Positions 1-64,000 of a stretch of 64,000 bases of DNA are shown here, piece after piece. Under the pieces are notes generated by a model. That model ran no database searches. It worked only from the letters and a program-made list of their open reading frames with translations, and was not told the DNA's origin. The DNA is from Nitrososphaerota archaeon (GTDB lineage Archaea; Thermoproteota; Nitrososphaeria; Nitrososphaerales; Nitrosopumilaceae). Position numbers and translations under genes: made by a program. How positions within the stretch are numbered: position 1 is the stretch's first letter; each line of letters starts with the position of its first letter. Location: assembly GCA_013288545.1 (NCBI GenBank), contig JABDBR010000003.1, positions 1-64,000 on the forward strand. The letters are read 5' to 3'.

Positions 1-755
1 TTACATCCACTGGCCTTCGAGGAATAATTGCAGATATGCTCAAAAACAAGATGTTCGATGTTGTCATTACCACATGCGGAGCCCTTGATCATGACATAGC
101 AAGATATTTTTCAAATTATTTGGAAGGATCATTTACTCTAGATGATTCAGAACTTTTAGAACAAAATGTTCACAGATTGGGAAATGTGCTTGTTCCCATG
201 GAAAGCTATGGGCCCATAATTGAAGAAAAGATGCAAAAATTCTTGGAGGAGGCTTACAAATCAGGTAAAAAAGAAATGTCTACCGCAGATATTACTAGAA
301 TGATAGGTGAGCACCTAGGAGAGGGCTCGTTTTTGTATTGGGCATACAAGAACAACATACCAGTAATAGTACCAGGAATAATGGATGGCGGAGTAGGCAG
401 TCAGATCTGGCTTTTTACTCAAAAACACAATGATTTCAAACTAAATGTGGTAGCAGACAGTGATCTCTTGTCCTCTCTCATTTTTAAAGCAAAAAAATCT
501 GGCGCTTTTATGTTGGGTGGCGGAATATCAAAGCATCACACTCTATGGTGGAACCAATATAGGAATGGCCTTGATTATGCGGTCTACATCACCACAGCAC
601 AAGAATTTGATGGAAGCTTGAGTGGAGCTCTTGTCAGAGAAGCAATCTCATGGGGCAAGGTTACTCAAAATGCAAAACAAACTACAATACATGCAGAAAT
701 AACAACCATCCTACCATTTCTCTATTCTGCACTTCTTGCTAGGGTAAATAAATGA
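1..755 (+). CDS. dys: deoxyhypusine synthase, C-terminal part (cut by window edge)
   Basis: Transfers the aminobutyl group of spermidine to a lysine of translation factor aIF5A, the first step of hypusine formation. The reading frame is open from the window start (TSTGLRGIIAD precedes the first Met at 36), so the gene begins before the window. Family signatures are plain: VVITTCGALDHDIAR, the glycine-rich LGGGISKHH, the AVYITTAQEFDGSLSGA segment and the SWGK motif that carries the catalytic lysine near the C-terminus. The C-terminus looks complete. It converges on the thermosome gene with a 35 bp gap. Identification is secure; only the N-terminal third is unseen. Confidence 0.95.
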   Translation, partial: TSTGLRGIIADMLKNKMFDVVITTCGALDHDIARYFSNYLEGSFTLDDSELLEQNVHRLGNVLVPMESYGPIIEEKMQKFLEEAYKSGKKEMSTADITRMIGEHLGEGSFLYWAYKNNIPVIVPGIMDGGVGSQIWLFTQKHNDFKLNVVADSDLLSSLIFKAKKSGAFMLGGGISKHHTLWWNQYRNGLDYAVYITTAQEFDGSLSGALVREAISWGKVTQNAKQTTIHAEITTILPFLYSALLARVNK

Positions 756-790
756 TGTATGAGATATTTTAGATAGTGTAATTTTTTGAT

Positions 791-2488
791 TCAATAATAG
801 TGATGAGATGGTCGTTGCATCTTACCAAGCTTGTCAAAATGATCATGAGCTTGATTTCCTCTTGCATGAGAATGTGTTTTGCCATCACTATGAGTATGAG
901 TATACATTACAGGTTTTTTCATGACAACCTCATCTACGCGTATTAGCAATGATGCTACCTCAGCAGCTGTTTTTATTACCTGTTCCTTGACTACAAGAGG
1001 TTCAATAACATCTTGTGAATACATTTCTCGAACTTTTCTTTCAATTGCATCTACTCCATACCATGAATGAATGCGTCCGTTGTTGTGTGTAGAGTTTTTA
1101 TTTCTTAACTGAACAATGGTATCAACTACATTCATTCCAGAATTTCTTGCAATTGTTAGTGGAATTTCTTCAAACGCCTCAGCAAAATTTTGAATTACAA
1201 TCTGTTCTTTTCCTTCAATTAAGAGTGATCTTTTTCTAAGCTCATTTGCAATGATTATCTCAGTTGAACCTCCACCAGCTACTACAGATGGATGCATAAA
1301 GAAATCTTTGAGAACTGTTATAGCATCAAGTACCGTACGATGGTATTCATCAAGCATTCTCTTTGAATTTGCTCGTAATAGTATAGTTACTGATTTTGGA
1401 TTTTTGCATCCTTCTACAAATACCATTTTATCATCACCCACAAATTTTTCATAAACTTTACCTGCAAATCCCAGATGTTTTTCAGATATATTGTCAAGAT
1501 CATTCATTATTGAAGCACCAGATGCTTTCTCCAACCAATGAATATCATTTTCTTTTACTCTACGAAGTGATATTATGCCTGCCCTAGACAGGTAATTTTG
1601 AGCCGATCGATTAATTCCCTTCTGGGAAACCACAAGATTTGCGCCTGAATCGATTATCTTTTGAACTTTTCTCTTTACATCATCACTTTCTTTTAAAATG
1701 TATGCTTGCATTTCTTGTGGAGAGCTAATTACGATCTCTGCGTCAGTCTTGGTTCTCTCATCATCAAGCTCTACATTAATTAGAAGAACCTTAGAATTTT
1801 CAATCAACCTAGGCATTCCAGAATAATCTATTGTTTTATCAATGACCACTCCTTGTACCAATTCAATATCTGAAGTATTACCGGGTTTTTCTTCGATTTT
1901 GATATCATCTATTTCAACTTCCCTATTTACAAAATCTGCAATTGTACAAAATGCATCAGTTACTAGTTTTGCTATAGATTTGTTTTCACCTAACACAGAG
2001 ATTGCCTTTGTTCGCAAACATGTTTCAGCTAACTTGAGCATAACTTCTTTATTTGTATAGGTAGAAACTTTTGCAATTGATCTTACAATATCAAGGGAGT
2101 ATTCAGCTGCTTTCCTGTATCCTGCCTCAATTGTAGAAGGTGATACGCCTAAATCCAATAACTTTTCTGCCTTTTCAAGCAAAGAACCAGCTAAAATAAC
2201 TACAGATATTGTTCCGTCTCCAACCTCATTGTCAACGGAGTTTGAAGCATCTATCATTACCTTGGCAGCAGGATGTTCAACATCGATTTTACGCAACATT
2301 GTAGAACCGTTCTTTGTCAGAGTAGCCTCACCCAAAAGATCAATGTAGATTTTTTCAAATCCCCTGGGTCCAAATGAAGTTTTAATGAGATCAGCAATCA
2401 ATTTTCCAGCAAGTAAATTGTATCTTCGTGTTTCTTCCCCTACAGAGAATTGTGTACCCTCGCCAAGTAAATCTCCTGTAGAACTCAT
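791..2488 (-). CDS. divergent thermosome (group II chaperonin) subunit with His-rich tail
   Basis: 565 residues, full family length, with equatorial, intermediate and apical regions. Seen: GPRG (40-43), the nucleotide motif GDGT (90-93), VVAGGGSTE in the second equatorial half. At the position where thermosomes have TNDGAT this protein has TKNGST, so the aspartate usually credited with a role in hydrolysis is Asn60. Instead of the common GGM-repeat tail, the last 36 residues carry eight histidines (THTH, THSH, AHDH, SHH). It lies 73 bp after ureD in the same direction but has its own TATA box. The family call is certain. A nickel or urease-related role is inference from the tail and position; a general heteromeric thermosome subunit is the alternative. 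Confidence 0.9.
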   Translation of the reverse strand: MSSTGDLLGEGTQFSVGEETRRYNLLAGKLIADLIKTSFGPRGFEKIYIDLLGEATLTKNGSTMLRKIDVEHPAAKVMIDASNSVDNEVGDGTISVVILAGSLLEKAEKLLDLGVSPSTIEAGYRKAAEYSLDIVRSIAKVSTYTNKEVMLKLAETCLRTKAISVLGENKSIAKLVTDAFCTIADFVNREVEIDDIKIEEKPGNTSDIELVQGVVIDKTIDYSGMPRLIENSKVLLINVELDDERTKTDAEIVISSPQEMQAYILKESDDVKRKVQKIIDSGANLVVSQKGINRSAQNYLSRAGIISLRRVKENDIHWLEKASGASIMNDLDNISEKHLGFAGKVYEKFVGDDKMVFVEGCKNPKSVTILLRANSKRMLDEYHRTVLDAITVLKDFFMHPSVVAGGGSTEIIIANELRKRSLLIEGKEQIVIQNFAEAFEEIPLTIARNSGMNVVDTIVQLRNKNSTHNNGRIHSWYGVDAIERKVREMYSQDVIEPLVVKEQVIKTAAEVASLLIRVDEVVMKKPVMYTHTHSDGKTHSHARGNQAHDHFDKLGKMQRPSHHYY

Positions 2489-2500
2489 GCAAATGTAGAG

Positions 2501-2520
2501 TATTTAGTAATTATAAAACT
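2501..2520 (-). promoter_or_regulatory. TATA promoter of the thermosome gene
   Basis: On the minus strand TTTTATAA is centred about 25 bp before the ATG at 2488, the usual archaeal spacing for a leaderless mRNA. It shows that the chaperonin can be transcribed independently of the ureEFGD operon that ends at 2562. Confidence 0.55.
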
Positions 2521-2561
2521 TCTGATCAGCAACCTAAATTCCAAAAAATGAAAAATATGTT

Positions 2562-3467
2562 TTATGCAATATCTATTGATGAGTTGTGAATTGTAGATTC
2601 CATCGAGTGATTTTTTTGGGTAAAAGATCTAAGAATACTAGTGACATATTCTGTCAGATCCACGATTTCAGAGACAGAATCAGCGAGCATTCGTACAATA
2701 ATACCAGAATTATGCGGCAGAGTAGAGCAACTAGCCAAAAAAGATGTGTTTTGCACAGCCAAATTGATCTTGTCTGTAATCATTTCCACAGGTATTGAAC
2801 TGCCAATTATGTAAATGGTAGAAAAGACATCTTTTCCTCCAAACAGGGATTCAAGATTTATCTTGTCTTTATGACTCAGGTTCATGACATCTGTAAAGAG
2901 CATCTGGCCATTTCTATGGGCCGAAGTACGAAGAAAACAAAGATCAAAATCAAACTTTTCACCAGATGCAATACGACCTGCAGATATGATCTCTGAATAG
3001 ATTAGAACTGCATTCTCTTCAACCTCAAGATTTACTTCTTGATAAAATCTAGATGATTTGAATGGAATAATTTGATGTGGAACAAATTCTAGATAGCTTT
3101 TTTCTTGACTGCGTATGTTAATGTATTGAGAAGCATAACCACCATCCATCTTGTAAACTTTGGTTGCCGATTGAGTAGTGATTTTCGCTGTAGAGTTTTT
3201 TCCCATTACAACATCAATTTTCTGCTCATCCCCTTGTAGAATACCTCCAGAAGATGACATCATGTAGATATGAGCAAAATGCGGATAATCGGAATCTGGG
3301 TACATTGCTTTTTGAATCAAAAATGGTGCTTTTGACAATAATGATTTGATATATGTTTTAGAATCATCGTTTGCTTGAAGTTCTATTTGTATAATACCAT
3401 TTTGACCTGGCATTTTAAATTTTTTATTTACATAATTCTTGAAGATATCTGGAATTTGTGAATTCAT
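2562..3467 (-). CDS. ureD: urease accessory protein UreD (UreH)
   Basis: Scaffold on which UreF and UreG dock to deliver nickel to apo-urease. The 301 residues match the UreD family in length and pattern: SSSGGILQGDEQKIDV near residue 70, ITTQSATKVYKMDGG, and a LEFVPHQIIPFKSSRFYQE segment typical of the family. Last gene of a four-gene run ureE-F-G-D; its start overlaps the end of ureG by 4 bp (ATGA type), so translation is probably coupled. All subunits and accessory genes needed for a classical Ni urease are present in this locus. Confidence 0.95.
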   Translation of the reverse strand: MNSQIPDIFKNYVNKKFKMPGQNGIIQIELQANDDSKTYIKSLLSKAPFLIQKAMYPDSDYPHFAHIYMMSSSGGILQGDEQKIDVVMGKNSTAKITTQSATKVYKMDGGYASQYINIRSQEKSYLEFVPHQIIPFKSSRFYQEVNLEVEENAVLIYSEIISAGRIASGEKFDFDLCFLRTSAHRNGQMLFTDVMNLSHKDKINLESLFGGKDVFSTIYIIGSSIPVEMITDKINLAVQNTSFLASCSTLPHNSGIIVRMLADSVSEIVDLTEYVTSILRSFTQKNHSMESTIHNSSIDIA

Positions 3468-4180
3468 CTTTTTTGATCCTTTTTGATAATTGGTTTTTTG
3501 TCAAACAGTATTGATTTGATTATGTTTTCAGCAACATCTTCTATGCCTTCACCTGTTTGGCAATTAACAAATACGTAGGGTTTTTCTGCGCGCATTTTTT
3601 TTGCATCTCTTTTCATTATAGCAAGATCTGCACCTACATGTGCTGCAAGATCAATCTTATTGATTACAAGCAAATCACTGCTTTCTATTCCCAATCCACC
3701 TTTTCTTGGATACTTGTCTCCTCCAGCTACATCTACGATGTAGATGAAATAATCTGCAAGGGCAGGACTAAAGGTAGTCATGACATTATCACCACCACTT
3801 TCAATTATAATCAAATCAAGACTAGGATCTTTCTTTTCTATTTCATCAATAACAGCCAAATTTATTGTTGGGTCTTCGCGTATTGCAGTATGCGGACAAC
3901 CTCCAGTGGCTATTCCTATAATCATATTTTCAGGCATAACTTTTAGCTCTGTAGACAGTATTCGCTGCATTCGTTCTGCGTCTTCTTTTGATATGACATC
4001 ATTTGATATTATGCAGCATCTGTAACCTCTTTTTATCAAGATGGGTACCACCCTCTCAATCAAACGTGTTTTTCCCGATCCTACAGGCCCACCAATTCCA
4101 ACCTTTGGTATTTTCTTATTTTTTAGGGTCAAATCCATCTCCAAATTATGTGATAAACATTTTTGAGACATCATGCTCAT
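3464..4180 (-). CDS. ureG: urease accessory GTPase UreG
   Basis: GTPase that carries and delivers nickel during urease maturation. Counting from 4180, the P-loop GPVGSGKT is at residues 31-38, the nickel-binding CPH motif at 95-97, then IIIESGGDNV and the guanine-specificity NKID motif. The upstream part overlaps ureF by 35 bp and is not family-like; the Met at 4138 (MDLTLKN, 7 bp after the ureF stop) is a better start and gives the normal length of about 224 residues. No histidine-rich N-terminal tail is present, unlike many UreG/HypB proteins. Confidence 0.95.
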   Translation of the reverse strand: MSMMSQKCLSHNLEMDLTLKNKKIPKVGIGGPVGSGKTRLIERVVPILIKRGYRCCIISNDVISKEDAERMQRILSTELKVMPENMIIGIATGGCPHTAIREDPTINLAVIDEIEKKDPSLDLIIIESGGDNVMTTFSPALADYFIYIVDVAGGDKYPRKGGLGIESSDLLVINKIDLAAHVGADLAIMKRDAKKMRAEKPYVFVNCQTGEGIEDVAENIIKSILFDKKPIIKKDQKR

Positions 4181-4862
4181 GAATCATTTGAAAAATATCT
4201 GTTAGAGGTGTAAGCTGCCAAATATTGTATAATGGTTCTTTTTTAATTGTACTAGAAATTATATTTATTTTATCAGAAAGTTTTGTAAGAATTTTTTGGC
4301 CACTTATGTGATCTATTATCCCCAACTTGATTGCAGCAGCTATGACACTCTGGCTAAATGAATAAAGCATCATTCGTATCCCACTTTCTGAAGGAATTCT
4401 CAGTAGAGTCATAGCAATTCCTAGACAAACAGGATATGTTCCAACAGTTTCATTTGATTTTATTTTCATTTGAAACTCCTTTGCAATTTTAGTTTCCTTC
4501 TTGTCAAGCGTCATTTGAATTACACAATTCAATATCTGAGAGCCAGATCTGACAGATGTATTTCGTGCTTCTTTTATTAATCTCATAGAATAAAATTTGT
4601 TATCTGCCTCTACAAGCTCTTCAATATTTTCATTCTTTGCAGCATCCATGGCAATCAAGAAAATCATACAGTCACAAGTTGTGAGTTGGAATTCTATTTG
4701 TTGTTCAATAAAATTTAAAATGTCTTGTTCATTTTTTATTCTACCATGTTTTACAAGAGATTCTAGACCGTTGGACAATCCAAACATGCCAGAGGGGAAG
4801 AATGAATCGGCTAACTGCATTAAAAAAAACTCGTGATTAGTGCTCATGTAGGTATATTCCAT
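4146..4862 (-). CDS. ureF: urease accessory protein UreF
   Basis: UreF forms a complex with UreD and gates UreG's GTPase activity during nickel insertion. The N-terminal LADSFFPSGMFGLSNGLE (from about residue 16) matches the family's D-x-x-FP-x-G-x-x-x-S-x-G-L-E signature, followed by the all-helical body. The start at 4862 overlaps ureE by 26 bp; the Met at 4847 (MSTNHEF) is an alternative that shortens the overlap. The length, about 234-238, is normal. Confidence 0.93.
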   Translation of the reverse strand: MEYTYMSTNHEFFLMQLADSFFPSGMFGLSNGLESLVKHGRIKNEQDILNFIEQQIEFQLTTCDCMIFLIAMDAAKNENIEELVEADNKFYSMRLIKEARNTSVRSGSQILNCVIQMTLDKKETKIAKEFQMKIKSNETVGTYPVCLGIAMTLLRIPSESGIRMMLYSFSQSVIAAAIKLGIIDHISGQKILTKLSDKINIISSTIKKEPLYNIWQLTPLTDIFQMIHEHDVSKMFIT

Positions 4863-5349
4863 GTTGAGGTTGAAAAATCTGTTCCTCTACCTTAATCTCT
4901 ATATTATTTATGATGTGGGATAGTAGTTTCTTAAATACATCAACTTCAGAATCTGCTTGAATTGGAAAGAAAAGAACATCATCTTTTATCACAATGGGTT
5001 TGTGTCGGTTTCCTATGACATGACCCAGAGTAACTAGCCCAACTGAATTGTCATTTAATTTTCTAATTTTTATAGAAATAACTTTCTCAGGCAATTGTTC
5101 AATTATGATGAATTTTTTGAGATTAGACACGATGACATCACCATGATGTAGTCTTGTGCCAGAATCAAGAATAAGGCCTATATCTGTGCCTAGATCCGTT
5201 TTCTTTCTAATCCTACTTCTTTCTGTCTCTAGGCGTGATATTTTTAATCTCTCACAAATTTTTTGAGATTCCATTTTATTGAATTTGGCCAATAATTTTT
5301 TGTCATCAAAAATGTTTCCCAGTATGGATGTGACTGTAAGCATAATCAT
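4837..5349 (-). CDS. ureE: urease accessory metallochaperone UreE
   Basis: Dimeric nickel chaperone that loads UreG. The HVIGNRHKPIVI stretch contains the conserved interface histidine of the family, and FQPQHGIYLHEH ends the protein. The C-terminus has only a few histidines, so the long poly-His nickel store seen in some bacterial UreE proteins is absent here. First gene of the minus-strand ureEFGD operon; the ATG at 5349 directly abuts one arm of the inverted repeat in the divergent promoter. Confidence 0.9.
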   Translation of the reverse strand: MIMLTVTSILGNIFDDKKLLAKFNKMESQKICERLKISRLETERSRIRKKTDLGTDIGLILDSGTRLHHGDVIVSNLKKFIIIEQLPEKVISIKIRKLNDNSVGLVTLGHVIGNRHKPIVIKDDVLFFPIQADSEVDVFKKLLSHIINNIEIKVEEQIFQPQHGIYLHEH

Positions 5350-5434
5350 CTAAGATCATACTATGAAGTTATATTTTTTGATCTTAGTAATTTATTATAA
5401 ATAATAAATACAAGAAGCTACAATAGGTACAGAT
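5350..5434. promoter_or_regulatory. divergent ureE / ureA promoter with inverted repeat
   Basis: 86 bp separate the two urease operons. CTAAGATCA (5350-5358) and TGATCTTAG (5379-5387) form a perfect 9-bp inverted repeat with a 20-bp spacer. For ureE the arms flank the TATA-like AAATATAA on the minus strand, and the right arm also sits just upstream of the ureA TATA region (TTATTATAAATAA, about 5391-5403). A regulator bound here could control both operons. Wide-spaced repeats of this kind resemble those used by nickel regulators of the NikR type, but no regulator is identified. Confidence 0.6.
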
Positions 5435-5737
5435 ATGATGCTTACTCCTAGAGAAATTGACAAACTGTACATTTTCATGGTAGCAGAAGTTGCAAGAAAA
5501 AGAAAATCAAGAGGATTAAAACTAAATTACGTAGAAGCGCTTGCGCTCATTGCAGATCACATAGTAGAAGGAGCTAGAGATGGAAAATCTGTTTCAGATC
5601 TTATGAGTTCAGGAAGAAAAGTGTTAACAAGAGATGATGTTTTACCCGGCGTACCTGAGTTGATCAAGACAGTACAAACTGAGGCAACCTTTGAAGATGG
5701 AACTAAACTTGTTACTGTTCATGATCCCATAGTATAG
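5435..5737 (+). CDS. ureA: urease gamma subunit UreA
   Basis: Smallest structural subunit of urease. 100 residues, starting [13 protein letters not shown] and containing [23 protein letters not shown] and the [12 protein letters not shown] motif, as in bacterial UreA. It is a separate gene, not fused to UreB as in Helicobacter. One base separates its stop from the ureB start. The upstream Met at 5435 (MMLTPRE) or the second Met both fit. Confidence 0.97.
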
Positions 5738-5738
5738 C

Positions 5739-6110
5739 ATGATCCCAGGAGAATATTTCTTAAATGACATGCCCATCATTGCAAACAAAGGTAAAAAGAC
5801 AGTAAAGGTCAAGGTCAGCAACTCTGGAGACAGGCCAATACAGGTAGGCTCACATACACATTTCTTTGAAACTAACAAGGCGCTTGTCTTTTCTCGCAAG
5901 AAGGCATATGGTCATCATTTGAACATCCCATCAGGAACATCAGTAAGATTTGAACCTGGAGATACAAAGGAGATAGAACTAACAGAATATGGAGGTCTAA
6001 AAATAGTGTATGGATTCAATGGTCTTGTTAATGGCAAACTTGCTACTAGAAAACAGATTGCACTGCAAAAAATGCGAAAAAAGGGATTCAAAGATGGTAA
6101 TCAAAAATGA
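5739..6110 (+). CDS. ureB: urease beta subunit UreB
   Basis: Structural beta subunit. MIPGEYFLN at the start and the [20 protein letters not shown] strand-loop, [16 protein letters not shown] and the [10 protein letters not shown] end are all family hallmarks. 123 residues, slightly longer than the usual 100-110 because of a basic C-terminal tail ([17 protein letters not shown]). Start overlaps nothing; its stop overlaps ureC by 4 bp (ATGA), so the three subunits are translationally coupled. Confidence 0.97.
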
Positions 6111-7819
6111 CATTGGTAATCCCTAGAAAACAATACGTAGATCTGTATGGTCCTACCAAGGGTGACAAAATTAGACTGGCTGATACTGATCTCATAATTG
6201 AAATCGAAAAAGATTTTCAAAATTATGGAGATGAGATAGTTTTTGGTGGCGGTAAAAGTGCTAGAGATGGAATGGGGCAAGCAAGTGGTGTCACTAGTAA
6301 AAATTCACTTGATCTAGTCATAACAAATGCAATTATCATGGATCCCGTTCTGGGAATCATAAAAGCAGACATTGGGATCAAAAATGGTCTGATATCTGGA
6401 ATAGGTAAAGCAGGTAATCCAAATGTCATGGACGGAATAGACATGATAATATCTGCAAATACTGAGGTGATGGCAGGCGAGCACACAATATGCACTCCCG
6501 GAATAATTGATACTCACATTCACTTTATTGCTCCACAACAAGCAATAGATGCAATTTGTAGTGGAACAACAACAATGATCGGAGGTGGCACTGGACCTAC
6601 CGATGGAACTAAAGCAACAACATGCACTCCAGGTCCTTGGAATATTCATAGAATGTTAGAAGCTCTTGATGAATTGCCTCTAAATTTTGGTCTACTTGGA
6701 AAAGGAAATGATTCCCTAGAGCCTGCATTATTAGAACAGATTGCTGCAGGTGCATGTGGTTTGAAACTGCACGAAGATTGGGGCACTACTCCTGCTACTA
6801 TTGATGCTGCATTACGTGTTGCAGATAAAACTGATACTCAGGTAGCTATCCACACAGACACGTTAAATGAATGTGGTTTTGTGGATGATACGATTGAAGC
6901 AATAGGCGGAAGAGCAATCCATACTTATCATACCGAAGGAGCTGGTGGTGGACATGCACCAGACATTATGAAAATAGCAGGTCACAAGAACATTCTTCCT
7001 TCATCTACAAATCCAACAAGACCATTTACAGTCAACACTCTAGATGAGCATCTAGACATGATGATGGTTTGTCATCATCTCAATTCCTCAGTAAAAGAAG
7101 ATGTAGCATTTGCAGAGTCAAGAATCAGAGGTGAGACAATAGCTGCAGAAGACGTACTGCATGATATTGGTGCCCTAAGCATGTATTCTTCAGATAGTCA
7201 AGCAATGGGTAGGGTCGGAGAAGTAAGCATCAGGGCATGGCAAACAGCTGATAAAATGAAAAAAATGTCTGGTCGCCTAGTAGAGGAAACAGGAGAAAAC
7301 GATAATCTTCGTGTAAAGAGATATCTTTCAAAACTTACCATCAATCCGGCAATAACACATGGGATATCAGATTATGTTGGTTCTCTAGGGCCAGGCAAAT
7401 TAGCTGACATTGTAATGTGGTCTCCAGAATTTTTTGGTGTAAAACCTAAACTTGTGATAAAAGGTGGATTTGTTGCCTATTCAGTTATGGGAGATCCTAA
7501 TGCATCCATTCCCACCCCAGAGCCAGTATATTATCGCCCAATGTTTGGTGCAATGGGTAAGGCCACGCATACGACATCTGTAACTTTTACTTCAAAACTA
7601 GCAATACAGAATGGTTTATCAAAAAAATTAGGTTTGAAAAAGAAATTGCTTCCAGTAAAAAATTGCAGAAATATTGGTAAGAAAAATATGCTTTACAACA
7701 ATGCAGTTCCAAAAATAGAGATTGATCCTGAAACTTACAGAGTCACAGTTGATGGAAAACTAGCTACAACAGAACCATCGCAAAAATTGTCCATGGCCAG
7801 ATTATATCATTTATTTTAG
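6107..7819 (+). CDS. ureC: urease alpha subunit UreC (catalytic)
   Basis: Hydrolyses urea to ammonia and carbamate at a di-nickel centre. All metal-site residues are visible: HIH at 137-139, the carbamylated lysine K220 in [10 protein letters not shown]249, H275 in [13 protein letters not shown], and the aspartate in [12 protein letters not shown]. The flap motif MVCHH with its cysteine is intact. 570 residues is the standard length. The stop codon overlaps the first copy of the GTTCGA palindrome. In an ammonia oxidiser this enzyme supplies ammonia for energy as well as nitrogen. Confidence 0.98.
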
Positions 7820-7833
7820 TTCGACAATCGAAA
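7819..7833. promoter_or_regulatory. GTTCGA palindrome, copy 1
   Basis: GTTCGACAATCGAAA: arms GTTCGA and TCGAA(A) around CAA. It overlaps the ureC stop codon and lies immediately before a TATA-like AT stretch (7838-7855) that serves the gene at 7873. Sixteen bases, TAGTTCGACAATCGAA, recur exactly at 10048. Confidence 0.6.
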
Positions 7834-7872
7834 ATCAATATATTTTTATATTTACTAAGTATATAGTATCAC

Positions 7873-8127
7873 ATGACTCCAGTCAAGACACGTGATGAAG
7901 TTGAAAAGGCTTCTAGAAAAATAACAGAGTCACTCTATGGCACTGAAATCCAAGATTTCAAGATAAGAGAACTCTTTACGCTTCCAGAAAAGGGTCCTCA
8001 AGACGCCTGGGATGTACAAGTGACTTTTCTATTGAATAAACTCAAACACACCGTAGATCTAGTTATTCAACAGAAAGACGGGCATGTAACCAATGCAAGA
8101 CTAATTGATACAATGGTTCCCTTATAG
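7873..8127 (+). CDS. small conserved-looking protein, function unknown
   Basis: 84 residues, soluble, mixed helix and strand, no membrane segment or cysteine. I do not recognise the family. The coding pattern is convincing and it has its own promoter: a TATA stretch (7838-7855) about 25 bp before the ATG and a GTTCGA palindrome just upstream of that. Position directly behind ureABC with a shared-type operator suggests co-regulation with nitrogen genes, which is inference. An AT-rich run with several T tracts (8139-8160) follows and may terminate transcription. Confidence 0.75.
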   Translation: MTPVKTRDEVEKASRKITESLYGTEIQDFKIRELFTLPEKGPQDAWDVQVTFLLNKLKHTVDLVIQQKDGHVTNARLIDTMVPL

Positions 8128-8251
8128 GACCATTGTCAAAAATATTTTTAATTAATTTTTCCACATTTCTTAAATATCTCTATTTATGGACAATTATCTT
8201 TGATTTTAGTTAAATACTAAGATTTTTAAAATAACATACTGTTCAAACCTC

Positions 8252-8773
8252 ATGCCTAGTCAAGGATATGGAACCATAGGACTAAAGCCTGCAATCATAT
8301 CTACACTACAAAAGTCCACGGATGAATATTATCCAGGAATGTTTCTTCCCAGTGCCTTGATAATCATGATGAATGAAATAAAACGAGAATATTACGAAGT
8401 TGGAATGCACAACATAAAGATCGACTTTTCAGGACGATACACATCATTGACAGTTAGATCAGACGTTAAAATATGGTTTGAGGAAAATTATAAGATATTA
8501 AAAGAAAAATATGAAAAAAAATACAAAGCAAATAACTTTACAAAATTTGCAAGTATCTTCATGCTCAACATATTTGAATCCAAAGCAGTCTCACAGAATA
8601 ACATTATCAAATTAAAGGAGGCAGACTTTAACTGGTTAAAATCAGAATATAGTCAAAGAAAAAAAGAATATGAGCTAAAATATGGCATAAGAACATTCGA
8701 GCAGTTTGCAGACATGTTCTTAAAGGAATTATTAGAAAGAATCAATTCCGCAAAAAAAATACTGTCATTATAA
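8252..8773 (+). CDS. hypothetical protein with internal duplication
   Basis: 173 residues. After an N-terminal part beginning MPSQGYGTIGLKP, two helical units resemble one another: residues about 72-112 (W-F-E-E-N-Y-K, EKYEKKY, F-x-K-F-A-S-I-F) and about 128-167 (W-L-K-S-E-Y-S, KEYELKY, F-E-Q-F-A-D-M-F). The unit looks like a helical hairpin used for dimerisation or DNA/protein contact. No catalytic motif seen. It stands alone between AT-rich intergenic stretches with a TATA-like sequence before it. Confidence 0.75.
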   Translation: MPSQGYGTIGLKPAIISTLQKSTDEYYPGMFLPSALIIMMNEIKREYYEVGMHNIKIDFSGRYTSLTVRSDVKIWFEENYKILKEKYEKKYKANNFTKFASIFMLNIFESKAVSQNNIIKLKEADFNWLKSEYSQRKKEYELKYGIRTFEQFADMFLKELLERINSAKKILSL

Positions 8774-8814
8774 AAATTCTGATTTTCCTAACAGGTTTGA
8801 CTAGTGTTTCACGA

Positions 8815-9129
8815 TTAGTTTGATAAGATAGCGACATTGGGAATTGTTTGTTTGCCCAATCCAGTCTTTAAGAGAAGTCTAAAGGTTAACAAAATATCTA
8901 ATTTTGTTATGTTCGGCACATCTGTCACTCCTCCTTCATGTTTTAGATCATTTATGTAATCAAATATTTCGTCCACTGTTACAGGTTCATCTGCCAATCC
9001 TAATTCTCCGTTTACTGCATTGTATGTTGCAATATGATAACTCAAGAATGATGTTTTGCTAAGGATTTCTTCAGTGTTTGTATCAAATCCAAGACTGACT
9101 CTTTCCATAGTTTTTACTAGATCTTTCAA
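8815..9129 (-). CDS. hypothetical protein
   Basis: 104 residues, predicted helical and soluble, not recognised. The middle (DEPVTVDEIFDYINDLKHEG) is acidic. Codon use is like the neighbours. It is divergent from parB across a 171 bp region. Its product could be a small regulator or partner, but nothing in the sequence decides this. Confidence 0.6.
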   Translation of the reverse strand: MKDLVKTMERVSLGFDTNTEEILSKTSFLSYHIATYNAVNGELGLADEPVTVDEIFDYINDLKHEGGVTDVPNITKLDILLTFRLLLKTGLGKQTIPNVAILSN

Positions 9130-9300
9130 AAATGATTTAAGGTTTAGGGTAAAAAATGTAAACTACTGATTCACAGAGAAAAAATGATGCGTAATCTACA
9201 TTTTATTTGAAAATTGGTGCAAATTGGTACGTTTTAGCCATAAAACAGCTCAAACCAAGAGAAGGAAATTATAAATACATTTAGTAATTAAATAACATCT
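9130..9300. promoter_or_regulatory. divergent promoter region before parB
   Basis: 171 bp between a minus-strand hypothetical gene and parB. AAATTATAAATACATTTAG (about 9266-9284) is a good TATA region 20-30 bp before the GTG at 9301, implying a leaderless parB mRNA. No GTTCGA palindrome is present here. Confidence 0.5.
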
Positions 9301-10050
9301 GTGAAGATCAAAAACATTCCCCTCAAGCTCATAGATATTGCAGATGAAAATGTTCGAAAAGACCATCCTTTTGGTGAAGACTCTAGAGACCAATTAATTA
9401 AGGATCATTTGTCCAAGTTTGAATTATTACAACCAGTAGTTGTCAGATTTGATAATGCAAGCAAGAGATACAAGCTGCTCATAGGCCGCAGAAGATTTTT
9501 GTCACTAAGTGCAAAAGGAACAAGAGAGATACCTGCAGTGATAACAGAACTCGAGGGTGCAGAAGCGGAAGCAGCTTCTTTGTTTGAGAATTTAATTCGT
9601 AAAGATCTACCACCAATTGAAAAAGCAAAAATGGTAAGAAAGTTAGTTGACTCGACCCAATCAGGCATTACCGGCGTATCGAAAAAATATGGATTGTCTA
9701 AAAGTACAGTAAGCGAATGGTTAAGCGTTTTGACATTAGCAGAACCATTGCAACAAGCATTAGAGAGTGGCGAAATAACACTTTACGAAGCAATACAGAT
9801 TGCAAGAAAGCCAAAGGTACTACAAGAAAAATTGGTTAATGCAGTATCAGAAGGAAGACTTCAAGAAGTAATGATAAAAACCGGAGTAAAGCGCGGAGCG
9901 CCAAAAGGTCTTTTGACTATACGTCTTGTTTTTAATCCAAAGAAGAAATTTGATAAAAAAATGTGGGATCAATTAAATGATCAAGCCTCTCAAAATGGAT
10001 TAGAGGTTACAGATTATGTTAAAAATATACTCACAAAGCGTCTTAACTAG
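9301..10050 (+). CDS. ParB/Spo0J-family DNA-binding protein
   Basis: 249 residues with GTG start. N-terminal ParB domain (about 1-110) includes GRRRFLSL at 62-69, matching the GERR-type CTP-binding box, and ENLIRKDLPPIEKAK at 96-110, the second conserved box. A helix-turn-helix follows (GVSKKYGLSKSTVSEW, about 125-140). The C-terminus (VFNPKKKFDKKMWDQL to the end) lacks an obvious classical ParB dimerisation tail and could be a short ribbon-helix-helix-like segment. No parA is adjacent. It may be a chromosomal partition factor or a ParB-type transcription regulator. A perfect GTTCGA-CAA-TCGAAC palindrome starts on its last base. Confidence 0.85.
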   Translation: MKIKNIPLKLIDIADENVRKDHPFGEDSRDQLIKDHLSKFELLQPVVVRFDNASKRYKLLIGRRRFLSLSAKGTREIPAVITELEGAEAEAASLFENLIRKDLPPIEKAKMVRKLVDSTQSGITGVSKKYGLSKSTVSEWLSVLTLAEPLQQALESGEITLYEAIQIARKPKVLQEKLVNAVSEGRLQEVMIKTGVKRGAPKGLLTIRLVFNPKKKFDKKMWDQLNDQASQNGLEVTDYVKNILTKRLN

Positions 10051-10064
10051 TTCGACAATCGAAC
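10050..10064. promoter_or_regulatory. GTTCGA palindrome, copy 2 (perfect)
   Basis: GTTCGACAATCGAAC is a perfect 6-3-6 inverted repeat between the convergent ends of parB and the usp gene. A promoter role is not obvious at this place, so a ParB-binding (parS-like) or roadblock function must be considered. Confidence 0.6.
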
Positions 10065-10086
10065 TGTAACTACAAATCCATTTTGA

Positions 10087-10593
10087 CTATCGTATAGCTA
10101 ATACTGGACAATGTGCATATGTTATAACATCATTAGCAACACTACCCATGAGGAATTTTTCAATTCCAGTCATACCCTTGGTTCCAACTACAATCAAATC
10201 TATTTTCTGTTTTTTAGCATAATCTATGATTGCTTTCTCGGCTGATGAATCCATTATAACTTCAGAATGCATCTGTATTCCTTCCTTCTCACCAAATTCT
10301 ACTGCTTTTTTGAGTAATTTTTCGGCTTCACTCTTTAGTGCATCTTGATAAGCCTTGAGTTTTCCACCTCTATAATATCCAAGTAAATCTCCCGTAGCCC
10401 CAAATGATGACTTTGCTATTACATGAATAACAGTCAACTCTGCTCCTAATGATCTTGCCAAAGTTACTGCATATGCGGTTGCCTTGTTCTTGTATCCAGA
10501 TTTGTCTATTGCAACAAGTATTTTGTTTATAGTTACATTGTAATCTTCGAATGTGTTCGTCCCATGTTTTTTAGTTTGGTTATTCTTAGACAT
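10087..10593 (-). CDS. universal stress protein (UspA family)
   Basis: 168 residues: a 20-residue polar N-terminal extension, then the Usp alpha/beta fold starting NKILVAIDKSGY. The nucleotide-binding signature G-x2-G-x9-G-S is present as GTKGMTGIEKFLMGS near residue 140, so it probably binds ATP. It follows the urea transporter gene by 14 bp on the same strand and is probably co-transcribed; Usp domains often accompany transporters as regulators. Function in urea uptake is inference. Confidence 0.9.
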   Translation of the reverse strand: MSKNNQTKKHGTNTFEDYNVTINKILVAIDKSGYKNKATAYAVTLARSLGAELTVIHVIAKSSFGATGDLLGYYRGGKLKAYQDALKSEAEKLLKKAVEFGEKEGIQMHSEVIMDSSAEKAIIDYAKKQKIDLIVVGTKGMTGIEKFLMGSVANDVITYAHCPVLAIR

Positions 10594-10607
10594 GTCGTTT
10601 CTAATTC

Positions 10608-12203
10608 CTAAACAGGTCCTTTTTTATTGGTACTAGAAATTTGTCTTACGTCTATAGGACTAGTCCATTCCTCAACACTGGCTCCGCTAACCACATCTGC
10701 ATCACTTGGAATAAGATAAACCACATCGTGTCTTGGCGGTGTTCTTTTTTGTGTTGCCAGGCTAACTAGTATGAATACTGCTAATGATATGAGCGGAGGA
10801 ATCATTGTATCAAGTCCACCATATTGGTAGTAGGGACTATCAGACGGGGCGATAGTTATGACAAAGAATAAGATTAATCGTACTAGAGAACCTACTACAA
10901 TTGATGCAATAGCACCAGATGCTGTTGATTTTTTCCAAAAGGTTCCAAAAACTAGAGGAACGAGGCATCCTGCTAAAACAATATCAAATGCCAAGACAAG
11001 ATATGCACCAGGTCTTGGAATGAGATAACCTAATGCAAAGGCGGTAAAGAACATTGGGATCACAAAGAGTCTTGTTGCAACAAGCAATTGTCGATCAGTC
11101 AGTTTTGGTCTCTTGAGTAACTTTGCTATAATATTTCGTTGCAACATGTTTCTAGACAATACACTTGCTATAGCTAATGTGCCACCATTAGCAGTAGACA
11201 TACCACAACTAACTGTACTTACAAGCATCAGGATACCAATTACTGCAGGTACATGTTTTATTGCTATAATTGGGTACAGAGTATAAGGATCAGAAAGCTT
11301 TGGCTCTAATGTAAATCCAATAATGCCTACCATTGTTACAGGTATTAGGATCAGGAGGGTTATTCCAGCACCCATGTAACAGCTCTTTGTTGCGGTACGG
11401 CCTCCGTCTGCTGCAAATACTCGCTCCATAAAGTCTAACGCTACAATATCTCCTAATCCTAGTGATATTATTGCAGCCCAGTTTATCAGAGCCCCACTAC
11501 CTACATTGAGTAAGCCTGACATGTCCATGAATCCAGCAGGAGCATTTGCCACTATAGTGTCCAATCCACCAGGAATTGGAGACCATGGCCCTATGAAGAA
11601 CAAAAAGCCTGCCCAAAATCCTACCACAGCTAAATAGATGTGGAAGATGTCTGTGTATGCGCAAGAGAATAGTCCTCCAAAATACGTATACAGTAAAACA
11701 ACTGCAGTTGAAATCAACATTGCATAAATTAATGGTATTCCCAATACTACTGATAAAATATATCCACTTGCTGCAAGGTTACCAGCAACAAGAACTATGA
11801 AACTGACTGCCATGACAGTTCCAGACATTACTTCAGTAGTGTTTCCATATCGTCTATAGTAGAAATCTGCAAGTGTAATCATGTTCATACGGTTAAATCG
11901 TTTTCCAAAGAATAATCCAGTCAACACAAGACAAATAGCTAGACCCATAGGAATGACAGCGCCTCCCCAAAAACCACCAGTAAATGTTAACGCGACGTTT
12001 CCAAGAGATGCATTGCCATCAACTGCTTCTGACACAAGCATTGTACCGATGAAGAAAAGCGGTAAACTTTTTCCAGCAACAATGTATCGTTTGCTACTTT
12101 TCTTGACAAATTTTACTGCAATAACTCCAATGAATGCGGTTACACCAACAAATGCCATGACGATGATTGGATAATAAAGCGGAATTGCGTCAACCATCCA
12201 CAT
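10608..12203 (-). CDS. SSS-family sodium:solute symporter, DUR3-like urea transporter
   Basis: 531 residues with about 13 hydrophobic membrane segments. Family features include the GKSLPLFFIGTMLVSEAVDGN region early on, LADFYYRRYGN, and YTYFGGLFSCAYTDIFHIYL in the middle. Thaumarchaea that carry urease usually carry a DUR3-type SSS transporter, and the urease locus is 2.8 kb away, so urea is the likely substrate; sequence alone cannot exclude another small organic solute. The ATG at 12203 lies 10-27 bp after a TATA stretch, and two TTTCGACA direct repeats lie just upstream of it. Confidence 0.85.
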   Translation of the reverse strand: MWMVDAIPLYYPIIVMAFVGVTAFIGVIAVKFVKKSSKRYIVAGKSLPLFFIGTMLVSEAVDGNASLGNVALTFTGGFWGGAVIPMGLAICLVLTGLFFGKRFNRMNMITLADFYYRRYGNTTEVMSGTVMAVSFIVLVAGNLAASGYILSVVLGIPLIYAMLISTAVVLLYTYFGGLFSCAYTDIFHIYLAVVGFWAGFLFFIGPWSPIPGGLDTIVANAPAGFMDMSGLLNVGSGALINWAAIISLGLGDIVALDFMERVFAADGGRTATKSCYMGAGITLLILIPVTMVGIIGFTLEPKLSDPYTLYPIIAIKHVPAVIGILMLVSTVSCGMSTANGGTLAIASVLSRNMLQRNIIAKLLKRPKLTDRQLLVATRLFVIPMFFTAFALGYLIPRPGAYLVLAFDIVLAGCLVPLVFGTFWKKSTASGAIASIVVGSLVRLILFFVITIAPSDSPYYQYGGLDTMIPPLISLAVFILVSLATQKRTPPRHDVVYLIPSDADVVSGASVEEWTSPIDVRQISSTNKKGPV

Positions 12204-12237
12204 AATTAGTAACTATATATTAATAAATATGCCGGTA

Positions 12238-12262
12238 TTTCGACAAGTTTCGACAGTCGAAC
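12238..12262. promoter_or_regulatory. GTTCGA palindrome, copy 3, with an extra half site, at the urea transporter promoter
   Basis: TTTCGACAGTCGAAC (12248-12262) is the palindrome; a second TTTCGACAA (12238-12246) lies exactly 10 bp away, on the same face of the helix. On the transporter strand this block is directly upstream of the TATA stretch (12213-12230), the place expected for an activator or for a regulator that contacts TFB. Confidence 0.65.
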
Positions 12263-12422
12263 AATAGATCAATCATAAAGCAAAAAAAATTTCATATAAA
12301 AAATAATTTACGAACATGATTTGCAAAAAACTAAGAGAGACAAACAAGTGAAAACAGGAAAGATCGGTGCTCTACAATATGTTAGGAAATTTTTATATAA
12401 AAATAAATTTAATAATCCATAA

Positions 12423-12608
12423 TTGTTTGGAAAAAAAAGTTATGGATGCGGTTCTTGTGGTATGCAATTCAAAGACCGCGAGGATTTGCTTAAACATGCA
12501 GAAGAAATTCATGATAAAAATACAATCTATCAATGCATAACATGCGAAGAGGATTTTGAAAACGAATCATCTTTTAGGATGCACATGATTCGTAATCACA
12601 AAATTTGA
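12423..12608 (+). CDS. two-finger C2H2 zinc finger protein
   Basis: 61 residues from a TTG start; a TATA stretch (TTTTTATATAAAAATAAA) lies about 25 bp upstream, which supports this start. Finger 1 has C9, C12, H25 and H30; finger 2 has C38, C41, H54 and H59. Spacing fits classical C2H2 fingers. Small proteins like this are frequent in thaumarchaea. It probably binds DNA, RNA or a protein; the target is unknown. Confidence 0.85.
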   Translation: MFGKKSYGCGSCGMQFKDREDLLKHAEEIHDKNTIYQCITCEEDFENESSFRMHMIRNHKI

Positions 12609-12627
12609 ATAGATTGTTATCAAAAAT

Positions 12628-13194
12628 CTAAGACTTCATTTTCTTTAGTTTACCAAAAAGTAACGGATCTAACTTTCTTGCAGTATCAAAACTTCTTTGT
12701 GATTCATTTTCTTTTCCCAGCATAGACAATCCGCGACCCTTGTTGTACCACGCTTTTGCGTACTTTTCATTGATTTCTATGGCTTTGTTGAAGCATTCAA
12801 CTCCTTCTGCAAGCCTTCCTAATTTCAGGAGCGTCAATCCTTTGTTGTGCCATGTTATAGAATTAGATGAATCAATCTCTAATGCCCTAGAAAATGATTC
12901 TAATGCTTCATTTTTTCGCCCCTTTTTATCCAACATCAAGCCACGATCCCCCCAGGCAAAATCATTTTCTGAGTTCATTTCTATAGCCTTGTTGAAGTAT
13001 TCAAGGGCTCTGTCATAATGCCGATCGTTGGCAAGATCTTCTCCCAATTGTACCAACTCTTCTGAAGCTTCTTTTCTGGAAGCTTTTTTGTACTTTACTG
13101 GAAGAACTACTGGCTGATTTTTCTTAAACCAAGAAAATATCATACCATGATTATGTAGCACACTATGATTTAAATTAGTATTTACGAAAAACAA
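12628..13194 (-). CDS. tetratricopeptide repeat protein
   Basis: 188 residues with at least three TPR units: EDLANDRHYDRALEYFNKAIEMN, then DKKGRKNEALESFSRALEID and LLKLGRLAEGVECFNKAIEIN motifs in register every 34 residues. A further degenerate unit follows (GKENESQRSFDTARKLD). Mets at residue 18 (MIFSWFKK) may be the true start. A protein-protein scaffold; partner unknown. Confidence 0.85.
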   Translation of the reverse strand: MFFVNTNLNHSVLHNHGMIFSWFKKNQPVVLPVKYKKASRKEASEELVQLGEDLANDRHYDRALEYFNKAIEMNSENDFAWGDRGLMLDKKGRKNEALESFSRALEIDSSNSITWHNKGLTLLKLGRLAEGVECFNKAIEINEKYAKAWYNKGRGLSMLGKENESQRSFDTARKLDPLLFGKLKKMKS

Positions 13195-13211
13195 ATTAGG
13201 AAAATTTAAGA

Positions 13212-13346
13212 TTAATCAGATTCTTCTACTTTGTGTAATTCATCTTCTTTTTTGTTTCCTCTTATTCCAACTATTCCTACAAACAAGAAGAATCCGGCTG
13301 CAACAAGTATTGCTGCAAACATCCCGTAAACGCCACTTAAATCCAT
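13212..13346 (-). CDS. 44-residue single-span membrane protein
   Basis: A short ORF: MDLSGVYGMFAAILVAAG starts one long hydrophobic segment (residues about 7-28), followed by a charged tail (RGNKKEDELHKVEESD). A TATA-like TTTAAATATA lies about 25 bp before the ATG. Too small for a domain call; looks like a genuine micro-membrane protein. Confidence 0.7.
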   Translation of the reverse strand: MDLSGVYGMFAAILVAAGFFLFVGIVGIRGNKKEDELHKVEESD

Positions 13347-13469
13347 CCCCTATTATTAATTCCAGTATATTTAAAATTTTATGTGCACTGAAAACTTTTG
13401 CAAATAAATTTTAATCTACAATATTTAGTTGGATTGATATGTTTTGATCATTTTTTCATCAGATTTAAC

Positions 13470-13554
13470 ACGTAGATTACGGAACACTTTTCACAATTTA
13501 AGAATCAAGTATGAAAAAGTTCGACTGTAGAACATATTTAAAAACGTAGATTAC
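13470..13554. promoter_or_regulatory. ureohydrolase promoter region: palindrome copy 4 between direct repeats
   Basis: GTTCGACTGTAGAAC (13519-13533) matches the GTTCGA palindrome with one arm mismatch and is followed at once by a TATA-like ATATTTAAAA. ACGTAGATTAC occurs twice, at 13470-13480 and 13544-13554, flanking it. A second TATA-like stretch (13561-13575) is nearer the start codon, so the promoter may be double. Confidence 0.55.
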
Positions 13555-13600
13555 TTAGACAAATTTAAGTATATACTAACACAATACTAAAGTGATTAAT

Positions 13601-14716
13601 ATGGGTGCAGAATTTTATGGAGAATCATACAGGGGCAACGACGAACCAATTTTTGTAGGCATTCCTACGTTCTTGAAATTGCCTTTGCTCAAAAATAAGG
13701 CAGAGCTGGAAAAAGTGCGTCCAGATGTTGCCATAATAGGTGAACCTTTTGATTTTGGTACAACTATTAGACCAGGCGCAAGATATGGGCCTAGAGCTAT
13801 AAGAGCAGCTTCAACAGTGCCATCTCCTCCGTACGAGCATTTCAACATCGAAACAGGTGTTGATCCATTTGGAGTTTTTAAAACAGTTGATTATGGAGAT
13901 GTGAATATTGTACCAGGCGACGTGGTAGAATCCCACAGGAGAATGACTGACAAAGTTAAAGAAGTATTAGATATTGACGGCATTCCTGTCATGCTTGGTG
14001 GTGATCATTCCATCACTTTTGCAAACGTACGAGCCTTTGCAAAGAAGTATAAAAACATAGGAATGATTCACATCGATACGCATGCTGACTGTGCACCACA
14101 GGGTCTATGCGGTTTCAAGTATGACCATGGAGCACACATTAGAAGAATAATGGAATTAGGATGTCTAAAAGGAAAGAACTACACTCTAATTGGACCTCGT
14201 GGATACTGGCCAGGCCCAGATCTATACAAGTGGATGGCAGATCAAGACTTTCAATGGTTCACTATGCTTGATGTAGAAGAGTTAGGTATAGACAGAATTG
14301 CCAAGGAAGCAGCAGACAGAGCTAATGACAATGTAGATGCAGTGTACATTAGTTGGGACATTGATACATTTGACCCAGCATATGCTCCAGGAACTGGAGA
14401 GCCAGAACCAAACGGACTCACCTCCCGAGAAGGAATGAGATTGATGAGATTACTTTCATCCTCATTTGATCCAGACAAGTTTGCTTTCGACTTGGTCGAA
14501 GTAGCCCCCAACTATGATGTAAGTGATGGTAATTCATACAGCGGCGGAATCACTTCAGGGCTTGCAAATCGTTTGATAGTAGAGCTCTTAGCTGGACTAT
14601 CACTCACAAAGAAGGGAGAGACTGAAGGCAGACCAGTAAGACCAAAATCTTATCGCGGTACAGGGAACACGTACAGCTTTGGCAAACCCAAAGCCCAGAT
14701 TCCAAAAAGAAATTGA
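13601..14716 (+). CDS. ureohydrolase (agmatinase/arginase/guanidinase family)
   Basis: Binuclear-metal hydrolase that splits a guanidino group, usually releasing urea. All metal ligands are seen: H in GGDHS (136), D-x-H-x-D in IDTHADC (159, 161, 163) and D-x-D in SWDIDTFDPAYAPGTGEPEP (253, 255). The C-terminal DLVEVAPNYD is also typical. At about 370 residues it is clearly longer than ordinary agmatinases (about 300), with an N-terminal extension and an insert around GPRGYWPGPDLYKW. Longer members of the family include Ni-dependent guanidine hydrolases, so guanidine is a candidate substrate beside agmatine or a guanidino acid. ATG 13601 is preferred; an in-frame GTG is at 13592. Urea made here could feed the nearby urease. 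Confidence 0.88.
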   Translation: MGAEFYGESYRGNDEPIFVGIPTFLKLPLLKNKAELEKVRPDVAIIGEPFDFGTTIRPGARYGPRAIRAASTVPSPPYEHFNIETGVDPFGVFKTVDYGDVNIVPGDVVESHRRMTDKVKEVLDIDGIPVMLGGDHSITFANVRAFAKKYKNIGMIHIDTHADCAPQGLCGFKYDHGAHIRRIMELGCLKGKNYTLIGPRGYWPGPDLYKWMADQDFQWFTMLDVEELGIDRIAKEAADRANDNVDAVYISWDIDTFDPAYAPGTGEPEPNGLTSREGMRLMRLLSSSFDPDKFAFDLVEVAPNYDVSDGNSYSGGITSGLANRLIVELLAGLSLTKKGETEGRPVRPKSYRGTGNTYSFGKPKAQIPKRN

Positions 14717-15132
14717 TTAGAATTGAGGTCTTGATAGAGGGAGAGCCAGACATTCTTCCCTCTATCAAACTCTTTGAATTCAAAGATGAGGATGAGGCAA
14801 TTTTTCTCAATGTCATAGAAATGGTCAAAGACAAGCTCTCAAGAAATTTGAGGCTAAACACTCATGAAACTTTACATGTATTTTGTGCATACATTGTTAG
14901 TGAGATTCGTTCAGGAAAATCAGAATCGCAAATCATAGACAATTCATCAAAAATTTTAACGAGTGATAATGTTTTGTTCGGAGTACCAGAAACCTTAAGA
15001 CAAATTACGTTCAATACTACTGTGGATAATTTGCCAAAAAGGGTAATTCGATTCACTAAACCGATTCCAATTATGAATTACATAATGAGAGATTCTAAAA
15101 CCATTGGGATAACCTGTGAGAAACAAAGATAA
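14713..15132 (+). CDS. urease gamma subunit (UreA)-like protein
   Basis: 139 residues; the TTG start overlaps the ureohydrolase stop by 4 bp. Residues about 30-120 align without gaps with UreA from 5435: 23 of 59 positions are identical by hand, including L-x-L-N-x-x-E-x-L, IV, R-x-G-KS and LT-x-D-x-VL-x-GVPE. It has an N-terminal extension of about 35 residues (IEVLIEGEPDILPSIKLFEFKDEDE) that true UreA lacks. No UreB or UreC copy accompanies it. It is therefore a UreA paralogue tied to the ureohydrolase; an assembly, metal-delivery or docking role is inference. Confidence 0.8.
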   Translation: MIRIEVLIEGEPDILPSIKLFEFKDEDEAIFLNVIEMVKDKLSRNLRLNTHETLHVFCAYIVSEIRSGKSESQIIDNSSKILTSDNVLFGVPETLRQITFNTTVDNLPKRVIRFTKPIPIMNYIMRDSKTIGITCEKQR

Positions 15133-15238
15133 GAACATCTTTGAAAAAATCTGGACTTCAATGGCAATCATAATTATTTCAGGATTAACTGGAAAAGCAA
15201 ATGTCGCTACACTTTTTGATGATGATCAGAAGGAATAG
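15116..15238 (+). CDS. possible 40-residue protein
   Basis: GTG-start short ORF overlapping the end of the UreA-like gene by 17 bp in another frame. It has a hydrophobic middle (MAIIIISGLTG) and an acidic end (LFDDDQKE). It may be a small membrane peptide of the same operon. Coding is uncertain. Confidence 0.35.
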   Translation: MRNKDKNIFEKIWTSMAIIIISGLTGKANVATLFDDDQKE

Positions 15239-15243
15239 GTAAT

Positions 15244-15393
15244 GTGGGTTTGAGGGAAATATATTGTAGCCAATGCAAGAAGTCATTTGGAGCATACAAT
15301 GAGAAATTTTTCTCTGAAAAAAATCTTGAAAAATTAAAAAACAGATACGGTTCATTGCATGAATTTTATGGACACGATGTGATCATAAGATGA
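15244..15393 (+). CDS. small CxxC protein (EIYCxxCKKS family)
   Basis: 49 residues, GTG start. REIYCSQCKKSFGAYNEKFF carries a CxxC pair and the C-terminus has H-E-F-Y-G-H, giving a possible Cys2His2 zinc site. A clear paralogue is encoded at 21565-21729, which supports coding. It follows the ureohydrolase/UreA-like genes closely. Confidence 0.65.
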   Translation: MGLREIYCSQCKKSFGAYNEKFFSEKNLEKLKNRYGSLHEFYGHDVIIR

Positions 15394-15555
15394 CCTTGCT
15401 AACCATAAACTTCTCATGATCTGAACCCAAAAACTCAATATTCAATTAATAAGCATTTTGAAATTTACTTCTGGAAAGAGAATGGGGTTTGCACTCATAA
15501 AATTCTCTTTGTGTAAAATCTGGGTTTATGTATTAGTGAGTCTTGATAAGATTGA

Positions 15556-15867
15556 ATGATTGATACAAATAATCTACTTCAAATAAATGGAGTTGTAATT
15601 GCAGGAATTTTGATTTTACTTACGATTAAATCATTTAAAGGAGAAATTAAGGGTCAACGAACTTACATTAGACTTACGCCAAAACAGGCTGTTGCCTATG
15701 TAATTGTACCATTCTCATTTTCTGCCATGTCCATAATAACTGGAACACTAATACCAGCATATGATGCAGGTAGTTTTGTACTTGCTAGTATTCTTTCAAT
15801 AATTGGATTTGTATATCTGATCATTGTCGTATTTTCGATAAATGCGATGTCAACAAATGAGAATTAA
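15556..15867 (+). CDS. small membrane protein
   Basis: 103 residues with three hydrophobic spans (about 10-25, 47-67 and 73-97) and a short basic loop (KSFKGEIKGQRTYIR) after the first. No recognised family. Its stop overlaps a transposase-like remnant on the other strand. Confidence 0.6.
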   Translation: MIDTNNLLQINGVVIAGILILLTIKSFKGEIKGQRTYIRLTPKQAVAYVIVPFSFSAMSIITGTLIPAYDAGSFVLASILSIIGFVYLIIVVFSINAMSTNEN

Positions 15868-15980
15868 ATTTTAACAGAACTATTTTTAGTTGCTAATTTG
15901 ATAAGGTTTTCAATCTTATTTTGTCCTAAATCTAGTTTTATTCCTGCTTGTTCTGCTGGTGTTTTTCCATTAAACAAAAC
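15864..15980 (-). pseudogene. C-terminal transposase/integrase remnant
   Basis: On the minus strand an open stretch of 38 codons reads FNGKTPAEQAGIKLDLG and ends in a stop. The NGKTPAE-x-AGI pattern is typical of the C-terminus of DDE-type transposases. An in-frame TAG lies directly upstream of its first codons, and no catalytic domain, terminal repeats or target duplication are seen, so it appears to be a decayed relic. It marks a past insertion just downstream of the ureohydrolase cluster. Confidence 0.5.
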
Positions 15981-16016
15981 CTAATGCATATATGAGAAAA
16001 TTTCCAGATCATAAAC

Positions 16017-16523
16017 ATGAGCTTCTCCCAAATATCTTCTAGACTACAGGAAGAACTAAAATCATCCAGTCCTCAGATCAGGTTTCTCTTAAAAAAGAGT
16101 CCAGGTTTAGCATTTACAACTATAAATGAAATTGCAACAGGTGTTGGAAAAAAATACAACATCAAAGTTTCACTCAATTTCCCAGAAAGAGGAAAGATAG
16201 AAGATTACGAGTCCTACGGAACAGAAAACATTGGATTTGTATTTCAAAGAGATGCAAAATCATTTCCAATACCAAGGGATACAATAAAATCAAAAGCTAC
16301 TGAACTATTAGAAAACGTCAAGATTCAGGATGCGTACATGTATGAAGGAAAAGAGGGAGTACGAGTAATTGAGCAAAATTATAGACTAGATGTCTTGCCT
16401 TCCTCTTTGCATGTCTGGGGAAAAATAAACGACAACATAAAAAATTTCTGTGACTGGTTGTTTGAAAACTGTTATGAGGTCAAGCCAGGAGTTGCAGGGG
16501 CTTTTAATGAAACCAATTCGTAA
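16017..16523 (+). CDS. hypothetical protein
   Basis: 168 residues, soluble, alpha/beta, no metal or nucleotide motif. Not recognised. It ends inside the converging gene on the other strand (52 bp overlap), which is unusual for this compact genome and may mean that one of the two 3' ends has been extended. Confidence 0.65.
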   Translation: MSFSQISSRLQEELKSSSPQIRFLLKKSPGLAFTTINEIATGVGKKYNIKVSLNFPERGKIEDYESYGTENIGFVFQRDAKSFPIPRDTIKSKATELLENVKIQDAYMYEGKEGVRVIEQNYRLDVLPSSLHVWGKINDNIKNFCDWLFENCYEVKPGVAGAFNETNS

Positions 16524-17152
16524 GTATATTGAAGATTACCGTCAGGATCATAAATTTCAGCCTTTACAGGAAGCGGCAAGTTGTCAACTACCCAGATTTT
16601 ATTTATTTTGGCACCTATTCTGTATGATAAAAGATACGCATTTGCAGAACCAAACTGAAATGACATCTTTCCAGAATCAGTTACCTTGAGTTTTTCCTCA
16701 TTTGCACCTATGTACAGGTCACCCCACTCTGCATCTTTTGCAAGAAACTTGGCATCAGTTGCATAATCTCTCATAGAAAATATTGACTGGTTCAAGATGT
16801 CAAAGTATGATTTTGATTCGTTAGATGTATTTACAAAATCATAAACAAGACCAATGTTTACGGTCTGGTCTATTTCATTTCCACCACCTGGATTTATCTT
16901 GACTAGCAGTTGCTGAGTTCCTCCAGAGACTGGAAGAAATTTCATGTCAGCAGAAAATTTTGTCTGGTTAAAAGAAACCTGATATACCATGTCAGGGACA
17001 AATTCTGATCCTTTTCCCATATGCCACTGGCTTGCCTGTACAGGTTGCAATATGTAACCAGTCTTCATTGTAGAAAGAAACGGCCATGCAATTCCAGCTA
17101 CTGCAGCAATTATGATGACAGCAAAAATAGCTACTATTCTTATGTTGGGCAT
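16472..17152 (-). CDS. membrane-anchored extracellular protein sharing a module with its upstream neighbour
   Basis: 226 residues: one N-terminal membrane span (7-27), then an exported beta-rich domain. Near the C-terminus NKIWVVDNLPLPVKAEIY parallels NKIWVDSSVPFPVKALVY of the 526-residue protein encoded just upstream (17 bp gap), and both also share a Y-x-L-E/V-L close. They look like paralogous modules in one operon. Function unknown. Confidence 0.7.
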   Translation of the reverse strand: MPNIRIVAIFAVIIIAAVAGIAWPFLSTMKTGYILQPVQASQWHMGKGSEFVPDMVYQVSFNQTKFSADMKFLPVSGGTQQLLVKINPGGGNEIDQTVNIGLVYDFVNTSNESKSYFDILNQSIFSMRDYATDAKFLAKDAEWGDLYIGANEEKLKVTDSGKMSFQFGSANAYLLSYRIGAKINKIWVVDNLPLPVKAEIYDPDGNLQYTYELVSLKAPATPGLTS

Positions 17153-17169
17153 TGTTTCAACTAGTTTTT

Positions 17170-18750
17170 TTACAGTTTATGTAGTCTAGGATTTACTCTG
17201 ACAAATAAAACTCCCAGTCCAACTACAATTGCCATTATCATTAACGAGCTCAGTGGGAATTCTGGTACTGCTGGACCCACTGTTACAGATCCTGATAACC
17301 AAGGACTAGGTTGATCAAAGTAACTGTATGATCCTGCATCAGTAAAAGTATGAGAATATGTTTGTCCTGCCTGTACCAGTCCACTGTCAAACTTGCCATC
17401 AGGGCCTGCCTGAGCTGTACCACTTGTTATGGTATGAGGCTTGTCGTCATTATTTGTCCAGGTAATAGTAGTGCCGGGCATTACTGTTACATCTCTTTTA
17501 TCATACGTGATACCATTAGTGTCTGTTGAGCCTTGTGGAATACTAATTGATACTGACATTGGCATATTCATCGTACCATTATTTGAGGTGGTATTCTGAA
17601 CAGGTGGTGGATTTGTTGGACCGCCAAATGAGTCCTGTGTCTTTACATCAATTCTTACCAATCCTGCAGAACTAGTATCTGGAAGAGATCCTTCAGGTCC
17701 AGTACCAAGAGCAGCTATAACAAAATGAGTCACAGGAGTAGTTCCTTTCAGGGTAAATGTATTATCATCATCTCCTACTGGTGCAAACAAGGATGTTCTG
17801 CCCTTGTCTTGAGCAAGTGAGTACAATTTCTGATCATTATTGTCAACTATGAATATATCATATTGTAAATTGCTGAATTTTTGGCTTTGATCAAAGTTTT
17901 GCTCAAAGGATAATCTGAATTCTATTGGACAGCCATTATGTGGATTGGATGGACTGTATCTATATTCAACAACCATTGAACTTGAATCAGTTGTAGTAAC
18001 TTGATGAACGGAATCCTGTTCCATGTCTGGCTGTTCACACTGTGCACTTGTTGTGCTAATGTTAGTAGATGACATTTTCAATACATCAGGCTCTGTTGGG
18101 CTATTTCCCATTTTCAATAATTCTAAAGTATAATCAGGAGGAGGTGTACCTGTATTGACATCCACATAGACAAGAGCTTTTACTGGAAACGGTACACTGG
18201 AATCTACCCAGATTTTATTATCTACACCTTTGTGCCATCCCAAAACATATGTATCAAATGTGCCGGCTCCCACTGTAACTTTTTCATGACTTACAGGGCC
18301 AACAGATTGTCCACCCACTGAACCAGTTCGGCCCCATGCTGGAACGTTGAAAGTTTTTGGAGTATCTTTTGTTGCAAAGGAATCAAGCCATGATACAGTG
18401 CTTCGATAAACACCAGTATAATCAGAAATGTTAGGGTCAAAAGATGTTGGGTCTGGAGTTATTTTGCCGATTGTCATTATACCCTTTTGTACGTTAGAGC
18501 CATCAACTGCCATAAACACAACATTCCATCCGCTTCCATCGCTTGTCTCATTTTTAACCCAGAAATTCATCTGGAGTGGAGCACAGTTATGCCAGTCTGT
18601 CCAGCATACGTTATAACTAAAGTAATCACCTTGCTTGAGCCCTTTTCCTGGATACCAAGAATCAGAGCCTGAAGTAGCATGTGCAGATTGTAAAGCAAGA
18701 GGTACGATTAACAAAAATGCAAAAATCGCGAATACAGTGTACTTTCGCAT
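17170..18750 (-). CDS. secreted protein with cupredoxin-like domain and PEFG C-terminal sorting signal
   Basis: 526 residues. Signal peptide at 1-25 (cleavage near AHA-TSG), an N-terminal module shared with the next gene, a middle beta domain with DNDQKLYSL, and a cupredoxin-like domain (about 395-490) with DKPHTITSG. It ends with VPEFPLSSLMIMAIVVG plus a basic tail, the PEFG-CTERM pattern of thaumarchaea. In the copper loop the expected Y-F-C-x-x-H-P is YFDQPSPWLSG: both the Cys and the second His are missing, so a type 1 copper site is unlikely. Located outside the cytoplasmic membrane. Confidence 0.8.
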   Translation of the reverse strand: MRKYTVFAIFAFLLIVPLALQSAHATSGSDSWYPGKGLKQGDYFSYNVCWTDWHNCAPLQMNFWVKNETSDGSGWNVVFMAVDGSNVQKGIMTIGKITPDPTSFDPNISDYTGVYRSTVSWLDSFATKDTPKTFNVPAWGRTGSVGGQSVGPVSHEKVTVGAGTFDTYVLGWHKGVDNKIWVDSSVPFPVKALVYVDVNTGTPPPDYTLELLKMGNSPTEPDVLKMSSTNISTTSAQCEQPDMEQDSVHQVTTTDSSSMVVEYRYSPSNPHNGCPIEFRLSFEQNFDQSQKFSNLQYDIFIVDNNDQKLYSLAQDKGRTSLFAPVGDDDNTFTLKGTTPVTHFVIAALGTGPEGSLPDTSSAGLVRIDVKTQDSFGGPTNPPPVQNTTSNNGTMNMPMSVSISIPQGSTDTNGITYDKRDVTVMPGTTITWTNNDDKPHTITSGTAQAGPDGKFDSGLVQAGQTYSHTFTDAGSYSYFDQPSPWLSGSVTVGPAVPEFPLSSLMIMAIVVGLGVLFVRVNPRLHKL

Positions 18751-18823
18751 ACATTTGCTAGAAAAAATGATCTAGTTAAATCTTTCAAATAAGCAAATAT
18801 AGTGGATTCATTTTATTCCGAAC

Positions 18824-18994
18824 ATGTGTGAATGTGAAAAAGTGCACATGTATGAAGTAGACTTTAAGCTAGACGGCATGGTTGTAGTTCCAACACACAA
18901 AAATTGCGGACTGGCCCTCAATGAAAAACAGGTAGACAAGTTCCAAAAAGAACTTGTCAAGACATGGGGCATAAAAGACGAGAACGAAAAGTAG
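18824..18994 (+). CDS. small Cys/His-containing protein
   Basis: 56 residues starting MCECEKVHMYEVD with C-x-C near the N-terminus, a further Cys in HKNCGLALNE, and a lysine-rich helix. Good codon pattern. It converges on the metallothionein-like gene; T-rich sequence between them (18998-19030) fits termination. May bind metal or zinc. Confidence 0.6.
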   Translation: MCECEKVHMYEVDFKLDGMVVVPTHKNCGLALNEKQVDKFQKELVKTWGIKDENEK

Positions 18995-19040
18995 ATCTAG
19001 TTTTTAAAAAATAAAAGAAAAAAAGGTTCTAAAACCTATA

Positions 19041-19181
19041 TCAGAATGATGCTACGTGATCTTTGCAAACTGATGCTTTGCAAGTACAGTTACCGTCACA
19101 AAGACATGAGCCCTGCATTTCACAATCGCATTCTGTGTTATTTTCCTTGGATGAATCGCATCCACATGCTGCATCGGTCAT
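19041..19181 (-). CDS. metallothionein-like cysteine-rich protein
   Basis: 46 residues with nine cysteines, eight of them in C-x-C pairs: CGC, CDC, CLC and CTC, plus one single. The rest is acidic and polar, with no aromatic core except the last residue. This composition fits a metal-thiolate cluster protein. A TATA-like CTTTTAAAAC lies about 25 bp before the ATG. The metal is unknown; copper is attractive because ammonia oxidisers use many copper enzymes. Confidence 0.65.
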   Translation of the reverse strand: MTDAACGCDSSKENNTECDCEMQGSCLCDGNCTCKASVCKDHVASF

Positions 19182-19244
19182 ACTTGGGAGATCCCATACA
19201 GGGTTTTAAAAGTTATCGAAATGGTCATCAAGGGTAACCCACCC

Positions 19245-20165
19245 TTATGGCTGAGCCTTTAGATTCCCAAGTATTTCATTTGCCGACTGCATCAATATGG
19301 TTGCCTGGTTATCAATTACCGTGGGATCATTTTCTATATCTAGTCCAACTTTTAATACATGAATAAATTCAGGGTTTTTGTGAATTTGATTCCGAATTTT
19401 AATCACGTTGTTTCTGTTTACATATCCAAGGTAAAAGTAACAATCTGAAAGAAGAGAGTTCGCTACAAAATACTCGTATTTTTTCTGGATAATTCCAGAA
19501 TTTCCATTATTCTCTGTCATGTCAGAAAATCCAATGGTGGACTTTACCATCCTTGAAAGCAATGATGTCGATGACCTTTCAATTCCAAGAATCTGGTGTA
19601 TTATGGAAAACTTTTGGTTTATCTTGTCAGTCTTCATGTCCCTCATGATTTCCATCATGTGAGTTGGACTGGGCCTCTTTTGATTAAGACAGAATATTGC
19701 ATCTGCCAAAGAATATGATGCACATTTTATCCATATACCTGCAAAAGGATTCTGGATTTTAAGAGAGTCTTTTGCCTTGTTGGCAAGAATTCCTACATCA
19801 ACAAGACAGCTTCGTGCATATGACATTGTAAGCTGTTCTTTTTTTTCTTTGATTTTTGATAACAGCATCCGAAGCTTCCATTGATTGTCGTTAACGATAC
19901 TCAGATCCTGTAGATGATACAAAGTGTCACTGTTAGAATCATCAAAAGAGTGATGTCGTATCCGGATATAATCATCTGCGATTTTGTGAACTGATTCTCC
20001 GGATTGTTCATCCATGATTATGATATCATATTCACAGCATTCAAAGTGAGTTCCATCATTTCTACAGCCTCCAAAACCAACAGGATGATCAGAGAGTGAA
20101 AGTAGATTAGGAATCTGTTTTACGTCCATGTGAAATGGAACAAAATATTTGCTATAAAGTATCAA
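19245..20165 (-). CDS. hypothetical protein
   Basis: 306 residues, mostly helical after residue 90, with a Cys cluster near the N-terminus (GGCRNDGTHFECCEYD). The N-terminal 80 residues look like a small alpha/beta domain. I do not recognise it. The gene is monocistronic and followed on the other side by tRNA-Glu. Confidence 0.65.
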   Translation of the reverse strand: MILYSKYFVPFHMDVKQIPNLLSLSDHPVGFGGCRNDGTHFECCEYDIIIMDEQSGESVHKIADDYIRIRHHSFDDSNSDTLYHLQDLSIVNDNQWKLRMLLSKIKEKKEQLTMSYARSCLVDVGILANKAKDSLKIQNPFAGIWIKCASYSLADAIFCLNQKRPSPTHMMEIMRDMKTDKINQKFSIIHQILGIERSSTSLLSRMVKSTIGFSDMTENNGNSGIIQKKYEYFVANSLLSDCYFYLGYVNRNNVIKIRNQIHKNPEFIHVLKVGLDIENDPTVIDNQATILMQSANEILGNLKAQP

Positions 20166-20238
20166 AGCTGTTAAAATTTACAAATCCATTCAAAGGCAAA
20201 ACGTTCCTTTAAATTGCTATTCTTGATGGCTTAGCTAA

Positions 20239-20314
20239 GCTCCTGTGGTGTAGTCCGGCTAAGCATACTGCCCTCTCAAGGCAGTGATCCCGGGTTCAAA
20301 TCCCGGCGGGAGCA
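20239..20314 (+). tRNA. tRNA-Glu (CTC)
   Basis: Acceptor arms GCTCCTG and CGGGAGC pair; anticodon stem CTGCC/GGCAG closes a seven-base loop CTCTCAA with anticodon CTC; T arm CCGGG-TTCAAAT-CCCGG. No intron. Discriminator A; CCA is not encoded. Confidence 0.93.
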
Positions 20315-20336
20315 CTTTCATTTATCTATAAAATTT

Positions 20337-20945
20337 CTAGTTACCAAATGGTTTTGTCACATATGCCTTGAGATGATACTGTAACGTTACAGAGCCATCA
20401 GTGTTTTCCATTATCGATACTCCCCGAATTGAAAATACTGAATCTGTAAAGTCTTTTTTCAGATCTTGTGGCATGTCAAGTATTCCTGTGTATGCAGATC
20501 CAGTATTAGTAGGGCATGTTACAGTGATGGATTCACCACTACCATATGCAAGACAGTTATCATATGATGTTCCAGATTTAACTGGAATATTGGAAATCTT
20601 CTCCATGGTATTAGTGGCCTGGGCCTCATCAGGCACTACCTGAGAGACTCCAAGATATGATGATACAGCTAGTCCTAGAATGAAAAACCCAACAATACCA
20701 AGGGCAAGAAAAGAGTAATGGACCGAATTTTGCTTGGTCTTTGAAACTTTGGAATTATGAATTACTTGAACAAGAGATTGCTTTGGGTTTGAGGGATTGA
20801 TACAATATTGATGAGTTTGTAGCAAAGTAACATGGTTACACATTCTACATTTCTTTTGAGTAGACTTTCTACAGTCAGAGCATGTTTTATGATTAGCTAG
20901 CTCTCCACCACAGGTTCTACACAATTCATCAGGCATGATATTCAA
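20337..20945 (-). CDS. zinc-ribbon membrane protein
   Basis: 202 residues. N-terminal cytoplasmic zinc-ribbon region with CRTCGG, CSDC and CRMC pairs, one membrane span near 75-97, then an extracellular beta domain with two cysteines (CLAY and VTCPTN). The second Met (MPDELCRTC) may be the real start. The layout is that of a membrane sensor or anchor; ligand unknown. Confidence 0.75.
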   Translation of the reverse strand: MNIMPDELCRTCGGELANHKTCSDCRKSTQKKCRMCNHVTLLQTHQYCINPSNPKQSLVQVIHNSKVSKTKQNSVHYSFLALGIVGFFILGLAVSSYLGVSQVVPDEAQATNTMEKISNIPVKSGTSYDNCLAYGSGESITVTCPTNTGSAYTGILDMPQDLKKDFTDSVFSIRGVSIMENTDGSVTLQYHLKAYVTKPFGN

Positions 20946-21042
20946 AAATTTTGATTATAATTAAAGAATAAGAAGAACTTGTCCTATGAATTTCTACCTA
21001 AGACTTAAATGCAAAATCTGCAAGACAGTGCAACTTACTCGA

Positions 21043-21537
21043 TCAGGTTACCGTGATTTGAGTATGCAGTACATCAGTTAATGGAATTGCGGAAGTCAAG
21101 CTACTCCAAACAAATATTTCAACAGTGTATTGTCCAGGGCTCGTCGGAATCCAGACTTGTGATTCTGTAATTGCTTGATTGCTAGGAAGACCATTACCAA
21201 GAAGTGAAGATCCTTGTAGAAAGTCTGTGCTTCCTTTACTATCCATTACTTGTACCAAATATGTGATCTTTTGATCAGATTTACCATTGTTTGTAAGAAT
21301 AGATGAGATTCCGATTTGCTGGCCAACCTGAAAATTAGAAATTTTTTGGCCAGAAATACTCACCAAGGTTGGTGGAGTTAATGTAATGTCACTGGTCATG
21401 GCCATCGCAGATTGTGCAAATCCAACTAGTACCAGAACAGCCCCAAGCAAAAATAATGTAGTCTTCAACAAGTTGAGAGAACTGTCATAGCTATAAAACA
21501 ATTGCTTATGATTTGTAAGTGAAAAATTTAGATACAT
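21043..21537 (-). CDS. exported Ig-like domain protein
   Basis: 164 residues with a hydrophobic signal/anchor (about 25-46) and a single beta-sandwich domain (ITLTPPTLVSISGQKISNFQVG onwards, ending DVLHTQITVT) like those in thaumarchaeal surface proteins. The Met starting the signal may be further in than annotated. Function unknown. Confidence 0.65.
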   Translation of the reverse strand: MYLNFSLTNHKQLFYSYDSSLNLLKTTLFLLGAVLVLVGFAQSAMAMTSDITLTPPTLVSISGQKISNFQVGQQIGISSILTNNGKSDQKITYLVQVMDSKGSTDFLQGSSLLGNGLPSNQAITESQVWIPTSPGQYTVEIFVWSSLTSAIPLTDVLHTQITVT

Positions 21538-21564
21538 TTCAAGTCAACATTAAGAATCACACCA

Positions 21565-21729
21565 TCAATCAATAGTGATTCTTTTCACTACGATTTCGTG
21601 TCCTTCGTAAACATGTGAAGCGTGATTTGCTTTTATTATTTCGCCCATTTTTTGATCCGTGAAATATTTTTCATTATACCGGCCTAGACTTTTTTTACAA
21701 CTAAAACAGTAAATCTCTTTGAACTCCAC
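21565..21729 (-). CDS. small CxxC protein (EIYCxxCKKS family)
   Basis: 54 residues from GTG. KEIYCFSCKKSLGRYNEKYF is almost the same as the 49-residue protein at 15244, and the C-terminal half has H-A-S-H and E-G-H. The two together define a small family with CxxC and conserved His, probably a zinc-binding knuckle. Confidence 0.65.
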   Translation of the reverse strand: MEFKEIYCFSCKKSLGRYNEKYFTDQKMGEIIKANHASHVYEGHEIVVKRITID

Positions 21730-21754
21730 AACATGAAAAACAGTTTTATCGTAT

Positions 21755-22324
21755 TTAAGACTCTATACTTGAAAACATGGGTTGATCTTTGTTTTGATAA
21801 AATTGTATTTTAGAGACTTTGTAATAAATTACCTCGCCACGTCGTTCAATTACCGCAAGTACAGGCTCTTTTCCCATGGTAGTAATGTCGTCGATTTGTT
21901 TTTGTAGCAAACCAATTTTCTCTCTCTTACCTTCAGTCATACCAAATACAACATACTTGGCACCCTTTTCCCCAAATTGCCCTCTTTCATAAACTCTAAA
22001 GTCAGACCCAAATCCAAAACCGTCTTTTGCCACATACCCCTTTGTTCTCAGATCTCTGTATATGAGAAATTTAGTAAAAGCGTCAGGATCAGTCTTCATG
22101 CATTCTGTCATCAGTGAATCAAAATCCACGGTATTTTTTCCCCGGAACAGTTTGAGCTTGTCAACATAAAGCAAGTATAATGATTCAAACGGCTTGAGGA
22201 AAAATTTCTTTTTTATCATCTCTCCAAATCCTTTTAGTTCCAAGCTGTGCTGCATGTCTTTGTCAGATACAAGGACGTGATCTTTTACCAGCATTCCTTC
22301 TACTTTGGACTCTAATTCTGACAT
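21755..22324 (-). CDS. tRNA-splicing endonuclease family subunit (EndA-like)
   Basis: 189 residues. YRDLRTKGYVAKDGFGFGSDFRVYERG is the family's C-terminal domain signature and includes the catalytic-type Tyr; VLAVIERRGEVIYYKV closes the fold. Where active subunits usually have His (x-x-H-S-x-Y-x-V) this protein has GEKGAKYVV, so the general acid position appears lost. It could be the structural partner in a heteromeric enzyme, or the His role may be filled differently. An intron-bearing tRNA-Ser is present in the window. Confidence 0.75.
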   Translation of the reverse strand: MSELESKVEGMLVKDHVLVSDKDMQHSLELKGFGEMIKKKFFLKPFESLYLLYVDKLKLFRGKNTVDFDSLMTECMKTDPDAFTKFLIYRDLRTKGYVAKDGFGFGSDFRVYERGQFGEKGAKYVVFGMTEGKREKIGLLQKQIDDITTMGKEPVLAVIERRGEVIYYKVSKIQFYQNKDQPMFSSIES

Positions 22325-22365
22325 TGAAATTCATGGAACCATTAGTAATATAATAGATCTTGCGC

Positions 22366-22443
22366 ATGCCAAGAAAAATCTCTTTCAGTATCGATACAAG
22401 TAACAGGCAAGACAACGTGGTAAACAGAATAAAACATGGCTAG
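22366..22443 (+). CDS. possible 25-residue peptide
   Basis: MPRKISFSIDTSNRQDN is followed by NRIKHG and a stop, in the gap between endA and rpl10e. It reads like coding sequence, but length alone gives no support and no promoter is obvious. It may be a truncated relic. Confidence 0.2.
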   Translation: MPRKISFSIDTSNRQDNVVNRIKHG

Positions 22444-22529
22444 AACAATTTAATCCTAGTACACGTAGAAAGTACGTTTTGTGATCTCACGGTTAAAATA
22501 TAGGGCTCTAAACAAAAAAAACTGTTATT

Positions 22530-23039
22530 ATGCACGGCGCAAATTACCGAGTTGGAAACGGTCAACCATATACAAGAAAGAAGTACATCAAGGGTAAACC
22601 ACAGATAAAAATTGCAAAGTTTTACGGAGGAAAAAAAGACGGTGATTATGATTTTTGTGTACAGCTATGTTCTAGCCAAAAGATGCAGATAAGACACATG
22701 GCAATTGAATCTGCAAGATTGTCTGCAAATAAAGCAATAGAAACAGTTACTGGAGAAACAGGGTACTATTCAACACTTAGAGTATATCCACACATTCTCC
22801 TAAGAGAAAACAAGATGATCTCTACAGCAGGTGCAGACAGATTGTCAGAAGGAATGAGAGGCGCATTTGGTAAAGCTGTAAGTCTAGCAGCACGTATTGA
22901 AATTGGCCAAGTGATAATGGAAGCACATGTCAAGAAAGAACATCTTGAAGCAGCAAAAAAAGCGCTACATGGTGCATCTGTAAAACTACCCTGCACTCCA
23001 ATGATCAAGGTAATTCCGCTAAAAGTTGCTACTGCCTAG
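22530..23039 (+). CDS. rpl10e: ribosomal protein L10e (uL16)
   Basis: 169 residues. Large-subunit protein near the peptidyl transferase centre. RKKYIKGKPQIKI, the ESARLSANKAIE helix, HILLRENKMISTAGADRLSEGM and the GQVIMEAHVK strand are the archaeal/eukaryal L10e pattern. Monocistronic, with TATA-like TTAAAATATAGG about 25 bp before the start region. Confidence 0.95.
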   Translation: MHGANYRVGNGQPYTRKKYIKGKPQIKIAKFYGGKKDGDYDFCVQLCSSQKMQIRHMAIESARLSANKAIETVTGETGYYSTLRVYPHILLRENKMISTAGADRLSEGMRGAFGKAVSLAARIEIGQVIMEAHVKKEHLEAAKKALHGASVKLPCTPMIKVIPLKVATA

Positions 23040-23041
23040 TT

Positions 23042-23311
23042 TTACTTTAACAGGTCAAGAATTTCTTTTTGTCTCTTGTTTAGAATTTTAACAAACTCTT
23101 CGAATTCTTCATTTGTAGGATTACGCTTTAGAATTCTTCTGCACTGATAATAAAATGAGTTGTACAGTCTACCTATTACAATTCCATAACCAAATGAATC
23201 AGAATGATTCTTTAATTCATCTAATGAATTTACAATTTTAAAAATTTCATCTGACTTGTCTGCAACCTCACTTATTTTCTGATCTATTTTTCCTTCAAGT
23301 TGTTTATCCAT
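23042..23311 (-). CDS. small helical hypothetical protein
   Basis: 89 residues, largely helical (KIDQKISEVADKSDEIF and LNKRQKEILDLLK), with a central GYGIVIGRLYNSFYYQ segment. Not recognised. It converges with rpl10e with 2 bp between stops. Confidence 0.65.
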   Translation of the reverse strand: MDKQLEGKIDQKISEVADKSDEIFKIVNSLDELKNHSDSFGYGIVIGRLYNSFYYQCRRILKRNPTNEEFEEFVKILNKRQKEILDLLK

Positions 23312-23392
23312 GATATACCATGCAATATCATGTTAAAAAATTGTATTCCAAACAGTATCCTTTAATATACTAATAATTTCTAAATCGGTTAA

Positions 23393-23466
23393 GCGGTTGT
23401 AGTATAGCTTGGTTATTATGCGGGATTGCCAATTCTGCGACCCGGGTCCAAATCCCGGCAACCGCA
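23393..23466 (+). tRNA. tRNA-Gly (GCC)
   Basis: Acceptor GCGGTTG pairs with CAACCGC; loop TTGCCAA gives anticodon GCC; T arm CCGGG-TCCAAAT-CCCGG has C at the usual second T-loop T. No intron. CCA is not encoded. The end abuts the stop of the next gene on the other strand. Confidence 0.92.
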
Positions 23467-23467
23467 T

Positions 23468-23890
23468 TTACTTATGTAATCCTTTTCTGATGATATCTAA
23501 TGCATTCTGAGCTCTTTCAGGTCTTGGAAGCTGTATCATGAATACATTAGCGCTGCCATATGGTGAATTGGGAGAAGAAAGTGCAAGCATTGTAGTCTCT
23601 GCCAATGCTTCAAAGAATTCAACTGCCTCATTTGCATATATGAGAAATTTTTCTTCAATGCCACCCTGCGAGAATTGCAACGTTACCCTGACAAAAACAT
23701 GCCCCAATCCATCCTGGAGTATGTTAAGATTGGTTTCAACAGAGACGGGTTTTCCAGCAATTGTTCGCATCATGCCATCAAATTTTTGTCCATCAAGTAT
23801 GATACAAGGAACCTTTTTTCCTTCAAAATCAAAGAGTGTAACGTCTTTGTGTCTTTCTAAAAGAAATTTTTCTAGTTCTTCGCTTGCCAT
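23468..23890 (-). CDS. hypothetical protein
   Basis: 140 residues, alpha/beta, one Cys, no clear motif: LFDFEGKKVPCIILDGQ, then a long beta strand region and a helix ending ALDIIRKGLHK. Likely conserved in relatives by its good codon pattern, but not recognised. Confidence 0.65.
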   Translation of the reverse strand: MASEELEKFLLERHKDVTLFDFEGKKVPCIILDGQKFDGMMRTIAGKPVSVETNLNILQDGLGHVFVRVTLQFSQGGIEEKFLIYANEAVEFFEALAETTMLALSSPNSPYGSANVFMIQLPRPERAQNALDIIRKGLHK

Positions 23891-23936
23891 ACAGTAGAGG
23901 TATAGTGACTTTTTTAAAAAGATACTTCACAAAATA

Positions 23937-25538
23937 TCAGATTATGCTTAGAGTTCTTGCCAAGAGATCTATTCTCTCGTTATCTTCTTCGGTTATTTTT
24001 TTACCATGATACTTGTTATTGAAGTAAATCAAGTCCACCACCTTTGACTTGTCCATGTGTACAACCGTAGCATTGTACGGAGCCTGGATCTTTTTGTTTG
24101 TAAGTATGACTAGTTTATCCACAACTGCAGATTTTGATATATCAGAGATTTGTTCCAGGTCAGGGATGCCTAATTCGTTAGCAATTACAGCCAATCCCAC
24201 CTTGGATCCAAAACTATCTTGGTAAACTGCATCAAGGAGAAGGTTTTGTTTTTCCAGTTTTTGTATTGTACCCATTTCTTGCGCAAAAATAGTTAGGCTC
24301 TTGATTGCGTTTTTGATCTCTTTTTCATTATTTTCGTCATTTCTTCGTATTGTCAGAAAATCAGATATTGGTATATTCATTATACTTCCCCGCACTCTAA
24401 GTCCTGGGTATGATTGTTTTATTGCCTCGTCAATTACTGCTTCATCAATTTTTTTGGAATCAGATTGCATGGCCTTTTCCATTGCTTGATACAAAATATT
24501 AATGACAGAGCGCACGTTTCGGAATTCTGTAAATTCATCATATAGAACCTGGATTTTTTCACTTAGTTCTTGTTGTTCTTCAGAGCCAAATTTACCGTTC
24601 TTGTCTGCGTGTTTTATGTATTCTGTAACAATCTCAGCAAGCTCATCTTTAGAGTTTGATCCTGCTAGATCTATTTTGTAATTTGCCTTTTCCAGCCTAT
24701 CAAATACAGACGGATTGGTATTTTGAATCTCCAAGTAACCAGACGGTGTCGATATCAACAATAACACAGAAGCAGGAAGATGTGCATTTATCACGCCTTT
24801 TATGAATTCAGTCGAGTCCTTGTTTCCATCAAGCTCGTCTATCTCAAAGACAAGAACTTTGCCCAGGAATCTATGTGTCAGTTTTGATATAGAAGATAAC
24901 ATTCCAATGAGTGTCTCCAAGTTTTTAACCTCATCAAATGAGTTTGAAATTATATTTTTAATCAATATAGATTCATGATAGTTAAACTTGTGAACTAGAA
25001 ATGCAGTCAGGTTTTCTACAGATACAGATTGTTTTCCAGATATGATATCCTCAGTCTTTTCTTTTATGGTCATGCCAGTGAGTTTATTTACAAAAGTATA
25101 GTCAAGTGCCTTTTTGGCAGAATTGTCTCCTTGTTCTGCATTTTCTTTTAGATAATTTAGAAACTTTGTTCGTAGTTGTACAAAGAACTCGTTATCAAAT
25201 CCCTTTAGCATTGCGTCGTATATTCCAGTTACAGTCTTTGGCGAAATTGTAGACAAGTCAACATAAGAGCACTCTACATTGTGTCGTCCCTTGAGACTTT
25301 TTACATGCAAAGCCAGATGAGTTTTTCCAGAACCAACATCTTGTACAACAGTGATTACTCTAAAATCGCCATTTTCGGCAGTCTTGCCTTCTACTTTTCT
25401 ATTTAGCTCCTTTATGCATTCAAGTATAGCAGCTTTTGCCTCTTTGTGTCGTTTGCCTCCAAGTATCTTTGCATCTTTTTCTGTCGGGGTTGGGCTACTA
25501 GGATATGGATTTGAATCTAAATTATACGGATATGTCAT
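23937..25538 (-). CDS. AAA/STAND-like P-loop ATPase
   Basis: 533 residues. Walker A is DVGSGKTHLALH (about 70-81), Walker B VLVFEIDELDG (about 234-244), and LLLISTPSGY fits sensor 1. The C-terminal third is helical and may include a winged helix. The start overlaps the upstream winged-helix gene by 4 bp, so the two are one unit. The architecture resembles Orc/Cdc6-like or BREX-type ATPases that act with a DNA-binding partner, but no family can be named with confidence. Confidence 0.75.
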   Translation of the reverse strand: MTYPYNLDSNPYPSSPTPTEKDAKILGGKRHKEAKAAILECIKELNRKVEGKTAENGDFRVITVVQDVGSGKTHLALHVKSLKGRHNVECSYVDLSTISPKTVTGIYDAMLKGFDNEFFVQLRTKFLNYLKENAEQGDNSAKKALDYTFVNKLTGMTIKEKTEDIISGKQSVSVENLTAFLVHKFNYHESILIKNIISNSFDEVKNLETLIGMLSSISKLTHRFLGKVLVFEIDELDGNKDSTEFIKGVINAHLPASVLLLISTPSGYLEIQNTNPSVFDRLEKANYKIDLAGSNSKDELAEIVTEYIKHADKNGKFGSEEQQELSEKIQVLYDEFTEFRNVRSVINILYQAMEKAMQSDSKKIDEAVIDEAIKQSYPGLRVRGSIMNIPISDFLTIRRNDENNEKEIKNAIKSLTIFAQEMGTIQKLEKQNLLLDAVYQDSFGSKVGLAVIANELGIPDLEQISDISKSAVVDKLVILTNKKIQAPYNATVVHMDKSKVVDLIYFNNKYHGKKITEEDNERIDLLARTLSII

Positions 25539-26107
25539 ATGTTCCTCACATAACCATGAACTAGTCCGCGCATTACAATTCCCTCCTGGCCTCCTGAGGA
25601 TATTTCGTATCTATCTTGATGGTTCTCAATCAAATTTGTTGCCATCTGATAGAATTTTTCCTTGGACAAGTTTTGGTTTTCACAAACTTTCTCTCGGATT
25701 TTATCAAATGGAACCCATCCTATTGAGGTAGAAGATTGGTTCAGTGAACTGTTAAAGACTCCTTCAAAATTATCATTTTTAGAAACACCCTCTTTGGATG
25801 CAGATCGTTCCAATTCTTCCTGTAAAACATCGGCATGTGCTTGTACTTTAGCAAGAGATTGGTTTACGCCTGCAAGCATGCCAAGCATTAGTTTGAATTT
25901 TGGATCATTTTGAGTGATATGCTGAACATAGTGTTCTTTGCTCCAGACAAAATATGCCACGCCTTTTTTTTCAATAAAGATCTCCTCGTTTGCTTTCAAC
26001 TCTTCAAGTATACCTTCACAGTCTTTGCCGAATGTCTTTTTCAGGTCAAGCTTCTTAATTCCGCTTACTCCAGAAGAGCCAATTTTTTCGAGTATCTCCC
26101 CTTTCAT
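25535..26107 (-). CDS. winged-helix protein paired with the P-loop ATPase
   Basis: 190 residues: an N-terminal winged-helix-like domain (GVSGIKKLDLKKTFG to VAYFVWSKEHYV, about 14-60), a coiled-coil middle (AGVNQSLAKVQAHADVLQEELE), and a second winged-helix-like C-terminus (PFDKIREKVCENQNLSKEKF to QEGIVMRGLV). Translationally coupled to the ATPase. Together they look like a two-component DNA-transaction or surveillance module. Confidence 0.65.
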   Translation of the reverse strand: MKGEILEKIGSSGVSGIKKLDLKKTFGKDCEGILEELKANEEIFIEKKGVAYFVWSKEHYVQHITQNDPKFKLMLGMLAGVNQSLAKVQAHADVLQEELERSASKEGVSKNDNFEGVFNSSLNQSSTSIGWVPFDKIREKVCENQNLSKEKFYQMATNLIENHQDRYEISSGGQEGIVMRGLVHGYVRNI

Positions 26108-26270
26108 GGATACGGCTCTACAAAATTTTATTTAATATCCGAGGTGATACTGGGTAACAAATTGGTGAAAAATTGTTATCTCTGACACCATGAGAGGCAC
26201 CAGATGCAAGAGATTACCTCAGAAACAGAGACCAGTCACAATATAAGGCCATAACAAGAAAGGTCTCATT
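26108..26270. other. intergenic stretch without recognised gene
   Basis: Part of a 280 bp gap before msrB. No convincing ORF: the best is an 18-codon basic frame from the ATG at 26190. The rest of the gap holds the C/D box sRNA described separately. Confidence 0.4.
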
Positions 26271-26330
26271 GCAGAATGATGATTGGGTATACTGATCTAA
26301 TGATGAATTATACCTGGGGTATCTGACTGC
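26271..26330 (+). ncRNA. C/D box sRNA (2'-O-methylation guide)
   Basis: Textbook order in 60 bases: terminal stem GCAG (26271-26274) pairing with CTGC (26327-26330); box C ATGATGA (26276-26282); guide TTGGGTATA; box D' CTGA (26292-26295); spacer TCTA; box C' ATGATGA (26300-26306); guide ATTATACCTGGGGTAT; box D CTGA (26323-26326). This would assemble with L7Ae, Nop5 and fibrillarin to methylate rRNA or tRNA. The D guide predicts a target containing ATACCCCAGGT-like sequence; target not checked. Confidence 0.85.
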
Positions 26331-26389
26331 TTGAAAATATAAGATTCCAAGACTCAAAGATTAAATCCCAAAGTGACCATGAGAGAGTC

Positions 26390-26767
26390 GTGGAACCACA
26401 GAACGATCCATGGAAAGATAAACTGACTTCGGACCAATATTTTGTGTGTAGAATGAAAGGTACGGAACCGCCATTCACCGGAATATATCACGATTCAAAG
26501 GAGGAAGGCGTTTACAAGTGCCTGTGTTGTGGAACCAAATTATTTAGCTCAGATACAAAATTTGATTCTGGAACCGGTTGGCCAAGTTTTTGGGAACCAA
26601 TTGAAGACAATGTATCTACTGAGAAGGATACAAGCCACGGCATGCTCAGAGTTGAGGCATTATGCAAGAATTGCGGCGCTCATCTTGGACATGTTTTTGA
26701 TGACGGTCCAAACCCCACAGGTTTGCGATACTGCATAAATTCTGTTTCTCTCAAGCTTGAAAAATAA
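26390..26767 (+). CDS. msrB: peptide methionine (R)-S-oxide reductase MsrB
   Basis: Repairs R-methionine sulfoxide in proteins. 125 residues from GTG. Two zinc pairs are present (CLCC and CKNC), and the [32 protein letters not shown] motifs include the catalytic Cys. Normal family length, so the GTG start is accepted. No msrA neighbour is seen. Confidence 0.95.
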
Positions 26768-26831
26768 ATCAGATAGTAAGGTAATAGCAAAGTTACCCTG
26801 TCATTAATAGTACCGTATGATACCGTAATGT

Positions 26832-26939
26832 ATGTTAAATTGTGAGTTTTGTCCAAAACAGTTCTTTGAGACTGCAAATGGTTTGGTAGCAAAGACATTC
26901 CATGAAAGTCTACATGATCCAGAATTAGTCAATAACTAA
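26832..26939 (+). CDS. 35-residue zinc-finger-like peptide
   Basis: MLNCEFCPKQFFETANG followed by F-H-E-S-L-H: a C-x2-C plus H-x4-H pattern that fits a single C2H2 finger. A real gene is plausible because such micro-fingers are frequent here (compare 12423), but length limits certainty. Confidence 0.5.
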   Translation: MLNCEFCPKQFFETANGLVAKTFHESLHDPELVNN

Positions 26940-27012
26940 ATCTGGTTCTTTTTTTGTATCAAATAAAATCAAAACCTAACTTTTTTAACGGTTGCCTTCA
27001 TTGTAATTTAAA

Positions 27013-28413
27013 GTGGCCAAGTCAAAGCGTACAGAGTCAAAACCAAAACCAAAAGATTCCACACATGATGTTGTCAAGAAAATGTCTTCAATCTCAGATG
27101 CTACCAAGACTCTAGCTTCTGAAGTAAAAACAATGTCAAAGATATTTGTAGAAAATCAAAAGATACTGATTTCCATGAAAGACATGATATCATCAGTAAA
27201 TTCATCACTAGATCAAATTCAGAAAAACTCTCGGCAGATAAACATAATTGAAGAGGACACCCAACGCCTATTTTCTGGAATGAGTCAAGTCAAGGCACAT
27301 TCTAATTTAATAGACAAGATAAATAATCAAATAAACAGACTCCAAGACCACGTAGAGAAAATTCGCGACAAGCAAGAATCTATGCCAGATACCAATAAAA
27401 TAATGCAGAGTGTTGCCGATAATTTGGATTCCACCAGGAATAATACAAAAATGATAATGCACGTATCCGAAAAAACAGAGAAGATACGCGAAGAGATCAA
27501 AAATGTGGCAAATAGTGCGGCACTTTCCAATCTCAGTAATGATATAGAAGAATTAAGAAAAAGCACAAGCGAGATATCTACAAAAGCAGAATCGCTTTCC
27601 AATCTACACCAGGAGATCGAGGAGGTCAGACAGAATACTAAAGAAATATCCTCAAAGACTGAAAAGATGTCAGGATTGGAGGAGAGCATATCCAGTCTCA
27701 AAGGCGAGATAGGCTCGATTACCACAAAGACAGACGCCATATCAGGCCTGAATTCTCAGATAAGAAATGTGGGTCTAGAGATTGATTCTCTTATTCAGAA
27801 AACAGATTCACTGTCTGCACTTGGCAATGATATTCGAAGCATCAATTCAGAGTTTACCAACTTTAAGGAAGGTATGGTTGGAAAGAACAAGGATTTAGAC
27901 GAAAAAATATCCGATTTTGCAGAGCTGTTAAACAAAAACTCGGCATCAATTTCAGAGTTTAATAAAAAGACGTACGAGATTTCACAGCAGTTACAGGATA
28001 TCCGCGGTATAACTCACAAGACATCACAGAATACATCGCATGAGGTCATGGGATTGCTCCGCTTGTCAGAGTTCCAGTCAAACATCAGGATGCGCTCTGA
28101 ATCAAAATATGGTACACTAGAAGACATTGAAAAGATGACGGGTCAGACCAAAGACATGGTAAATCTATTTGACAGAATTTCAATCGAGGTGGAAACAAAG
28201 ATGCCATTGCCTACCGAAGTAAAACAATGGAGCATATCAAAGATCCTAGACTGTGCAGACAGATGGGAGATAAGATTCACAGATGTATTCAGACTTTTGA
28301 TTACAGAGCTTGGCTCTGATATCGTAAAAGAAGGAATCAGAATGGAACATGTTCGTGATCTTTTCGGAATACGAGCAGTAGATGAAATAAGACGCGAACT
28401 AAATATTACCTAG
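27013..28413 (+). CDS. long coiled-coil protein
   Basis: 466 residues, GTG start. Residues about 20-360 are almost pure heptad sequence with repeating I-S-x-K-T/x-E-x-x-S-x-L units of about 28-30 residues. A basic lead (SKRTESKPKPKDS) precedes it, and a globular C-terminal domain (from about 375) ends it. No membrane segment, so a structural or chromosome/cell-organisation role is more likely than a receptor. Its stop overlaps the converging GT2 gene by 4 bp. Confidence 0.75.
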   Translation: MAKSKRTESKPKPKDSTHDVVKKMSSISDATKTLASEVKTMSKIFVENQKILISMKDMISSVNSSLDQIQKNSRQINIIEEDTQRLFSGMSQVKAHSNLIDKINNQINRLQDHVEKIRDKQESMPDTNKIMQSVADNLDSTRNNTKMIMHVSEKTEKIREEIKNVANSAALSNLSNDIEELRKSTSEISTKAESLSNLHQEIEEVRQNTKEISSKTEKMSGLEESISSLKGEIGSITTKTDAISGLNSQIRNVGLEIDSLIQKTDSLSALGNDIRSINSEFTNFKEGMVGKNKDLDEKISDFAELLNKNSASISEFNKKTYEISQQLQDIRGITHKTSQNTSHEVMGLLRLSEFQSNIRMRSESKYGTLEDIEKMTGQTKDMVNLFDRISIEVETKMPLPTEVKQWSISKILDCADRWEIRFTDVFRLLITELGSDIVKEGIRMEHVRDLFGIRAVDEIRRELNIT

Positions 28414-30428
28414 CTTTCATCGTTTTTGTCAAGAGATTCTTTCTTCTTCTTCAAGAGAGCAAAGATTCCAATGATTACTGCAACCCAGATGCTACCAAAC
28501 AACATGTTTGAGATGCTGACATACATGTATGGCGTGGCATCAAGCAAATTGAATACCAATGTTGAAGATTGGTAATGGACGTTGAGCATTCCAGTGTGAA
28601 ATGCTGCAGTATCAGGAGTAGTGGTAGAAATCCTATCTACGGTAGATGACATTGTATCAAGGTCTTTTTGCATCATTCCAAAATCTGTATCAGATGTAGG
28701 AAATATCCAAACTGGGTTTCCAGACTTGGGTAAAAGCTGCTGAACCATTTTGATATCATTACCTATCAATTGCGGATCAGACGTGGCTTGGATCCTAAGC
28801 AATATTCCTCTTGATTGATCAAGTGGATAAATTGTACTGCCATATTCCTCAAATGCCATGACTATACCTACTGCGATTAATGCAATTATTCCTGCCAATG
28901 CAATTTTATAGTAATTATTTGCCATTTTTTCTGCCTTTGATTCGACTCTACCTCTTGATTTGCCTTTTTTAAATGTTGAATGAGATATGCTCAGATATGC
29001 AATGTAAAGAAACCCAGCTACCTGAATTCCGATTATTGGTACAAACACAGGATTATTAGAAAAAATTGCAACAAAGATGCCAACTATTCCATATACACCA
29101 AAAAATATCTCAAGAAGAGTAGTTTTTGTAAATGGCAGAGCATATGCCTTGTCCCTCCAATCGTCATCATTTTTTATTATTCCAAATTTTGGCGTTCGCA
29201 AAAACTCGTTTTTCTTTCCAAGAATTGCATCAAAGACTGCTACCGTATTATTAACAGACATGCCAGCAGAGTAGATTATCAGATACAGGTAGGAAAGTGT
29301 CTTTGATCTCCATTTTTTTTCATACATTTGCTGAATCACCATGATATACGCCACAGGTCCCATCGCCAAGTATGCAATTATTGTCAACATTGGCAGTCCA
29401 CTTATGACATAGAGATTTATTTTTGAAGCTAAAAGTATTGGTAAGATAAGAAATTGTGCCAAGACCAAAGGATGTACAACATGTCTTGTAAGTTGTACAA
29501 AGGCTTGGACTTTGGTATCAACAGGTATTTTCTTTAGTGCAACGCCACCAAGTAATTTTATGGCGCATTGAATAGAGCCTTTTGCCCAACGAAATTGTTG
29601 TCTTTTTGCAGCGTTCATTTGTACGGGAAGTTCGGCATCTACAACAATGTCAGGGATAAACACACACTTCCAACCTTTCATCTGGGCTCTATAGCTCAAG
29701 TCCAGGTCTTCAACTAGTGTAGCAGTATGCCATCCACCAGAGTCATCGATACACTGCTTCCTCCAGATACCAGCAGTACCATTAAAACTCATAAAGAGAT
29801 GAGAGTTGCTCTTTGCTTTTTGCTCTATTAAAAAGTGAAAGTCAAGACTTAGTGCTTGTGCCTTTGTAAGAGGAGAATATTTTTCATTGACATGTCCCCA
29901 CCTGCATTGCACCAATCCAATGTTTGGTGTGCAAAAATAAGTCAGGGCTCTTTTGAGAAACCACGTAGGAGGAATAAAGTCAGCATCAAAGATTGCAATA
30001 AAATCCCCCTTTGCAGATTTCATTGCATTTCGTAATGCACCAGCCTTGTATCCCTTCCTGTCTGCTCTTCGTATGTGATTAATGTCAAAGCCCTTGCTTT
30101 TGTATTCAGAGACTAGTTTTGCAAGTAGATCATATGTTTCATCATTGGAATCATCAAGTACTTGGATGCACAGCTTGTCTTTTGGATAATCCAGTGCACA
30201 TACTGCATGCACCAATCTTGCGGCAACATATCTTTCATTATATATTGGAAGCTGGAGTGTAACAGTAGGAATTTCTTTTAGTTCTATAGAATTGTTCTTT
30301 TTCTGGTGCCTTGCAATTACAACAAGATAGTAAAAGTTGCATGTGTAGAGTGTAATTATCATTGCAATGCTGATGAAAATATTCCACAGAAATTGTGTTA
30401 AAGGATTCGGGATTGCATGTAAGGGCAT
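28410..30428 (-). CDS. membrane glycosyltransferase family 2 (processive polysaccharide synthase type)
   Basis: 672 residues: one N-terminal span, a cytoplasmic GT-A domain (about 45-300), four or more spans, and an extra C-terminal part with a span, an extracellular stretch and a last span. Catalytic residues are visible: VLDDSND, the FDADFIPP D-x-D, LVEDLDLSYR, and QQFRWAKGS (Q-x-x-R-W), the set of cellulose/hyaluronan synthase-like enzymes. Probably builds an exopolysaccharide or cell-surface glycan; the sugar is unknown. Confidence 0.88.
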   Translation of the reverse strand: MPLHAIPNPLTQFLWNIFISIAMIITLYTCNFYYLVVIARHQKKNNSIELKEIPTVTLQLPIYNERYVAARLVHAVCALDYPKDKLCIQVLDDSNDETYDLLAKLVSEYKSKGFDINHIRRADRKGYKAGALRNAMKSAKGDFIAIFDADFIPPTWFLKRALTYFCTPNIGLVQCRWGHVNEKYSPLTKAQALSLDFHFLIEQKAKSNSHLFMSFNGTAGIWRKQCIDDSGGWHTATLVEDLDLSYRAQMKGWKCVFIPDIVVDAELPVQMNAAKRQQFRWAKGSIQCAIKLLGGVALKKIPVDTKVQAFVQLTRHVVHPLVLAQFLILPILLASKINLYVISGLPMLTIIAYLAMGPVAYIMVIQQMYEKKWRSKTLSYLYLIIYSAGMSVNNTVAVFDAILGKKNEFLRTPKFGIIKNDDDWRDKAYALPFTKTTLLEIFFGVYGIVGIFVAIFSNNPVFVPIIGIQVAGFLYIAYLSISHSTFKKGKSRGRVESKAEKMANNYYKIALAGIIALIAVGIVMAFEEYGSTIYPLDQSRGILLRIQATSDPQLIGNDIKMVQQLLPKSGNPVWIFPTSDTDFGMMQKDLDTMSSTVDRISTTTPDTAAFHTGMLNVHYQSSTLVFNLLDATPYMYVSISNMLFGSIWVAVIIGIFALLKKKKESLDKNDES

Positions 30429-30480
30429 TTAGAGTTTTTCAACTCTAAAGTCTTTATAGCCGTACCGCTAAAAATTTTCT

Positions 30481-31434
30481 CTAACCTTTCTTTGATATCT
30501 TGATTGCTTGGACTGGACATACGTTTTCACAAGCCAGACAAAATATGCAATCAGGTTCTCGTGCCATCAGTGGTTTTTTATCAGAAGCTGGATTGCCTGC
30601 AAATTCAGCCCATTCGTAAACTTTTACAGGACATGCATCTATGCATGCACCGTCACCAACACAGATATCATAATCAACTGAAACGTATTCTCCCCAGATT
30701 CCAAGGATTTCATTGCCTTTTCTGTGACCAAATACTTTTATTTTATGACTAGATGGAGCAGTAAAAGTCTCGACAACTTTGAGTTTTGATTTAAAGTCAA
30801 CATCGATTGGACCTGGCTTTGCTCCAGATGGTGTCTCTAGCTCTTCTACTGGTGCTGCTTGTTGTCCAGGCGGAGGAGCTGCTGGTTTTGGTTTTGGTTT
30901 TGCGTTAGGAACTATCTGAGCTAGTGGTGTCATCTCTTCTAATTCCTGGAGTGCTTGCTCTGGTGTCATTTGTTTTGCTTTTACTTCATGCTCTACCATT
31001 TTATCAGCAAGTACACTATTTCGCAAAATTGTGTCAATTACCATCTTTGCATTTGCATCTGCTTTCTTTCTGTAATCTTTAACCCATAAACCGTCACCAT
31101 ATTTTTCAATTGGATATATTTGGTAGATCATGTCTACGACTTCGCCAGTTACAATCTCGACTTGAACTTCAAGATCTATAGACTTGTATCCACTGTCATC
31201 TGGATCTGGCATGTTCTCTTCTTTCCAGCGATATGTGGCGTAAATCCTGTCAGCAAATTTATCCATCTCAAAAACTTTCTTAAATCCGCTAACAATAGAA
31301 TCGATTTCATAAGTGTCTTCTAGTTTTACAGGAAGACGATAAAGACCGAGCTTGTAACTGTGTAAAGGATATACTCCTCTTTTTGATGTAGCTGACTGGA
31401 CTGTATACACTTTATCCTTTAGCAGGAGTGACAT
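30481..31434 (-). CDS. large ferredoxin-like 4Fe-4S protein
   Basis: 317 residues. The N-terminal 180 form an uncharacterised domain; a proline-rich linker (about 180-210) follows; the last 75 hold two cluster motifs, CVGDGACIDACPVKVY and CIFCLACENVCP, as in archaeal dicluster ferredoxins. Electron carrier, perhaps for the ferredoxin-dependent oxidoreductases of this organism. Monocistronic with a promoter before 31434. Confidence 0.85.
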   Translation of the reverse strand: MSLLLKDKVYTVQSATSKRGVYPLHSYKLGLYRLPVKLEDTYEIDSIVSGFKKVFEMDKFADRIYATYRWKEENMPDPDDSGYKSIDLEVQVEIVTGEVVDMIYQIYPIEKYGDGLWVKDYRKKADANAKMVIDTILRNSVLADKMVEHEVKAKQMTPEQALQELEEMTPLAQIVPNAKPKPKPAAPPPGQQAAPVEELETPSGAKPGPIDVDFKSKLKVVETFTAPSSHKIKVFGHRKGNEILGIWGEYVSVDYDICVGDGACIDACPVKVYEWAEFAGNPASDKKPLMAREPDCIFCLACENVCPVQAIKISKKG

Positions 31435-31472
31435 CTGAGATGTATTATGGAAAAAGAGTTTAAAAATGCTTC

Positions 31473-31805
31473 CTAATAATCAGGGCAAGTCTCTTCGCGG
31501 ATCTTTCTGTATCTCTGCTCCATCTCGGTTGCATGCTCAAGAACCTTATCAAACCCATACTTGTCCTTTGGAAAATACCACCTAATGCCCACCTTATGCC
31601 CAATTCCATCCATGTCGTATATCATACCCTTATCAGAATAGACGCCATATTTTTCATCAATTGTTTTTTCTTGTGCGGTAAGACCACGCTTTGTCTTGTC
31701 TTCTAGTATGATGAAAGTGGGATCATCAAGTATGGCATAGAATATACCTTTTTTTAGAATTGGCAGTTCTGTATTATTTTCGTTATTTTTCGATTGGGTT
31801 TCCAA
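31473..31805 (-). CDS. small hypothetical protein co-transcribed with rhodanese
   Basis: 110 residues, soluble; FYAILDDPTFIILEDKTKRGL and GIRWYFPKDKYGFD are distinctive, but I do not recognise the family. Its start lies 23 bp inside the end of the sulfurtransferase gene, which suggests coupled translation and a shared sulfur-related job. Confidence 0.7.
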   Translation of the reverse strand: METQSKNNENNTELPILKKGIFYAILDDPTFIILEDKTKRGLTAQEKTIDEKYGVYSDKGMIYDMDGIGHKVGIRWYFPKDKYGFDKVLEHATEMEQRYRKIREETCPDY

Positions 31806-32622
31806 TCATATTACCCCATTCAGTCCAGGAACCGTCATAGTTTCTAACTTGAGGATACCCAAGCAGATATTTTAGAACAAACCAAGTATGCGAAGATCTC
31901 TCTCCAATTCTACAGTAGCATATGACATCTTTGTCAGGTGTCACACCTTTTGTTTCATAAATTTTCTTGAGATCTTCTACTGATTTGAAAGTACCATCGA
32001 TATCATTTACTGCACTTGCCCAAGGAATGTTGTTTGCATTTGGAATGTGTCCTCCCCTCTGAGCATGCTCCATAGGATATTCTGCTGGAGCAGTTATCTC
32101 TCCTGAGAATTCTTTTGGTGAACGTACATCAACTAGAACGGTATCTTTCTTGTCAAGTGCTCTTCTTACATCAAACAGATATGCACGCAATCCTTCGTTT
32201 GGCGGCTGTGCAACATAGTTTGTTCTTGGTATTTGTGGTTCATCCTTGGTGTAGGATCTGTTTTCAATCTCCCACTTTTTTCTTCCACCGTTCATTATCT
32301 TTACGTTTTCATGTCCATAATACTTGAATATCCAAAATACAAATGCAGCAAACCAATTGTTAAAGTCACCATACAAAATGACTTCAGATTGTGCTGTGAT
32401 TCCACTTCTTGATAAAAGGTCTTCAAACTGGGACTTGCTGATTATATCTCGAGTTATTGGATCATTAATGTCTCGCTTCCACCAGATGAGGCTTGCCCCC
32501 TGTAGGTGGCCTTGTCTGTAGGCATTTTCAGGATCATAATCCACTTCAACAACTTTTAATGATTTGCCAAGATTATTTGCGACAGTTTCTGTATCTACTA
32601 GAACGTGTTGTGCATAATTCAT
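31783..32622 (-). CDS. thiosulfate/3-mercaptopyruvate sulfurtransferase (tandem rhodanese)
   Basis: 279 residues with two rhodanese domains (about 8-130 and 150-275). The active Cys is in the second: ICYCRIGERSSHTWF. The first domain has no Cys at the matching place (EVILYGDFNNWF), as is normal. VDVRSPKEFSGEI marks the second domain start. Transfers sulfane sulfur to thiophilic acceptors such as cyanide or thiols. Confidence 0.92.
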   Translation of the reverse strand: MNYAQHVLVDTETVANNLGKSLKVVEVDYDPENAYRQGHLQGASLIWWKRDINDPITRDIISKSQFEDLLSRSGITAQSEVILYGDFNNWFAAFVFWIFKYYGHENVKIMNGGRKKWEIENRSYTKDEPQIPRTNYVAQPPNEGLRAYLFDVRRALDKKDTVLVDVRSPKEFSGEITAPAEYPMEHAQRGGHIPNANNIPWASAVNDIDGTFKSVEDLKKIYETKGVTPDKDVICYCRIGERSSHTWFVLKYLLGYPQVRNYDGSWTEWGNMIGNPIEK

Positions 32623-32712
32623 TTTGTCTCTACCATCCTACACTGGTAGGGCTCTTAATATTTTATACTTATCAGATGCTTTTTAAGTGAAATTAGAATT
32701 TGATAATTTGGA

Positions 32713-33528
32713 TTGGAGCTTCACAATGTTGCGTTAGTAAGTAAAGTCGGTTCAAAGGAATCAGAGGATGCAGTAAAAAAAGTTGCCAAAAAATTACTTG
32801 CAAAAAAAGCCAAGGTATACACTGTTTCACCTGTTGATGTCGACGGTGCAAAAAAAGTCAATGATTTGGAAGATCTCAAGAATACAAAATTGGATCTGAC
32901 AATAACTCTAGGTGGAGATGGAACAACACTACGAACTTTTAGGTATCTAGAAAACGAAGTGCCAAATCTTGCAATAAACGTAGGAGGAAACAGGGGCATA
33001 TTATCAGAGATTACACTGCCTGAGATTGATACTGCCATTGACCAAATCATTTCAGACAAGATCTTTTTTGACAAGAGAATTAGAGTAGTTGCCTCTTGTG
33101 GAGGACAAGACTTTCCACCAGCATTAAATGAAATATACATCAACAGGGAAAATTTAACAAAGACATCTCTGTTTGAGATCAAATTCCAAAGTGATACCGT
33201 AACACAAAAAATGGATGGAGTAATTGTTGCAACGCCAAGCGGTTCCACAGGTCACTCTTATTCTCTAGGAGGTCCAATTCTTCATGAAAGTCTTGATGTT
33301 CTCATCATAACTCCAGTTGCACCTGTAAACAAGTTGCCATCAATTGTAGTTCCTGATGAAAAAATTGAGATCATAAGCAATCATGATTCAAATATCATAA
33401 TGGATGCCCAGGTAATCAAGACTGCCAGATTTGATGAAGTGATAACCATACGAAAATACAAAAAACATGCAGTATTTGTAAGACTGAAAAAACAAGGTTT
33501 GAGACAGATGAGCAAGCTTGGTTTCTAG
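32713..33528 (+). CDS. nadK: NAD kinase
   Basis: Phosphorylates NAD to NADP. 271 residues from a TTG start. GGDGTTLRTFRY is the diagnostic GGDGT motif; LNEIYINRE and VATPSGSTGHSYSLGGPI are the second and third conserved blocks. Its stop overlaps the start of nob1 by 11 bp, so the two form an operon. Confidence 0.95.
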   Translation: MELHNVALVSKVGSKESEDAVKKVAKKLLAKKAKVYTVSPVDVDGAKKVNDLEDLKNTKLDLTITLGGDGTTLRTFRYLENEVPNLAINVGGNRGILSEITLPEIDTAIDQIISDKIFFDKRIRVVASCGGQDFPPALNEIYINRENLTKTSLFEIKFQSDTVTQKMDGVIVATPSGSTGHSYSLGGPILHESLDVLIITPVAPVNKLPSIVVPDEKIEIISNHDSNIIMDAQVIKTARFDEVITIRKYKKHAVFVRLKKQGLRQMSKLGF

Positions 33529-34036
33529 AGTCTTAGATGCAACATCATTTTATGCAGGAGTGCCATTTTCTTCACAAGAAAAAAGTTTTACAACTCCGTT
33601 GGTCTTTGAGGAAATAAAACACATCAAAAAAAATCACGGTGCCGTACAGACCCTCATTGATCTAGGCAGGCTAAGTATAATCGAGCCGGAAAAAAAATTC
33701 ACCGATATGATTTTGGAAAAAGCAAATCAGACAGGTGACCTTCCCAGCTTATCAAAAGAAGACGTATCAGTACTTGCATTGTGCATCCAGATAGATGGTG
33801 AATTGATAACAGATGATTATACAGTATCAAATGTTGCCAAACATTTGGATCTTCGAGTCATTCCAATAATGACCAAAGGAATATCCAAGATATTAGATAG
33901 TGAGTATTTTTGTCCAGCCTGCAACAAGGTCTTAAAAAAAATGTCAAGCTGCCCCATATGTGGAAGCAAACTAAAGAGAAGATCAGCCGAGAGAAAGTCT
34001 TCTTCCAATCCAGTCGGCAAAAGAGCCGTAATGTAG
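33518..34036 (+). CDS. nob1: ribonuclease Nob1 (PIN domain plus zinc ribbon)
   Basis: Cuts the 3' end of pre-16S rRNA in small-subunit maturation. 172 residues from a TTG start. PIN acidic residues are seen at LDATSF, VFEEIKH, SKEDVSV and TDDYTVSN. The C-terminal zinc ribbon has CPAC and CPIC pairs. Operon with NAD kinase. Confidence 0.92.
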   Translation: MVSRVLDATSFYAGVPFSSQEKSFTTPLVFEEIKHIKKNHGAVQTLIDLGRLSIIEPEKKFTDMILEKANQTGDLPSLSKEDVSVLALCIQIDGELITDDYTVSNVAKHLDLRVIPIMTKGISKILDSEYFCPACNKVLKKMSSCPICGSKLKRRSAERKSSSNPVGKRAVM

Positions 34037-34068
34037 TTTGACATTTTCATATCCAGCAATATTCATTT

Positions 34069-34117
34069 GAACAAAAATGTTTGATGTCTTGGGTGACAGC
34101 CCTTAGGGGTTTTGTTC
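34069..34117. terminator. hairpin between convergent genes
   Basis: GAACAAAA (34069-34076) and TTTTGTTC (34110-34117) pair perfectly, with an inner GGG/CCC pairing around TGACAG. It lies between the ends of nob1 (plus) and the XPF operon (minus), fitting a two-way terminator. A small structured RNA is the alternative. Confidence 0.4.
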
Positions 34118-34131
34118 ATCTAGATTAGTTC

Positions 34132-34233
34132 TTACTTAGGAATGAAAAAGTTCGGATCCGGCCCGGTCCATCCCTCTTCAACATTAGATTGAATCTCGTA
34201 AGACTCGTTGGGGAAACTAAGTTAGTTCTTCAT
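34132..34233 (-). pseudogene. small gene behind xpf with in-frame stop at codon 4
   Basis: The ATG overlaps the xpf stop (TGATG). The frame reads M-K-N-stop, then LSFPNESYEIQSNVEEGW and TGPDPNFFIPK before a TAA. The part after the stop is strongly protein-like. There is no ATG, GTG or TTG after the early stop. Either a nonsense mutation has broken a 33-residue gene, or the peptide is made by readthrough, or the sequence has an error (GAA to TAA would restore Glu). Confidence 0.5.
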
Positions 34234-34919
34234 CACACATCATGCAATGTCTTTTGATCAGTCTTTTTGGCATTTTTATTTTCAGCATCAAGTATCTTTC
34301 TTATCTTTTGAGCACGTGCCTCTCCCATCCCAGCTATTTTGGACAGTTCCACAGATGTTGCATTCAATGAATTACTAGTAGAGCCAAATTTTTCCAGCAT
34401 TCGTGATGCAAGTTTTTCTCCAACACCTGGCAGGCTGCACAAGATAGACAACTGTTGTTGCTGCAGGTCACCAGACTTTCGAATTTTTTTAAGAAATGGG
34501 CCTTTTGCCGTACCTTGCCTGGCACACATGGAGATCAATAATTTGGCAGTATGAGACGCATTGGGAGTCGGGATTACAGGTATTTTAAAATCAAGCACAA
34601 CAGAAGATACCGCTCCATAAAATACAAGGGGGTTTTCCGTAATTTTGTCTATCTCGTCTACATTTCCCTCTATTATGATACAAGGATGCTCAAAGTGTTC
34701 CTTGAGTCTATTGCATTGATCAAATAATCTCCCATCAAAGACTGATGAAATAAAATCACTGACGCTCTTTCTTTCAACTATGGTTTCTGGTGCAACAATA
34801 TAATCGCCTACTGGCAAGTTCATCATTTCCACTTTGACTCCAATTTGTTTTAGCAGATCAGGGATTCCGCTTTTTTTCTCCCTCTCGTCAACTACCATTC
34901 GGAGATCTTCAATTTTCAT
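34233..34919 (-). CDS. xpf: XPF/ERCC4-type structure-specific endonuclease
   Basis: 228 residues. ERCC4 nuclease domain (1-130): VVDEREKKSGIP, LPVGDYIVAPETIVERKSVSDF with the GDY and ERK-x3-D catalytic motifs. Tandem helix-hairpin-helix follows (LCSLPGVGEKLASRML, LSKIAGMGEARAQKI). No helicase domain, so it is the short form that normally works with PCNA. Cuts branched or flapped DNA in repair. Confidence 0.95.
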   Translation of the reverse strand: MKIEDLRMVVDEREKKSGIPDLLKQIGVKVEMMNLPVGDYIVAPETIVERKSVSDFISSVFDGRLFDQCNRLKEHFEHPCIIIEGNVDEIDKITENPLVFYGAVSSVVLDFKIPVIPTPNASHTAKLLISMCARQGTAKGPFLKKIRKSGDLQQQQLSILCSLPGVGEKLASRMLEKFGSTSNSLNATSVELSKIAGMGEARAQKIRKILDAENKNAKKTDQKTLHDV

Positions 34920-34947
34920 TAAACTAGATTAGATTTCTGTAAATATT

Positions 34948-35340
34948 TTATTTAGGAGTATCTGTCTTTTGTCCTGGTTGACCAGTTGGGCCTCGCAGCA
35001 TTTCGCGAATCTTGGCTTCTGCTTCTTTGAGGTTTTCTTTTATCCTAATTTCTTGCTTTGATAAAACAGTCAGTCTTGTATTTGCAAGCTCTTTTTTTTC
35101 TTGCAATTCTAAAACCAATACAGGCTTTGTAGATTTTACAAGAATTGATCCTGCTGACTTGTATACAGTATCGTCATCATTTGCCTTTAGTAGAACTTCA
35201 AGTGCTCGCTCGGTTTCAAGATGTTCTGATTCAAGATGTTGTTTTTGCATCATGATAGACTGGAGGTTTTGTTGCAATTGCTGCAATCTTCCTACTTGCT
35301 CTTGTAACCATGGAGGAATTTGTTGTTCGCCTGCAGACAT
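34948..35340 (-). CDS. pfdB: prefoldin beta subunit
   Basis: 130 residues: two long coiled-coil helices around a central beta hairpin (VYKSAGSILVKSTKPVLVLE), the prefoldin beta pattern. Co-chaperone that hands unfolded proteins to the thermosome. Part of the conserved archaeal exosome-prefoldin string. Confidence 0.92.
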   Translation of the reverse strand: MSAGEQQIPPWLQEQVGRLQQLQQNLQSIMMQKQHLESEHLETERALEVLLKANDDDTVYKSAGSILVKSTKPVLVLELQEKKELANTRLTVLSKQEIRIKENLKEAEAKIREMLRGPTGQPGQKTDTPK

Positions 35341-35363
35341 GAATGTCTGACCTGCTGTTTTGT

Positions 35364-35606
35364 TTATATCTTTACCGATTCGATTGAATCATTACTTGCC
35401 TGGACAAGTCTTAGTGTAGAATTTAGATTGGCACGCAGGTGTTGAATTTCTTGCGCATCAATTGTTATGATAATTTTTTTGTCTAGTGAGAAATTTGTCT
35501 TGGTAGGATTTTCGTCATAGAATTTATTGTCGGCCTCTAGTGAATCAAAAACAGCTTTTGTTTGTTTGCCTGCAGAAATTTCTATTTTGGCCTTATAGTT
35601 TGACAT
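35364..35606 (-). CDS. pcc1: KEOPS complex subunit Pcc1
   Basis: 80 residues. Dimerisation subunit of the complex that makes tRNA t6A. The IITIDAQEIQHLRANLNSTLRLVQ segment is the Pcc1 signature, and the location between L37Ae and prefoldin beta is the known archaeal context. Start overlaps rpl37ae by 14 bp. Confidence 0.85.
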   Translation of the reverse strand: MSNYKAKIEISAGKQTKAVFDSLEADNKFYDENPTKTNFSLDKKIIITIDAQEIQHLRANLNSTLRLVQASNDSIESVKI

Positions 35607-35808
35607 CGTATGCCAAGCCTGCTACTTTGAAGTTGCATTTTTTGCAAGCCCAAATTCCGACTGCTTCTCTTCCAAATCTCTCAGAACCGCACTGGGGACA
35701 TTTTCTTTGTGCCTTTAATTGTCTGTGCACGGAGGTGTATTTTTTTCTTGGTTTGAGGCCATATTTTTGTCCTAACCCTTTGAGTGAAGCGCTCTTTCCT
35801 TTTGCCAT
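35593..35808 (-). CDS. rpl37ae: ribosomal protein L37Ae (eL43)
   Basis: 71 residues; zinc ribbon with CPQCGSERFGREAVGIWACKKC, followed by the conserved AGLAYD end. The RNA polymerase P gene that follows it in many archaea is not found here. Confidence 0.95.
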   Translation of the reverse strand: MAKGKSASLKGLGQKYGLKPRKKYTSVHRQLKAQRKCPQCGSERFGREAVGIWACKKCNFKVAGLAYDVKL

Positions 35809-35810
35809 TC

Positions 35811-36626
35811 TTACATCAACTGCTCAAATTGCTTCCTTATTTTTCTTCCTACAGTAAGGGCTGTTTCAGAGCACTGGACAAGTTGTTCAGGGGTAAATCC
35901 ATCGCTTCCACCCTTTTGTACAGCACAAATGTTACCGTCAGAATTTGTTGTAATTGTAATTCTTGCATCCATGCATGATTCCTCATCTTTTGTTGGATCA
36001 ACAATGATGTACTCACCAATTCTTGCCATTGTTACAGATACTGGCAATGTCTTTATCGGAGGCTTGGAAGTTACTCCTTCTACAAGAGTAGGTACTTCAT
36101 CTTTTACTTCCCATTTTGGAACAGTGCAAGAAAGAATTCCAGCTACAGATGCATAAGAGCATGCATCAAAAAGATTTCCACCAGAATCAATCACACTGCT
36201 ATCAATGAACATTCCAATGACAGATTTATTTTCAATTAGAACAAGTTGGTGCAAGTCAATCATTTCAGTCTCACGTATTCCCCTGTCCACAACTCGAGCA
36301 AGTTCAATTACTTCCTCATTTGGTGGTCCAGGTTCTGCATTTGGATCTGCCAATGGCAATATCTCTGCAGTACAGATGAGAATTCCCTTGTCTCCAAGAT
36401 CTGGAAATGGTTTGTCAAGTTGAATTTTTACACCAGTTATGATTTCAGTATTTCCAAGTTTTACTCTGGCAGAACCGTTTGCTTTTGGAATAACTCCAGT
36501 TTCAATGATGAGTTGTCTTTGTTCATCAAGTGTGCGACCATCAATTCTTTTTCCTGTCTTTAGCAAGTCCAGGATTTTATCTCGTTTTAGTTGATCTAGA
36601 ATTTGAGAATTCAATTTATTGCTCAC
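35811..36626 (-). CDS. rrp42: exosome subunit Rrp42
   Basis: 271 residues, RNase PH fold. Non-catalytic ring partner of Rrp41: GKRIDGRTLDEQRQLIIETGVIPKANGSARV at the start, LFDACSYASVAGIL and the C-terminal IRKQFEQLM. Start overlaps the rrp41 end by 11 bp. Confidence 0.95.
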   Translation of the reverse strand: MSNKLNSQILDQLKRDKILDLLKTGKRIDGRTLDEQRQLIIETGVIPKANGSARVKLGNTEIITGVKIQLDKPFPDLGDKGILICTAEILPLADPNAEPGPPNEEVIELARVVDRGIRETEMIDLHQLVLIENKSVIGMFIDSSVIDSGGNLFDACSYASVAGILSCTVPKWEVKDEVPTLVEGVTSKPPIKTLPVSVTMARIGEYIIVDPTKDEESCMDARITITTNSDGNICAVQKGGSDGFTPEQLVQCSETALTVGRKIRKQFEQLM

Positions 36627-37344
36627 CGTTTTGGAAGTATTTTTCCATTAATGCCTTTCTTTGAATTTCATAGACTCGTTTGCAACCCACTAGGGCGGTT
36701 TGCATACATGTCTTGAATTCTTCTGGTTTTAGCATTCCATCAAGCTGTAAAAGTGTAACTTTACCAAGATTTGGCATCAATGCAACTGGCATGTCTGCCT
36801 GTCCTTCCTGGTCTTCCTCATTGTTTACATCTAAAACTATTCTATCTGCTACTTTGCCTGCTGCACAAGCCGATACCAAGTCACGCATTGGTATTCCTGC
36901 ATCTGCAAGGGCGACAGAGGCTGCATCAAGTGCTGCACATCTAGAGCCACCATCGGCTTGTAAAACTTCAATGAATACGTCGATCACAGTACGTGGATAG
37001 TCTTTTAGTATAACCGAAGGCTGCAATGCCTCTTTGATAACTTTGGAAATTTCAATCTCTCTTCTTGATGGAGCAGGATTCTTTCTTTCAGTGACAGAGA
37101 AAGGTGACATGTGATATCTGCAACGTAAAATTCCAGAGTCTGGATTTGCCATGTGTTTTGGATGAACGTCTCTTGGTCCAAAGACACCTGCTAAAATTTT
37201 GTTCTTTCCAAATTCAATATATGCAGATCCATCTGCATTTTTTAGTACTCCAACTTTAATGGAGATGTTTCTAAGTTCATCTAGTCTCCTTCCATCACAT
37301 CTAATTCCATCTTCAGTCATTAATTGTGTCATTGTTTTCACCAT
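36616..37344 (-). CDS. rrp41: exosome subunit Rrp41 (catalytic)
   Basis: 242 residues, RNase PH fold. Phosphorolytic 3'-5' RNase: RCDGRRLDELRNISIKVG, GPRDVHPKHMA, and IDVFIEVLQADGGSRCAALDAASVALADAG. The D in DMPVALMPNL region is the usual catalytic position. Overlaps rrp4 by 32 bp. Confidence 0.95.
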   Translation of the reverse strand: MVKTMTQLMTEDGIRCDGRRLDELRNISIKVGVLKNADGSAYIEFGKNKILAGVFGPRDVHPKHMANPDSGILRCRYHMSPFSVTERKNPAPSRREIEISKVIKEALQPSVILKDYPRTVIDVFIEVLQADGGSRCAALDAASVALADAGIPMRDLVSACAAGKVADRIVLDVNNEEDQEGQADMPVALMPNLGKVTLLQLDGMLKPEEFKTCMQTALVGCKRVYEIQRKALMEKYFQNGEQ

Positions 37345-38017
37345 CTACAACCCCGAGCATAGATTTGACTCTTTCAGTCAAGTTTGGCGTATGCGCCAGG
37401 GCATCGATCATTTTCACTGCTTCTACTGCCTTTAATAATCCCTCGGAATCTTCACATGAAATTACTATCCATCCGTTTTGACCTATTGTAATAATTGCTT
37501 TAGTAGCCATCTCTATTGTTTGGATCATAGAACCGCGTTTGCCTATCAATCTAGGTACTTTGCTCGGAGAGATCTCAATTAGTTCACCTGAATCAATTTT
37601 TCCAAGATCTCTGTCTTGTACAGTTAGAAGAGGATCTCTTGATCTATCAAAATTAGCAATTCTTACTGCAACCAAATCACCAATATCTAATCTTTGTCTG
37701 AGCTCATCCTTAGTGGGAGAATAGTCTCTTCCAAAAACATCTTGGGCAGGTAAAAATCCAACAAAACACGAGTTAATGTCAAATTCCCAAGAAAGTGGAG
37801 AGGTTCCAATTACTTTGCCAATGACCAAGTCATTTGCTTTTGGCATGTATCCCCCAGTGAGCGGAATTACTTTAACTGAATTTTCAAAAATTTCTGAAAT
37901 ACCGACACATGTTGAAATCATTTTATCTCCATCTTGATACACATTTTGTTCAGGTCGTAGAGGCCCAGTTGCAATAACATCACCGGGAATAACATATCGA
38001 CGTTTTATGTCCATCAT
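37313..38017 (-). CDS. rrp4: exosome RNA-binding subunit Rrp4
   Basis: 234 residues: N-terminal beta domain (YVIPGDVIATGP), S1 domain (about 65-145) and KH domain with LIGKRGSMIQTIE (about 160). It caps the Rrp41/42 ring. Overlaps SBDS by 4 bp. Ends GENNDTIND. Confidence 0.93.
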   Translation of the reverse strand: MMDIKRRYVIPGDVIATGPLRPEQNVYQDGDKMISTCVGISEIFENSVKVIPLTGGYMPKANDLVIGKVIGTSPLSWEFDINSCFVGFLPAQDVFGRDYSPTKDELRQRLDIGDLVAVRIANFDRSRDPLLTVQDRDLGKIDSGELIEISPSKVPRLIGKRGSMIQTIEMATKAIITIGQNGWIVISCEDSEGLLKAVEAVKMIDALAHTPNLTERVKSMLGVVDGENNDTIND

Positions 38018-38718
38018 TTTGAAACCTCAACAGAAGCTGTACCCTTTGTTACAGAGCCCAATCTATCCATTACATTTGCCCTTGCCGCCGCCGGTATATC
38101 TAGTATTACTTTGAGTGCACCATTTGATTGCCATTCTTCTTTTTGTAAAGTGCCAAATGACTTTAAGACAGAATAAGATTGGGCCGCAAATTGTGCTGGA
38201 ACGATTATTTCAAGAAGCATGTTTTCAGACTTTAATGGAATTATTGATCGTAGTTGTTCAATTATTTCTTTTATCTGCTCATCAGTATTTCTGAAAGGAT
38301 CAACTGATACTCTGGCATCAGTCATTGCTTGTTCTATCCTAAGTGGAGGATGTGGAAGGTGTGATCTTGGATCAACATATGATTTAGAGATAAAGTCCAC
38401 AATCTGTTTATGTTTCTCAGATACCATCTTTCTTCGCTGATCGGTAGTAAGGTTTAGCTCTCCTTTCTGGAGCATGATAGTAGCAACGGCATTTGCATCA
38501 GTGGTTTTGAATGCCTTCATCAATTTCTCAGTAGATGCCCTAGTCCCTTTATTGGAATCAGAGTAGATTTCTTCTGAAACCAAGACACCCGAGATGTCTT
38601 TGCGCTTACCTAACTTGAACTCCAAAGCAGGGTCTGGTTTTACCAATATCTCAAATTTTTCGCCTTCTACTGAAAATCTCACAACTGTTACTTTAGTCTC
38701 CATAATTGAGGTACTCAT
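38014..38718 (-). CDS. sdo1: ribosome maturation protein SDO1/SBDS
   Basis: 234 residues, three-domain SBDS family: DISGVLVSEEIYSDSNKGTRAS in domain I (FYSH), helical domain II, ferredoxin-like domain III. Releases aIF6-type factors from large subunits. First gene of the exosome string. Confidence 0.95.
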   Translation of the reverse strand: MSTSIMETKVTVVRFSVEGEKFEILVKPDPALEFKLGKRKDISGVLVSEEIYSDSNKGTRASTEKLMKAFKTTDANAVATIMLQKGELNLTTDQRRKMVSEKHKQIVDFISKSYVDPRSHLPHPPLRIEQAMTDARVSVDPFRNTDEQIKEIIEQLRSIIPLKSENMLLEIIVPAQFAAQSYSVLKSFGTLQKEEWQSNGALKVILDIPAAARANVMDRLGSVTKGTASVEVSK

Positions 38719-38788
38719 GCTCAGTATTTATCTATAAAGAAAAACTCGCTAGATTTTTATTTGGAATTTCATCCCTTTTTCGTAAGCT
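38719..38788. promoter_or_regulatory. divergent promoter of the exosome and rpoD strings
   Basis: 70 bp between the starts of SBDS (minus) and rpoD (plus). A minus-strand TTTATAGATAAATA lies 15-30 bp before SBDS. The plus side has TTTTTATTTGG about 25-35 bp before the TTG of rpoD. Two core operons share this site. Confidence 0.45.
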
Positions 38789-39424
38789 TTGACTTCTTTA
38801 GAGATTGTACAAGAAAGTGGTAACACTATAGTTGTAAAACTAAAGGGTATACCTTTACAATATGCAAATGCACTCAGACGAATTTGCCTAGCAGGAATTC
38901 CCACATTTGCAGTAGATGACGTCATAATTATCGAAAATTCATCAGTTTTGCCTGACGAGGGAGTAGCCCACAGACTTGCAATGATGCCATTAAGAACAGA
39001 TCTTGAGAGATTCATAGAACCATCAGCATGCGACTGTCACAGCGAACTTGGTTGCAGCCGATGCAGAGTATTACTCATGCTAGATTCAGGTAATTCAGAT
39101 ACAACACGCACTATCACCTCAGCAGAAATTAGTTCAGAAGACGAAGTTGTCAAGCCAGTTAGTTCCACTATTCCAATTGTTGCGTTAGCCCCAAGTCAGA
39201 AATTAAAAGTGGAGGCTTATGCAAGACTAGGCAGAGGTAGCGATCATGCCAAATGGAATTCAGCTACAGTTGCAGCCCTTACATCTACAAACAATCCTGA
39301 CGAACATGTTTTGACCATAGAAACCACAGGCAGCCTGTCTCCAAAAGAAGTTCTACGTGCAGCTATAGAAGAACTCGAAAAAAGACTAGGCGAATTCCAA
39401 AAGAATGTAGCCGCACTAGGTTGA
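38789..39424 (+). CDS. rpoD: RNA polymerase subunit D
   Basis: 211 residues from a TTG start. Alpha-like assembly subunit: NALRRICLAGIPTFAVDDV and EGVAHRLAMMPLRTD are diagnostic. A short Cys group (CDCHSELGCSRC) lies where some archaeal D subunits carry an Fe-S insert; four cysteines remain although the insert is short. Followed by ribosomal genes L18e, L13, S9. Confidence 0.95.
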   Translation: MTSLEIVQESGNTIVVKLKGIPLQYANALRRICLAGIPTFAVDDVIIIENSSVLPDEGVAHRLAMMPLRTDLERFIEPSACDCHSELGCSRCRVLLMLDSGNSDTTRTITSAEISSEDEVVKPVSSTIPIVALAPSQKLKVEAYARLGRGSDHAKWNSATVAALTSTNNPDEHVLTIETTGSLSPKEVLRAAIEELEKRLGEFQKNVAALG

Positions 39425-39467
39425 AGCATCATATATTATATTTGGGTAAAAGTGGGCATTATTACAC

Positions 39468-39815
39468 ATGACCAATCAAATTGTCATTCAAATGGTAAAG
39501 ACTTTGCATGAGGCTTCAAAGAAGAACAATGCACCAATATGGCAAAGATTAGCAGATCTGGCTTTAAAACCAACCAGAGCAAAAAGAACAATGAATTTGG
39601 GTCAGATTGATAAATTTGTATCAGACAATGATATCGTTGTAGTTCCAGGCAAAGTGCTAGGAACCGGAAGTCTCTCACATAAAATAACATTATGTTCATT
39701 TTCAATCTCAACTACTGGCGCAAAAAAAGTAATAGAGTCAGGTGGAAAAATATCAAACATATCTCAAATAATCAAGAACAATCCAACAGGAAAAGGAGTA
39801 AAAATAATTGGCTAA
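39468..39815 (+). CDS. rpl18e: ribosomal protein L18e
   Basis: 115 residues. APIWQRLADLALKPTRAKRTMNLG and VPGKVLGTGSLSHKITL are the eL18 signature. Second gene of the RpoD string. Confidence 0.95.
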   Translation: MTNQIVIQMVKTLHEASKKNNAPIWQRLADLALKPTRAKRTMNLGQIDKFVSDNDIVVVPGKVLGTGSLSHKITLCSFSISTTGAKKVIESGGKISNISQIIKNNPTGKGVKIIG

Positions 39816-40287
39816 ACAAGTTTCCGAAGTAAAGGCAGCAGAAAAGAAACCAGCTTCACAGGATATCATAGTAGATGGAACAAACATGATAGCAGGCAGA
39901 CTTTGTTCTCATGTTGCAAAATTACTCATAAATGGAAACAGAGTGTCAATTGTAAATACTGAAAACATCATGCTTTCAGGAGACAGAAAATTAATCATTG
40001 AAGAATATAGAAAATTCTTGGAGATTGCAAGTATCAATAATCCTAAATTTGGTCCATTCCACCCACGTAGACCAGACACCATCATAAGCAGAATGGTGCG
40101 AGGAATGTTACCAAAGAACAAACCATCAGGTCAAACAGCTTTGAAAAGATTAAGAGCATACCTTGGAGTACCAAACGAATTAAGATCAAAAAAGACAATA
40201 CAGTTTGATGATGCTAAAATTAGAAGACCATCTCCATACTATACAACTTTAGGAGAATTGGGTAAAATGGTTGGGTGGCACGAGTAA
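39808..40287 (+). CDS. rpl13: ribosomal protein L13 (uL13)
   Basis: 159 residues from TTG, overlapping rpl18e by 8 bp. DGTNMIAGRLCSHVAKLLINGN and RGMLPKNKPSGQTALKRLRAYLGVP are diagnostic. Confidence 0.95.
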   Translation: MAKQVSEVKAAEKKPASQDIIVDGTNMIAGRLCSHVAKLLINGNRVSIVNTENIMLSGDRKLIIEEYRKFLEIASINNPKFGPFHPRRPDTIISRMVRGMLPKNKPSGQTALKRLRAYLGVPNELRSKKTIQFDDAKIRRPSPYYTTLGELGKMVGWHE

Positions 40288-40730
40288 TGGTGAAATTAGA
40301 AAGCTATTACGCATCTAGAAAGACTGCACGTGCACACGCATTCATTACAAAAGGAGTAGGTCGTGTAAGAATCAACAATGTTCCAGTAGAAATGGTGCAA
40401 CAAGAAGTAGCACGAGAAATCATGTTAGGTCCATTAGAAGTTGCAGGAGAGCTTAGAAACAAGGTAGATCTTTCTGTCAAGGTAAAAGGAGGAGGTTTTG
40501 TCGGACAGTCTTATGCTAGTGCAATTGCAATGTCACGCGCAATGACAGGTTGGACAAAATCAAGAAAGGAACCAAAAGACCACCCTCTCACAAGAACAGT
40601 CAGAGAAGATCTTAGAAAACGATTGACTGATTACGATAAGCACCTTTTGAGCGGCGACGATAGAAGAAAGGAACCAAAGAAATTTGGTGGCCCCGGTGCT
40701 AGAAGAAGAAAACAGAAATCCTACAGATAG
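40275..40730 (+). CDS. rps9: ribosomal protein S9 (uS9)
   Basis: 151 residues from GTG (13 bp overlap with rpl13); the ATG at 40287 is the alternative start. SRKTARAHAFITKGVGRVRIN at the start, VKGGGFVGQSYASAIAMSRAM, and the C-terminal RRRKQKSYR tail that reaches the P-site tRNA are all intact. Confidence 0.95.
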   Translation: MARVMVKLESYYASRKTARAHAFITKGVGRVRINNVPVEMVQQEVAREIMLGPLEVAGELRNKVDLSVKVKGGGFVGQSYASAIAMSRAMTGWTKSRKEPKDHPLTRTVREDLRKRLTDYDKHLLSGDDRRKEPKKFGGPGARRRKQKSYR

Positions 40731-40732
40731 CA

Positions 40733-41464
40733 TTGAAAGCTGTAATTTTGGCAGGAGGCCGCGGAACACGCGGGAGGCCATTTACAGACTATATTCCAAA
40801 AGCAATGATTCCTGTCCAGGGAAGGCCACTTGTCCATTATATCGTCAAGTATCTTACCAAGTTTGACATCATAGATGAAGTAATCATAATTGGCAATTTC
40901 TCAGGCATTGGAAAGCAGATAGAAAAATATTTTGAGAATCATACCGCATTTAAAAAACCAATAAAGTTCATCCAGGATTCACAGAGTGGAACGGGGGGAG
41001 ATCTTGTTCACATAGGATCCTCTCTTGGCAAAAGCAAAGAATTTCTCTTGTGGTTTGTTGACAACTTGTGTCCAGTGGATATAGAAAAAATGTATCAATT
41101 TCACAAAGATTCCAAGACACAAGCTACAATTGCTGTGAGAAGATACAGGGATGAAGAAACAGGATTTGCCATAGTAAAAAATGGAATAATAAAAGAGTTC
41201 AAGGAAAAACCAACAATTGAACTCCAGATGGCAGAATGTCTTGGGATATACATCATAGATTCCAAGGTGGTAAATACAATAAAGACCAAAAAACAAAGAA
41301 AAAAAGATCTGAATCTTTCTTATGATATATTACAACCATTATCTAAGAAAGGAGGCATTGCCGCATATGACATAGGGAAAACCAAGTGGCTAGATATTGA
41401 TTCACCAACACGTACTGAGAGAAATAAAGAATTGGTTGATTCTATAATAAAAAAACTCGGCTAG
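40733..41464 (+). CDS. sugar-nucleotide transferase (NTP_transferase family)
   Basis: 243 residues from TTG, 2 bp after the rps9 stop. LAGGRGTRGRPFTDYIPKAMIPVQGRPL is the nucleotidylyltransferase signature (G-x-G-T-R and the P-K-x-M-x-P lysine); WFVDNLCPVD gives the metal-binding Asp. Makes an NDP-sugar from a sugar phosphate; sugar unknown. It occupies the place taken by RpoN/RpoK in many other archaeal S9 operons. Confidence 0.88.
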   Translation: MKAVILAGGRGTRGRPFTDYIPKAMIPVQGRPLVHYIVKYLTKFDIIDEVIIIGNFSGIGKQIEKYFENHTAFKKPIKFIQDSQSGTGGDLVHIGSSLGKSKEFLLWFVDNLCPVDIEKMYQFHKDSKTQATIAVRRYRDEETGFAIVKNGIIKEFKEKPTIELQMAECLGIYIIDSKVVNTIKTKKQRKKDLNLSYDILQPLSKKGGIAAYDIGKTKWLDIDSPTRTERNKELVDSIIKKLG

Positions 41465-42030
41465 ATCTTGTGAGATTTTTCATAGCGTACAATCGCGTCT
41501 TCATGCAGTAAAGTCACTGCGATATCGTCCAGGCCCTCAAGCAAAATCTTTTTCCAATGTGGTTCTATGGTAAACGAAATTGTGACACCATCTACTATGA
41601 TTGATTGATCTTCTAAATCGATTTCAATTTCAGATTTTGTTGAAAACAATTTCTGTAAAGTTTCATCAGATACCCGTATTGGCAAGATGCCATTTTTGAA
41701 ACAGTTATTGTAAAAAATATCAGCAAATGATGTTGAGATTATCGCCTTAAAGCCATAGTCATCAAGGGCCCACACCGCATGCTCCCTGCTAGAACCACAA
41801 CCAAAGTTGTCTCTTGCAAGCAAGATTCTCGAATTTTCATATGCAGTATCATTTAAGACAAAATCCTTTCTTGGAGCACCGTTTTCATATCTCCAGTCAT
41901 AAAACAAGTATTGACCAAATCCAGTCTTCTGGATTAGTTTTAAGAACTGTTTTGGAACGATTTGATCAGTGTCAACATTTACCTTGTCAAGTGGTGTAGC
42001 TATACTTTTTATTTTTGTGAATGGCTCCAT
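41461..42030 (-). CDS. leuD: 3-isopropylmalate dehydratase small subunit, bacterial type
   Basis: 189 residues. VNTDQIVPKQFLKLIQKTGFG and NFGCGSSREHAVWAL are the LeuD signature. Works with LeuC to isomerise 2-isopropylmalate in leucine synthesis. Stop overlaps the NTP-transferase stop on the other strand by 4 bp. Confidence 0.93.
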   Translation of the reverse strand: MEPFTKIKSIATPLDKVNVDTDQIVPKQFLKLIQKTGFGQYLFYDWRYENGAPRKDFVLNDTAYENSRILLARDNFGCGSSREHAVWALDDYGFKAIISTSFADIFYNNCFKNGILPIRVSDETLQKLFSTKSEIEIDLEDQSIIVDGVTISFTIEPHWKKILLEGLDDIAVTLLHEDAIVRYEKSHKI

Positions 42031-42031
42031 C

Positions 42032-43444
42032 TTAATTCAAATCCAATTCCCGTACATCCACAAAATGCCCATGTATTGCAGCAGCTGCTGCCATCACAGG
42101 ACTTACAAGATGTGTTCTTCCCCCAGTGCCTTGCCTTCCCTCAAAGTTTCGATTCGAAGTGCTTGCACATCTTTCCCCCGCTGATAAAATATCAGGGTTC
42201 ATGCCAAGGCACATGCTACAGCCAGATTCTCTCCATTCAAATCCAGCATCTTTGAATATTTTATCAAGACCTAGTTGTTCTGCGTTTTTCTTGACAAGTT
42301 GTGATCCTGGAACAACCATCGCCCGCACTTTAGCTGATACCTTTTTTCCTTTTACAACTTTTGCAGCCTCCATCAAGTCTTCTAATCTTGAATTCGTGCA
42401 AGAGCCAATGAACACCCTATCAATTGCAATATCTGTAATTGCCATGCCAGGTGTGAGGGCCATATACTGGAGTGCTTTTTGTGCACCCTTTTGCTCCTCT
42501 GGATTTCCTTTCCCGTATTCATCTGGGAAGGGAACATTTCCTGTAACATCAGTTGTCATTGCAGGATTAGTTCCCCAGCTTACTTGTGGTGCAATGTTTT
42601 CTGCACCAAGTGTAAAAGATTTATCAAATTTTGCGCCACTGTCTGTTTTTAGATTTTCACGCCAATCATCTACACACTCATCATAATTTTCCGGCGAGTA
42701 TTTCCTGCCCTTGAGATATTGGAATGTTTTTTCATCAGGGGCAATCAATCCAGCACGTGCTCCTGCCTCTATTGACATGTTGCATATTGTCATTCTCTGT
42801 TCCATTGTCAAGTCAGATATTGCTTCACCTCGATATTCAATTACAGTACCTGTCCCTCCAGCAGTTCCAATTTTTCTGATAATGGACAAAATGATGTCCT
42901 TTGCAGTCACTGCATGTGGGTTTTTTCGTTTTCCTTGAATTTTAATTTCAAAAGTTTTTGGTTTTTCCATCATGATACACTGGGTAGCCAAGACATGCTC
43001 TACGTCACTTGTGCCTATCCCAAAGGCAAGTGCACCAAAGGCACCATGTGTCGAAGTATGGCTATCGCCGCAAACAATGGTTGTCCCAGGGAGTGTAATT
43101 CCTAATTCTGAACCTATTACATGTACGATGCCCTGGTTTGGACTGTTGATGTCAAATAGAGTGATTCCAAATTCCTTACAGTTTTTTTCAAGTGTCTTGA
43201 TTTGCATGGAAGATGTTTGGTCCAAGATAGGCAATGACCTGTCACTAGTAGGTACGTTATGGTCCATTGTTGCAAACGTAAGATCAGTGCGTCTCACTTG
43301 TCTTCCATTAAGGCGTAAACCCTCAAAGGCTTGAGGAGAAGTAACTTCATGAACAAGATGTCTGTCAACATAGAGTAGGGATCTTCCATCTTCTTGCACA
43401 ACAATATGCGAGTCCCAAATTTTCTCAAATAGTGTCTTTGACAT
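42032..43444 (-). CDS. leuC: 3-isopropylmalate dehydratase large subunit, bacterial type
   Basis: 470 residues, aconitase fold. Fe-S ligand cysteines lie in [12 protein letters not shown] and [32 protein letters not shown] and [19 protein letters not shown] are further hallmarks. One base separates it from leuD, so they are co-transcribed. Confidence 0.95.
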
Positions 43445-43493
43445 TTAGATTATCACAGTCAGAATCGAGATATAATAGTATAAGATGTGCAAA

Positions 43494-43976
43494 TTATGGC
43501 TTGTAGTTGAAGAGCCCACCGGCCTCTATTATTTTGCCAATTAGTTCCGGGAAAGGCTTTATTTTGTATATTTTATTCTTGGTCAAGTTTTGGATTTCAT
43601 TTTTGGATATGTCAACTTCAAGTGAGTCACTGTCTGAGATGTCCTTGTATGCATCTTCGTCTATCTCAATTGGCAATAGAAATGCCCCATCTACTGCATT
43701 TCTGTAAAATATCCTTGCAAAAGACAAGGCCAAGACTGCTTTAATTCCAGAATAAGATAGTGCAATTGGTGCATGTTCCCTAGAGGAGCCGCAGCCAAAG
43801 TTTTTTCCAGCAACTATGAAATCTCCAGGTTTTACTCGCTTGTGAAAGTCCTTGTCCAGTCCTTCCATTGCGTGTGTTGCAAGTTCTGCATAATCATGAA
43901 TTTTAAGATAAGGTCCAGGCAATATTACATCAGTGTCAATGTTATCGCGTTCGTATTTTATTACAGAGCCTTTCAT
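43494..43976 (-). CDS. second isomerase small subunit, archaeal HACN/IPMI type
   Basis: 160 residues with NFGCGSSREHAPIAL. The substrate-loop segment reads GPYLKIHD; homoaconitases typically have YLRT and isopropylmalate isomerases YLV-type loops, so K in place of R leaves the substrate open. Pairs with the gene at 43973. Roles to consider: homoaconitase for lysine by the aminoadipate route, or a second isopropylmalate isomerase. Confidence 0.85.
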   Translation of the reverse strand: MKGSVIKYERDNIDTDVILPGPYLKIHDYAELATHAMEGLDKDFHKRVKPGDFIVAGKNFGCGSSREHAPIALSYSGIKAVLALSFARIFYRNAVDGAFLLPIEIDEDAYKDISDSDSLEVDISKNEIQNLTKNKIYKIKPFPELIGKIIEAGGLFNYKP

Positions 43977-45247
43977 GATATATCCCTCGGATCAGTAATC
44001 TTTCCAGTTATAGCAGATGCTGCTGCAACAAGCGGTGATGCAAGATATGTCTGAGATTCCACATGTCCCATTCTTCCCGGGAAATTTCTATTAGTTGTGC
44101 TTATACAGATCTCATCTTTTGCCAATACTCCCATGTGGGCACCACAGCAAGCACCACATGTAGGTGGTCCTACAACTACTCCAGCATCCATGAAAATTTT
44201 CAACAGTCCTTCATCCATTGCTTTTCTAAATATTGACATTGCTGCAGGCAATACTTCGGTTCTTATCTTTACTGTTTTTCCTTTGAGAATTTTTGCTACA
44301 GCCCGTAAATCTTCTAGTTTGGCACCAGTGCATGAACCAATGTATGCCTTGTCAAGTTCAATCGAAGATAAATCACGTGCAACAACTGTATTTTCAGGCG
44401 AAAACGGTTTTGCCACAATAGGTTCCATTTCAGACGCTTCATACTCGTAAATTTTTTCATATTGTGCATCTGCATCACCATGAACTTCATCATATTTTGT
44501 AACACCTCTTTCTGCAAGATAGTCTCGTAGTTTTTGATCAGGCTCCACTATGCCACTTTTGGCACCTGCCTCTGTTGTCATGTTTGTTAGGGTCAACCTA
44601 CTTTCAACAGACATTTCAGATATTCCAGTACCGCCAAACTGCATGGTCTTGTATGCGGCTCCATCAGTTCCAATGTCACCAATTATTTTTAATATCACAT
44701 CTTTTGCCATTACGTGATCCGGAAGTTTTCCATTTATCTTAAAGTATAATGTCTCAGGTACCTTGAACCATATTTTTCCATTTAGCAAAACATATGCAAC
44801 ATCAGTATGTCCAAGACCTGCTGCAAATGCTCCCATGGCACCTGTAGTATTGGTATGAGAATCCCCTCCGACATACACCTCTCCAGGAAGCACCATGGCC
44901 TCCTCATGAGATAAAGTATGGCATATACCATACTGCCCCATGCCATATTTGAAATGTTTTTTGATTCCAAACTGCTTTGTGAAATTTGTTAGCAATACAA
45001 TATTTTGTGCAGATATCTTGTCTGCAGCAGGTACAAAGTGATCTTCTGCAACCCACACTCTATCTGGATCCCATATTTTGTCAATCTTCATTCCAGTCTT
45101 TCGTAGTTTTTCAAATACTGCCATCACTCCAGGCCCTGATACATCGTGTACCATGACTTTGTCCACATTAACAAAAACCACATCCCCTGGCGAAACTGAT
45201 GTCTTTCCAGAAGCACGGGCTAGTATTTTTTCAGTAATATTCAACAT
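43973..45247 (-). CDS. second isomerase large subunit, archaeal HACN/IPMI type
   Basis: 424 residues, shorter than LeuC. Cluster cysteines at IGSCTGAKLEDL and PTCGACCGAHMG; GGDSHTNTTGAMGAFAAGLGHTDVA and STTNRNFPGRMG also fit. Overlaps its small subunit by 4 bp. It is clearly a different subfamily from the 470-residue LeuC beside it, not a recent duplicate. Confidence 0.9.
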   Translation of the reverse strand: MLNITEKILARASGKTSVSPGDVVFVNVDKVMVHDVSGPGVMAVFEKLRKTGMKIDKIWDPDRVWVAEDHFVPAADKISAQNIVLLTNFTKQFGIKKHFKYGMGQYGICHTLSHEEAMVLPGEVYVGGDSHTNTTGAMGAFAAGLGHTDVAYVLLNGKIWFKVPETLYFKINGKLPDHVMAKDVILKIIGDIGTDGAAYKTMQFGGTGISEMSVESRLTLTNMTTEAGAKSGIVEPDQKLRDYLAERGVTKYDEVHGDADAQYEKIYEYEASEMEPIVAKPFSPENTVVARDLSSIELDKAYIGSCTGAKLEDLRAVAKILKGKTVKIRTEVLPAAMSIFRKAMDEGLLKIFMDAGVVVGPPTCGACCGAHMGVLAKDEICISTTNRNFPGRMGHVESQTYLASPLVAAASAITGKITDPRDIS

Positions 45248-45316
45248 TAAAAATCAACTTTGAAGAAATTAAAATGTTTGGAGAACCATTATTAGTAATT
45301 ATCATTTAAAACAGAC

Positions 45317-46087
45317 ATGTCACTCACAGTTTTGCCTGTAAAATCCACATTAAAAAAAGAACAGTTTGATTTGTTTGAAAGCTTGGTGACAGATCTAGAA
45401 AATTCCAACATTGTACCATTAAATGGCGATGTGCTAGTTATTTCAAGCAAATATGTTGCAAATTCACAAGGAAGGGTACTAGAATACAATAAAGTGGTGC
45501 CCTCTACTGATGCTGAAAAAATCGGTAAAAGGTTTCGCATGAAGCCCAACATTGCAGAAATAATTTTGAGGGAATCAGATGTAATATTTGGCGGGATTCC
45601 AGGATTTGTAATTACATCCTCAGATAATATAATGGCGCCAAATGCAGGAATAGACAAATCAAATACAAAAAATGGAACCCTAGTTTTGTATCCAAACGAG
45701 CCATATCTAGTAGCAGAGCATCTTCGAAGAAAATTCCTGTTAAAACATAATGTTCACATTGGAATTATAATTGCAGATAGCAGACTAATGCCCGGAAGAG
45801 TTGGAACTGTGGGAGTCTCAATATCATGCTCTGGCATAGAGCCTACATCAGATCTTCGAGGTGAGAGAGACTTGTACGGTAATTCTCTCAAAGTGACATT
45901 CCAAGCAGTTGCAGATGATCTTGCATCGATTGCAAATCTAAAGATGGGTGAGGGCTCGGATGCAACTCCATGCGTTTTGGTTAGAAATTCAAACGCAAGG
46001 CTCACAGATAGGAAAATACAAGAAAACGAGATGGCCATCTCCTATGAACAATGTGTCTATGTTCGTGGACTAGGAATGCGAATTTAA
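45317..46087 (+). CDS. cofE: F420-0:gamma-glutamyl ligase CofE
   Basis: 256 residues. Adds glutamate to coenzyme F420. LNGDVLVISSKYVANSQGRVLE, ADSRLMPGRVGTVGVSISCSGIEP and RGERDLYGNSLKVTFQAVADDLAS are family blocks. Supports F420 use in this organism. Confidence 0.92.
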   Translation: MSLTVLPVKSTLKKEQFDLFESLVTDLENSNIVPLNGDVLVISSKYVANSQGRVLEYNKVVPSTDAEKIGKRFRMKPNIAEIILRESDVIFGGIPGFVITSSDNIMAPNAGIDKSNTKNGTLVLYPNEPYLVAEHLRRKFLLKHNVHIGIIIADSRLMPGRVGTVGVSISCSGIEPTSDLRGERDLYGNSLKVTFQAVADDLASIANLKMGEGSDATPCVLVRNSNARLTDRKIQENEMAISYEQCVYVRGLGMRI

Positions 46088-46128
46088 AGCAACTATAGTT
46101 TTAATATCACGAAAATAGACGCCAAGAT

Positions 46129-46680
46129 ATGGTAGAGTTTCTTACAAAGTATCCCAAGACCATGTCTTTCCTAGATGGCAAAAAAGACAAGATCAAAGTG
46201 GATACAAAAGGAGTAGAGCAGCTTACCATAGTTGTAAAGAAAAGTGTGGAAGAAATGTTGAAGATCTTTTCCAATGAAGGTTTTACTCACGTAAAATTTG
46301 AACACAAGCAAGAAGCACAAATCGGCAGCGGCCTTTCGCTCAAGCTAAAAAAGCCATGGGAGATGCATGTACGGCTATTAGAAATGAAAAAAGGCCTTGT
46401 TGCAATACAAGCAGAGGTCGAGGTTTCACGTGATTATCTGCAGCATCTCTTTTGTCAGAGAACTCCAGTATTTTATGAGATAGAGACTCTATTGAAAAAA
46501 CATCAGATCGAATATAAAATTTGGAATGAACGAATAAGAAAGTACGTCAATACAGTTCTTGACAATTATAAAGTCAAGCTTGCAACACCAAGTTTTCCAG
46601 TGTTGGCATGGAAGCCTATGGTATATGTGATATCAACAATAGGTGTTCTGTACCTGTTCAAGTATCTAATGACAGTTTAG
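46129..46680 (+). CDS. tail-anchored hypothetical protein
   Basis: 183 residues: a soluble alpha/beta domain and one C-terminal membrane span (about 160-178, VYVISTIGVLYLFKYLM). Not recognised. The cytoplasmic domain would face inward. TATA-like sequence precedes it. Confidence 0.65.
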   Translation: MVEFLTKYPKTMSFLDGKKDKIKVDTKGVEQLTIVVKKSVEEMLKIFSNEGFTHVKFEHKQEAQIGSGLSLKLKKPWEMHVRLLEMKKGLVAIQAEVEVSRDYLQHLFCQRTPVFYEIETLLKKHQIEYKIWNERIRKYVNTVLDNYKVKLATPSFPVLAWKPMVYVISTIGVLYLFKYLMTV

Positions 46681-46763
46681 AACTCAAATTTTTTCCAAAG
46701 CACAAATTAGCGCGATATTGACCATCAATCTTTTGTATCAAAGGTAGGAATACAGATTATTTT

Positions 46764-46997
46764 CTATTCTAAATCTTCACCGGTCAGGCGTTTGTATACT
46801 TCTCTTTTGCATAGGATTTGGGAATTAATTTCTCTTATCATCAAATTATAGTAATCAAACGGAATGGTGGGATTGTTATGGTGATTTGTTATTATTTGAG
46901 TCTCGGTATCTACAAGTTCCTTTATCATGATAGTAAAAGTTTCATGTAGGAATGTCTTGAATTCCGTCGAGTTCTTTAATTCTTCAATTGTGGTCAA
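46764..46997 (-). CDS. small hypothetical protein
   Basis: 77 residues, helical and acidic, starting MTTIEELKNSTEFKTFL. No motif recognised. Confidence 0.5.
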   Translation of the reverse strand: MTTIEELKNSTEFKTFLHETFTIMIKELVDTETQIITNHHNNPTIPFDYYNLMIREINSQILCKREVYKRLTGEDLE

Positions 46998-47169
46998 TAA
47001 CGATTATTCAATATTATTGCTATTTATGATATGCTACAAAATTTCTGTTTTACATAATTAGAGATACATTTGTGGATTAATTTCACGTGTCAAAGATCAT
47101 GACATGATGGATTTGTTTGAAATGAACAGACTCTACTTGATAACATATTTGTAATCTATATAGAATTCC

Positions 47170-47544
47170 ATGGGCATTACAGCAATAGTTGTAGATAACG
47201 ACAAGGATGTGAAAGATGTGTTTGTGGAATTATTACATTATAGTAACATATCTGTGATAGCCACAGGATCAAATGGCAAAGAGGCTGCCGAACTATATCA
47301 AAAACATAGACCTGATTTTGTTTTCATGGATGTCATGATGCCTGAATACAATGGATTCTACGGATTGGAAAAAATTAGAGAATATGATATAAAAGCTAAA
47401 GTGATTTTGGTCACAGGCTCAATTAACGTTGAAAATGAAATAGACAATTGTGATGCTACCGCAATTCTTCCAAAACCAATTAGTATGAACAAAATCATTG
47501 AGATTGTAAATCAATTTTATGTTCATCAGGAGTCTATTGTTTAA
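47170..47544 (+). CDS. stand-alone response regulator receiver (CheY-like)
   Basis: 124 residues, one receiver domain. Acidic pair D9/D11, phospho-acceptor D54 in FVFMDVMMPE, T82 in VTGS and K102 in PKPIS are all present, so it can be phosphorylated. No output domain and no histidine kinase nearby. Confidence 0.92.
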   Translation: MGITAIVVDNDKDVKDVFVELLHYSNISVIATGSNGKEAAELYQKHRPDFVFMDVMMPEYNGFYGLEKIREYDIKAKVILVTGSINVENEIDNCDATAILPKPISMNKIIEIVNQFYVHQESIV

Positions 47545-47654
47545 AGTTTTAAAATCCAGCAAGACCCAAAACCTGAGCCCCAACAATTAGCAAACCACGA
47601 TTAGAAAATTTATCTAGTGAACCTTTAATTAGAAATTTTCATCATCATATCTAA

Positions 47655-48185
47655 ATGAGCACATCCAAACTTCCACTTTCATTAAGATTTTACGGCATCT
47701 CCCCATGGGAACTTGAGGTTCTCTTCAGTCTGGTACATAATTTATTTGATGTACAAGAAGATCCTAATGCAGACCAAGATGAGGACTTTACAACCATGAT
47801 GGATATCACATTTCCACTAGAGTTCAATGAGATTTTCTTCAAACAATTTGGCACTCTGCGATGGGACAAAATGAAGGGCATCATAAAAGAGATGAAGCGC
47901 AGAAGAGGTGGAGGAAAAAGTTTTCGTGTTTACATCAGGTTCACTGGAAAACCAGACATTGTATTTACAATAGACCTTGATGACAAACGCTCATTTGATA
48001 CTGCGGTTGACAAGATTGATTTTGTATTAGAGTTGTTACCATATCATCTTGACCCAAAGAGAATTCCAAAAGATATCACAAGGGTCTCATACCAATTCGA
48101 TGAAATAATCAGCAGATGGAATATCAGTGCTGATGCAGAAGATCAAACATACAGTTTTGTAGAAAACGAATGGAAGATTACTTGA
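47655..48185 (+). CDS. hypothetical protein
   Basis: 176 residues, soluble, with FYGISPWELEVLFSLVHNLFD at the start and a basic MKRRRGGGKSFRVYIRF stretch. Not recognised. Overlaps the converging gene by 8 bp. Confidence 0.65.
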   Translation: MSTSKLPLSLRFYGISPWELEVLFSLVHNLFDVQEDPNADQDEDFTTMMDITFPLEFNEIFFKQFGTLRWDKMKGIIKEMKRRRGGGKSFRVYIRFTGKPDIVFTIDLDDKRSFDTAVDKIDFVLELLPYHLDPKRIPKDITRVSYQFDEIISRWNISADAEDQTYSFVENEWKIT

Positions 48186-48612
48186 TCTCTTTTTCTAGCG
48201 GTTCAAGCAGCGAATCTAGTTCACGGTATTTTTTTTCAATAAAATCTAGTGATTCTTCCAATTTTTTTGATTTACCATACTTGTATCTGATAAGTTCTCT
48301 ATGTCTCCAAAAGTTCTTTCCCTCTCCAACAGACAAGGTACTAAAGTAATCAGGACCTTTGAGGGTATCAGGAAGTTTGATGTTATATGGAAAAAGAAAC
48401 TCGGCCATGAACCATTCATCACCATCAGGATAGTCAGAACCTGTATCGATATCAAAGAACAGATGCAACAGATTTGTCTGCATCAGTCCGTCATCTCGTA
48501 TGGTAGGATGTTTTACATTTGATTTTTTAAAATCTAGTTTTACAAGGTTTGGTTCGAAATACCCGTCGATTATAGATTTTCGAAATATCTTATTTACTTC
48601 TTCCAGATTCAA
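48178..48612 (-). CDS. hypothetical protein
   Basis: 144 residues, soluble, with LLHLFFDIDTGSDYPDGDEWF. Aromatic and acidic; not recognised. C-terminal 40 residues helical. Confidence 0.6.
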   Translation of the reverse strand: MNLEEVNKIFRKSIIDGYFEPNLVKLDFKKSNVKHPTIRDDGLMQTNLLHLFFDIDTGSDYPDGDEWFMAEFLFPYNIKLPDTLKGPDYFSTLSVGEGKNFWRHRELIRYKYGKSKKLEESLDFIEKKYRELDSLLEPLEKEIK

Positions 48613-48696
48613 ACTAGAACTACTCTTTTTTAGAACATGCTAATAACTTATATCATTATTGGAAAACGATAATCTCTCAGATTAGGTTTAAGATGA

Positions 48697-49662
48697 CTAG
48701 ACTTCGAGCGCATCGAGCATTTTAGATATATCAGTTATTGACTTGCCGCCAGATGAGATTTCTTGGTATGCAGGAGGATTTTCAAGGTAGTTTGGAATCC
48801 TTGCTGCCATTCTCTCATCGTATGATGCAGATAAATCATTTTTATAAAATACTCCAGTTGGAATCTTTGAATCCCACTCGTTAGACTTGATCAGGGCCTG
48901 GGTCAGTTTTTCATTTTCTTCATCTGGTGAATCAATATGCACTAGAGGATCATATCCAGTGTCTTCAAGTTTGTAAATTCTCGGTCTTGGCTTGTTTGTC
49001 ATCTCATCGATATTATCCATTCCTGAAAACCAATCTCTTGTATTGATATCATTATACGTTGGACATGGTTGCAATACATCAAGAAATGAAAGGCCACGAT
49101 GTTTTACTGCTGCAATTATCAAATCTTTGAGTTGTCTTACATCATATGCATAACCCCTTGCAACAAATGTAAATCCACTTGCAATTGCTAACGCAATTGG
49201 ATTTACAGACTGGTTAACATTGGGCTCTGGAAGAGATTTAGTTTTCAATCCAAGCTTCAGTGTTGGAGATGCCTGTCCTTTAGTGAGACCATACACTCCA
49301 TTGTTGAAAATAAGATATGTCATGTCCACATTTCTCCTACCGGCTGCGACAAAATGTCCTGCTCCAATTCCCAATCCATCACCGTCTCCACCTACTGCAA
49401 CTATAGTCATCTCAGGATTTGCAAGCTTGGCGCCCTGTGCAAACGGCAATACCCTACCATGCAAAGTGTGAACTCCATACACGTTAAGATAATGAGATGT
49501 TTTGCCGGAGCATCCCACTCCAGAAAATACTGCAGCCTTGTGTCGCGGAATTTCCATCTCTGCAAGAGCCATTTGAATTGCACTTACTATACCAAAATCC
49601 CCGCAGCCCGGACACCAGTCATTGTGTACCTCGGTTTTGTAATCAGCTAAGTTAGACACCAT
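48697..49662 (-). CDS. 2-oxoacid:ferredoxin oxidoreductase beta subunit
   Basis: 321 residues. Thiamine diphosphate subunit: WCPGCGDFGIVSAIQMA, SGVGCSGKTSHYLNVYGVHTLHGR and VAVGGDGDGLGIGAGH (the GDG-x ThDP-Mg motif). Oxidatively decarboxylates pyruvate or 2-oxoglutarate, or runs in the reductive direction. Overlaps the alpha subunit by 11 bp. Confidence 0.95.
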   Translation of the reverse strand: MVSNLADYKTEVHNDWCPGCGDFGIVSAIQMALAEMEIPRHKAAVFSGVGCSGKTSHYLNVYGVHTLHGRVLPFAQGAKLANPEMTIVAVGGDGDGLGIGAGHFVAAGRRNVDMTYLIFNNGVYGLTKGQASPTLKLGLKTKSLPEPNVNQSVNPIALAIASGFTFVARGYAYDVRQLKDLIIAAVKHRGLSFLDVLQPCPTYNDINTRDWFSGMDNIDEMTNKPRPRIYKLEDTGYDPLVHIDSPDEENEKLTQALIKSNEWDSKIPTGVFYKNDLSASYDERMAARIPNYLENPPAYQEISSGGKSITDISKMLDALEV

Positions 49663-51565
49663 ATGTTAGCACCTGTTTCTTCTCGGCTTTATTGTCGATA
49701 ATCTTCTTGATAGAATCAAAGAGTTCATTACAAGTCATTGGTCTTCCTGTGTATTTTAATATGTAATAGTCAACTTTTCTGTCCAAGTATTCATTTAGCA
49801 GCGAACCCATTTGGCCGGATTGGTTTGCCTCGATATCAATTATTTTCTTGACTCCTGAAAGCAAAGATTGGACATGCTGAGCAGGAAATGGATGCAACAT
49901 CTTGATTTGAATAAAGCCAACCTTGTAGCCTGCTTTATTGAGCATCTCAATTGCGTCTAAGATTGGACCTTTTGTTGATCCCCAGCTAAGAATACAAAAA
50001 TCTGATACGCCATAATTTGTCACCTGGTCTTCTTTTGGAATTTGCTCCAGTGCAAGTTCCATTTTGCCTGCACGCTTGTCCATTTTATAGATACGATTTT
50101 CAGGATCTTCGGATATGTGACCTGATTGATCACTTTCATCTCCAGTATTCCAGAATATTCCATTTTCTAGTCCAAGTCTTGACCTTGGAGATATGCCATC
50201 AGGGGATGGTGTGAATCTCTGATATCCAGGCTCGTCAATTTTTTCAAGAAGTTTTCCACGTGATATTGTTATTCTAGTTGGATCAAATCTTTTTACAGTT
50301 GATACGGTGCTTGCAATGAATTTGTCCATCATGTGTATTACAGGAAGTTGGTAGATATCAGCAAAGTTGAAACATTTTGCAGTGTCATAGAATCCCTCCT
50401 CAGTATCACCTGATGCATATACAATTCTTGGAAAGTCACCATGTCCTGCATGTATTGCAAATTGTAGATCATCTTGTCCATGTCTAGTAGGAAGGCCCGT
50501 AGAAGGACCACTTCTTTGGTATAGAGTCACTACGATTGGAACTTCGTTTATTCCAGCCCAGCCAAGAGCTTCTGCCATAAGAGAAAAACCAGGACCTGAG
50601 GTACTTGTGGAAGATCTAGTTCCAGTCAAGGCTGCACCAATAATCATACCAATTGCAGATATCTCATCTTCTGTCTGCACAACTAGCGTAGACCCAGGTC
50701 TGTTGTTTTCTACCTCAAAAATTTCATTTGATTCTAAAAAGACGCTTTCATCAGATGCAGGTGTAATTGGATAGTACGATTGAAACCTACAACCACATGC
50801 TATCTTTCCAAGACTGGTAGACTGGAAACCTTGTGCAAGTATCACATGTTCATCTTTTGGAATTGCATGCAACTGATACCTGAATTTAGAATATTTTACA
50901 GTAGAAAAATTGTAAGCATAGTTTGCTGCAGTTTTATTCATCTCTGCGATTTCTGCTTTTCTTGAAAATATTGTTCCAACAGATTTTAGTAATGTATCTG
51001 GAGGCAGTCCCAGCAACCCAATAGATATTGATACTGCAAGCACATTTTGCATACGAAACATGCCACGTAATTTTGGATTCTTGGTCTCTTCTGCCAAGTT
51101 TGCCAAGATTTCTTTGAACGACACAGGATAGAGAACTACTCCTCTCTCCCTGGCTTCATCAAGCAATCCCTGTATAGTCAACGGCTTGTTTTTTGATACA
51201 AGATGTTTTTTGAGACGCTCCTTGAATTGCACATCAATGGTGGGAACCTCTTCTAATTTTACTGCAGACAGGTCAGTCTCATATACAATTGCGCCATCAT
51301 TGAACACATCTTCTGCATGTCGAAATATTGTCTCAGCATCAAAGCCTACAAGCATTGTAATTCCGCTTACATTAGATCGGACTATTTTATCAGAAACTCT
51401 AACTCCAAAGTAACTATGTTCACCTTTGATATTGGAATAGTATTCTCTTTTTCCAAATACTTTGAGCCCACAGCCGGCACATGCACCGGCAAAAATATTT
51501 GCAGCAGTCTCAACACCTCCACCTTGAGGGCCACCAATAACCCAAGTTAGATCAATAGAGGACAT
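49652..51565 (-). CDS. 2-oxoacid:ferredoxin oxidoreductase alpha subunit (gamma-alpha fusion)
   Basis: 637 residues. N-terminal gamma domain (GGPQGGGVETAANIFAGACA) is fused to the alpha domain, which has YPITPASDES, the motif of Sulfolobus-type enzymes with broad 2-oxoacid range. Two-subunit architecture with the beta gene following. Confidence 0.95.
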   Translation of the reverse strand: MSSIDLTWVIGGPQGGGVETAANIFAGACAGCGLKVFGKREYYSNIKGEHSYFGVRVSDKIVRSNVSGITMLVGFDAETIFRHAEDVFNDGAIVYETDLSAVKLEEVPTIDVQFKERLKKHLVSKNKPLTIQGLLDEARERGVVLYPVSFKEILANLAEETKNPKLRGMFRMQNVLAVSISIGLLGLPPDTLLKSVGTIFSRKAEIAEMNKTAANYAYNFSTVKYSKFRYQLHAIPKDEHVILAQGFQSTSLGKIACGCRFQSYYPITPASDESVFLESNEIFEVENNRPGSTLVVQTEDEISAIGMIIGAALTGTRSSTSTSGPGFSLMAEALGWAGINEVPIVVTLYQRSGPSTGLPTRHGQDDLQFAIHAGHGDFPRIVYASGDTEEGFYDTAKCFNFADIYQLPVIHMMDKFIASTVSTVKRFDPTRITISRGKLLEKIDEPGYQRFTPSPDGISPRSRLGLENGIFWNTGDESDQSGHISEDPENRIYKMDKRAGKMELALEQIPKEDQVTNYGVSDFCILSWGSTKGPILDAIEMLNKAGYKVGFIQIKMLHPFPAQHVQSLLSGVKKIIDIEANQSGQMGSLLNEYLDRKVDYYILKYTGRPMTCNELFDSIKKIIDNKAEKKQVLTYGV

Positions 51566-51622
51566 GTTGAATCTAGATGCTCGTCAAATATTAATAGTGC
51601 TATACAGGTCGATACAAAAAAT

Positions 51623-51763
51623 TTATCCGCCAGTGGCAGCATCAAACAGAGCGCACTCACATTTATCACGCTCACCACAAAATGGACAAACACAAACACA
51701 TTTTTCTATAGGATTTCTACATTGCACACAAATAGCAAACTCTTCTTTGTGTTTCAATTGCAT
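51623..51763 (-). CDS. small Cys-rich zinc-ribbon protein
   Basis: 46 residues with eight cysteines: CVQC, CVCVCPFC and CEC. Two zinc sites could form. It lies in the gap between the oxidoreductase and the dehydrogenase gene. Confidence 0.6.
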   Translation of the reverse strand: MQLKHKEEFAICVQCRNPIEKCVCVCPFCGERDKCECALFDAATGG

Positions 51764-51883
51764 ATGATTACTTTGATTAATTATAAATGAGTTGTTGTAA
51801 CTTGCCAGATTCTGCGTAAAATTTCATTTCCTGCTCAAATAATCAGAATATGCTTAAAATTGTCACGTGCTTAATCAAAATAG

Positions 51884-52846
51884 TTGAAAGTCTTACTTAC
51901 ACGAAAACTTCATGATTTTGCCTTGAAGGAACTCAAAAGAAAATATGATGTCGAGGTCCATACCGGAAAAATCCCAATGCCAAAAAAATTGTTGATATCA
52001 AAAATAAAGGACAAGGATGGTTTGATCTGTTATCCCTATGATTCCATAGATGCAGAAGTTATCAATGCAGGAACAAGGCTCAAGGCAATTTCCACATACA
52101 GTGTGGGTCATGATCACATTGACGTCAAGGCTGCTTCAAAAAGGGGCATAGTAGTTGGGTATACACCAGAGGTGTTGACTCGTGCAACCGCAGATCTTAC
52201 CATGGCTTTGATGTTATCTCTTTTCAGAAGGATTCCAGAGGGGGATAGACTAGTCCACAGTAACAAGTGGAGGACAATCTTTGGCCCTTACGAGTTTCTT
52301 GGAACTGATCTATACCAAAAGACCTTAGGCATATTTGGAATGGGAAGAATAGGCAAGGCAGTAGCAAAAAGGGCAGCAGGTTTTGAGATGAAAGTCATAT
52401 ACCACAACAGAACCAGACTACCAAAAAATGAGGAAGAAAAACTTGGAGTACGATATGTAACACTAGATAATCTTTTTAGAACTAGCGATGTGTTAAGCAT
52501 CCACTCACCATACACACCGCAGACAAGTGAAATTGTAAACTTGAAATTATTTAATAAAATGAAAAAGACTTCATTTTTGATAAATACGTCTCGTGGTAAA
52601 ATAATAAATGAAAAAGATCTTGTCATTGCATTAAAAAGAAAGATAATTGCAGGTGCTGCACTTGATGTATTTCAAAAAGAGCCAATTAGCTCAAAGCATC
52701 AAATCACCCAACTAGACAATGTCATCTTGATGCCTCACAGTGGAAGCGCAACTATAGAAACAAGAAAGAAAATGGCAGAAATTGCAGTCAAGAATCTAGT
52801 GCTTGCACTTGCCGGCAAAAAACCAATTTATCAAGTCAAGGTATAA
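51884..52846 (+). CDS. D-isomer 2-hydroxyacid dehydrogenase
   Basis: 320 residues from TTG. NAD-binding GMGRIGKAVAKRA near 150; catalytic Arg in NTSRGKIIN, Glu in FQKEPIS and His in LMPHSGSA. Resembles glyoxylate/hydroxypyruvate reductases and phosphoglycerate dehydrogenase catalytic parts; no ACT regulatory domain, so glyoxylate-type activity is a bit more likely. Confidence 0.88.
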   Translation: MKVLLTRKLHDFALKELKRKYDVEVHTGKIPMPKKLLISKIKDKDGLICYPYDSIDAEVINAGTRLKAISTYSVGHDHIDVKAASKRGIVVGYTPEVLTRATADLTMALMLSLFRRIPEGDRLVHSNKWRTIFGPYEFLGTDLYQKTLGIFGMGRIGKAVAKRAAGFEMKVIYHNRTRLPKNEEEKLGVRYVTLDNLFRTSDVLSIHSPYTPQTSEIVNLKLFNKMKKTSFLINTSRGKIINEKDLVIALKRKIIAGAALDVFQKEPISSKHQITQLDNVILMPHSGSATIETRKKMAEIAVKNLVLALAGKKPIYQVKV

Positions 52847-52854
52847 TTTGCAAA

Positions 52855-53115
52855 TCAGAGTTGGATCAAGTCATTAGGATCTACTCTGATACAACTGGTG
52901 CCAACTGGTTTTAGTCCAGCAAAATTAATTGTTCCCTGTGGAACTTTGCCTTCCTGTTGTAATGATTCCAACTTTTTTGTAAACGCCATCTTGTGTCCAT
53001 CACATGTCACTCCAACCATGTATTCACCATCGTTTGATTTTACAGAGATAACAAATTCTGGAGGCATTTGACAGTCTTGTCCTTCTTTTCTCACAGAGCA
53101 GCGTTCTGGAAACAT
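52855..53115 (-). CDS. small hypothetical protein with conserved-looking cysteines
   Basis: 86 residues, beta-rich, cysteines at C6, C15, C38 and C75. Reads like a small beta-barrel. Not recognised. Confidence 0.55.
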   Translation of the reverse strand: MFPERCSVRKEGQDCQMPPEFVISVKSNDGEYMVGVTCDGHKMAFTKKLESLQQEGKVPQGTINFAGLKPVGTSCIRVDPNDLIQL

Positions 53116-53150
53116 AGTGTCTATCTGTTTTTTTAGAATATTAATCTTGA

Positions 53151-54446
53151 TTATAATAAATCAAAGTTCCAGATAGAATCAGTTTTTCGTGTTTTATACT
53201 GTAAAAACCCCTTTTCTTGAAGGGCTTTAACAACATAGGCTGAATACGCAGGGGCTCCAGTTGCTCCAGGAGAGTTGTAATTTAGAATATGATACGAAGT
53301 CTTTCCTTCAAGTTCTAGCACATCAGGCAGGAATTGTCCTTGTGGAGTTATTATCGGAGTTCTAATTCCAGCAGTTCCTCGTTCCGAGAAAAAGTCTGGT
53401 TTTATTTTTGGCATGAATTTCTGTACACGCTCTATCATTACTACTTTGGACAGGGAGCTCAGCCATTCCTTTGCAATCAAGTTCATAAATTCTGCATTAA
53501 GGAGCAGTTTTCTGGTACTGCCTGTAACCACATCGGCAAGTTTTGAGATGAAGGTTTCAATATCACCCACATAGCCAGAATAAGTTTCAGGACTTGCCAC
53601 AGGAACTGCATTTGGCCCTACTTCGCTTTTACCATCAGATCTAATAATCCAGTGTGGATCAAGAAATGGAAAATCAGGATATTTTGGGACAGAGTAAACA
53701 TTTGTCTTGACCAAATTCGTATATTGCTCACGTGCAATCCAATATTCCCCCCTAAAGTGGAGACTGGAATATTCAGTTGCAAGACCAAATTTTTTTGCAA
53801 CATCAAGTGAATAACCACCTGCACAGTTTATGACAAGTTTTGTATTTAGTTTTTCTTTATTTGAGAATCCAAGCACCGGACAGTCATCAAGGTTTTCAAC
53901 TGATTCTAGTTTGTGATCTAGTAAAAATTTAGTTCCGTTTTTTTGCGATTCTTCTTTTAGACTTTTAGTATATTTTCCATAATCAACCACAGCATCGGTT
54001 TTACAGTGAATTGCAGAGTGACATTGAATGTTTGGCTCTTTTTTTGCAATCTCGTCACCATCTAAGAGTGTCATGTCTTTTTCAGACATGCCATTTTTTG
54101 GACCCCATGCCATGTATTTTTCAAGAATCTTGTGTTGAATGTCATCAAGTGCAACTTCAATCGTACCTACTACATTCCACGGTAGGCCTCTTTTCTCTGC
54201 AAATGTTTTCCACATGTCATGAGAGAGAAATGCGGCTTTTGCAAGTTTTGCCTTTTTGTCAGGATTTAGGTAAAAAGGGGAATGAACTACTCCAGTATTG
54301 CGACTGCTGGTGTGCATTCCAACATCAGATTCTTTCTCGACTACAGCAATTTTTATGTCATACAGACTTGACAGCCAATAGGATATAGTAGTCCCAAGTA
54401 ATCCCCCACCGATTATTGTAACATCAAATTTTTCCAATACAGCCAT
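53151..54446 (-). CDS. lhgO: L-2-hydroxyglutarate oxidase-like FAD enzyme
   Basis: 431 residues. FAD-binding VTIIGGGLLGTTISYWLS at the N-terminus; HTSSRNTGVVHSPFYLNPDKKAKL and the C-terminal NYNSPGATGAPAYSAYV match the LhgO family. Recovers 2-oxoglutarate from L-2-hydroxyglutarate, a by-product of dehydrogenases. Electron acceptor unknown. Confidence 0.88.
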   Translation of the reverse strand: MAVLEKFDVTIIGGGLLGTTISYWLSSLYDIKIAVVEKESDVGMHTSSRNTGVVHSPFYLNPDKKAKLAKAAFLSHDMWKTFAEKRGLPWNVVGTIEVALDDIQHKILEKYMAWGPKNGMSEKDMTLLDGDEIAKKEPNIQCHSAIHCKTDAVVDYGKYTKSLKEESQKNGTKFLLDHKLESVENLDDCPVLGFSNKEKLNTKLVINCAGGYSLDVAKKFGLATEYSSLHFRGEYWIAREQYTNLVKTNVYSVPKYPDFPFLDPHWIIRSDGKSEVGPNAVPVASPETYSGYVGDIETFISKLADVVTGSTRKLLLNAEFMNLIAKEWLSSLSKVVMIERVQKFMPKIKPDFFSERGTAGIRTPIITPQGQFLPDVLELEGKTSYHILNYNSPGATGAPAYSAYVVKALQEKGFLQYKTRKTDSIWNFDLL

Positions 54447-54642
54447 TCAGAAGATGTTTCATTTAATGGATTTGCAAGAAAGTATAGTCTTGGGAATAAA
54501 AAATTGATAAATTTACGATCAATGTTGGCTTGACTGAGAAAGTATTTGTCTCAATAATTTTAGAGACATAATGACAGGTTTGTATCTAAAACTGACGCAG
54601 ATGTTAGCGCGGCTTAAATTGTTATAGAAGAATTATCTATAT

Positions 54643-54888
54643 ATGCAATACCGCAATAAAAGTGAAATTACTAGTATTATGCTAGAAACTGCAAAAACAG
54701 GATCAAAAAAGACAAACATAATGTACAGGGCAAATCTCTCTTACACTCAACTCACGGGATATCTCTATTATTTACAACAAAATGGTCTGATAAAACATGA
54801 AGAAGGTACACGAATTTACAAATCAACTGAGAAGGGATTGAAATTCTTGGATCTCTCAAAGAAATTGAGTAAAATGACATCAGCATAA
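54643..54888 (+). CDS. winged helix-turn-helix regulator
   Basis: 81 residues. SEITSIMLETAKTGSKKTNIMYRANLSYTQLTGYLYYLQQNGLI is the short archaeal wHTH pattern, followed by EKGLKFLD. Likely a transcription regulator; TATA-like ATTGTTATAGAAG lies about 20-25 bp before the start. Confidence 0.8.
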   Translation: MQYRNKSEITSIMLETAKTGSKKTNIMYRANLSYTQLTGYLYYLQQNGLIKHEEGTRIYKSTEKGLKFLDLSKKLSKMTSA

Positions 54889-55009
54889 GATTCTATGATT
54901 AGTTCACAAGTTCAATAAACTTGGGACAACACCCACAGATAATGTCGTAAATAAATTTAAAATCTTATTTTTACTGACTGGGTAACTTTACCATAAATTG
55001 TCAATCATA
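54889..55009. terminator. intergenic region with small hairpin
   Basis: CAAGTT and AACTTG (54908-54913, 54920-54925) form a short inverted repeat after the wHTH gene, with T-rich sequence about 40 bp further on. Lies between convergent genes. Confidence 0.3.
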
Positions 55010-57292
55010 TCATCCAGTTCTACTTCCGGTAAAACTTCCACTGGCACAGCTTCCATCACTGCACTCGTTGAAATTTCCACGAATCAGATCTGTAGTAAAG
55101 TATCCAGTTGTATGGAAACCTCCCGAGTCGGAGCTATCAAACTGAAATGACGAAGAGCTGACTGTGCCTCCTTGGAAACCAAATGTTCCTGGTGCCAATG
55201 TGCAATAGTCGTTTGCCGGGTAATCTGGAGAACTTGCCTGGATGATGGAAAGGGACCCAGACAAGTCATTGCCATTCTGTGTCAGTGTTGCCTCCCATGT
55301 TCCTGAAAAAAAGCATCCGTCAGATGTTGTGTCCTTCATTGTAAATGTGCCACTCCAAGTACCGCTCAGGTCTCTTGCAGGAGTAATTGTGGTAGTCATG
55401 CCATTGTTTGCAATTGGTTGAGGTACTGCAGTTACATCGGTTATTTTTTCTGGTGTTACAGTTACATCCTCAGTTATTGGACTTTTTCCAGGAGCTGAAA
55501 CTTGTACACTATAATCATCTGCTGGAACCGAAACCGGTTGGCCTTGGTCCGTCTGAATCCTTTCACCAAATCCCGGGTTTGCTTTGCTTAGAAGATCTAG
55601 TGAGACGTGATCAGTAGTCTCAGCTGGAGGATCGTACTTTAACAGACCAGACGTCTTGTCGGTAGGGCAATTATAAAAAATGGTAGATCCAACTTCTACA
55701 TACTGGACTTGTTGCGACGTACATCCTGATACAGTGTTGATATCCACTTTAGCTGTTATTTCACCAACAACTCGACTGAGCAGATACCCGGGCAGGGTGG
55801 CTCCACCAGAGCCCATAAGAAAGAGGCCGTCAATTATCTTGCCCTGTTTGTTTTCTTCCGTTATCTTATCAATGGCTTGGTCAGAGGATATAGTTCCTGT
55901 TTCATATCCATGATTTTGTAGATACTTACTTACTGGTAACCAGCCATTTTTGTCTGCATATTTTAGATTCAATGCCAGTAAATCATAGACAGAATTAACA
56001 TTTTCAGCTACATGGCCAATTTTATGCAAAAAAGACACTGGCAATAAATTTCCAGCTTGTCTGACATTGGTAGTTAGTGTAACTGTTACAACTTTATCTA
56101 TTTGTGCAGAAGCATCAGGAATAAGATAATCTTTCAAGGATGCAGGTAGAGTAGAACTGGTTTCACTTGGAGTTAACATGATAACTTGTACAGGATAATG
56201 TTTGCTAGGGTCTATGACTAGTAATGCACCTAACGATTGTGCCGAGTCTACAGATAATACTACATTTGCTCCAGCAAGTGGTTGACCGGTAGTATCATTA
56301 ACAAATTTGAATTGTACATTCTGGTCGGCTAGCTGAAAACTAGCGGTACCATCTTGACCGGTAATTGCTGCCTGTGCTTGAACAGGAATTTGCACAGATA
56401 TGATTCCGTTTTGAACCAAATATTGTATGGCTTTGATAAAGTCACCATCTCCTATGGTTCCTTCTGACCACCACTTTGCATCATTTTTAACCCATGATGG
56501 CATTCCCTGTGATGGGCTTGAGCTGACCTGTGTCGTGGGTATTACAATAATTCCCTGCTGCATCAGATACTGGATGCTTTTGATAAAGTCGTCATCAGTT
56601 ACAGAACCTTCGGACCACCATTTTGCAGTATTTTTTATCCAGCTCGGTATTGTAACATTATTTTGTAATACGATTGGAACACTCTGTTGTATGGCAGATA
56701 TGTCAAGAGAATTGTACATGTGCTGCCCTTCTTCCATATATTTGAGAAACTCGTCTGATGAGCTTTCTACTATTACAAGCCAGACATCATTGCCTGATGG
56801 TATCATTCCCCAGACCGAGACCCATTGCATGGTTGATCCATTAGGAAATGTCTTGGTCCATGTCATGCCAACTTGGTATAATGGTGTGCCGCGATAACTG
56901 GTCACATTGGTATTGAATTGTGGCGAGGTACAAGTAAATCCACGACTCTGCAAAGTTGCACTGGAACAGCCAGATTTCATGGTACTAGTTATCTGACCTG
57001 TGATTTGCTGGCTTGTCAGACTTGCATATGGATTGGTATTTTTTATGACGCCTGTATGGAGTTGGAAATTATCATCAGGTGAGATCATGATAGTTTTTGC
57101 AACATATTTTTGATCAAGATGTTCTACAATGTTCCACGCTTTTGGATATTCTATTGAAAATCCATATTGATCATTTTTGTATGATTGGTATTGTATAGTT
57201 GGCGTCAATTGAGCATAACTTGAATTAAAATTTGTAAACATTGAAAATAACAACAAACCTAGAAAAACTATGCAAGGTATCTTAGCCACCAT
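55010..57292 (-). CDS. large secreted multidomain protein with WIKNTAKWW repeats
   Basis: 760 residues with a signal peptide (1-27). A PsbP/Mog1-like domain (YGFSIEYPKAWNIVE, about 40-200) is followed by two copies of a 45-residue repeat (PSWIKNTAKWWSEGSVTDDDFIK and PSWVKNDAKWWSEGTIGDGDFIK), a beta-sandwich region, a helical middle and a C-terminal lipocalin-like barrel (LSGTWSGTFTMKD, LSGSLSII). No PEFG signal. Extracellular; role unknown. Confidence 0.75.
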   Translation of the reverse strand: MVAKIPCIVFLGLLLFSMFTNFNSSYAQLTPTIQYQSYKNDQYGFSIEYPKAWNIVEHLDQKYVAKTIMISPDDNFQLHTGVIKNTNPYASLTSQQITGQITSTMKSGCSSATLQSRGFTCTSPQFNTNVTSYRGTPLYQVGMTWTKTFPNGSTMQWVSVWGMIPSGNDVWLVIVESSSDEFLKYMEEGQHMYNSLDISAIQQSVPIVLQNNVTIPSWIKNTAKWWSEGSVTDDDFIKSIQYLMQQGIIVIPTTQVSSSPSQGMPSWVKNDAKWWSEGTIGDGDFIKAIQYLVQNGIISVQIPVQAQAAITGQDGTASFQLADQNVQFKFVNDTTGQPLAGANVVLSVDSAQSLGALLVIDPSKHYPVQVIMLTPSETSSTLPASLKDYLIPDASAQIDKVVTVTLTTNVRQAGNLLPVSFLHKIGHVAENVNSVYDLLALNLKYADKNGWLPVSKYLQNHGYETGTISSDQAIDKITEENKQGKIIDGLFLMGSGGATLPGYLLSRVVGEITAKVDINTVSGCTSQQVQYVEVGSTIFYNCPTDKTSGLLKYDPPAETTDHVSLDLLSKANPGFGERIQTDQGQPVSVPADDYSVQVSAPGKSPITEDVTVTPEKITDVTAVPQPIANNGMTTTITPARDLSGTWSGTFTMKDTTSDGCFFSGTWEATLTQNGNDLSGSLSIIQASSPDYPANDYCTLAPGTFGFQGGTVSSSSFQFDSSDSGGFHTTGYFTTDLIRGNFNECSDGSCASGSFTGSRTG

Positions 57293-57457
57293 GTGAAACT
57301 GACTTTTGTTGTATTCATAAATGATAAAGATTTCTTATTGCCAATTCATCAGAATAATTCCACTGCATGACAGAGTCCGGTAAGACATGGTTTTTTGCAT
57401 CCAGTCAAAATTTTTTCAAATTCTAAAAAATTAGGTTCAAAATAATGAAAATTAAGG

Positions 57458-57555
57458 CGCCGGGAGAGAGATTTGAACTCTCGTACCCTTGCGAGTACGC
57501 GCTCTATGGTTATTAATTTCCAGGCGCGCGCCCTACCAGGCTAGGCGACCCCGGC
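57458..57555 (-). tRNA. tRNA-Ser (GGA) with short intron
   Basis: 98 bases. Acceptor GCCGGGG/TCCCGGC; class II variable arm TACTC-GCAA-GGGTA; T arm GAGAG-TTCAAAT-CTCTC. Anticodon stem CGCGC/GCGCG encloses 21 bases, where CTGGAA gives anticodon GGA and an intron of about 14 bases follows (ATTAATAACCATAG or shifted by one). Intron CCA can pair with TGG of the loop, as in bulge-helix-bulge motifs. CCA end not encoded. Confidence 0.88.
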
Positions 57556-57614
57556 ATCAGTTTCGCCAATTCAATTTCGTTGTAAAACCGACTATATATT
57601 ACTGTAAGAATTTA

Positions 57615-58298
57615 TTATTTCACAAATTTTTTTCTGTAGATACAAGATACTATTGTAGAACCTACGAATGGTGCAGACCAATACAACCACAGATCATCAA
57701 GATATCCAGAGACAAATGCTGGCGCCAAAGACCTGGCAGGATTCATAGACGCTCCAGAGACAAATGCCAAAAAGAAAATATCGAGTCCCACCATACTGCC
57801 TATTGCAATACTACCAAAACCTTTCAATCCCTTTGTGTGAACAACTATCAAGATAACTGCCATAAGAAATGCTGTTGCCAAAATCTCAACGCCTACAATG
57901 AGAGCAATGGAAAAATGATAATCTGGTGCATTTGCACCGAGATGTACTTGTGTACCAATGACATATTTTACAAATATGCTTCCAAGTATAGCACCGATTA
58001 TCTCTGCTGCCAAGTATAGAAAAAAAAGATTCTTTGGCATGTGTTTTGTAACAAGAAATCCAACTGTTACTGATGGATTGAAATGCGCCATGGATATTTT
58101 TCCAAAAGCATAGACCATACTAGCTACTGCAACAGCTGGGGCCAAAGCGATAAACCACAATCCAAATGTTCCAACATACTTTGCATCCAAAACCACCGAA
58201 CCAGTTGCAAATACAACTACTACAAATGTACCAATCAATTCAGCAAAAAACCTCTTTTGGTTAGAGGATAGTTTGTTTATCATTCCAGAGTTTTGCAA
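57615..58298 (-). CDS. aquaporin/aquaglyceroporin (MIP family) in arsenic locus
   Basis: 227 residues, six membrane spans. First half-pore motif is NPS (HFNPSVTVG, in place of NPA); second is NPAR (SMNPARSLAPAF). Its start overlaps the arsC end by 19 bp, so it is part of an arsR / arsC-aqp locus. In some bacteria an aquaglyceroporin replaces the arsenite pump and lets arsenite flow out after arsenate reduction; the same job is likely here. Confidence 0.88.
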   Translation of the reverse strand: MQNSGMINKLSSNQKRFFAELIGTFVVVVFATGSVVLDAKYVGTFGLWFIALAPAVAVASMVYAFGKISMAHFNPSVTVGFLVTKHMPKNLFFLYLAAEIIGAILGSIFVKYVIGTQVHLGANAPDYHFSIALIVGVEILATAFLMAVILIVVHTKGLKGFGSIAIGSMVGLDIFFLAFVSGASMNPARSLAPAFVSGYLDDLWLYWSAPFVGSTIVSCIYRKKFVK

Positions 58299-58684
58299 AG
58301 ATCTCTCACCTTTAGTTCAATGTCGTCTCGGATCTCTCTTACCTTATCAATTGATTTTCCCTTTGGATCTTCGATATTCCAGTCTAAAGAATTTTTCATA
58401 AAAACTGCAGGACATTCAGTCTTGTCCATGCAGCCCATGTTAACGCTCAGAATTGAATCTGTTATAATTTCATTAGTTAGTACCTTAGGTTTTTGTTTGC
58501 CAAGGTCAATGCCAACTTCTCTCATTGCCTCTACTGCAATAGGATTTATCTCAGGTGTGGGTTTTGTTCCAGCACTTGCTGGCTCGTACCCCCTGGGAGC
58601 ATATTTTCTAAAGAAAGCTTCTGCCATCTGGCTTCGCCCAGCATTTTCAACACATACAAACAAAATCTTTTTTGAGCCAATCAT
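58280..58684 (-). CDS. arsC: arsenate reductase, LMW-phosphatase type
   Basis: 134 residues. P-loop C11-x5-R17 (CVENAGRSQ) binds arsenate; C85 and C91 (CMDKTEC) are the resolving cysteines of the thioredoxin-coupled class. Reduces arsenate to arsenite. Divergent from arsR across 43 bp. Confidence 0.93.
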   Translation of the reverse strand: MIGSKKILFVCVENAGRSQMAEAFFRKYAPRGYEPASAGTKPTPEINPIAVEAMREVGIDLGKQKPKVLTNEIITDSILSVNMGCMDKTECPAVFMKNSLDWNIEDPKGKSIDKVREIRDDIELKVRDLCKTLE

Positions 58685-58690
58685 GAAATA

Positions 58691-58729
58691 CTTATATAAA
58701 TTGATATTGATATAAATCTATATTGATAT
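58691..58729. promoter_or_regulatory. arsC / arsR divergent promoter with direct repeats
   Basis: ATATTGATAT occurs twice (58704-58713 and 58720-58729, 16 bp apart); the second copy overlaps the arsR start codon. AT-rich promoter elements (CTTATATAAATT) lie between the genes. The repeats are the likely ArsR operator. Confidence 0.55.
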
Positions 58730-59030
58730 GAACGGAATGACCCTGCTCAAGTGCATCTGTGAAGATACACGCTTTAGCATACTAGAATTGTTACAAAAAA
58801 ATAAGGAAATGTCTGTAAATGAGTTGGTTTTGAAGCTAAAAAAAGATCAGCCATTGATATCACACCACCTCAAGGCATTAAAACAATGCAAGATTATAAA
58901 TTCCAAAGAAAGTGGCAAGTCAACATTATACTTCATAGCTGGTAAAGAGATTTCTGTACTGATAAAAGAAATAGTAAAGACAGGTGAAAAAATCGCAGTC
59001 AAGTGTGAAGATTCCACATGTGCTTGCTAA
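58728..59030 (+). CDS. arsR: ArsR-family metalloregulator
   Basis: 100 residues. Winged HTH with SVNELVLKLKKDQPLISHHLKALKQ as recognition segment. Cys pairs at both ends, C9/C11 (CIC) and C93/C98/C100 (CEDSTCAC), could bind arsenite. Represses arsC-aqp and itself until arsenite binds (known for the family). Confidence 0.9.
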   Translation: MNGMTLLKCICEDTRFSILELLQKNKEMSVNELVLKLKKDQPLISHHLKALKQCKIINSKESGKSTLYFIAGKEISVLIKEIVKTGEKIAVKCEDSTCAC

Positions 59031-59069
59031 AAATCATCAATGATTAGATAATTTGTGTCAGATTAGATT

Positions 59070-59519
59070 CTATTTTAAAATATTTATGGTGACAGATTTT
59101 TTCAATACATCTCCAGAATCTGTAGATGCGCTTGAAGTTATCTTATATCGTCCCTGGTATGTTTTGCTTCCATCAGTCTTTGTCTGGTCCCAAACAAAGT
59201 CTTTTTCTCCTTTTGGCTCTAACTTGGAAATTACCTGTGCGGATATTGGAGAGTAAATTATGGTACCATCAAGTTGTGCAATCTTCAAACCATATGACGA
59301 GTCTGAAAATAAAAGCGGCACAGTTCCCGAGTTTATTATCCGTATACGGATTGGTTCCCCAGAATGATAGTTTATTTTTTCTGGAATTATAGCAAGAGAT
59401 GGTCCATTGATATAGACAAGAGTGGGAATTTGATTTTCAACCTGTGAGAGATAAATCCCTAGAAATCCAGCAGCGACTAGTCCTACTATGAAAAATATCG
59501 CCGCACCTTTTGGGATCAA
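59070..59519 (-). CDS. membrane-anchored Ig-like protein
   Basis: 149 residues: N-terminal membrane span (7-24), then a beta-sandwich outside the cell (IRIRIINSGTVPLLFSDSSYGL). Similar small BsuPI/Ig-like domains occur in many thaumarchaeal envelope proteins. Function unknown. Not part of the ars locus by strand. Confidence 0.65.
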   Translation of the reverse strand: MIPKGAAIFFIVGLVAAGFLGIYLSQVENQIPTLVYINGPSLAIIPEKINYHSGEPIRIRIINSGTVPLLFSDSSYGLKIAQLDGTIIYSPISAQVISKLEPKGEKDFVWDQTKTDGSKTYQGRYKITSSASTDSGDVLKKSVTINILK

Positions 59520-59545
59520 CTTGGAAAATTTGATTTTGTTCCTTT

Positions 59546-60544
59546 TTATTTGTTAACTACTGGCTTTGATCTCCAACTTTTTGGGTATGTGTTTGGAGCC
59601 ATTATGATTCTCTTAATCTTAAAGGCAAAGCCCTTGGTATTTTCAGCAATCTCTTCCTCGTTCAGGGTGGCCTCTGCAAGAGCCACTACCTCGCCTTTTT
59701 GCGTGTATATCGCAACAAAATCTCCACGCTTTAGCCCAGGTGTGATTTCAAGAACTCCGGGTATTGCAAGCTGAGCCCCATGACACAGTGCATCAACTGC
59801 CGAATCCCGTATTACAACAGCCTTTATCTCGCTGAGAGTAAGTTCGATTGGCATCATTATTCTCCGTAATTTTGTGTCGTCGCCATTTTCTTTCCATAAA
59901 GCATATGCATCAACTAGGTCATGCATTTTTACCAAGTTAGAGTCCTCGTTAAAGTGTCCCACCCTAGTTCTTCGAAGCTCAATCATTGTTGCACCTTCAC
60001 TGAGAATCTCTCCCATGTCATAGAAAATTTTTCTCACATAGGTTCCCGCTTCACATAATATTCTAAGAAGAAGCAGTCTTTCTTTTTGTTCAATGACTTC
60101 AATTTCGTATACATGTCTGATTCTAGTTTGCCTGGATACAGCAGATCTCTGCGGTGGTTTTTGGAATATCTTACCTGTAAGTTGTTTTAGCACATCAGCC
60201 AATTTTTCTTTTGGTGGAAGCGTATGCAGTCTTCCAAGTGCATGGTATTCTTTTGGTCCAAGCAATAGTACAATGAGTGCTTTTGTTGCCTCTCCCAGTC
60301 CTATTGGTAATAGTCCAGAAACTTGAGGATCAAGTGTTCCACTATGTCCTGCTTTTGGCACATGCAATATTTTTTTCACCCAGGATACGGTTTCATGGCT
60401 TGTTGGACCATTTGGCTTATCCAGTAAAATGAAACCATATTCTAAAAGTTGCTCAATTGATCTCTTGTCATAATATGTACCATAGACATCATTTGTGATG
60501 TCTTGGTCTACTACTCTAAGATTTTGTAATTGTTTGAGAGTCAT
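59546..60544 (-). CDS. cbf5: tRNA/rRNA pseudouridine synthase Cbf5 (TruB family)
   Basis: 332 residues. Catalytic Asp in HSGTLDPQVSGLLPIGLG; C-terminal PUA domain (AVVIRDSAVDALCHGAQLAIPG). Works in H/ACA ribonucleoproteins and in tRNA U55. Its start overlaps the end of cmk by 29 bp; MTLKQLQNL may be preceded by a later Met. Confidence 0.95.
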   Translation of the reverse strand: MTLKQLQNLRVVDQDITNDVYGTYYDKRSIEQLLEYGFILLDKPNGPTSHETVSWVKKILHVPKAGHSGTLDPQVSGLLPIGLGEATKALIVLLLGPKEYHALGRLHTLPPKEKLADVLKQLTGKIFQKPPQRSAVSRQTRIRHVYEIEVIEQKERLLLLRILCEAGTYVRKIFYDMGEILSEGATMIELRRTRVGHFNEDSNLVKMHDLVDAYALWKENGDDTKLRRIMMPIELTLSEIKAVVIRDSAVDALCHGAQLAIPGVLEITPGLKRGDFVAIYTQKGEVVALAEATLNEEEIAENTKGFAFKIKRIIMAPNTYPKSWRSKPVVNK

Positions 60545-61100
60545 AGTATTTTTTCACCGCATTTTTTGCCTGTTCAAGAACCTGTCCAGGCCCAAGATTA
60601 TCTGTATTGATTATAACATTAAACACTGACAGATCGTCTCCAAAATTAAAACCATAAAGCTTGTGGTATAGCGTTTTATTTTCATCAAATCTCTTTTTGA
60701 CTATCTCAAGTGCATCTGGTACAGAAATATCATCTCTCATGGTCATCCTTTTAGCGCTGTTTTCATGCGAGCCTGCAAGCCATATTTTGATTCCGTCTTT
60801 GACCAGCCAAGGCAAAGTATAGCTTGTTATGATTACATTATCAGTCAAGAATATCTTTCCTAGTTTTTGGTCAACTTGCTTGTCAAATTCAGGATTCACT
60901 TTTCTAATATTAAGAAAATTCATTCCCTCTTTTGTATCCCAAAAATCATCCCTATCAGTCTCAAAGCCTTGTTCTTTTGCCATCTCTTTGAGCACATCGC
61001 CCCCGCTCAGATATTTCAGACCAAACTCTTCTCCGAGTCCTTTTGCTATGGTAGTCTTTCCAATGGCTGGTGGACCAGAAATTATTACTGAGCGAAGCAA
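60516..61100 (-). CDS. cmk: cytidylate kinase
   Basis: 194 residues. VIISGPPAIGKTTIAKGLGEEFGLKYLSGGDVLKEMA has the P-loop and the CMP-binding region typical of the archaeal form. Phosphorylates CMP. Conserved position between DUF106 and Cbf5. Confidence 0.93.
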   Translation of the reverse strand: MLRSVIISGPPAIGKTTIAKGLGEEFGLKYLSGGDVLKEMAKEQGFETDRDDFWDTKEGMNFLNIRKVNPEFDKQVDQKLGKIFLTDNVIITSYTLPWLVKDGIKIWLAGSHENSAKRMTMRDDISVPDALEIVKKRFDENKTLYHKLYGFNFGDDLSVFNVIINTDNLGPGQVLEQAKNAVKKYYDSQTITKS

Positions 61101-61101
61101 T

Positions 61102-61752
61102 TTAGCTTGTATCCATTGTAGTTTTTGTAACTCGCATTATGATACCACTAAAGGCAGCAGAGGAAAGGAAGTACCATGCCCAAAAGTACAACTCGTTTAC
61201 ATGATGGCATACACTTGGATGACCCGCAAGTTGAGATTCTGCCACTTTGGCTGCAGTACATGTTAATTCGAAAAATCCTCCAGGGATAAAGTTCAGAGAG
61301 ATTGGAGATATTGCAACCGTATATGAAAACAACGGAGGAAGTACAAAATAGAATACCAGAATCAATGGAAGAAATGTTATCATCATTGGCCTCATATTCA
61401 TCTGCATTACCTCCATGTTCATCTTGTTCATGTATGCAGATTTTTTGTTGAGCTCATCTGTCTTTGCTTGATCTTTTGATTTGAAGGCAGCCATTCTTTC
61501 CTTTTGCCAGGCCCTTGTTTCCTTGAGGAGTCTTTTCAGTTTTTCTTGGTCAACCATCTTTCTTTTTATCAGTGCATTAAGCAGGTTGAGGCCCACAGAT
61601 ATGCTCATTATACCAAAAGCAGAGGCAATCATTCCTTTCACGAGCGGATTTGCACTTCCTAGAGGTCCCTTGCTTAGGCCAGGAATCTGGAGTGCCAGAG
61701 AATTTATGAAATCAAAAAATATGCTATGTTCCATTGTTATACCCCATTGCAT
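61102..61752 (-). CDS. DUF106 membrane insertase (EMC3/YidC-like)
   Basis: 216 residues with three to four membrane spans. A cytoplasmic coiled coil (about 75-125, RLLKETRAWQKERMAAFKSKDQAKTDEL) sits between spans 1 and 2, and MNMRPMMITFLPLILVFYFVLP follows. The archaeal Oxa1/YidC-family insertase, in its normal place after SecY and AdkA. Confidence 0.9.
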   Translation of the reverse strand: MQWGITMEHSIFFDFINSLALQIPGLSKGPLGSANPLVKGMIASAFGIMSISVGLNLLNALIKRKMVDQEKLKRLLKETRAWQKERMAAFKSKDQAKTDELNKKSAYMNKMNMEVMQMNMRPMMITFLPLILVFYFVLPPLFSYTVAISPISLNFIPGGFFELTCTAAKVAESQLAGHPSVCHHVNELYFWAWYFLSSAAFSGIIMRVTKTTMDTS

Positions 61753-62323
61753 TTATGATGCCGCGTGCCGCTTCATCAACCTTACCTTCTGTATTAAGAA
61801 CCATCTTGATTGGAGAACCACAAAGTATTGAACAAGTAGAAAGCATTGCACTGGTTACATCGAGTTCCTTTTTTATCGCATCAATTGATACAATGTCTCT
61901 AGTTCTGCTAGTATCAGTCATTCTACGATTATAGATCTCTTCAGGTCGTGCTGTAATCATGATAAAACTATCAGGCTCTAGAATTTCTAAAACATTATGC
62001 GGTAGTCCAGGGTAAAAGCCCTCCTTTGTAGAAATGAATGCATGAGTATCCACAATTACCACATCATCAGAAATGGAAGATATGGTTTTTGCAGCCATGG
62101 ATTGCAATTCTTTTTGCTGTTTGACAGAAAGTTTTCTTAGGTCATCTCTATTTTGCACTCCTTTCTTTTTTGCTTCATCAAACATGACTGTTCCAAAAAT
62201 TGATACACTGACCTTGATGCTTTTCTCTTTTAGTAACTCTACTACGCGTGAGACCACAGTAGTTTTTCCAACACCTGGAATTCCTACAATTATGATGCGC
62301 TTACTTTCTGCCAAGCAATGCAC
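61724..62323 (-). CDS. adkA: archaeal adenylate kinase AdkA
   Basis: 199 residues. P-loop GIPGVGKTTVVSRV near the N-terminus and VIVDTHAFI Walker-B-like segment; the trimeric archaeal type. Overlaps SecY by 23 bp and DUF106 by 29 bp. Confidence 0.93.
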   Translation of the reverse strand: MHCLAESKRIIIVGIPGVGKTTVVSRVVELLKEKSIKVSVSIFGTVMFDEAKKKGVQNRDDLRKLSVKQQKELQSMAAKTISSISDDVVIVDTHAFISTKEGFYPGLPHNVLEILEPDSFIMITARPEEIYNRRMTDTSRTRDIVSIDAIKKELDVTSAMLSTCSILCGSPIKMVLNTEGKVDEAARGIINAMGYNNGT

Positions 62324-63740
62324 CCAGGGTAGGCATTACTTCTTCGACTCGTTCTCGAACAAGTAAATTGTAATAGTTAATCAAGATATCAACTGTCAAC
62401 AACATTCCTGTCCCTGATCCAAATGTTCCCAGTACATCAGATGTACCAGCTAACAATCCCAGTATGATAGAACCAATTATCGTAACAGATGGAATGTATT
62501 TTTGGAGTAGGTTTTCAACAGGTTGGTTTGAACGTCTGAAACCAGGTATCTGCACTTCAGCATCAAGCAAGTTTTTAGCTGCGCTCTTTGCAGAAAGTCC
62601 TCCAAGCTCAATCCACAATCTACCAAACAGAACTACGATTCCCACCATGAACAAGATATACAAAACTGCCCTGGTTGGATCTAGTGCAACTATGTCAAGG
62701 CCACGCGGTGCCGTAACATAATACAGTATACCTCCGGTAGGAGTGGAAGGCGAGGTTGGATCAAACATTCCCAAGAAATTCAGGAATGGGTTTGCATTTC
62801 GCGGATTAAAGTTAGCCCACATGATTTGACCAACAAAGACTGCGTTTGCAGTAAGAGCAGAAGCCAAAATTACTGGAATGTTGGATACGTACATCAACTT
62901 GATTGGGTATACTGCAGAGAATCCCCTGTATTTTGTGGATACGATTGGTATCTCCACCTTGATTCCCTGAGTGTAGACTAGAATCAGCAAGACTCCAGCC
63001 GTTATGAACAGGCCAAATATGCCAGGTAGCTGGTTAGACCGGAAAAAGAGATTAGTAAAATCATGATGTAGCGCACCGTGTATAATATTTGCAAATACAC
63101 CTACTGGACCTCCGTCTCCGGCTGGCACTGGACTGAATAAACTCCAAATTACTTGCTGGGCAACACCTGCTGCGATAAACAAACTAATTCCACTTCCAAG
63201 TCCCCATCCCTTTTGGACCAATTCATCCAATAACATGATTATAACTGATGCACCAATTAGTTGGCCTATCAGAATGAAGATAGCTTCATGGTTTGGCATC
63301 CTTGGCCCATAAACTGCCATTCCATACAAAGAAGATTCTGCAATGATTACGATGTACGTGACAATCTTGGTTGCTGTTTGGTATAGCTCTCTGTCCTCTG
63401 GTTTCTTAAAATCAAGATGAAAAATCTCAGAACCTTTTAGAAGCTGCATCAAAAGTCCAGCAGTAACAATTGGTCCGATTCCAAGTTCGATTAAGGTACC
63501 TTGTTGTGATGCAAAAATTACTCTGGCAAATGCAAGAAAATCAAAAGATGGTGTTGATGCTCCATAGAGAGGAGTCTGTCCCATTATCATGTAAATGAAT
63601 AATGCAATTCCACACCACATCAAACGGACTTGGAGCGGTATCTTCTTTTTTGGCTTGGGTACTTGAGGAATGTAGACTTCGGCTTTTGAAATTATAGTTT
63701 TTAGAAAACCGGCAGAGGATGTACCTTCTTCTGCTGTCAC
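62301..63740 (-). CDS. secY: protein translocase subunit SecY
   Basis: 479 residues, ten membrane spans. Plug and lateral-gate regions are recognisable: PLYGASTPSFDFLAF, GTLIELGIGPIVTAGLLMQLL and FGRLWIELGGLSAKSAAKNLLDAEVQIPGFRRS. Overlaps L15 by 4 bp. Confidence 0.97.
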   Translation of the reverse strand: MTAEEGTSSAGFLKTIISKAEVYIPQVPKPKKKIPLQVRLMWCGIALFIYMIMGQTPLYGASTPSFDFLAFARVIFASQQGTLIELGIGPIVTAGLLMQLLKGSEIFHLDFKKPEDRELYQTATKIVTYIVIIAESSLYGMAVYGPRMPNHEAIFILIGQLIGASVIIMLLDELVQKGWGLGSGISLFIAAGVAQQVIWSLFSPVPAGDGGPVGVFANIIHGALHHDFTNLFFRSNQLPGIFGLFITAGVLLILVYTQGIKVEIPIVSTKYRGFSAVYPIKLMYVSNIPVILASALTANAVFVGQIMWANFNPRNANPFLNFLGMFDPTSPSTPTGGILYYVTAPRGLDIVALDPTRAVLYILFMVGIVVLFGRLWIELGGLSAKSAAKNLLDAEVQIPGFRRSNQPVENLLQKYIPSVTIIGSIILGLLAGTSDVLGTFGSGTGMLLTVDILINYYNLLVRERVEEVMPTLGALLGRK

Positions 63741-64000
63741 GCTACTGCTTGCACCTCTCCACCAGATTGTTTTACTTTTTCTTCGGCGGAAGCAGAGAAT
63801 TTTTCCACCTTAACAACATAAGCATTTTCAGTCTGTCCTCCTCCTAACAGTTTGTCATAGCCTAGTGCAGCAAGGTCTATCAGCTTCTTTCCACCGTCCT
63901 GTTTTCCGTATTTAGCATAGATATCATCCAAGTCTCTTACGCTGGTCCATTTACGGACAAGATTTGGATGTGGCGGATGAGTGGAATCATGACCAAAGTG
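63737..64000 (-). CDS. rpl15: ribosomal protein L15 (uL15), C-terminal part (cut by window edge)
   Basis: The frame is open to the last base; the visible 88 codons read HPNLVRKWTSVRDLDDIYAKYG and then the L15 end LGGGQTENAYVVKVEKFSASAEEKVKQ. The 5' part lies beyond the window. Precedes SecY in the spc-type string. Confidence 0.85.
   Translation of the reverse strand, partial: HFGHDSTHPPHPNLVRKWTSVRDLDDIYAKYGKQDGGKKLIDLAALGYDKLLGGGQTENAYVVKVEKFSASAEEKVKQSGGEVQAVA

Follow-up and report, generated by a model that had tools for sequence, protein, structure and literature searches.

The analyzed window is a stretch of 64,000 nucleotides from contig 3 of an ammonia-oxidizing archaeal (AOA) genome (1.39 Mb, 85% complete). 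It harbors a gene for a ureohydrolase (UH), which is directly followed by a gene for a protein resembling the urease gamma subunit UreA (UreA-like protein, UAL; Table 1). The closest named relative found for UAL stems from a Candidatus Nitrosotalea MAG. The initial annotation had placed a UreA-like open reading frame of 139 residues at position 14713, overlapping the ureohydrolase stop by 4 bp, and these coordinates proved correct. The overlap reads TTGA, with TTG as the start codon of UAL, and this start is supported by the relatives of UAL, which begin at the identical position, frequently with ATGA. For UH, an in-frame GTG at position 13592 is an alternative upstream start, but the relatives of UH too begin with M-G-x-E-F-Y-G. 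UH and UAL are probably located on the same transcript.

UH is adjoined by a gene for a sodium:solute symporter (SSS), and SSS transporters were present in 48 of 60 loci according to neighbor clustering. A complete urease locus (2562-7819) is situated 7-12 kb upstream of UAL, with ureDGFE on the minus strand and ureABC on the plus strand. The earlier statement that UAL has no UreB/UreC partners therefore holds for its immediate operon, but not for the window. The window further encodes a thermosome paralogue with a His-rich C-terminal tail (HT). Three other genes of the window recur in UH neighborhoods as well: homologues were obtained for a protein without Pfam match in 42 of 60 neighborhoods, for a stand-alone ParB-like protein in 25 of 60 and for a TPR protein in 41 of 60.

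Table 1. Position of the features discussed in the text within the 64,000-nucleotide window
Feature	Position	Strand	Length	Basis
Thermosome paralogue with His-rich C-terminal tail (HT)	791..2488	-		Cpn60_TCP1 E=4e-147
ureD, urease accessory	2562..3467	-		ureDGFE cluster position and homologous matches in other urease loci
ureG, nickel GTPase	3464..4180	-		sequence and homologous matches in other urease loci
ureF	4146..4862	-		sequence and homologous matches in other urease loci
ureE	4837..5349	-		sequence and homologous matches in other urease loci
True ureA, urease gamma	5435..5737	+		PF00547 E=7.7e-45
ureB	5739..6110	+		sequence and homologous matches in other urease loci
ureC, catalytic subunit	6107..7819	+		relatives in 148/400 genomes
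5_ureB_sRNA match	6261..6548	-		Rfam, 49 bits vs 40
Protein without Pfam match	8252..8773	+	173 aa	
Stand-alone ParB-like protein	9301..10050	+		ParB_N + HTH
Sodium:solute symporter (SSS)	10608..12203	-		PF00474 E=3e-24
TPR protein	12628..13194	-		
Ureohydrolase (UH)	13601..14716	+	371 aa	Pfam Arginase E=3.1e-79
UreA-like protein (UAL)	14713..15132	+	139 aa	Pfam Urease_gamma E=4.5e-11

The kinship of UAL with UreA, which had been suggested from an alignment by hand, was confirmed by a profile search, as UAL scored 43.4 bits against the Pfam model Urease_gamma (PF00547) at a cut-off of 23.9. Significant matches were also obtained with UreA of K. aerogenes (solved chain, E=4.4e-8) and with the window's own UreA (35% identity, E=3e-11). 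UAL was modelled with AF2 (AlphaFold) at a pLDDT of 89, with the final 14 residues disordered, and the best 18 fold matches of this model in the PDB were all ureases (TM ≤0.80 by target length). UAL is a real UreA homologue and a second, additional UreA-type protein. In a phylogenetic tree UAL was monophyletic (support 100). The copy of a family f3 genome (locus L119) branched just outside the remaining UALs (support 79) and had a higher UreA score (72.5 bits), as expected of an early branch after duplication.

UAL retains the core UreA motifs LxLNxxE, VxxGVPE and PI and carries an additional N-terminal beta hairpin (residues 1-23), which is absent from UreA. Among 46 UreA-invariant positions, defined as at least 95% conserved in AOA UreA, 26 were lost and 9 were kept. 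In addition, UAL remained below the cut-offs of the urease-gamma equivalogs (TIGR00193, 37 vs 82.3 bits; NF009712, 40.9 vs 123). Given that a full urease locus is present and most UreA-invariant residues are lost, UAL is not an ordinary urease subunit. UAL might still be exchanged for UreA as an alternative gamma subunit, thereby altering urease activity, since it shares the fold of UreA and the lineages that encode it carry urease with few exceptions. However, a true UreA is encoded in addition, its invariant residues are lost in UAL, the scores of 37-41 bits fall short of the equivalog cut-offs of 82-123, and UAL is the neighbor of the ureohydrolase, while the true ureABC genes lie separately at 5435-7819, which makes such a function highly improbable.

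Conserved pairing of UAL with a ureohydrolase was observed when the genes were listed for 400 sampled genomes from the order. Each of the 75 clear UAL copies (73 genomes; copies counted above 45 bits) was located within about 70 bp of UH. UH was found in 92 of the 400 sampled genomes and was 79-100% identical, partial copies included (genomes were counted at ≥79% identity, or ≥77% for shorter pieces at contig ends). An adjacent UAL was present in at least 77 of these 92 genomes if the weaker UALs of G002, G084, G252 and G264 are counted in, which is a lower bound as some other UH genomes break at contig ends. Among 60 neighborhoods analyzed, a set chosen partly by UAL hits, 54 contained UAL. 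The linkage spans many genera and several families, also where urease is distant. When 84,980 species genomes were scanned with the GVPE-centered pattern V[ML][IF]GVPE[TS][LI][RQ], which divergent forms elsewhere would escape, 50 loci were obtained, all from archaea of the ammonia-oxidizer lineage except for one labelled just 'archaeon'. The accessible text of the open-licence literature searched yielded no description of UAL or of the His-tailed chaperonin.

UH without UAL was verified in six genomes (G107, G116, G149, G214, G260 and G317), and in the six UAL-less UH loci examined (L103-105, L110, L114 and L122) the active site of UH was intact. As these six lineages keep UH without it, UAL is not obligatory and appears to be helpful rather than essential.

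The dN/dS of UAL (0.12-0.25) indicated purifying selection and thus a functional protein, with UH being under stricter selection (0-0.04). Across nine loci, the mean identity to the window was 48% for UAL, 53% for UreD/E/F, 82% for UreA, 85% for UreC and 87% for UH. UAL therefore diverges like UreD, UreE and UreF and unlike UreA, UreC and UH, as is typical of an accessory protein. A different possibility is that UAL belongs stably to a UH oligomer as a structural or regulatory subunit, for example to stabilize or gate it, and plays no part in metal insertion. The strict adjacency and the overlapping reading frames fit such a stoichiometric partner, and heteromeric ureohydrolases exist (metformin hydrolase), but the far faster divergence of UAL compared to UH and the six lineages in which UH has an intact active site without UAL render this somewhat unlikely. 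Fast evolution of UAL would also agree with an unrelated role, such as that of a substrate or nickel sensor or of an inhibitor, merely co-transcribed with UH. Since the linkage to UH is kept across several families, even with urease at a distance, we regard this explanation as unlikely.

UH belongs to the arginase/agmatinase (ureohydrolase) superfamily, and two further arginase-family matches were obtained elsewhere in the same genome. All six metal ligands (H136, D159, H161, D163, D253 and D255) are present and invariant in 54 sequences, in which 59% of the UH residues are invariant. Many ureohydrolases use manganese, which counts against nickel in UH. Guanidinobutyrase, cyanobacterial and comammox guanidinase and proclavaminate amidinohydrolase matched UH about equally. 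Assignment as an agmatinase was unsupported, as the score against the agmatinase equivalog TIGR01230 (156.1 bits) was below the cut-off of 174.3. A guanidinase of the GdmH type was rejected: with respect to the GdmH specificity residues Thr97 and Trp305, UH keeps the threonine (Thr55), but the tryptophan is missing and replaced by Glu267 (53 of 54 sequences). An Rfam gathering search of the window's first 20 kb revealed no guanidine riboswitch, the 5_ureB_sRNA match of Table 1 being its sole hit. Structure prediction of UH with AlphaFold from 26 sequences yielded a pLDDT of only 59, and the model was discarded. In a published screen, no genes for guanidine degradation were detected in AOA (PMC11410670). 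The available part of a study on AOA of the NS-delta clade describes the expression of an 'agmatinase (SpeB)' whose gene forms a cluster with that of an SSS transporter (PMC11131427); this agmatinase is probably the same protein as UH.

UreC was encoded in 57 of 59 high-quality UH-containing genomes, the two exceptions being fragmented MAGs. Among nine closed genomes, four (G165, G247, G041 and G049) have ureC more than 90 kb away from UH and UAL, which are still found together. If UAL docked UH on UreB/UreC, a metabolon that passes urea on to urease would be formed. The almost constant presence of urease in UH-containing genomes and the core UreA motifs kept in UAL are compatible with this arrangement; however, the separation of the genes in these four genomes and the loss of 26 of 46 UreA-invariant positions make it quite improbable. 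With regard to ureC itself, two genomes of family f8 (G083 and G086) contain two ureC types each, about 83% and 71% identical to that of the window. The 5_ureB_sRNA match antisense to ureC (Table 1) is probably due to coding-sequence similarity to H. pylori ureB.

HT is a paralogue of the group II chaperonins (thermosomes), and the ATPase motif GDGT is present in HT of the window and in 32 His-tailed relatives. It shares 43-44% identity with both canonical thermosomes that this genome encodes. While the tails of the latter are G/M- or G-rich, the HT tail (consensus THTHxDGxxHSHxGGxxxHDHFDxLGKxQRPxHHYY) contains eight histidines that are invariant across 17 aligned sequences. The tail profile was found in 89 of the 400 genomes, and chaperonin homologues were present in 38 UH loci. 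Among 87 high-quality urease-containing genomes, 53 encoded both UH and the tail, four only UH, one only the tail and 29 neither of them (within-genus permutation P=5.7e-13, a value in which relatedness inside genera is still contained). The distance between the tailed chaperonin and UH was at most about 10 kb in nine closed UH genomes. Because HT is found near UH while ureC is more than 90 kb off in four of them, HT belongs to UH and not to urease. This link between the chaperonin and UH is new in this analysis. A function of HT as a nickel-handling chaperonin is possible.

A His-rich NicO-like membrane protein (PF03824, E=4e-6, slightly under the cut-off; DsbD_2, 5e-8) is encoded directly downstream of UAL or UH in 23 of 60 loci. 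The pair lacks a NicO-like neighbor in the window and in its nearest relatives; a NicO is encoded elsewhere. Judging from coordinates, NicO-like transporters are also located near urease in some genomes without UH, so that such transporters may serve urease. A search for HypA in 14 UH genomes gave zero matches over the cut-off, which leaves UreDEFG as the known nickel-insertion machine at hand. In the cryo-EM structure of the urease activation complex, UreD is mainly bound to the alpha subunit, with beta and gamma flanking (PMC10121161), and a gamma-like piece alone may not suffice as a dock. The loss of 26 of 46 UreA-invariant positions in UAL also counts against the docking reading.

Taken together, the conserved AOA set of UH, UAL and HT looks like a dedicated and undescribed assembly set for UH, probably one related to nickel. 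We propose, with a probability of roughly 0.4, that UAL is a UreA duplicate turned into an accessory protein of UH, and that the three proteins, often joined by a NicO-like transporter, constitute a module which yields active UH loaded with metal by docking of UreDFG. UAL would offer a urease-like docking surface, imitating urease for UreDFG, and UreE, UreG, UreF and UreD, already present for urease, would load nickel into UH, while the His-tailed chaperonin would help to fold or metallate it. UH might then release urea for urease, and the resulting ammonia would feed ammonia oxidation. The full chain, in which the UreA paralogue recruits UreDFG to UH, a dedicated His-tailed thermosome folds and metallates it and a guanidino compound is converted via urea to ammonia as an undescribed energy route in AOA, would represent an additional kind of nickel-enzyme maturation but appears rather doubtful as a whole. 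The initial annotation had envisaged a new complex, either as a dock for nickel insertion or as a channel between urea-making and urea-splitting enzymes. This view withstood two of the conditions named for its refutation, as the UreA match proved significant and the pairing with a ureohydrolase turned out to be conserved across many genera. The nickel dock gained circumstantial support from the NicO-like genes, the co-occurrence of HT, the HypA search and the UreD/E/F-like rate of UAL. A fixed complex or urea channel became less likely, given the rapid divergence of UAL relative to UH and the lineages that have UH without UAL.

The set is a conserved multi-gene unit of nitrifiers that abound worldwide in soil, fresh water and the sea, and its parts go by unremarkable family names (arginase/agmatinase, urease gamma, thermosome). 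Provided that the nickel-based reading is true, the fold of a urease subunit would have been reused as a maturation adaptor, a chaperonin would carry a metal-handling tail, and AOA would use an organic nitrogen compound that is not yet among their listed substrates.

Several known systems share features with this locus. Like UreA (PF00547), UAL shows a significant sequence match to the family, the same fold and the motifs named above, but it is coupled to a ureohydrolase instead of ureB/ureC, scores below the equivalogs and has an N-terminal hairpin. HspA of H. pylori, a GroES with a His-rich tail, exemplifies the His-rich nickel chaperones. HT too is part of the chaperonin system, has a C-terminus rich in histidine and occurs near nickel enzymes, with the difference that it is an archaeal group II chaperonin (thermosome) paralogue. 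For the 'agmatinase (SpeB)' cluster of AOA, the available part of the report mentions neither UAL nor the His-tailed chaperonin nor a NicO link (PMC11131427). The metformin/dimethylguanidine hydrolase operon comprises hypA, hypB, two ureohydrolases and hupE (PMC11399263). It resembles the UH locus in combining ureohydrolase and accessory genes, in the nearby urease and, for part of the UH loci, in a downstream nickel transporter, whereas the UH locus encodes one catalytic ureohydrolase and HypA was not found in the 14 UH genomes. Precedents for a nickel-loaded ureohydrolase are GdmH and metformin hydrolase, both activated by dedicated chaperones (PMC11399263, PMC12186494), although the comammox guanidinase locus has no nickel chaperones nearby (PMC11410670). 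With GdmH of Synechocystis and the comammox guanidinase, UH shares the ureohydrolase family, strong matches, the retained guanidinase threonine and the putative feeding of urea to urease. The UH locus differs from the GdmH operon in that UAL and the His-tailed chaperonin are found in place of its nickel chaperones.
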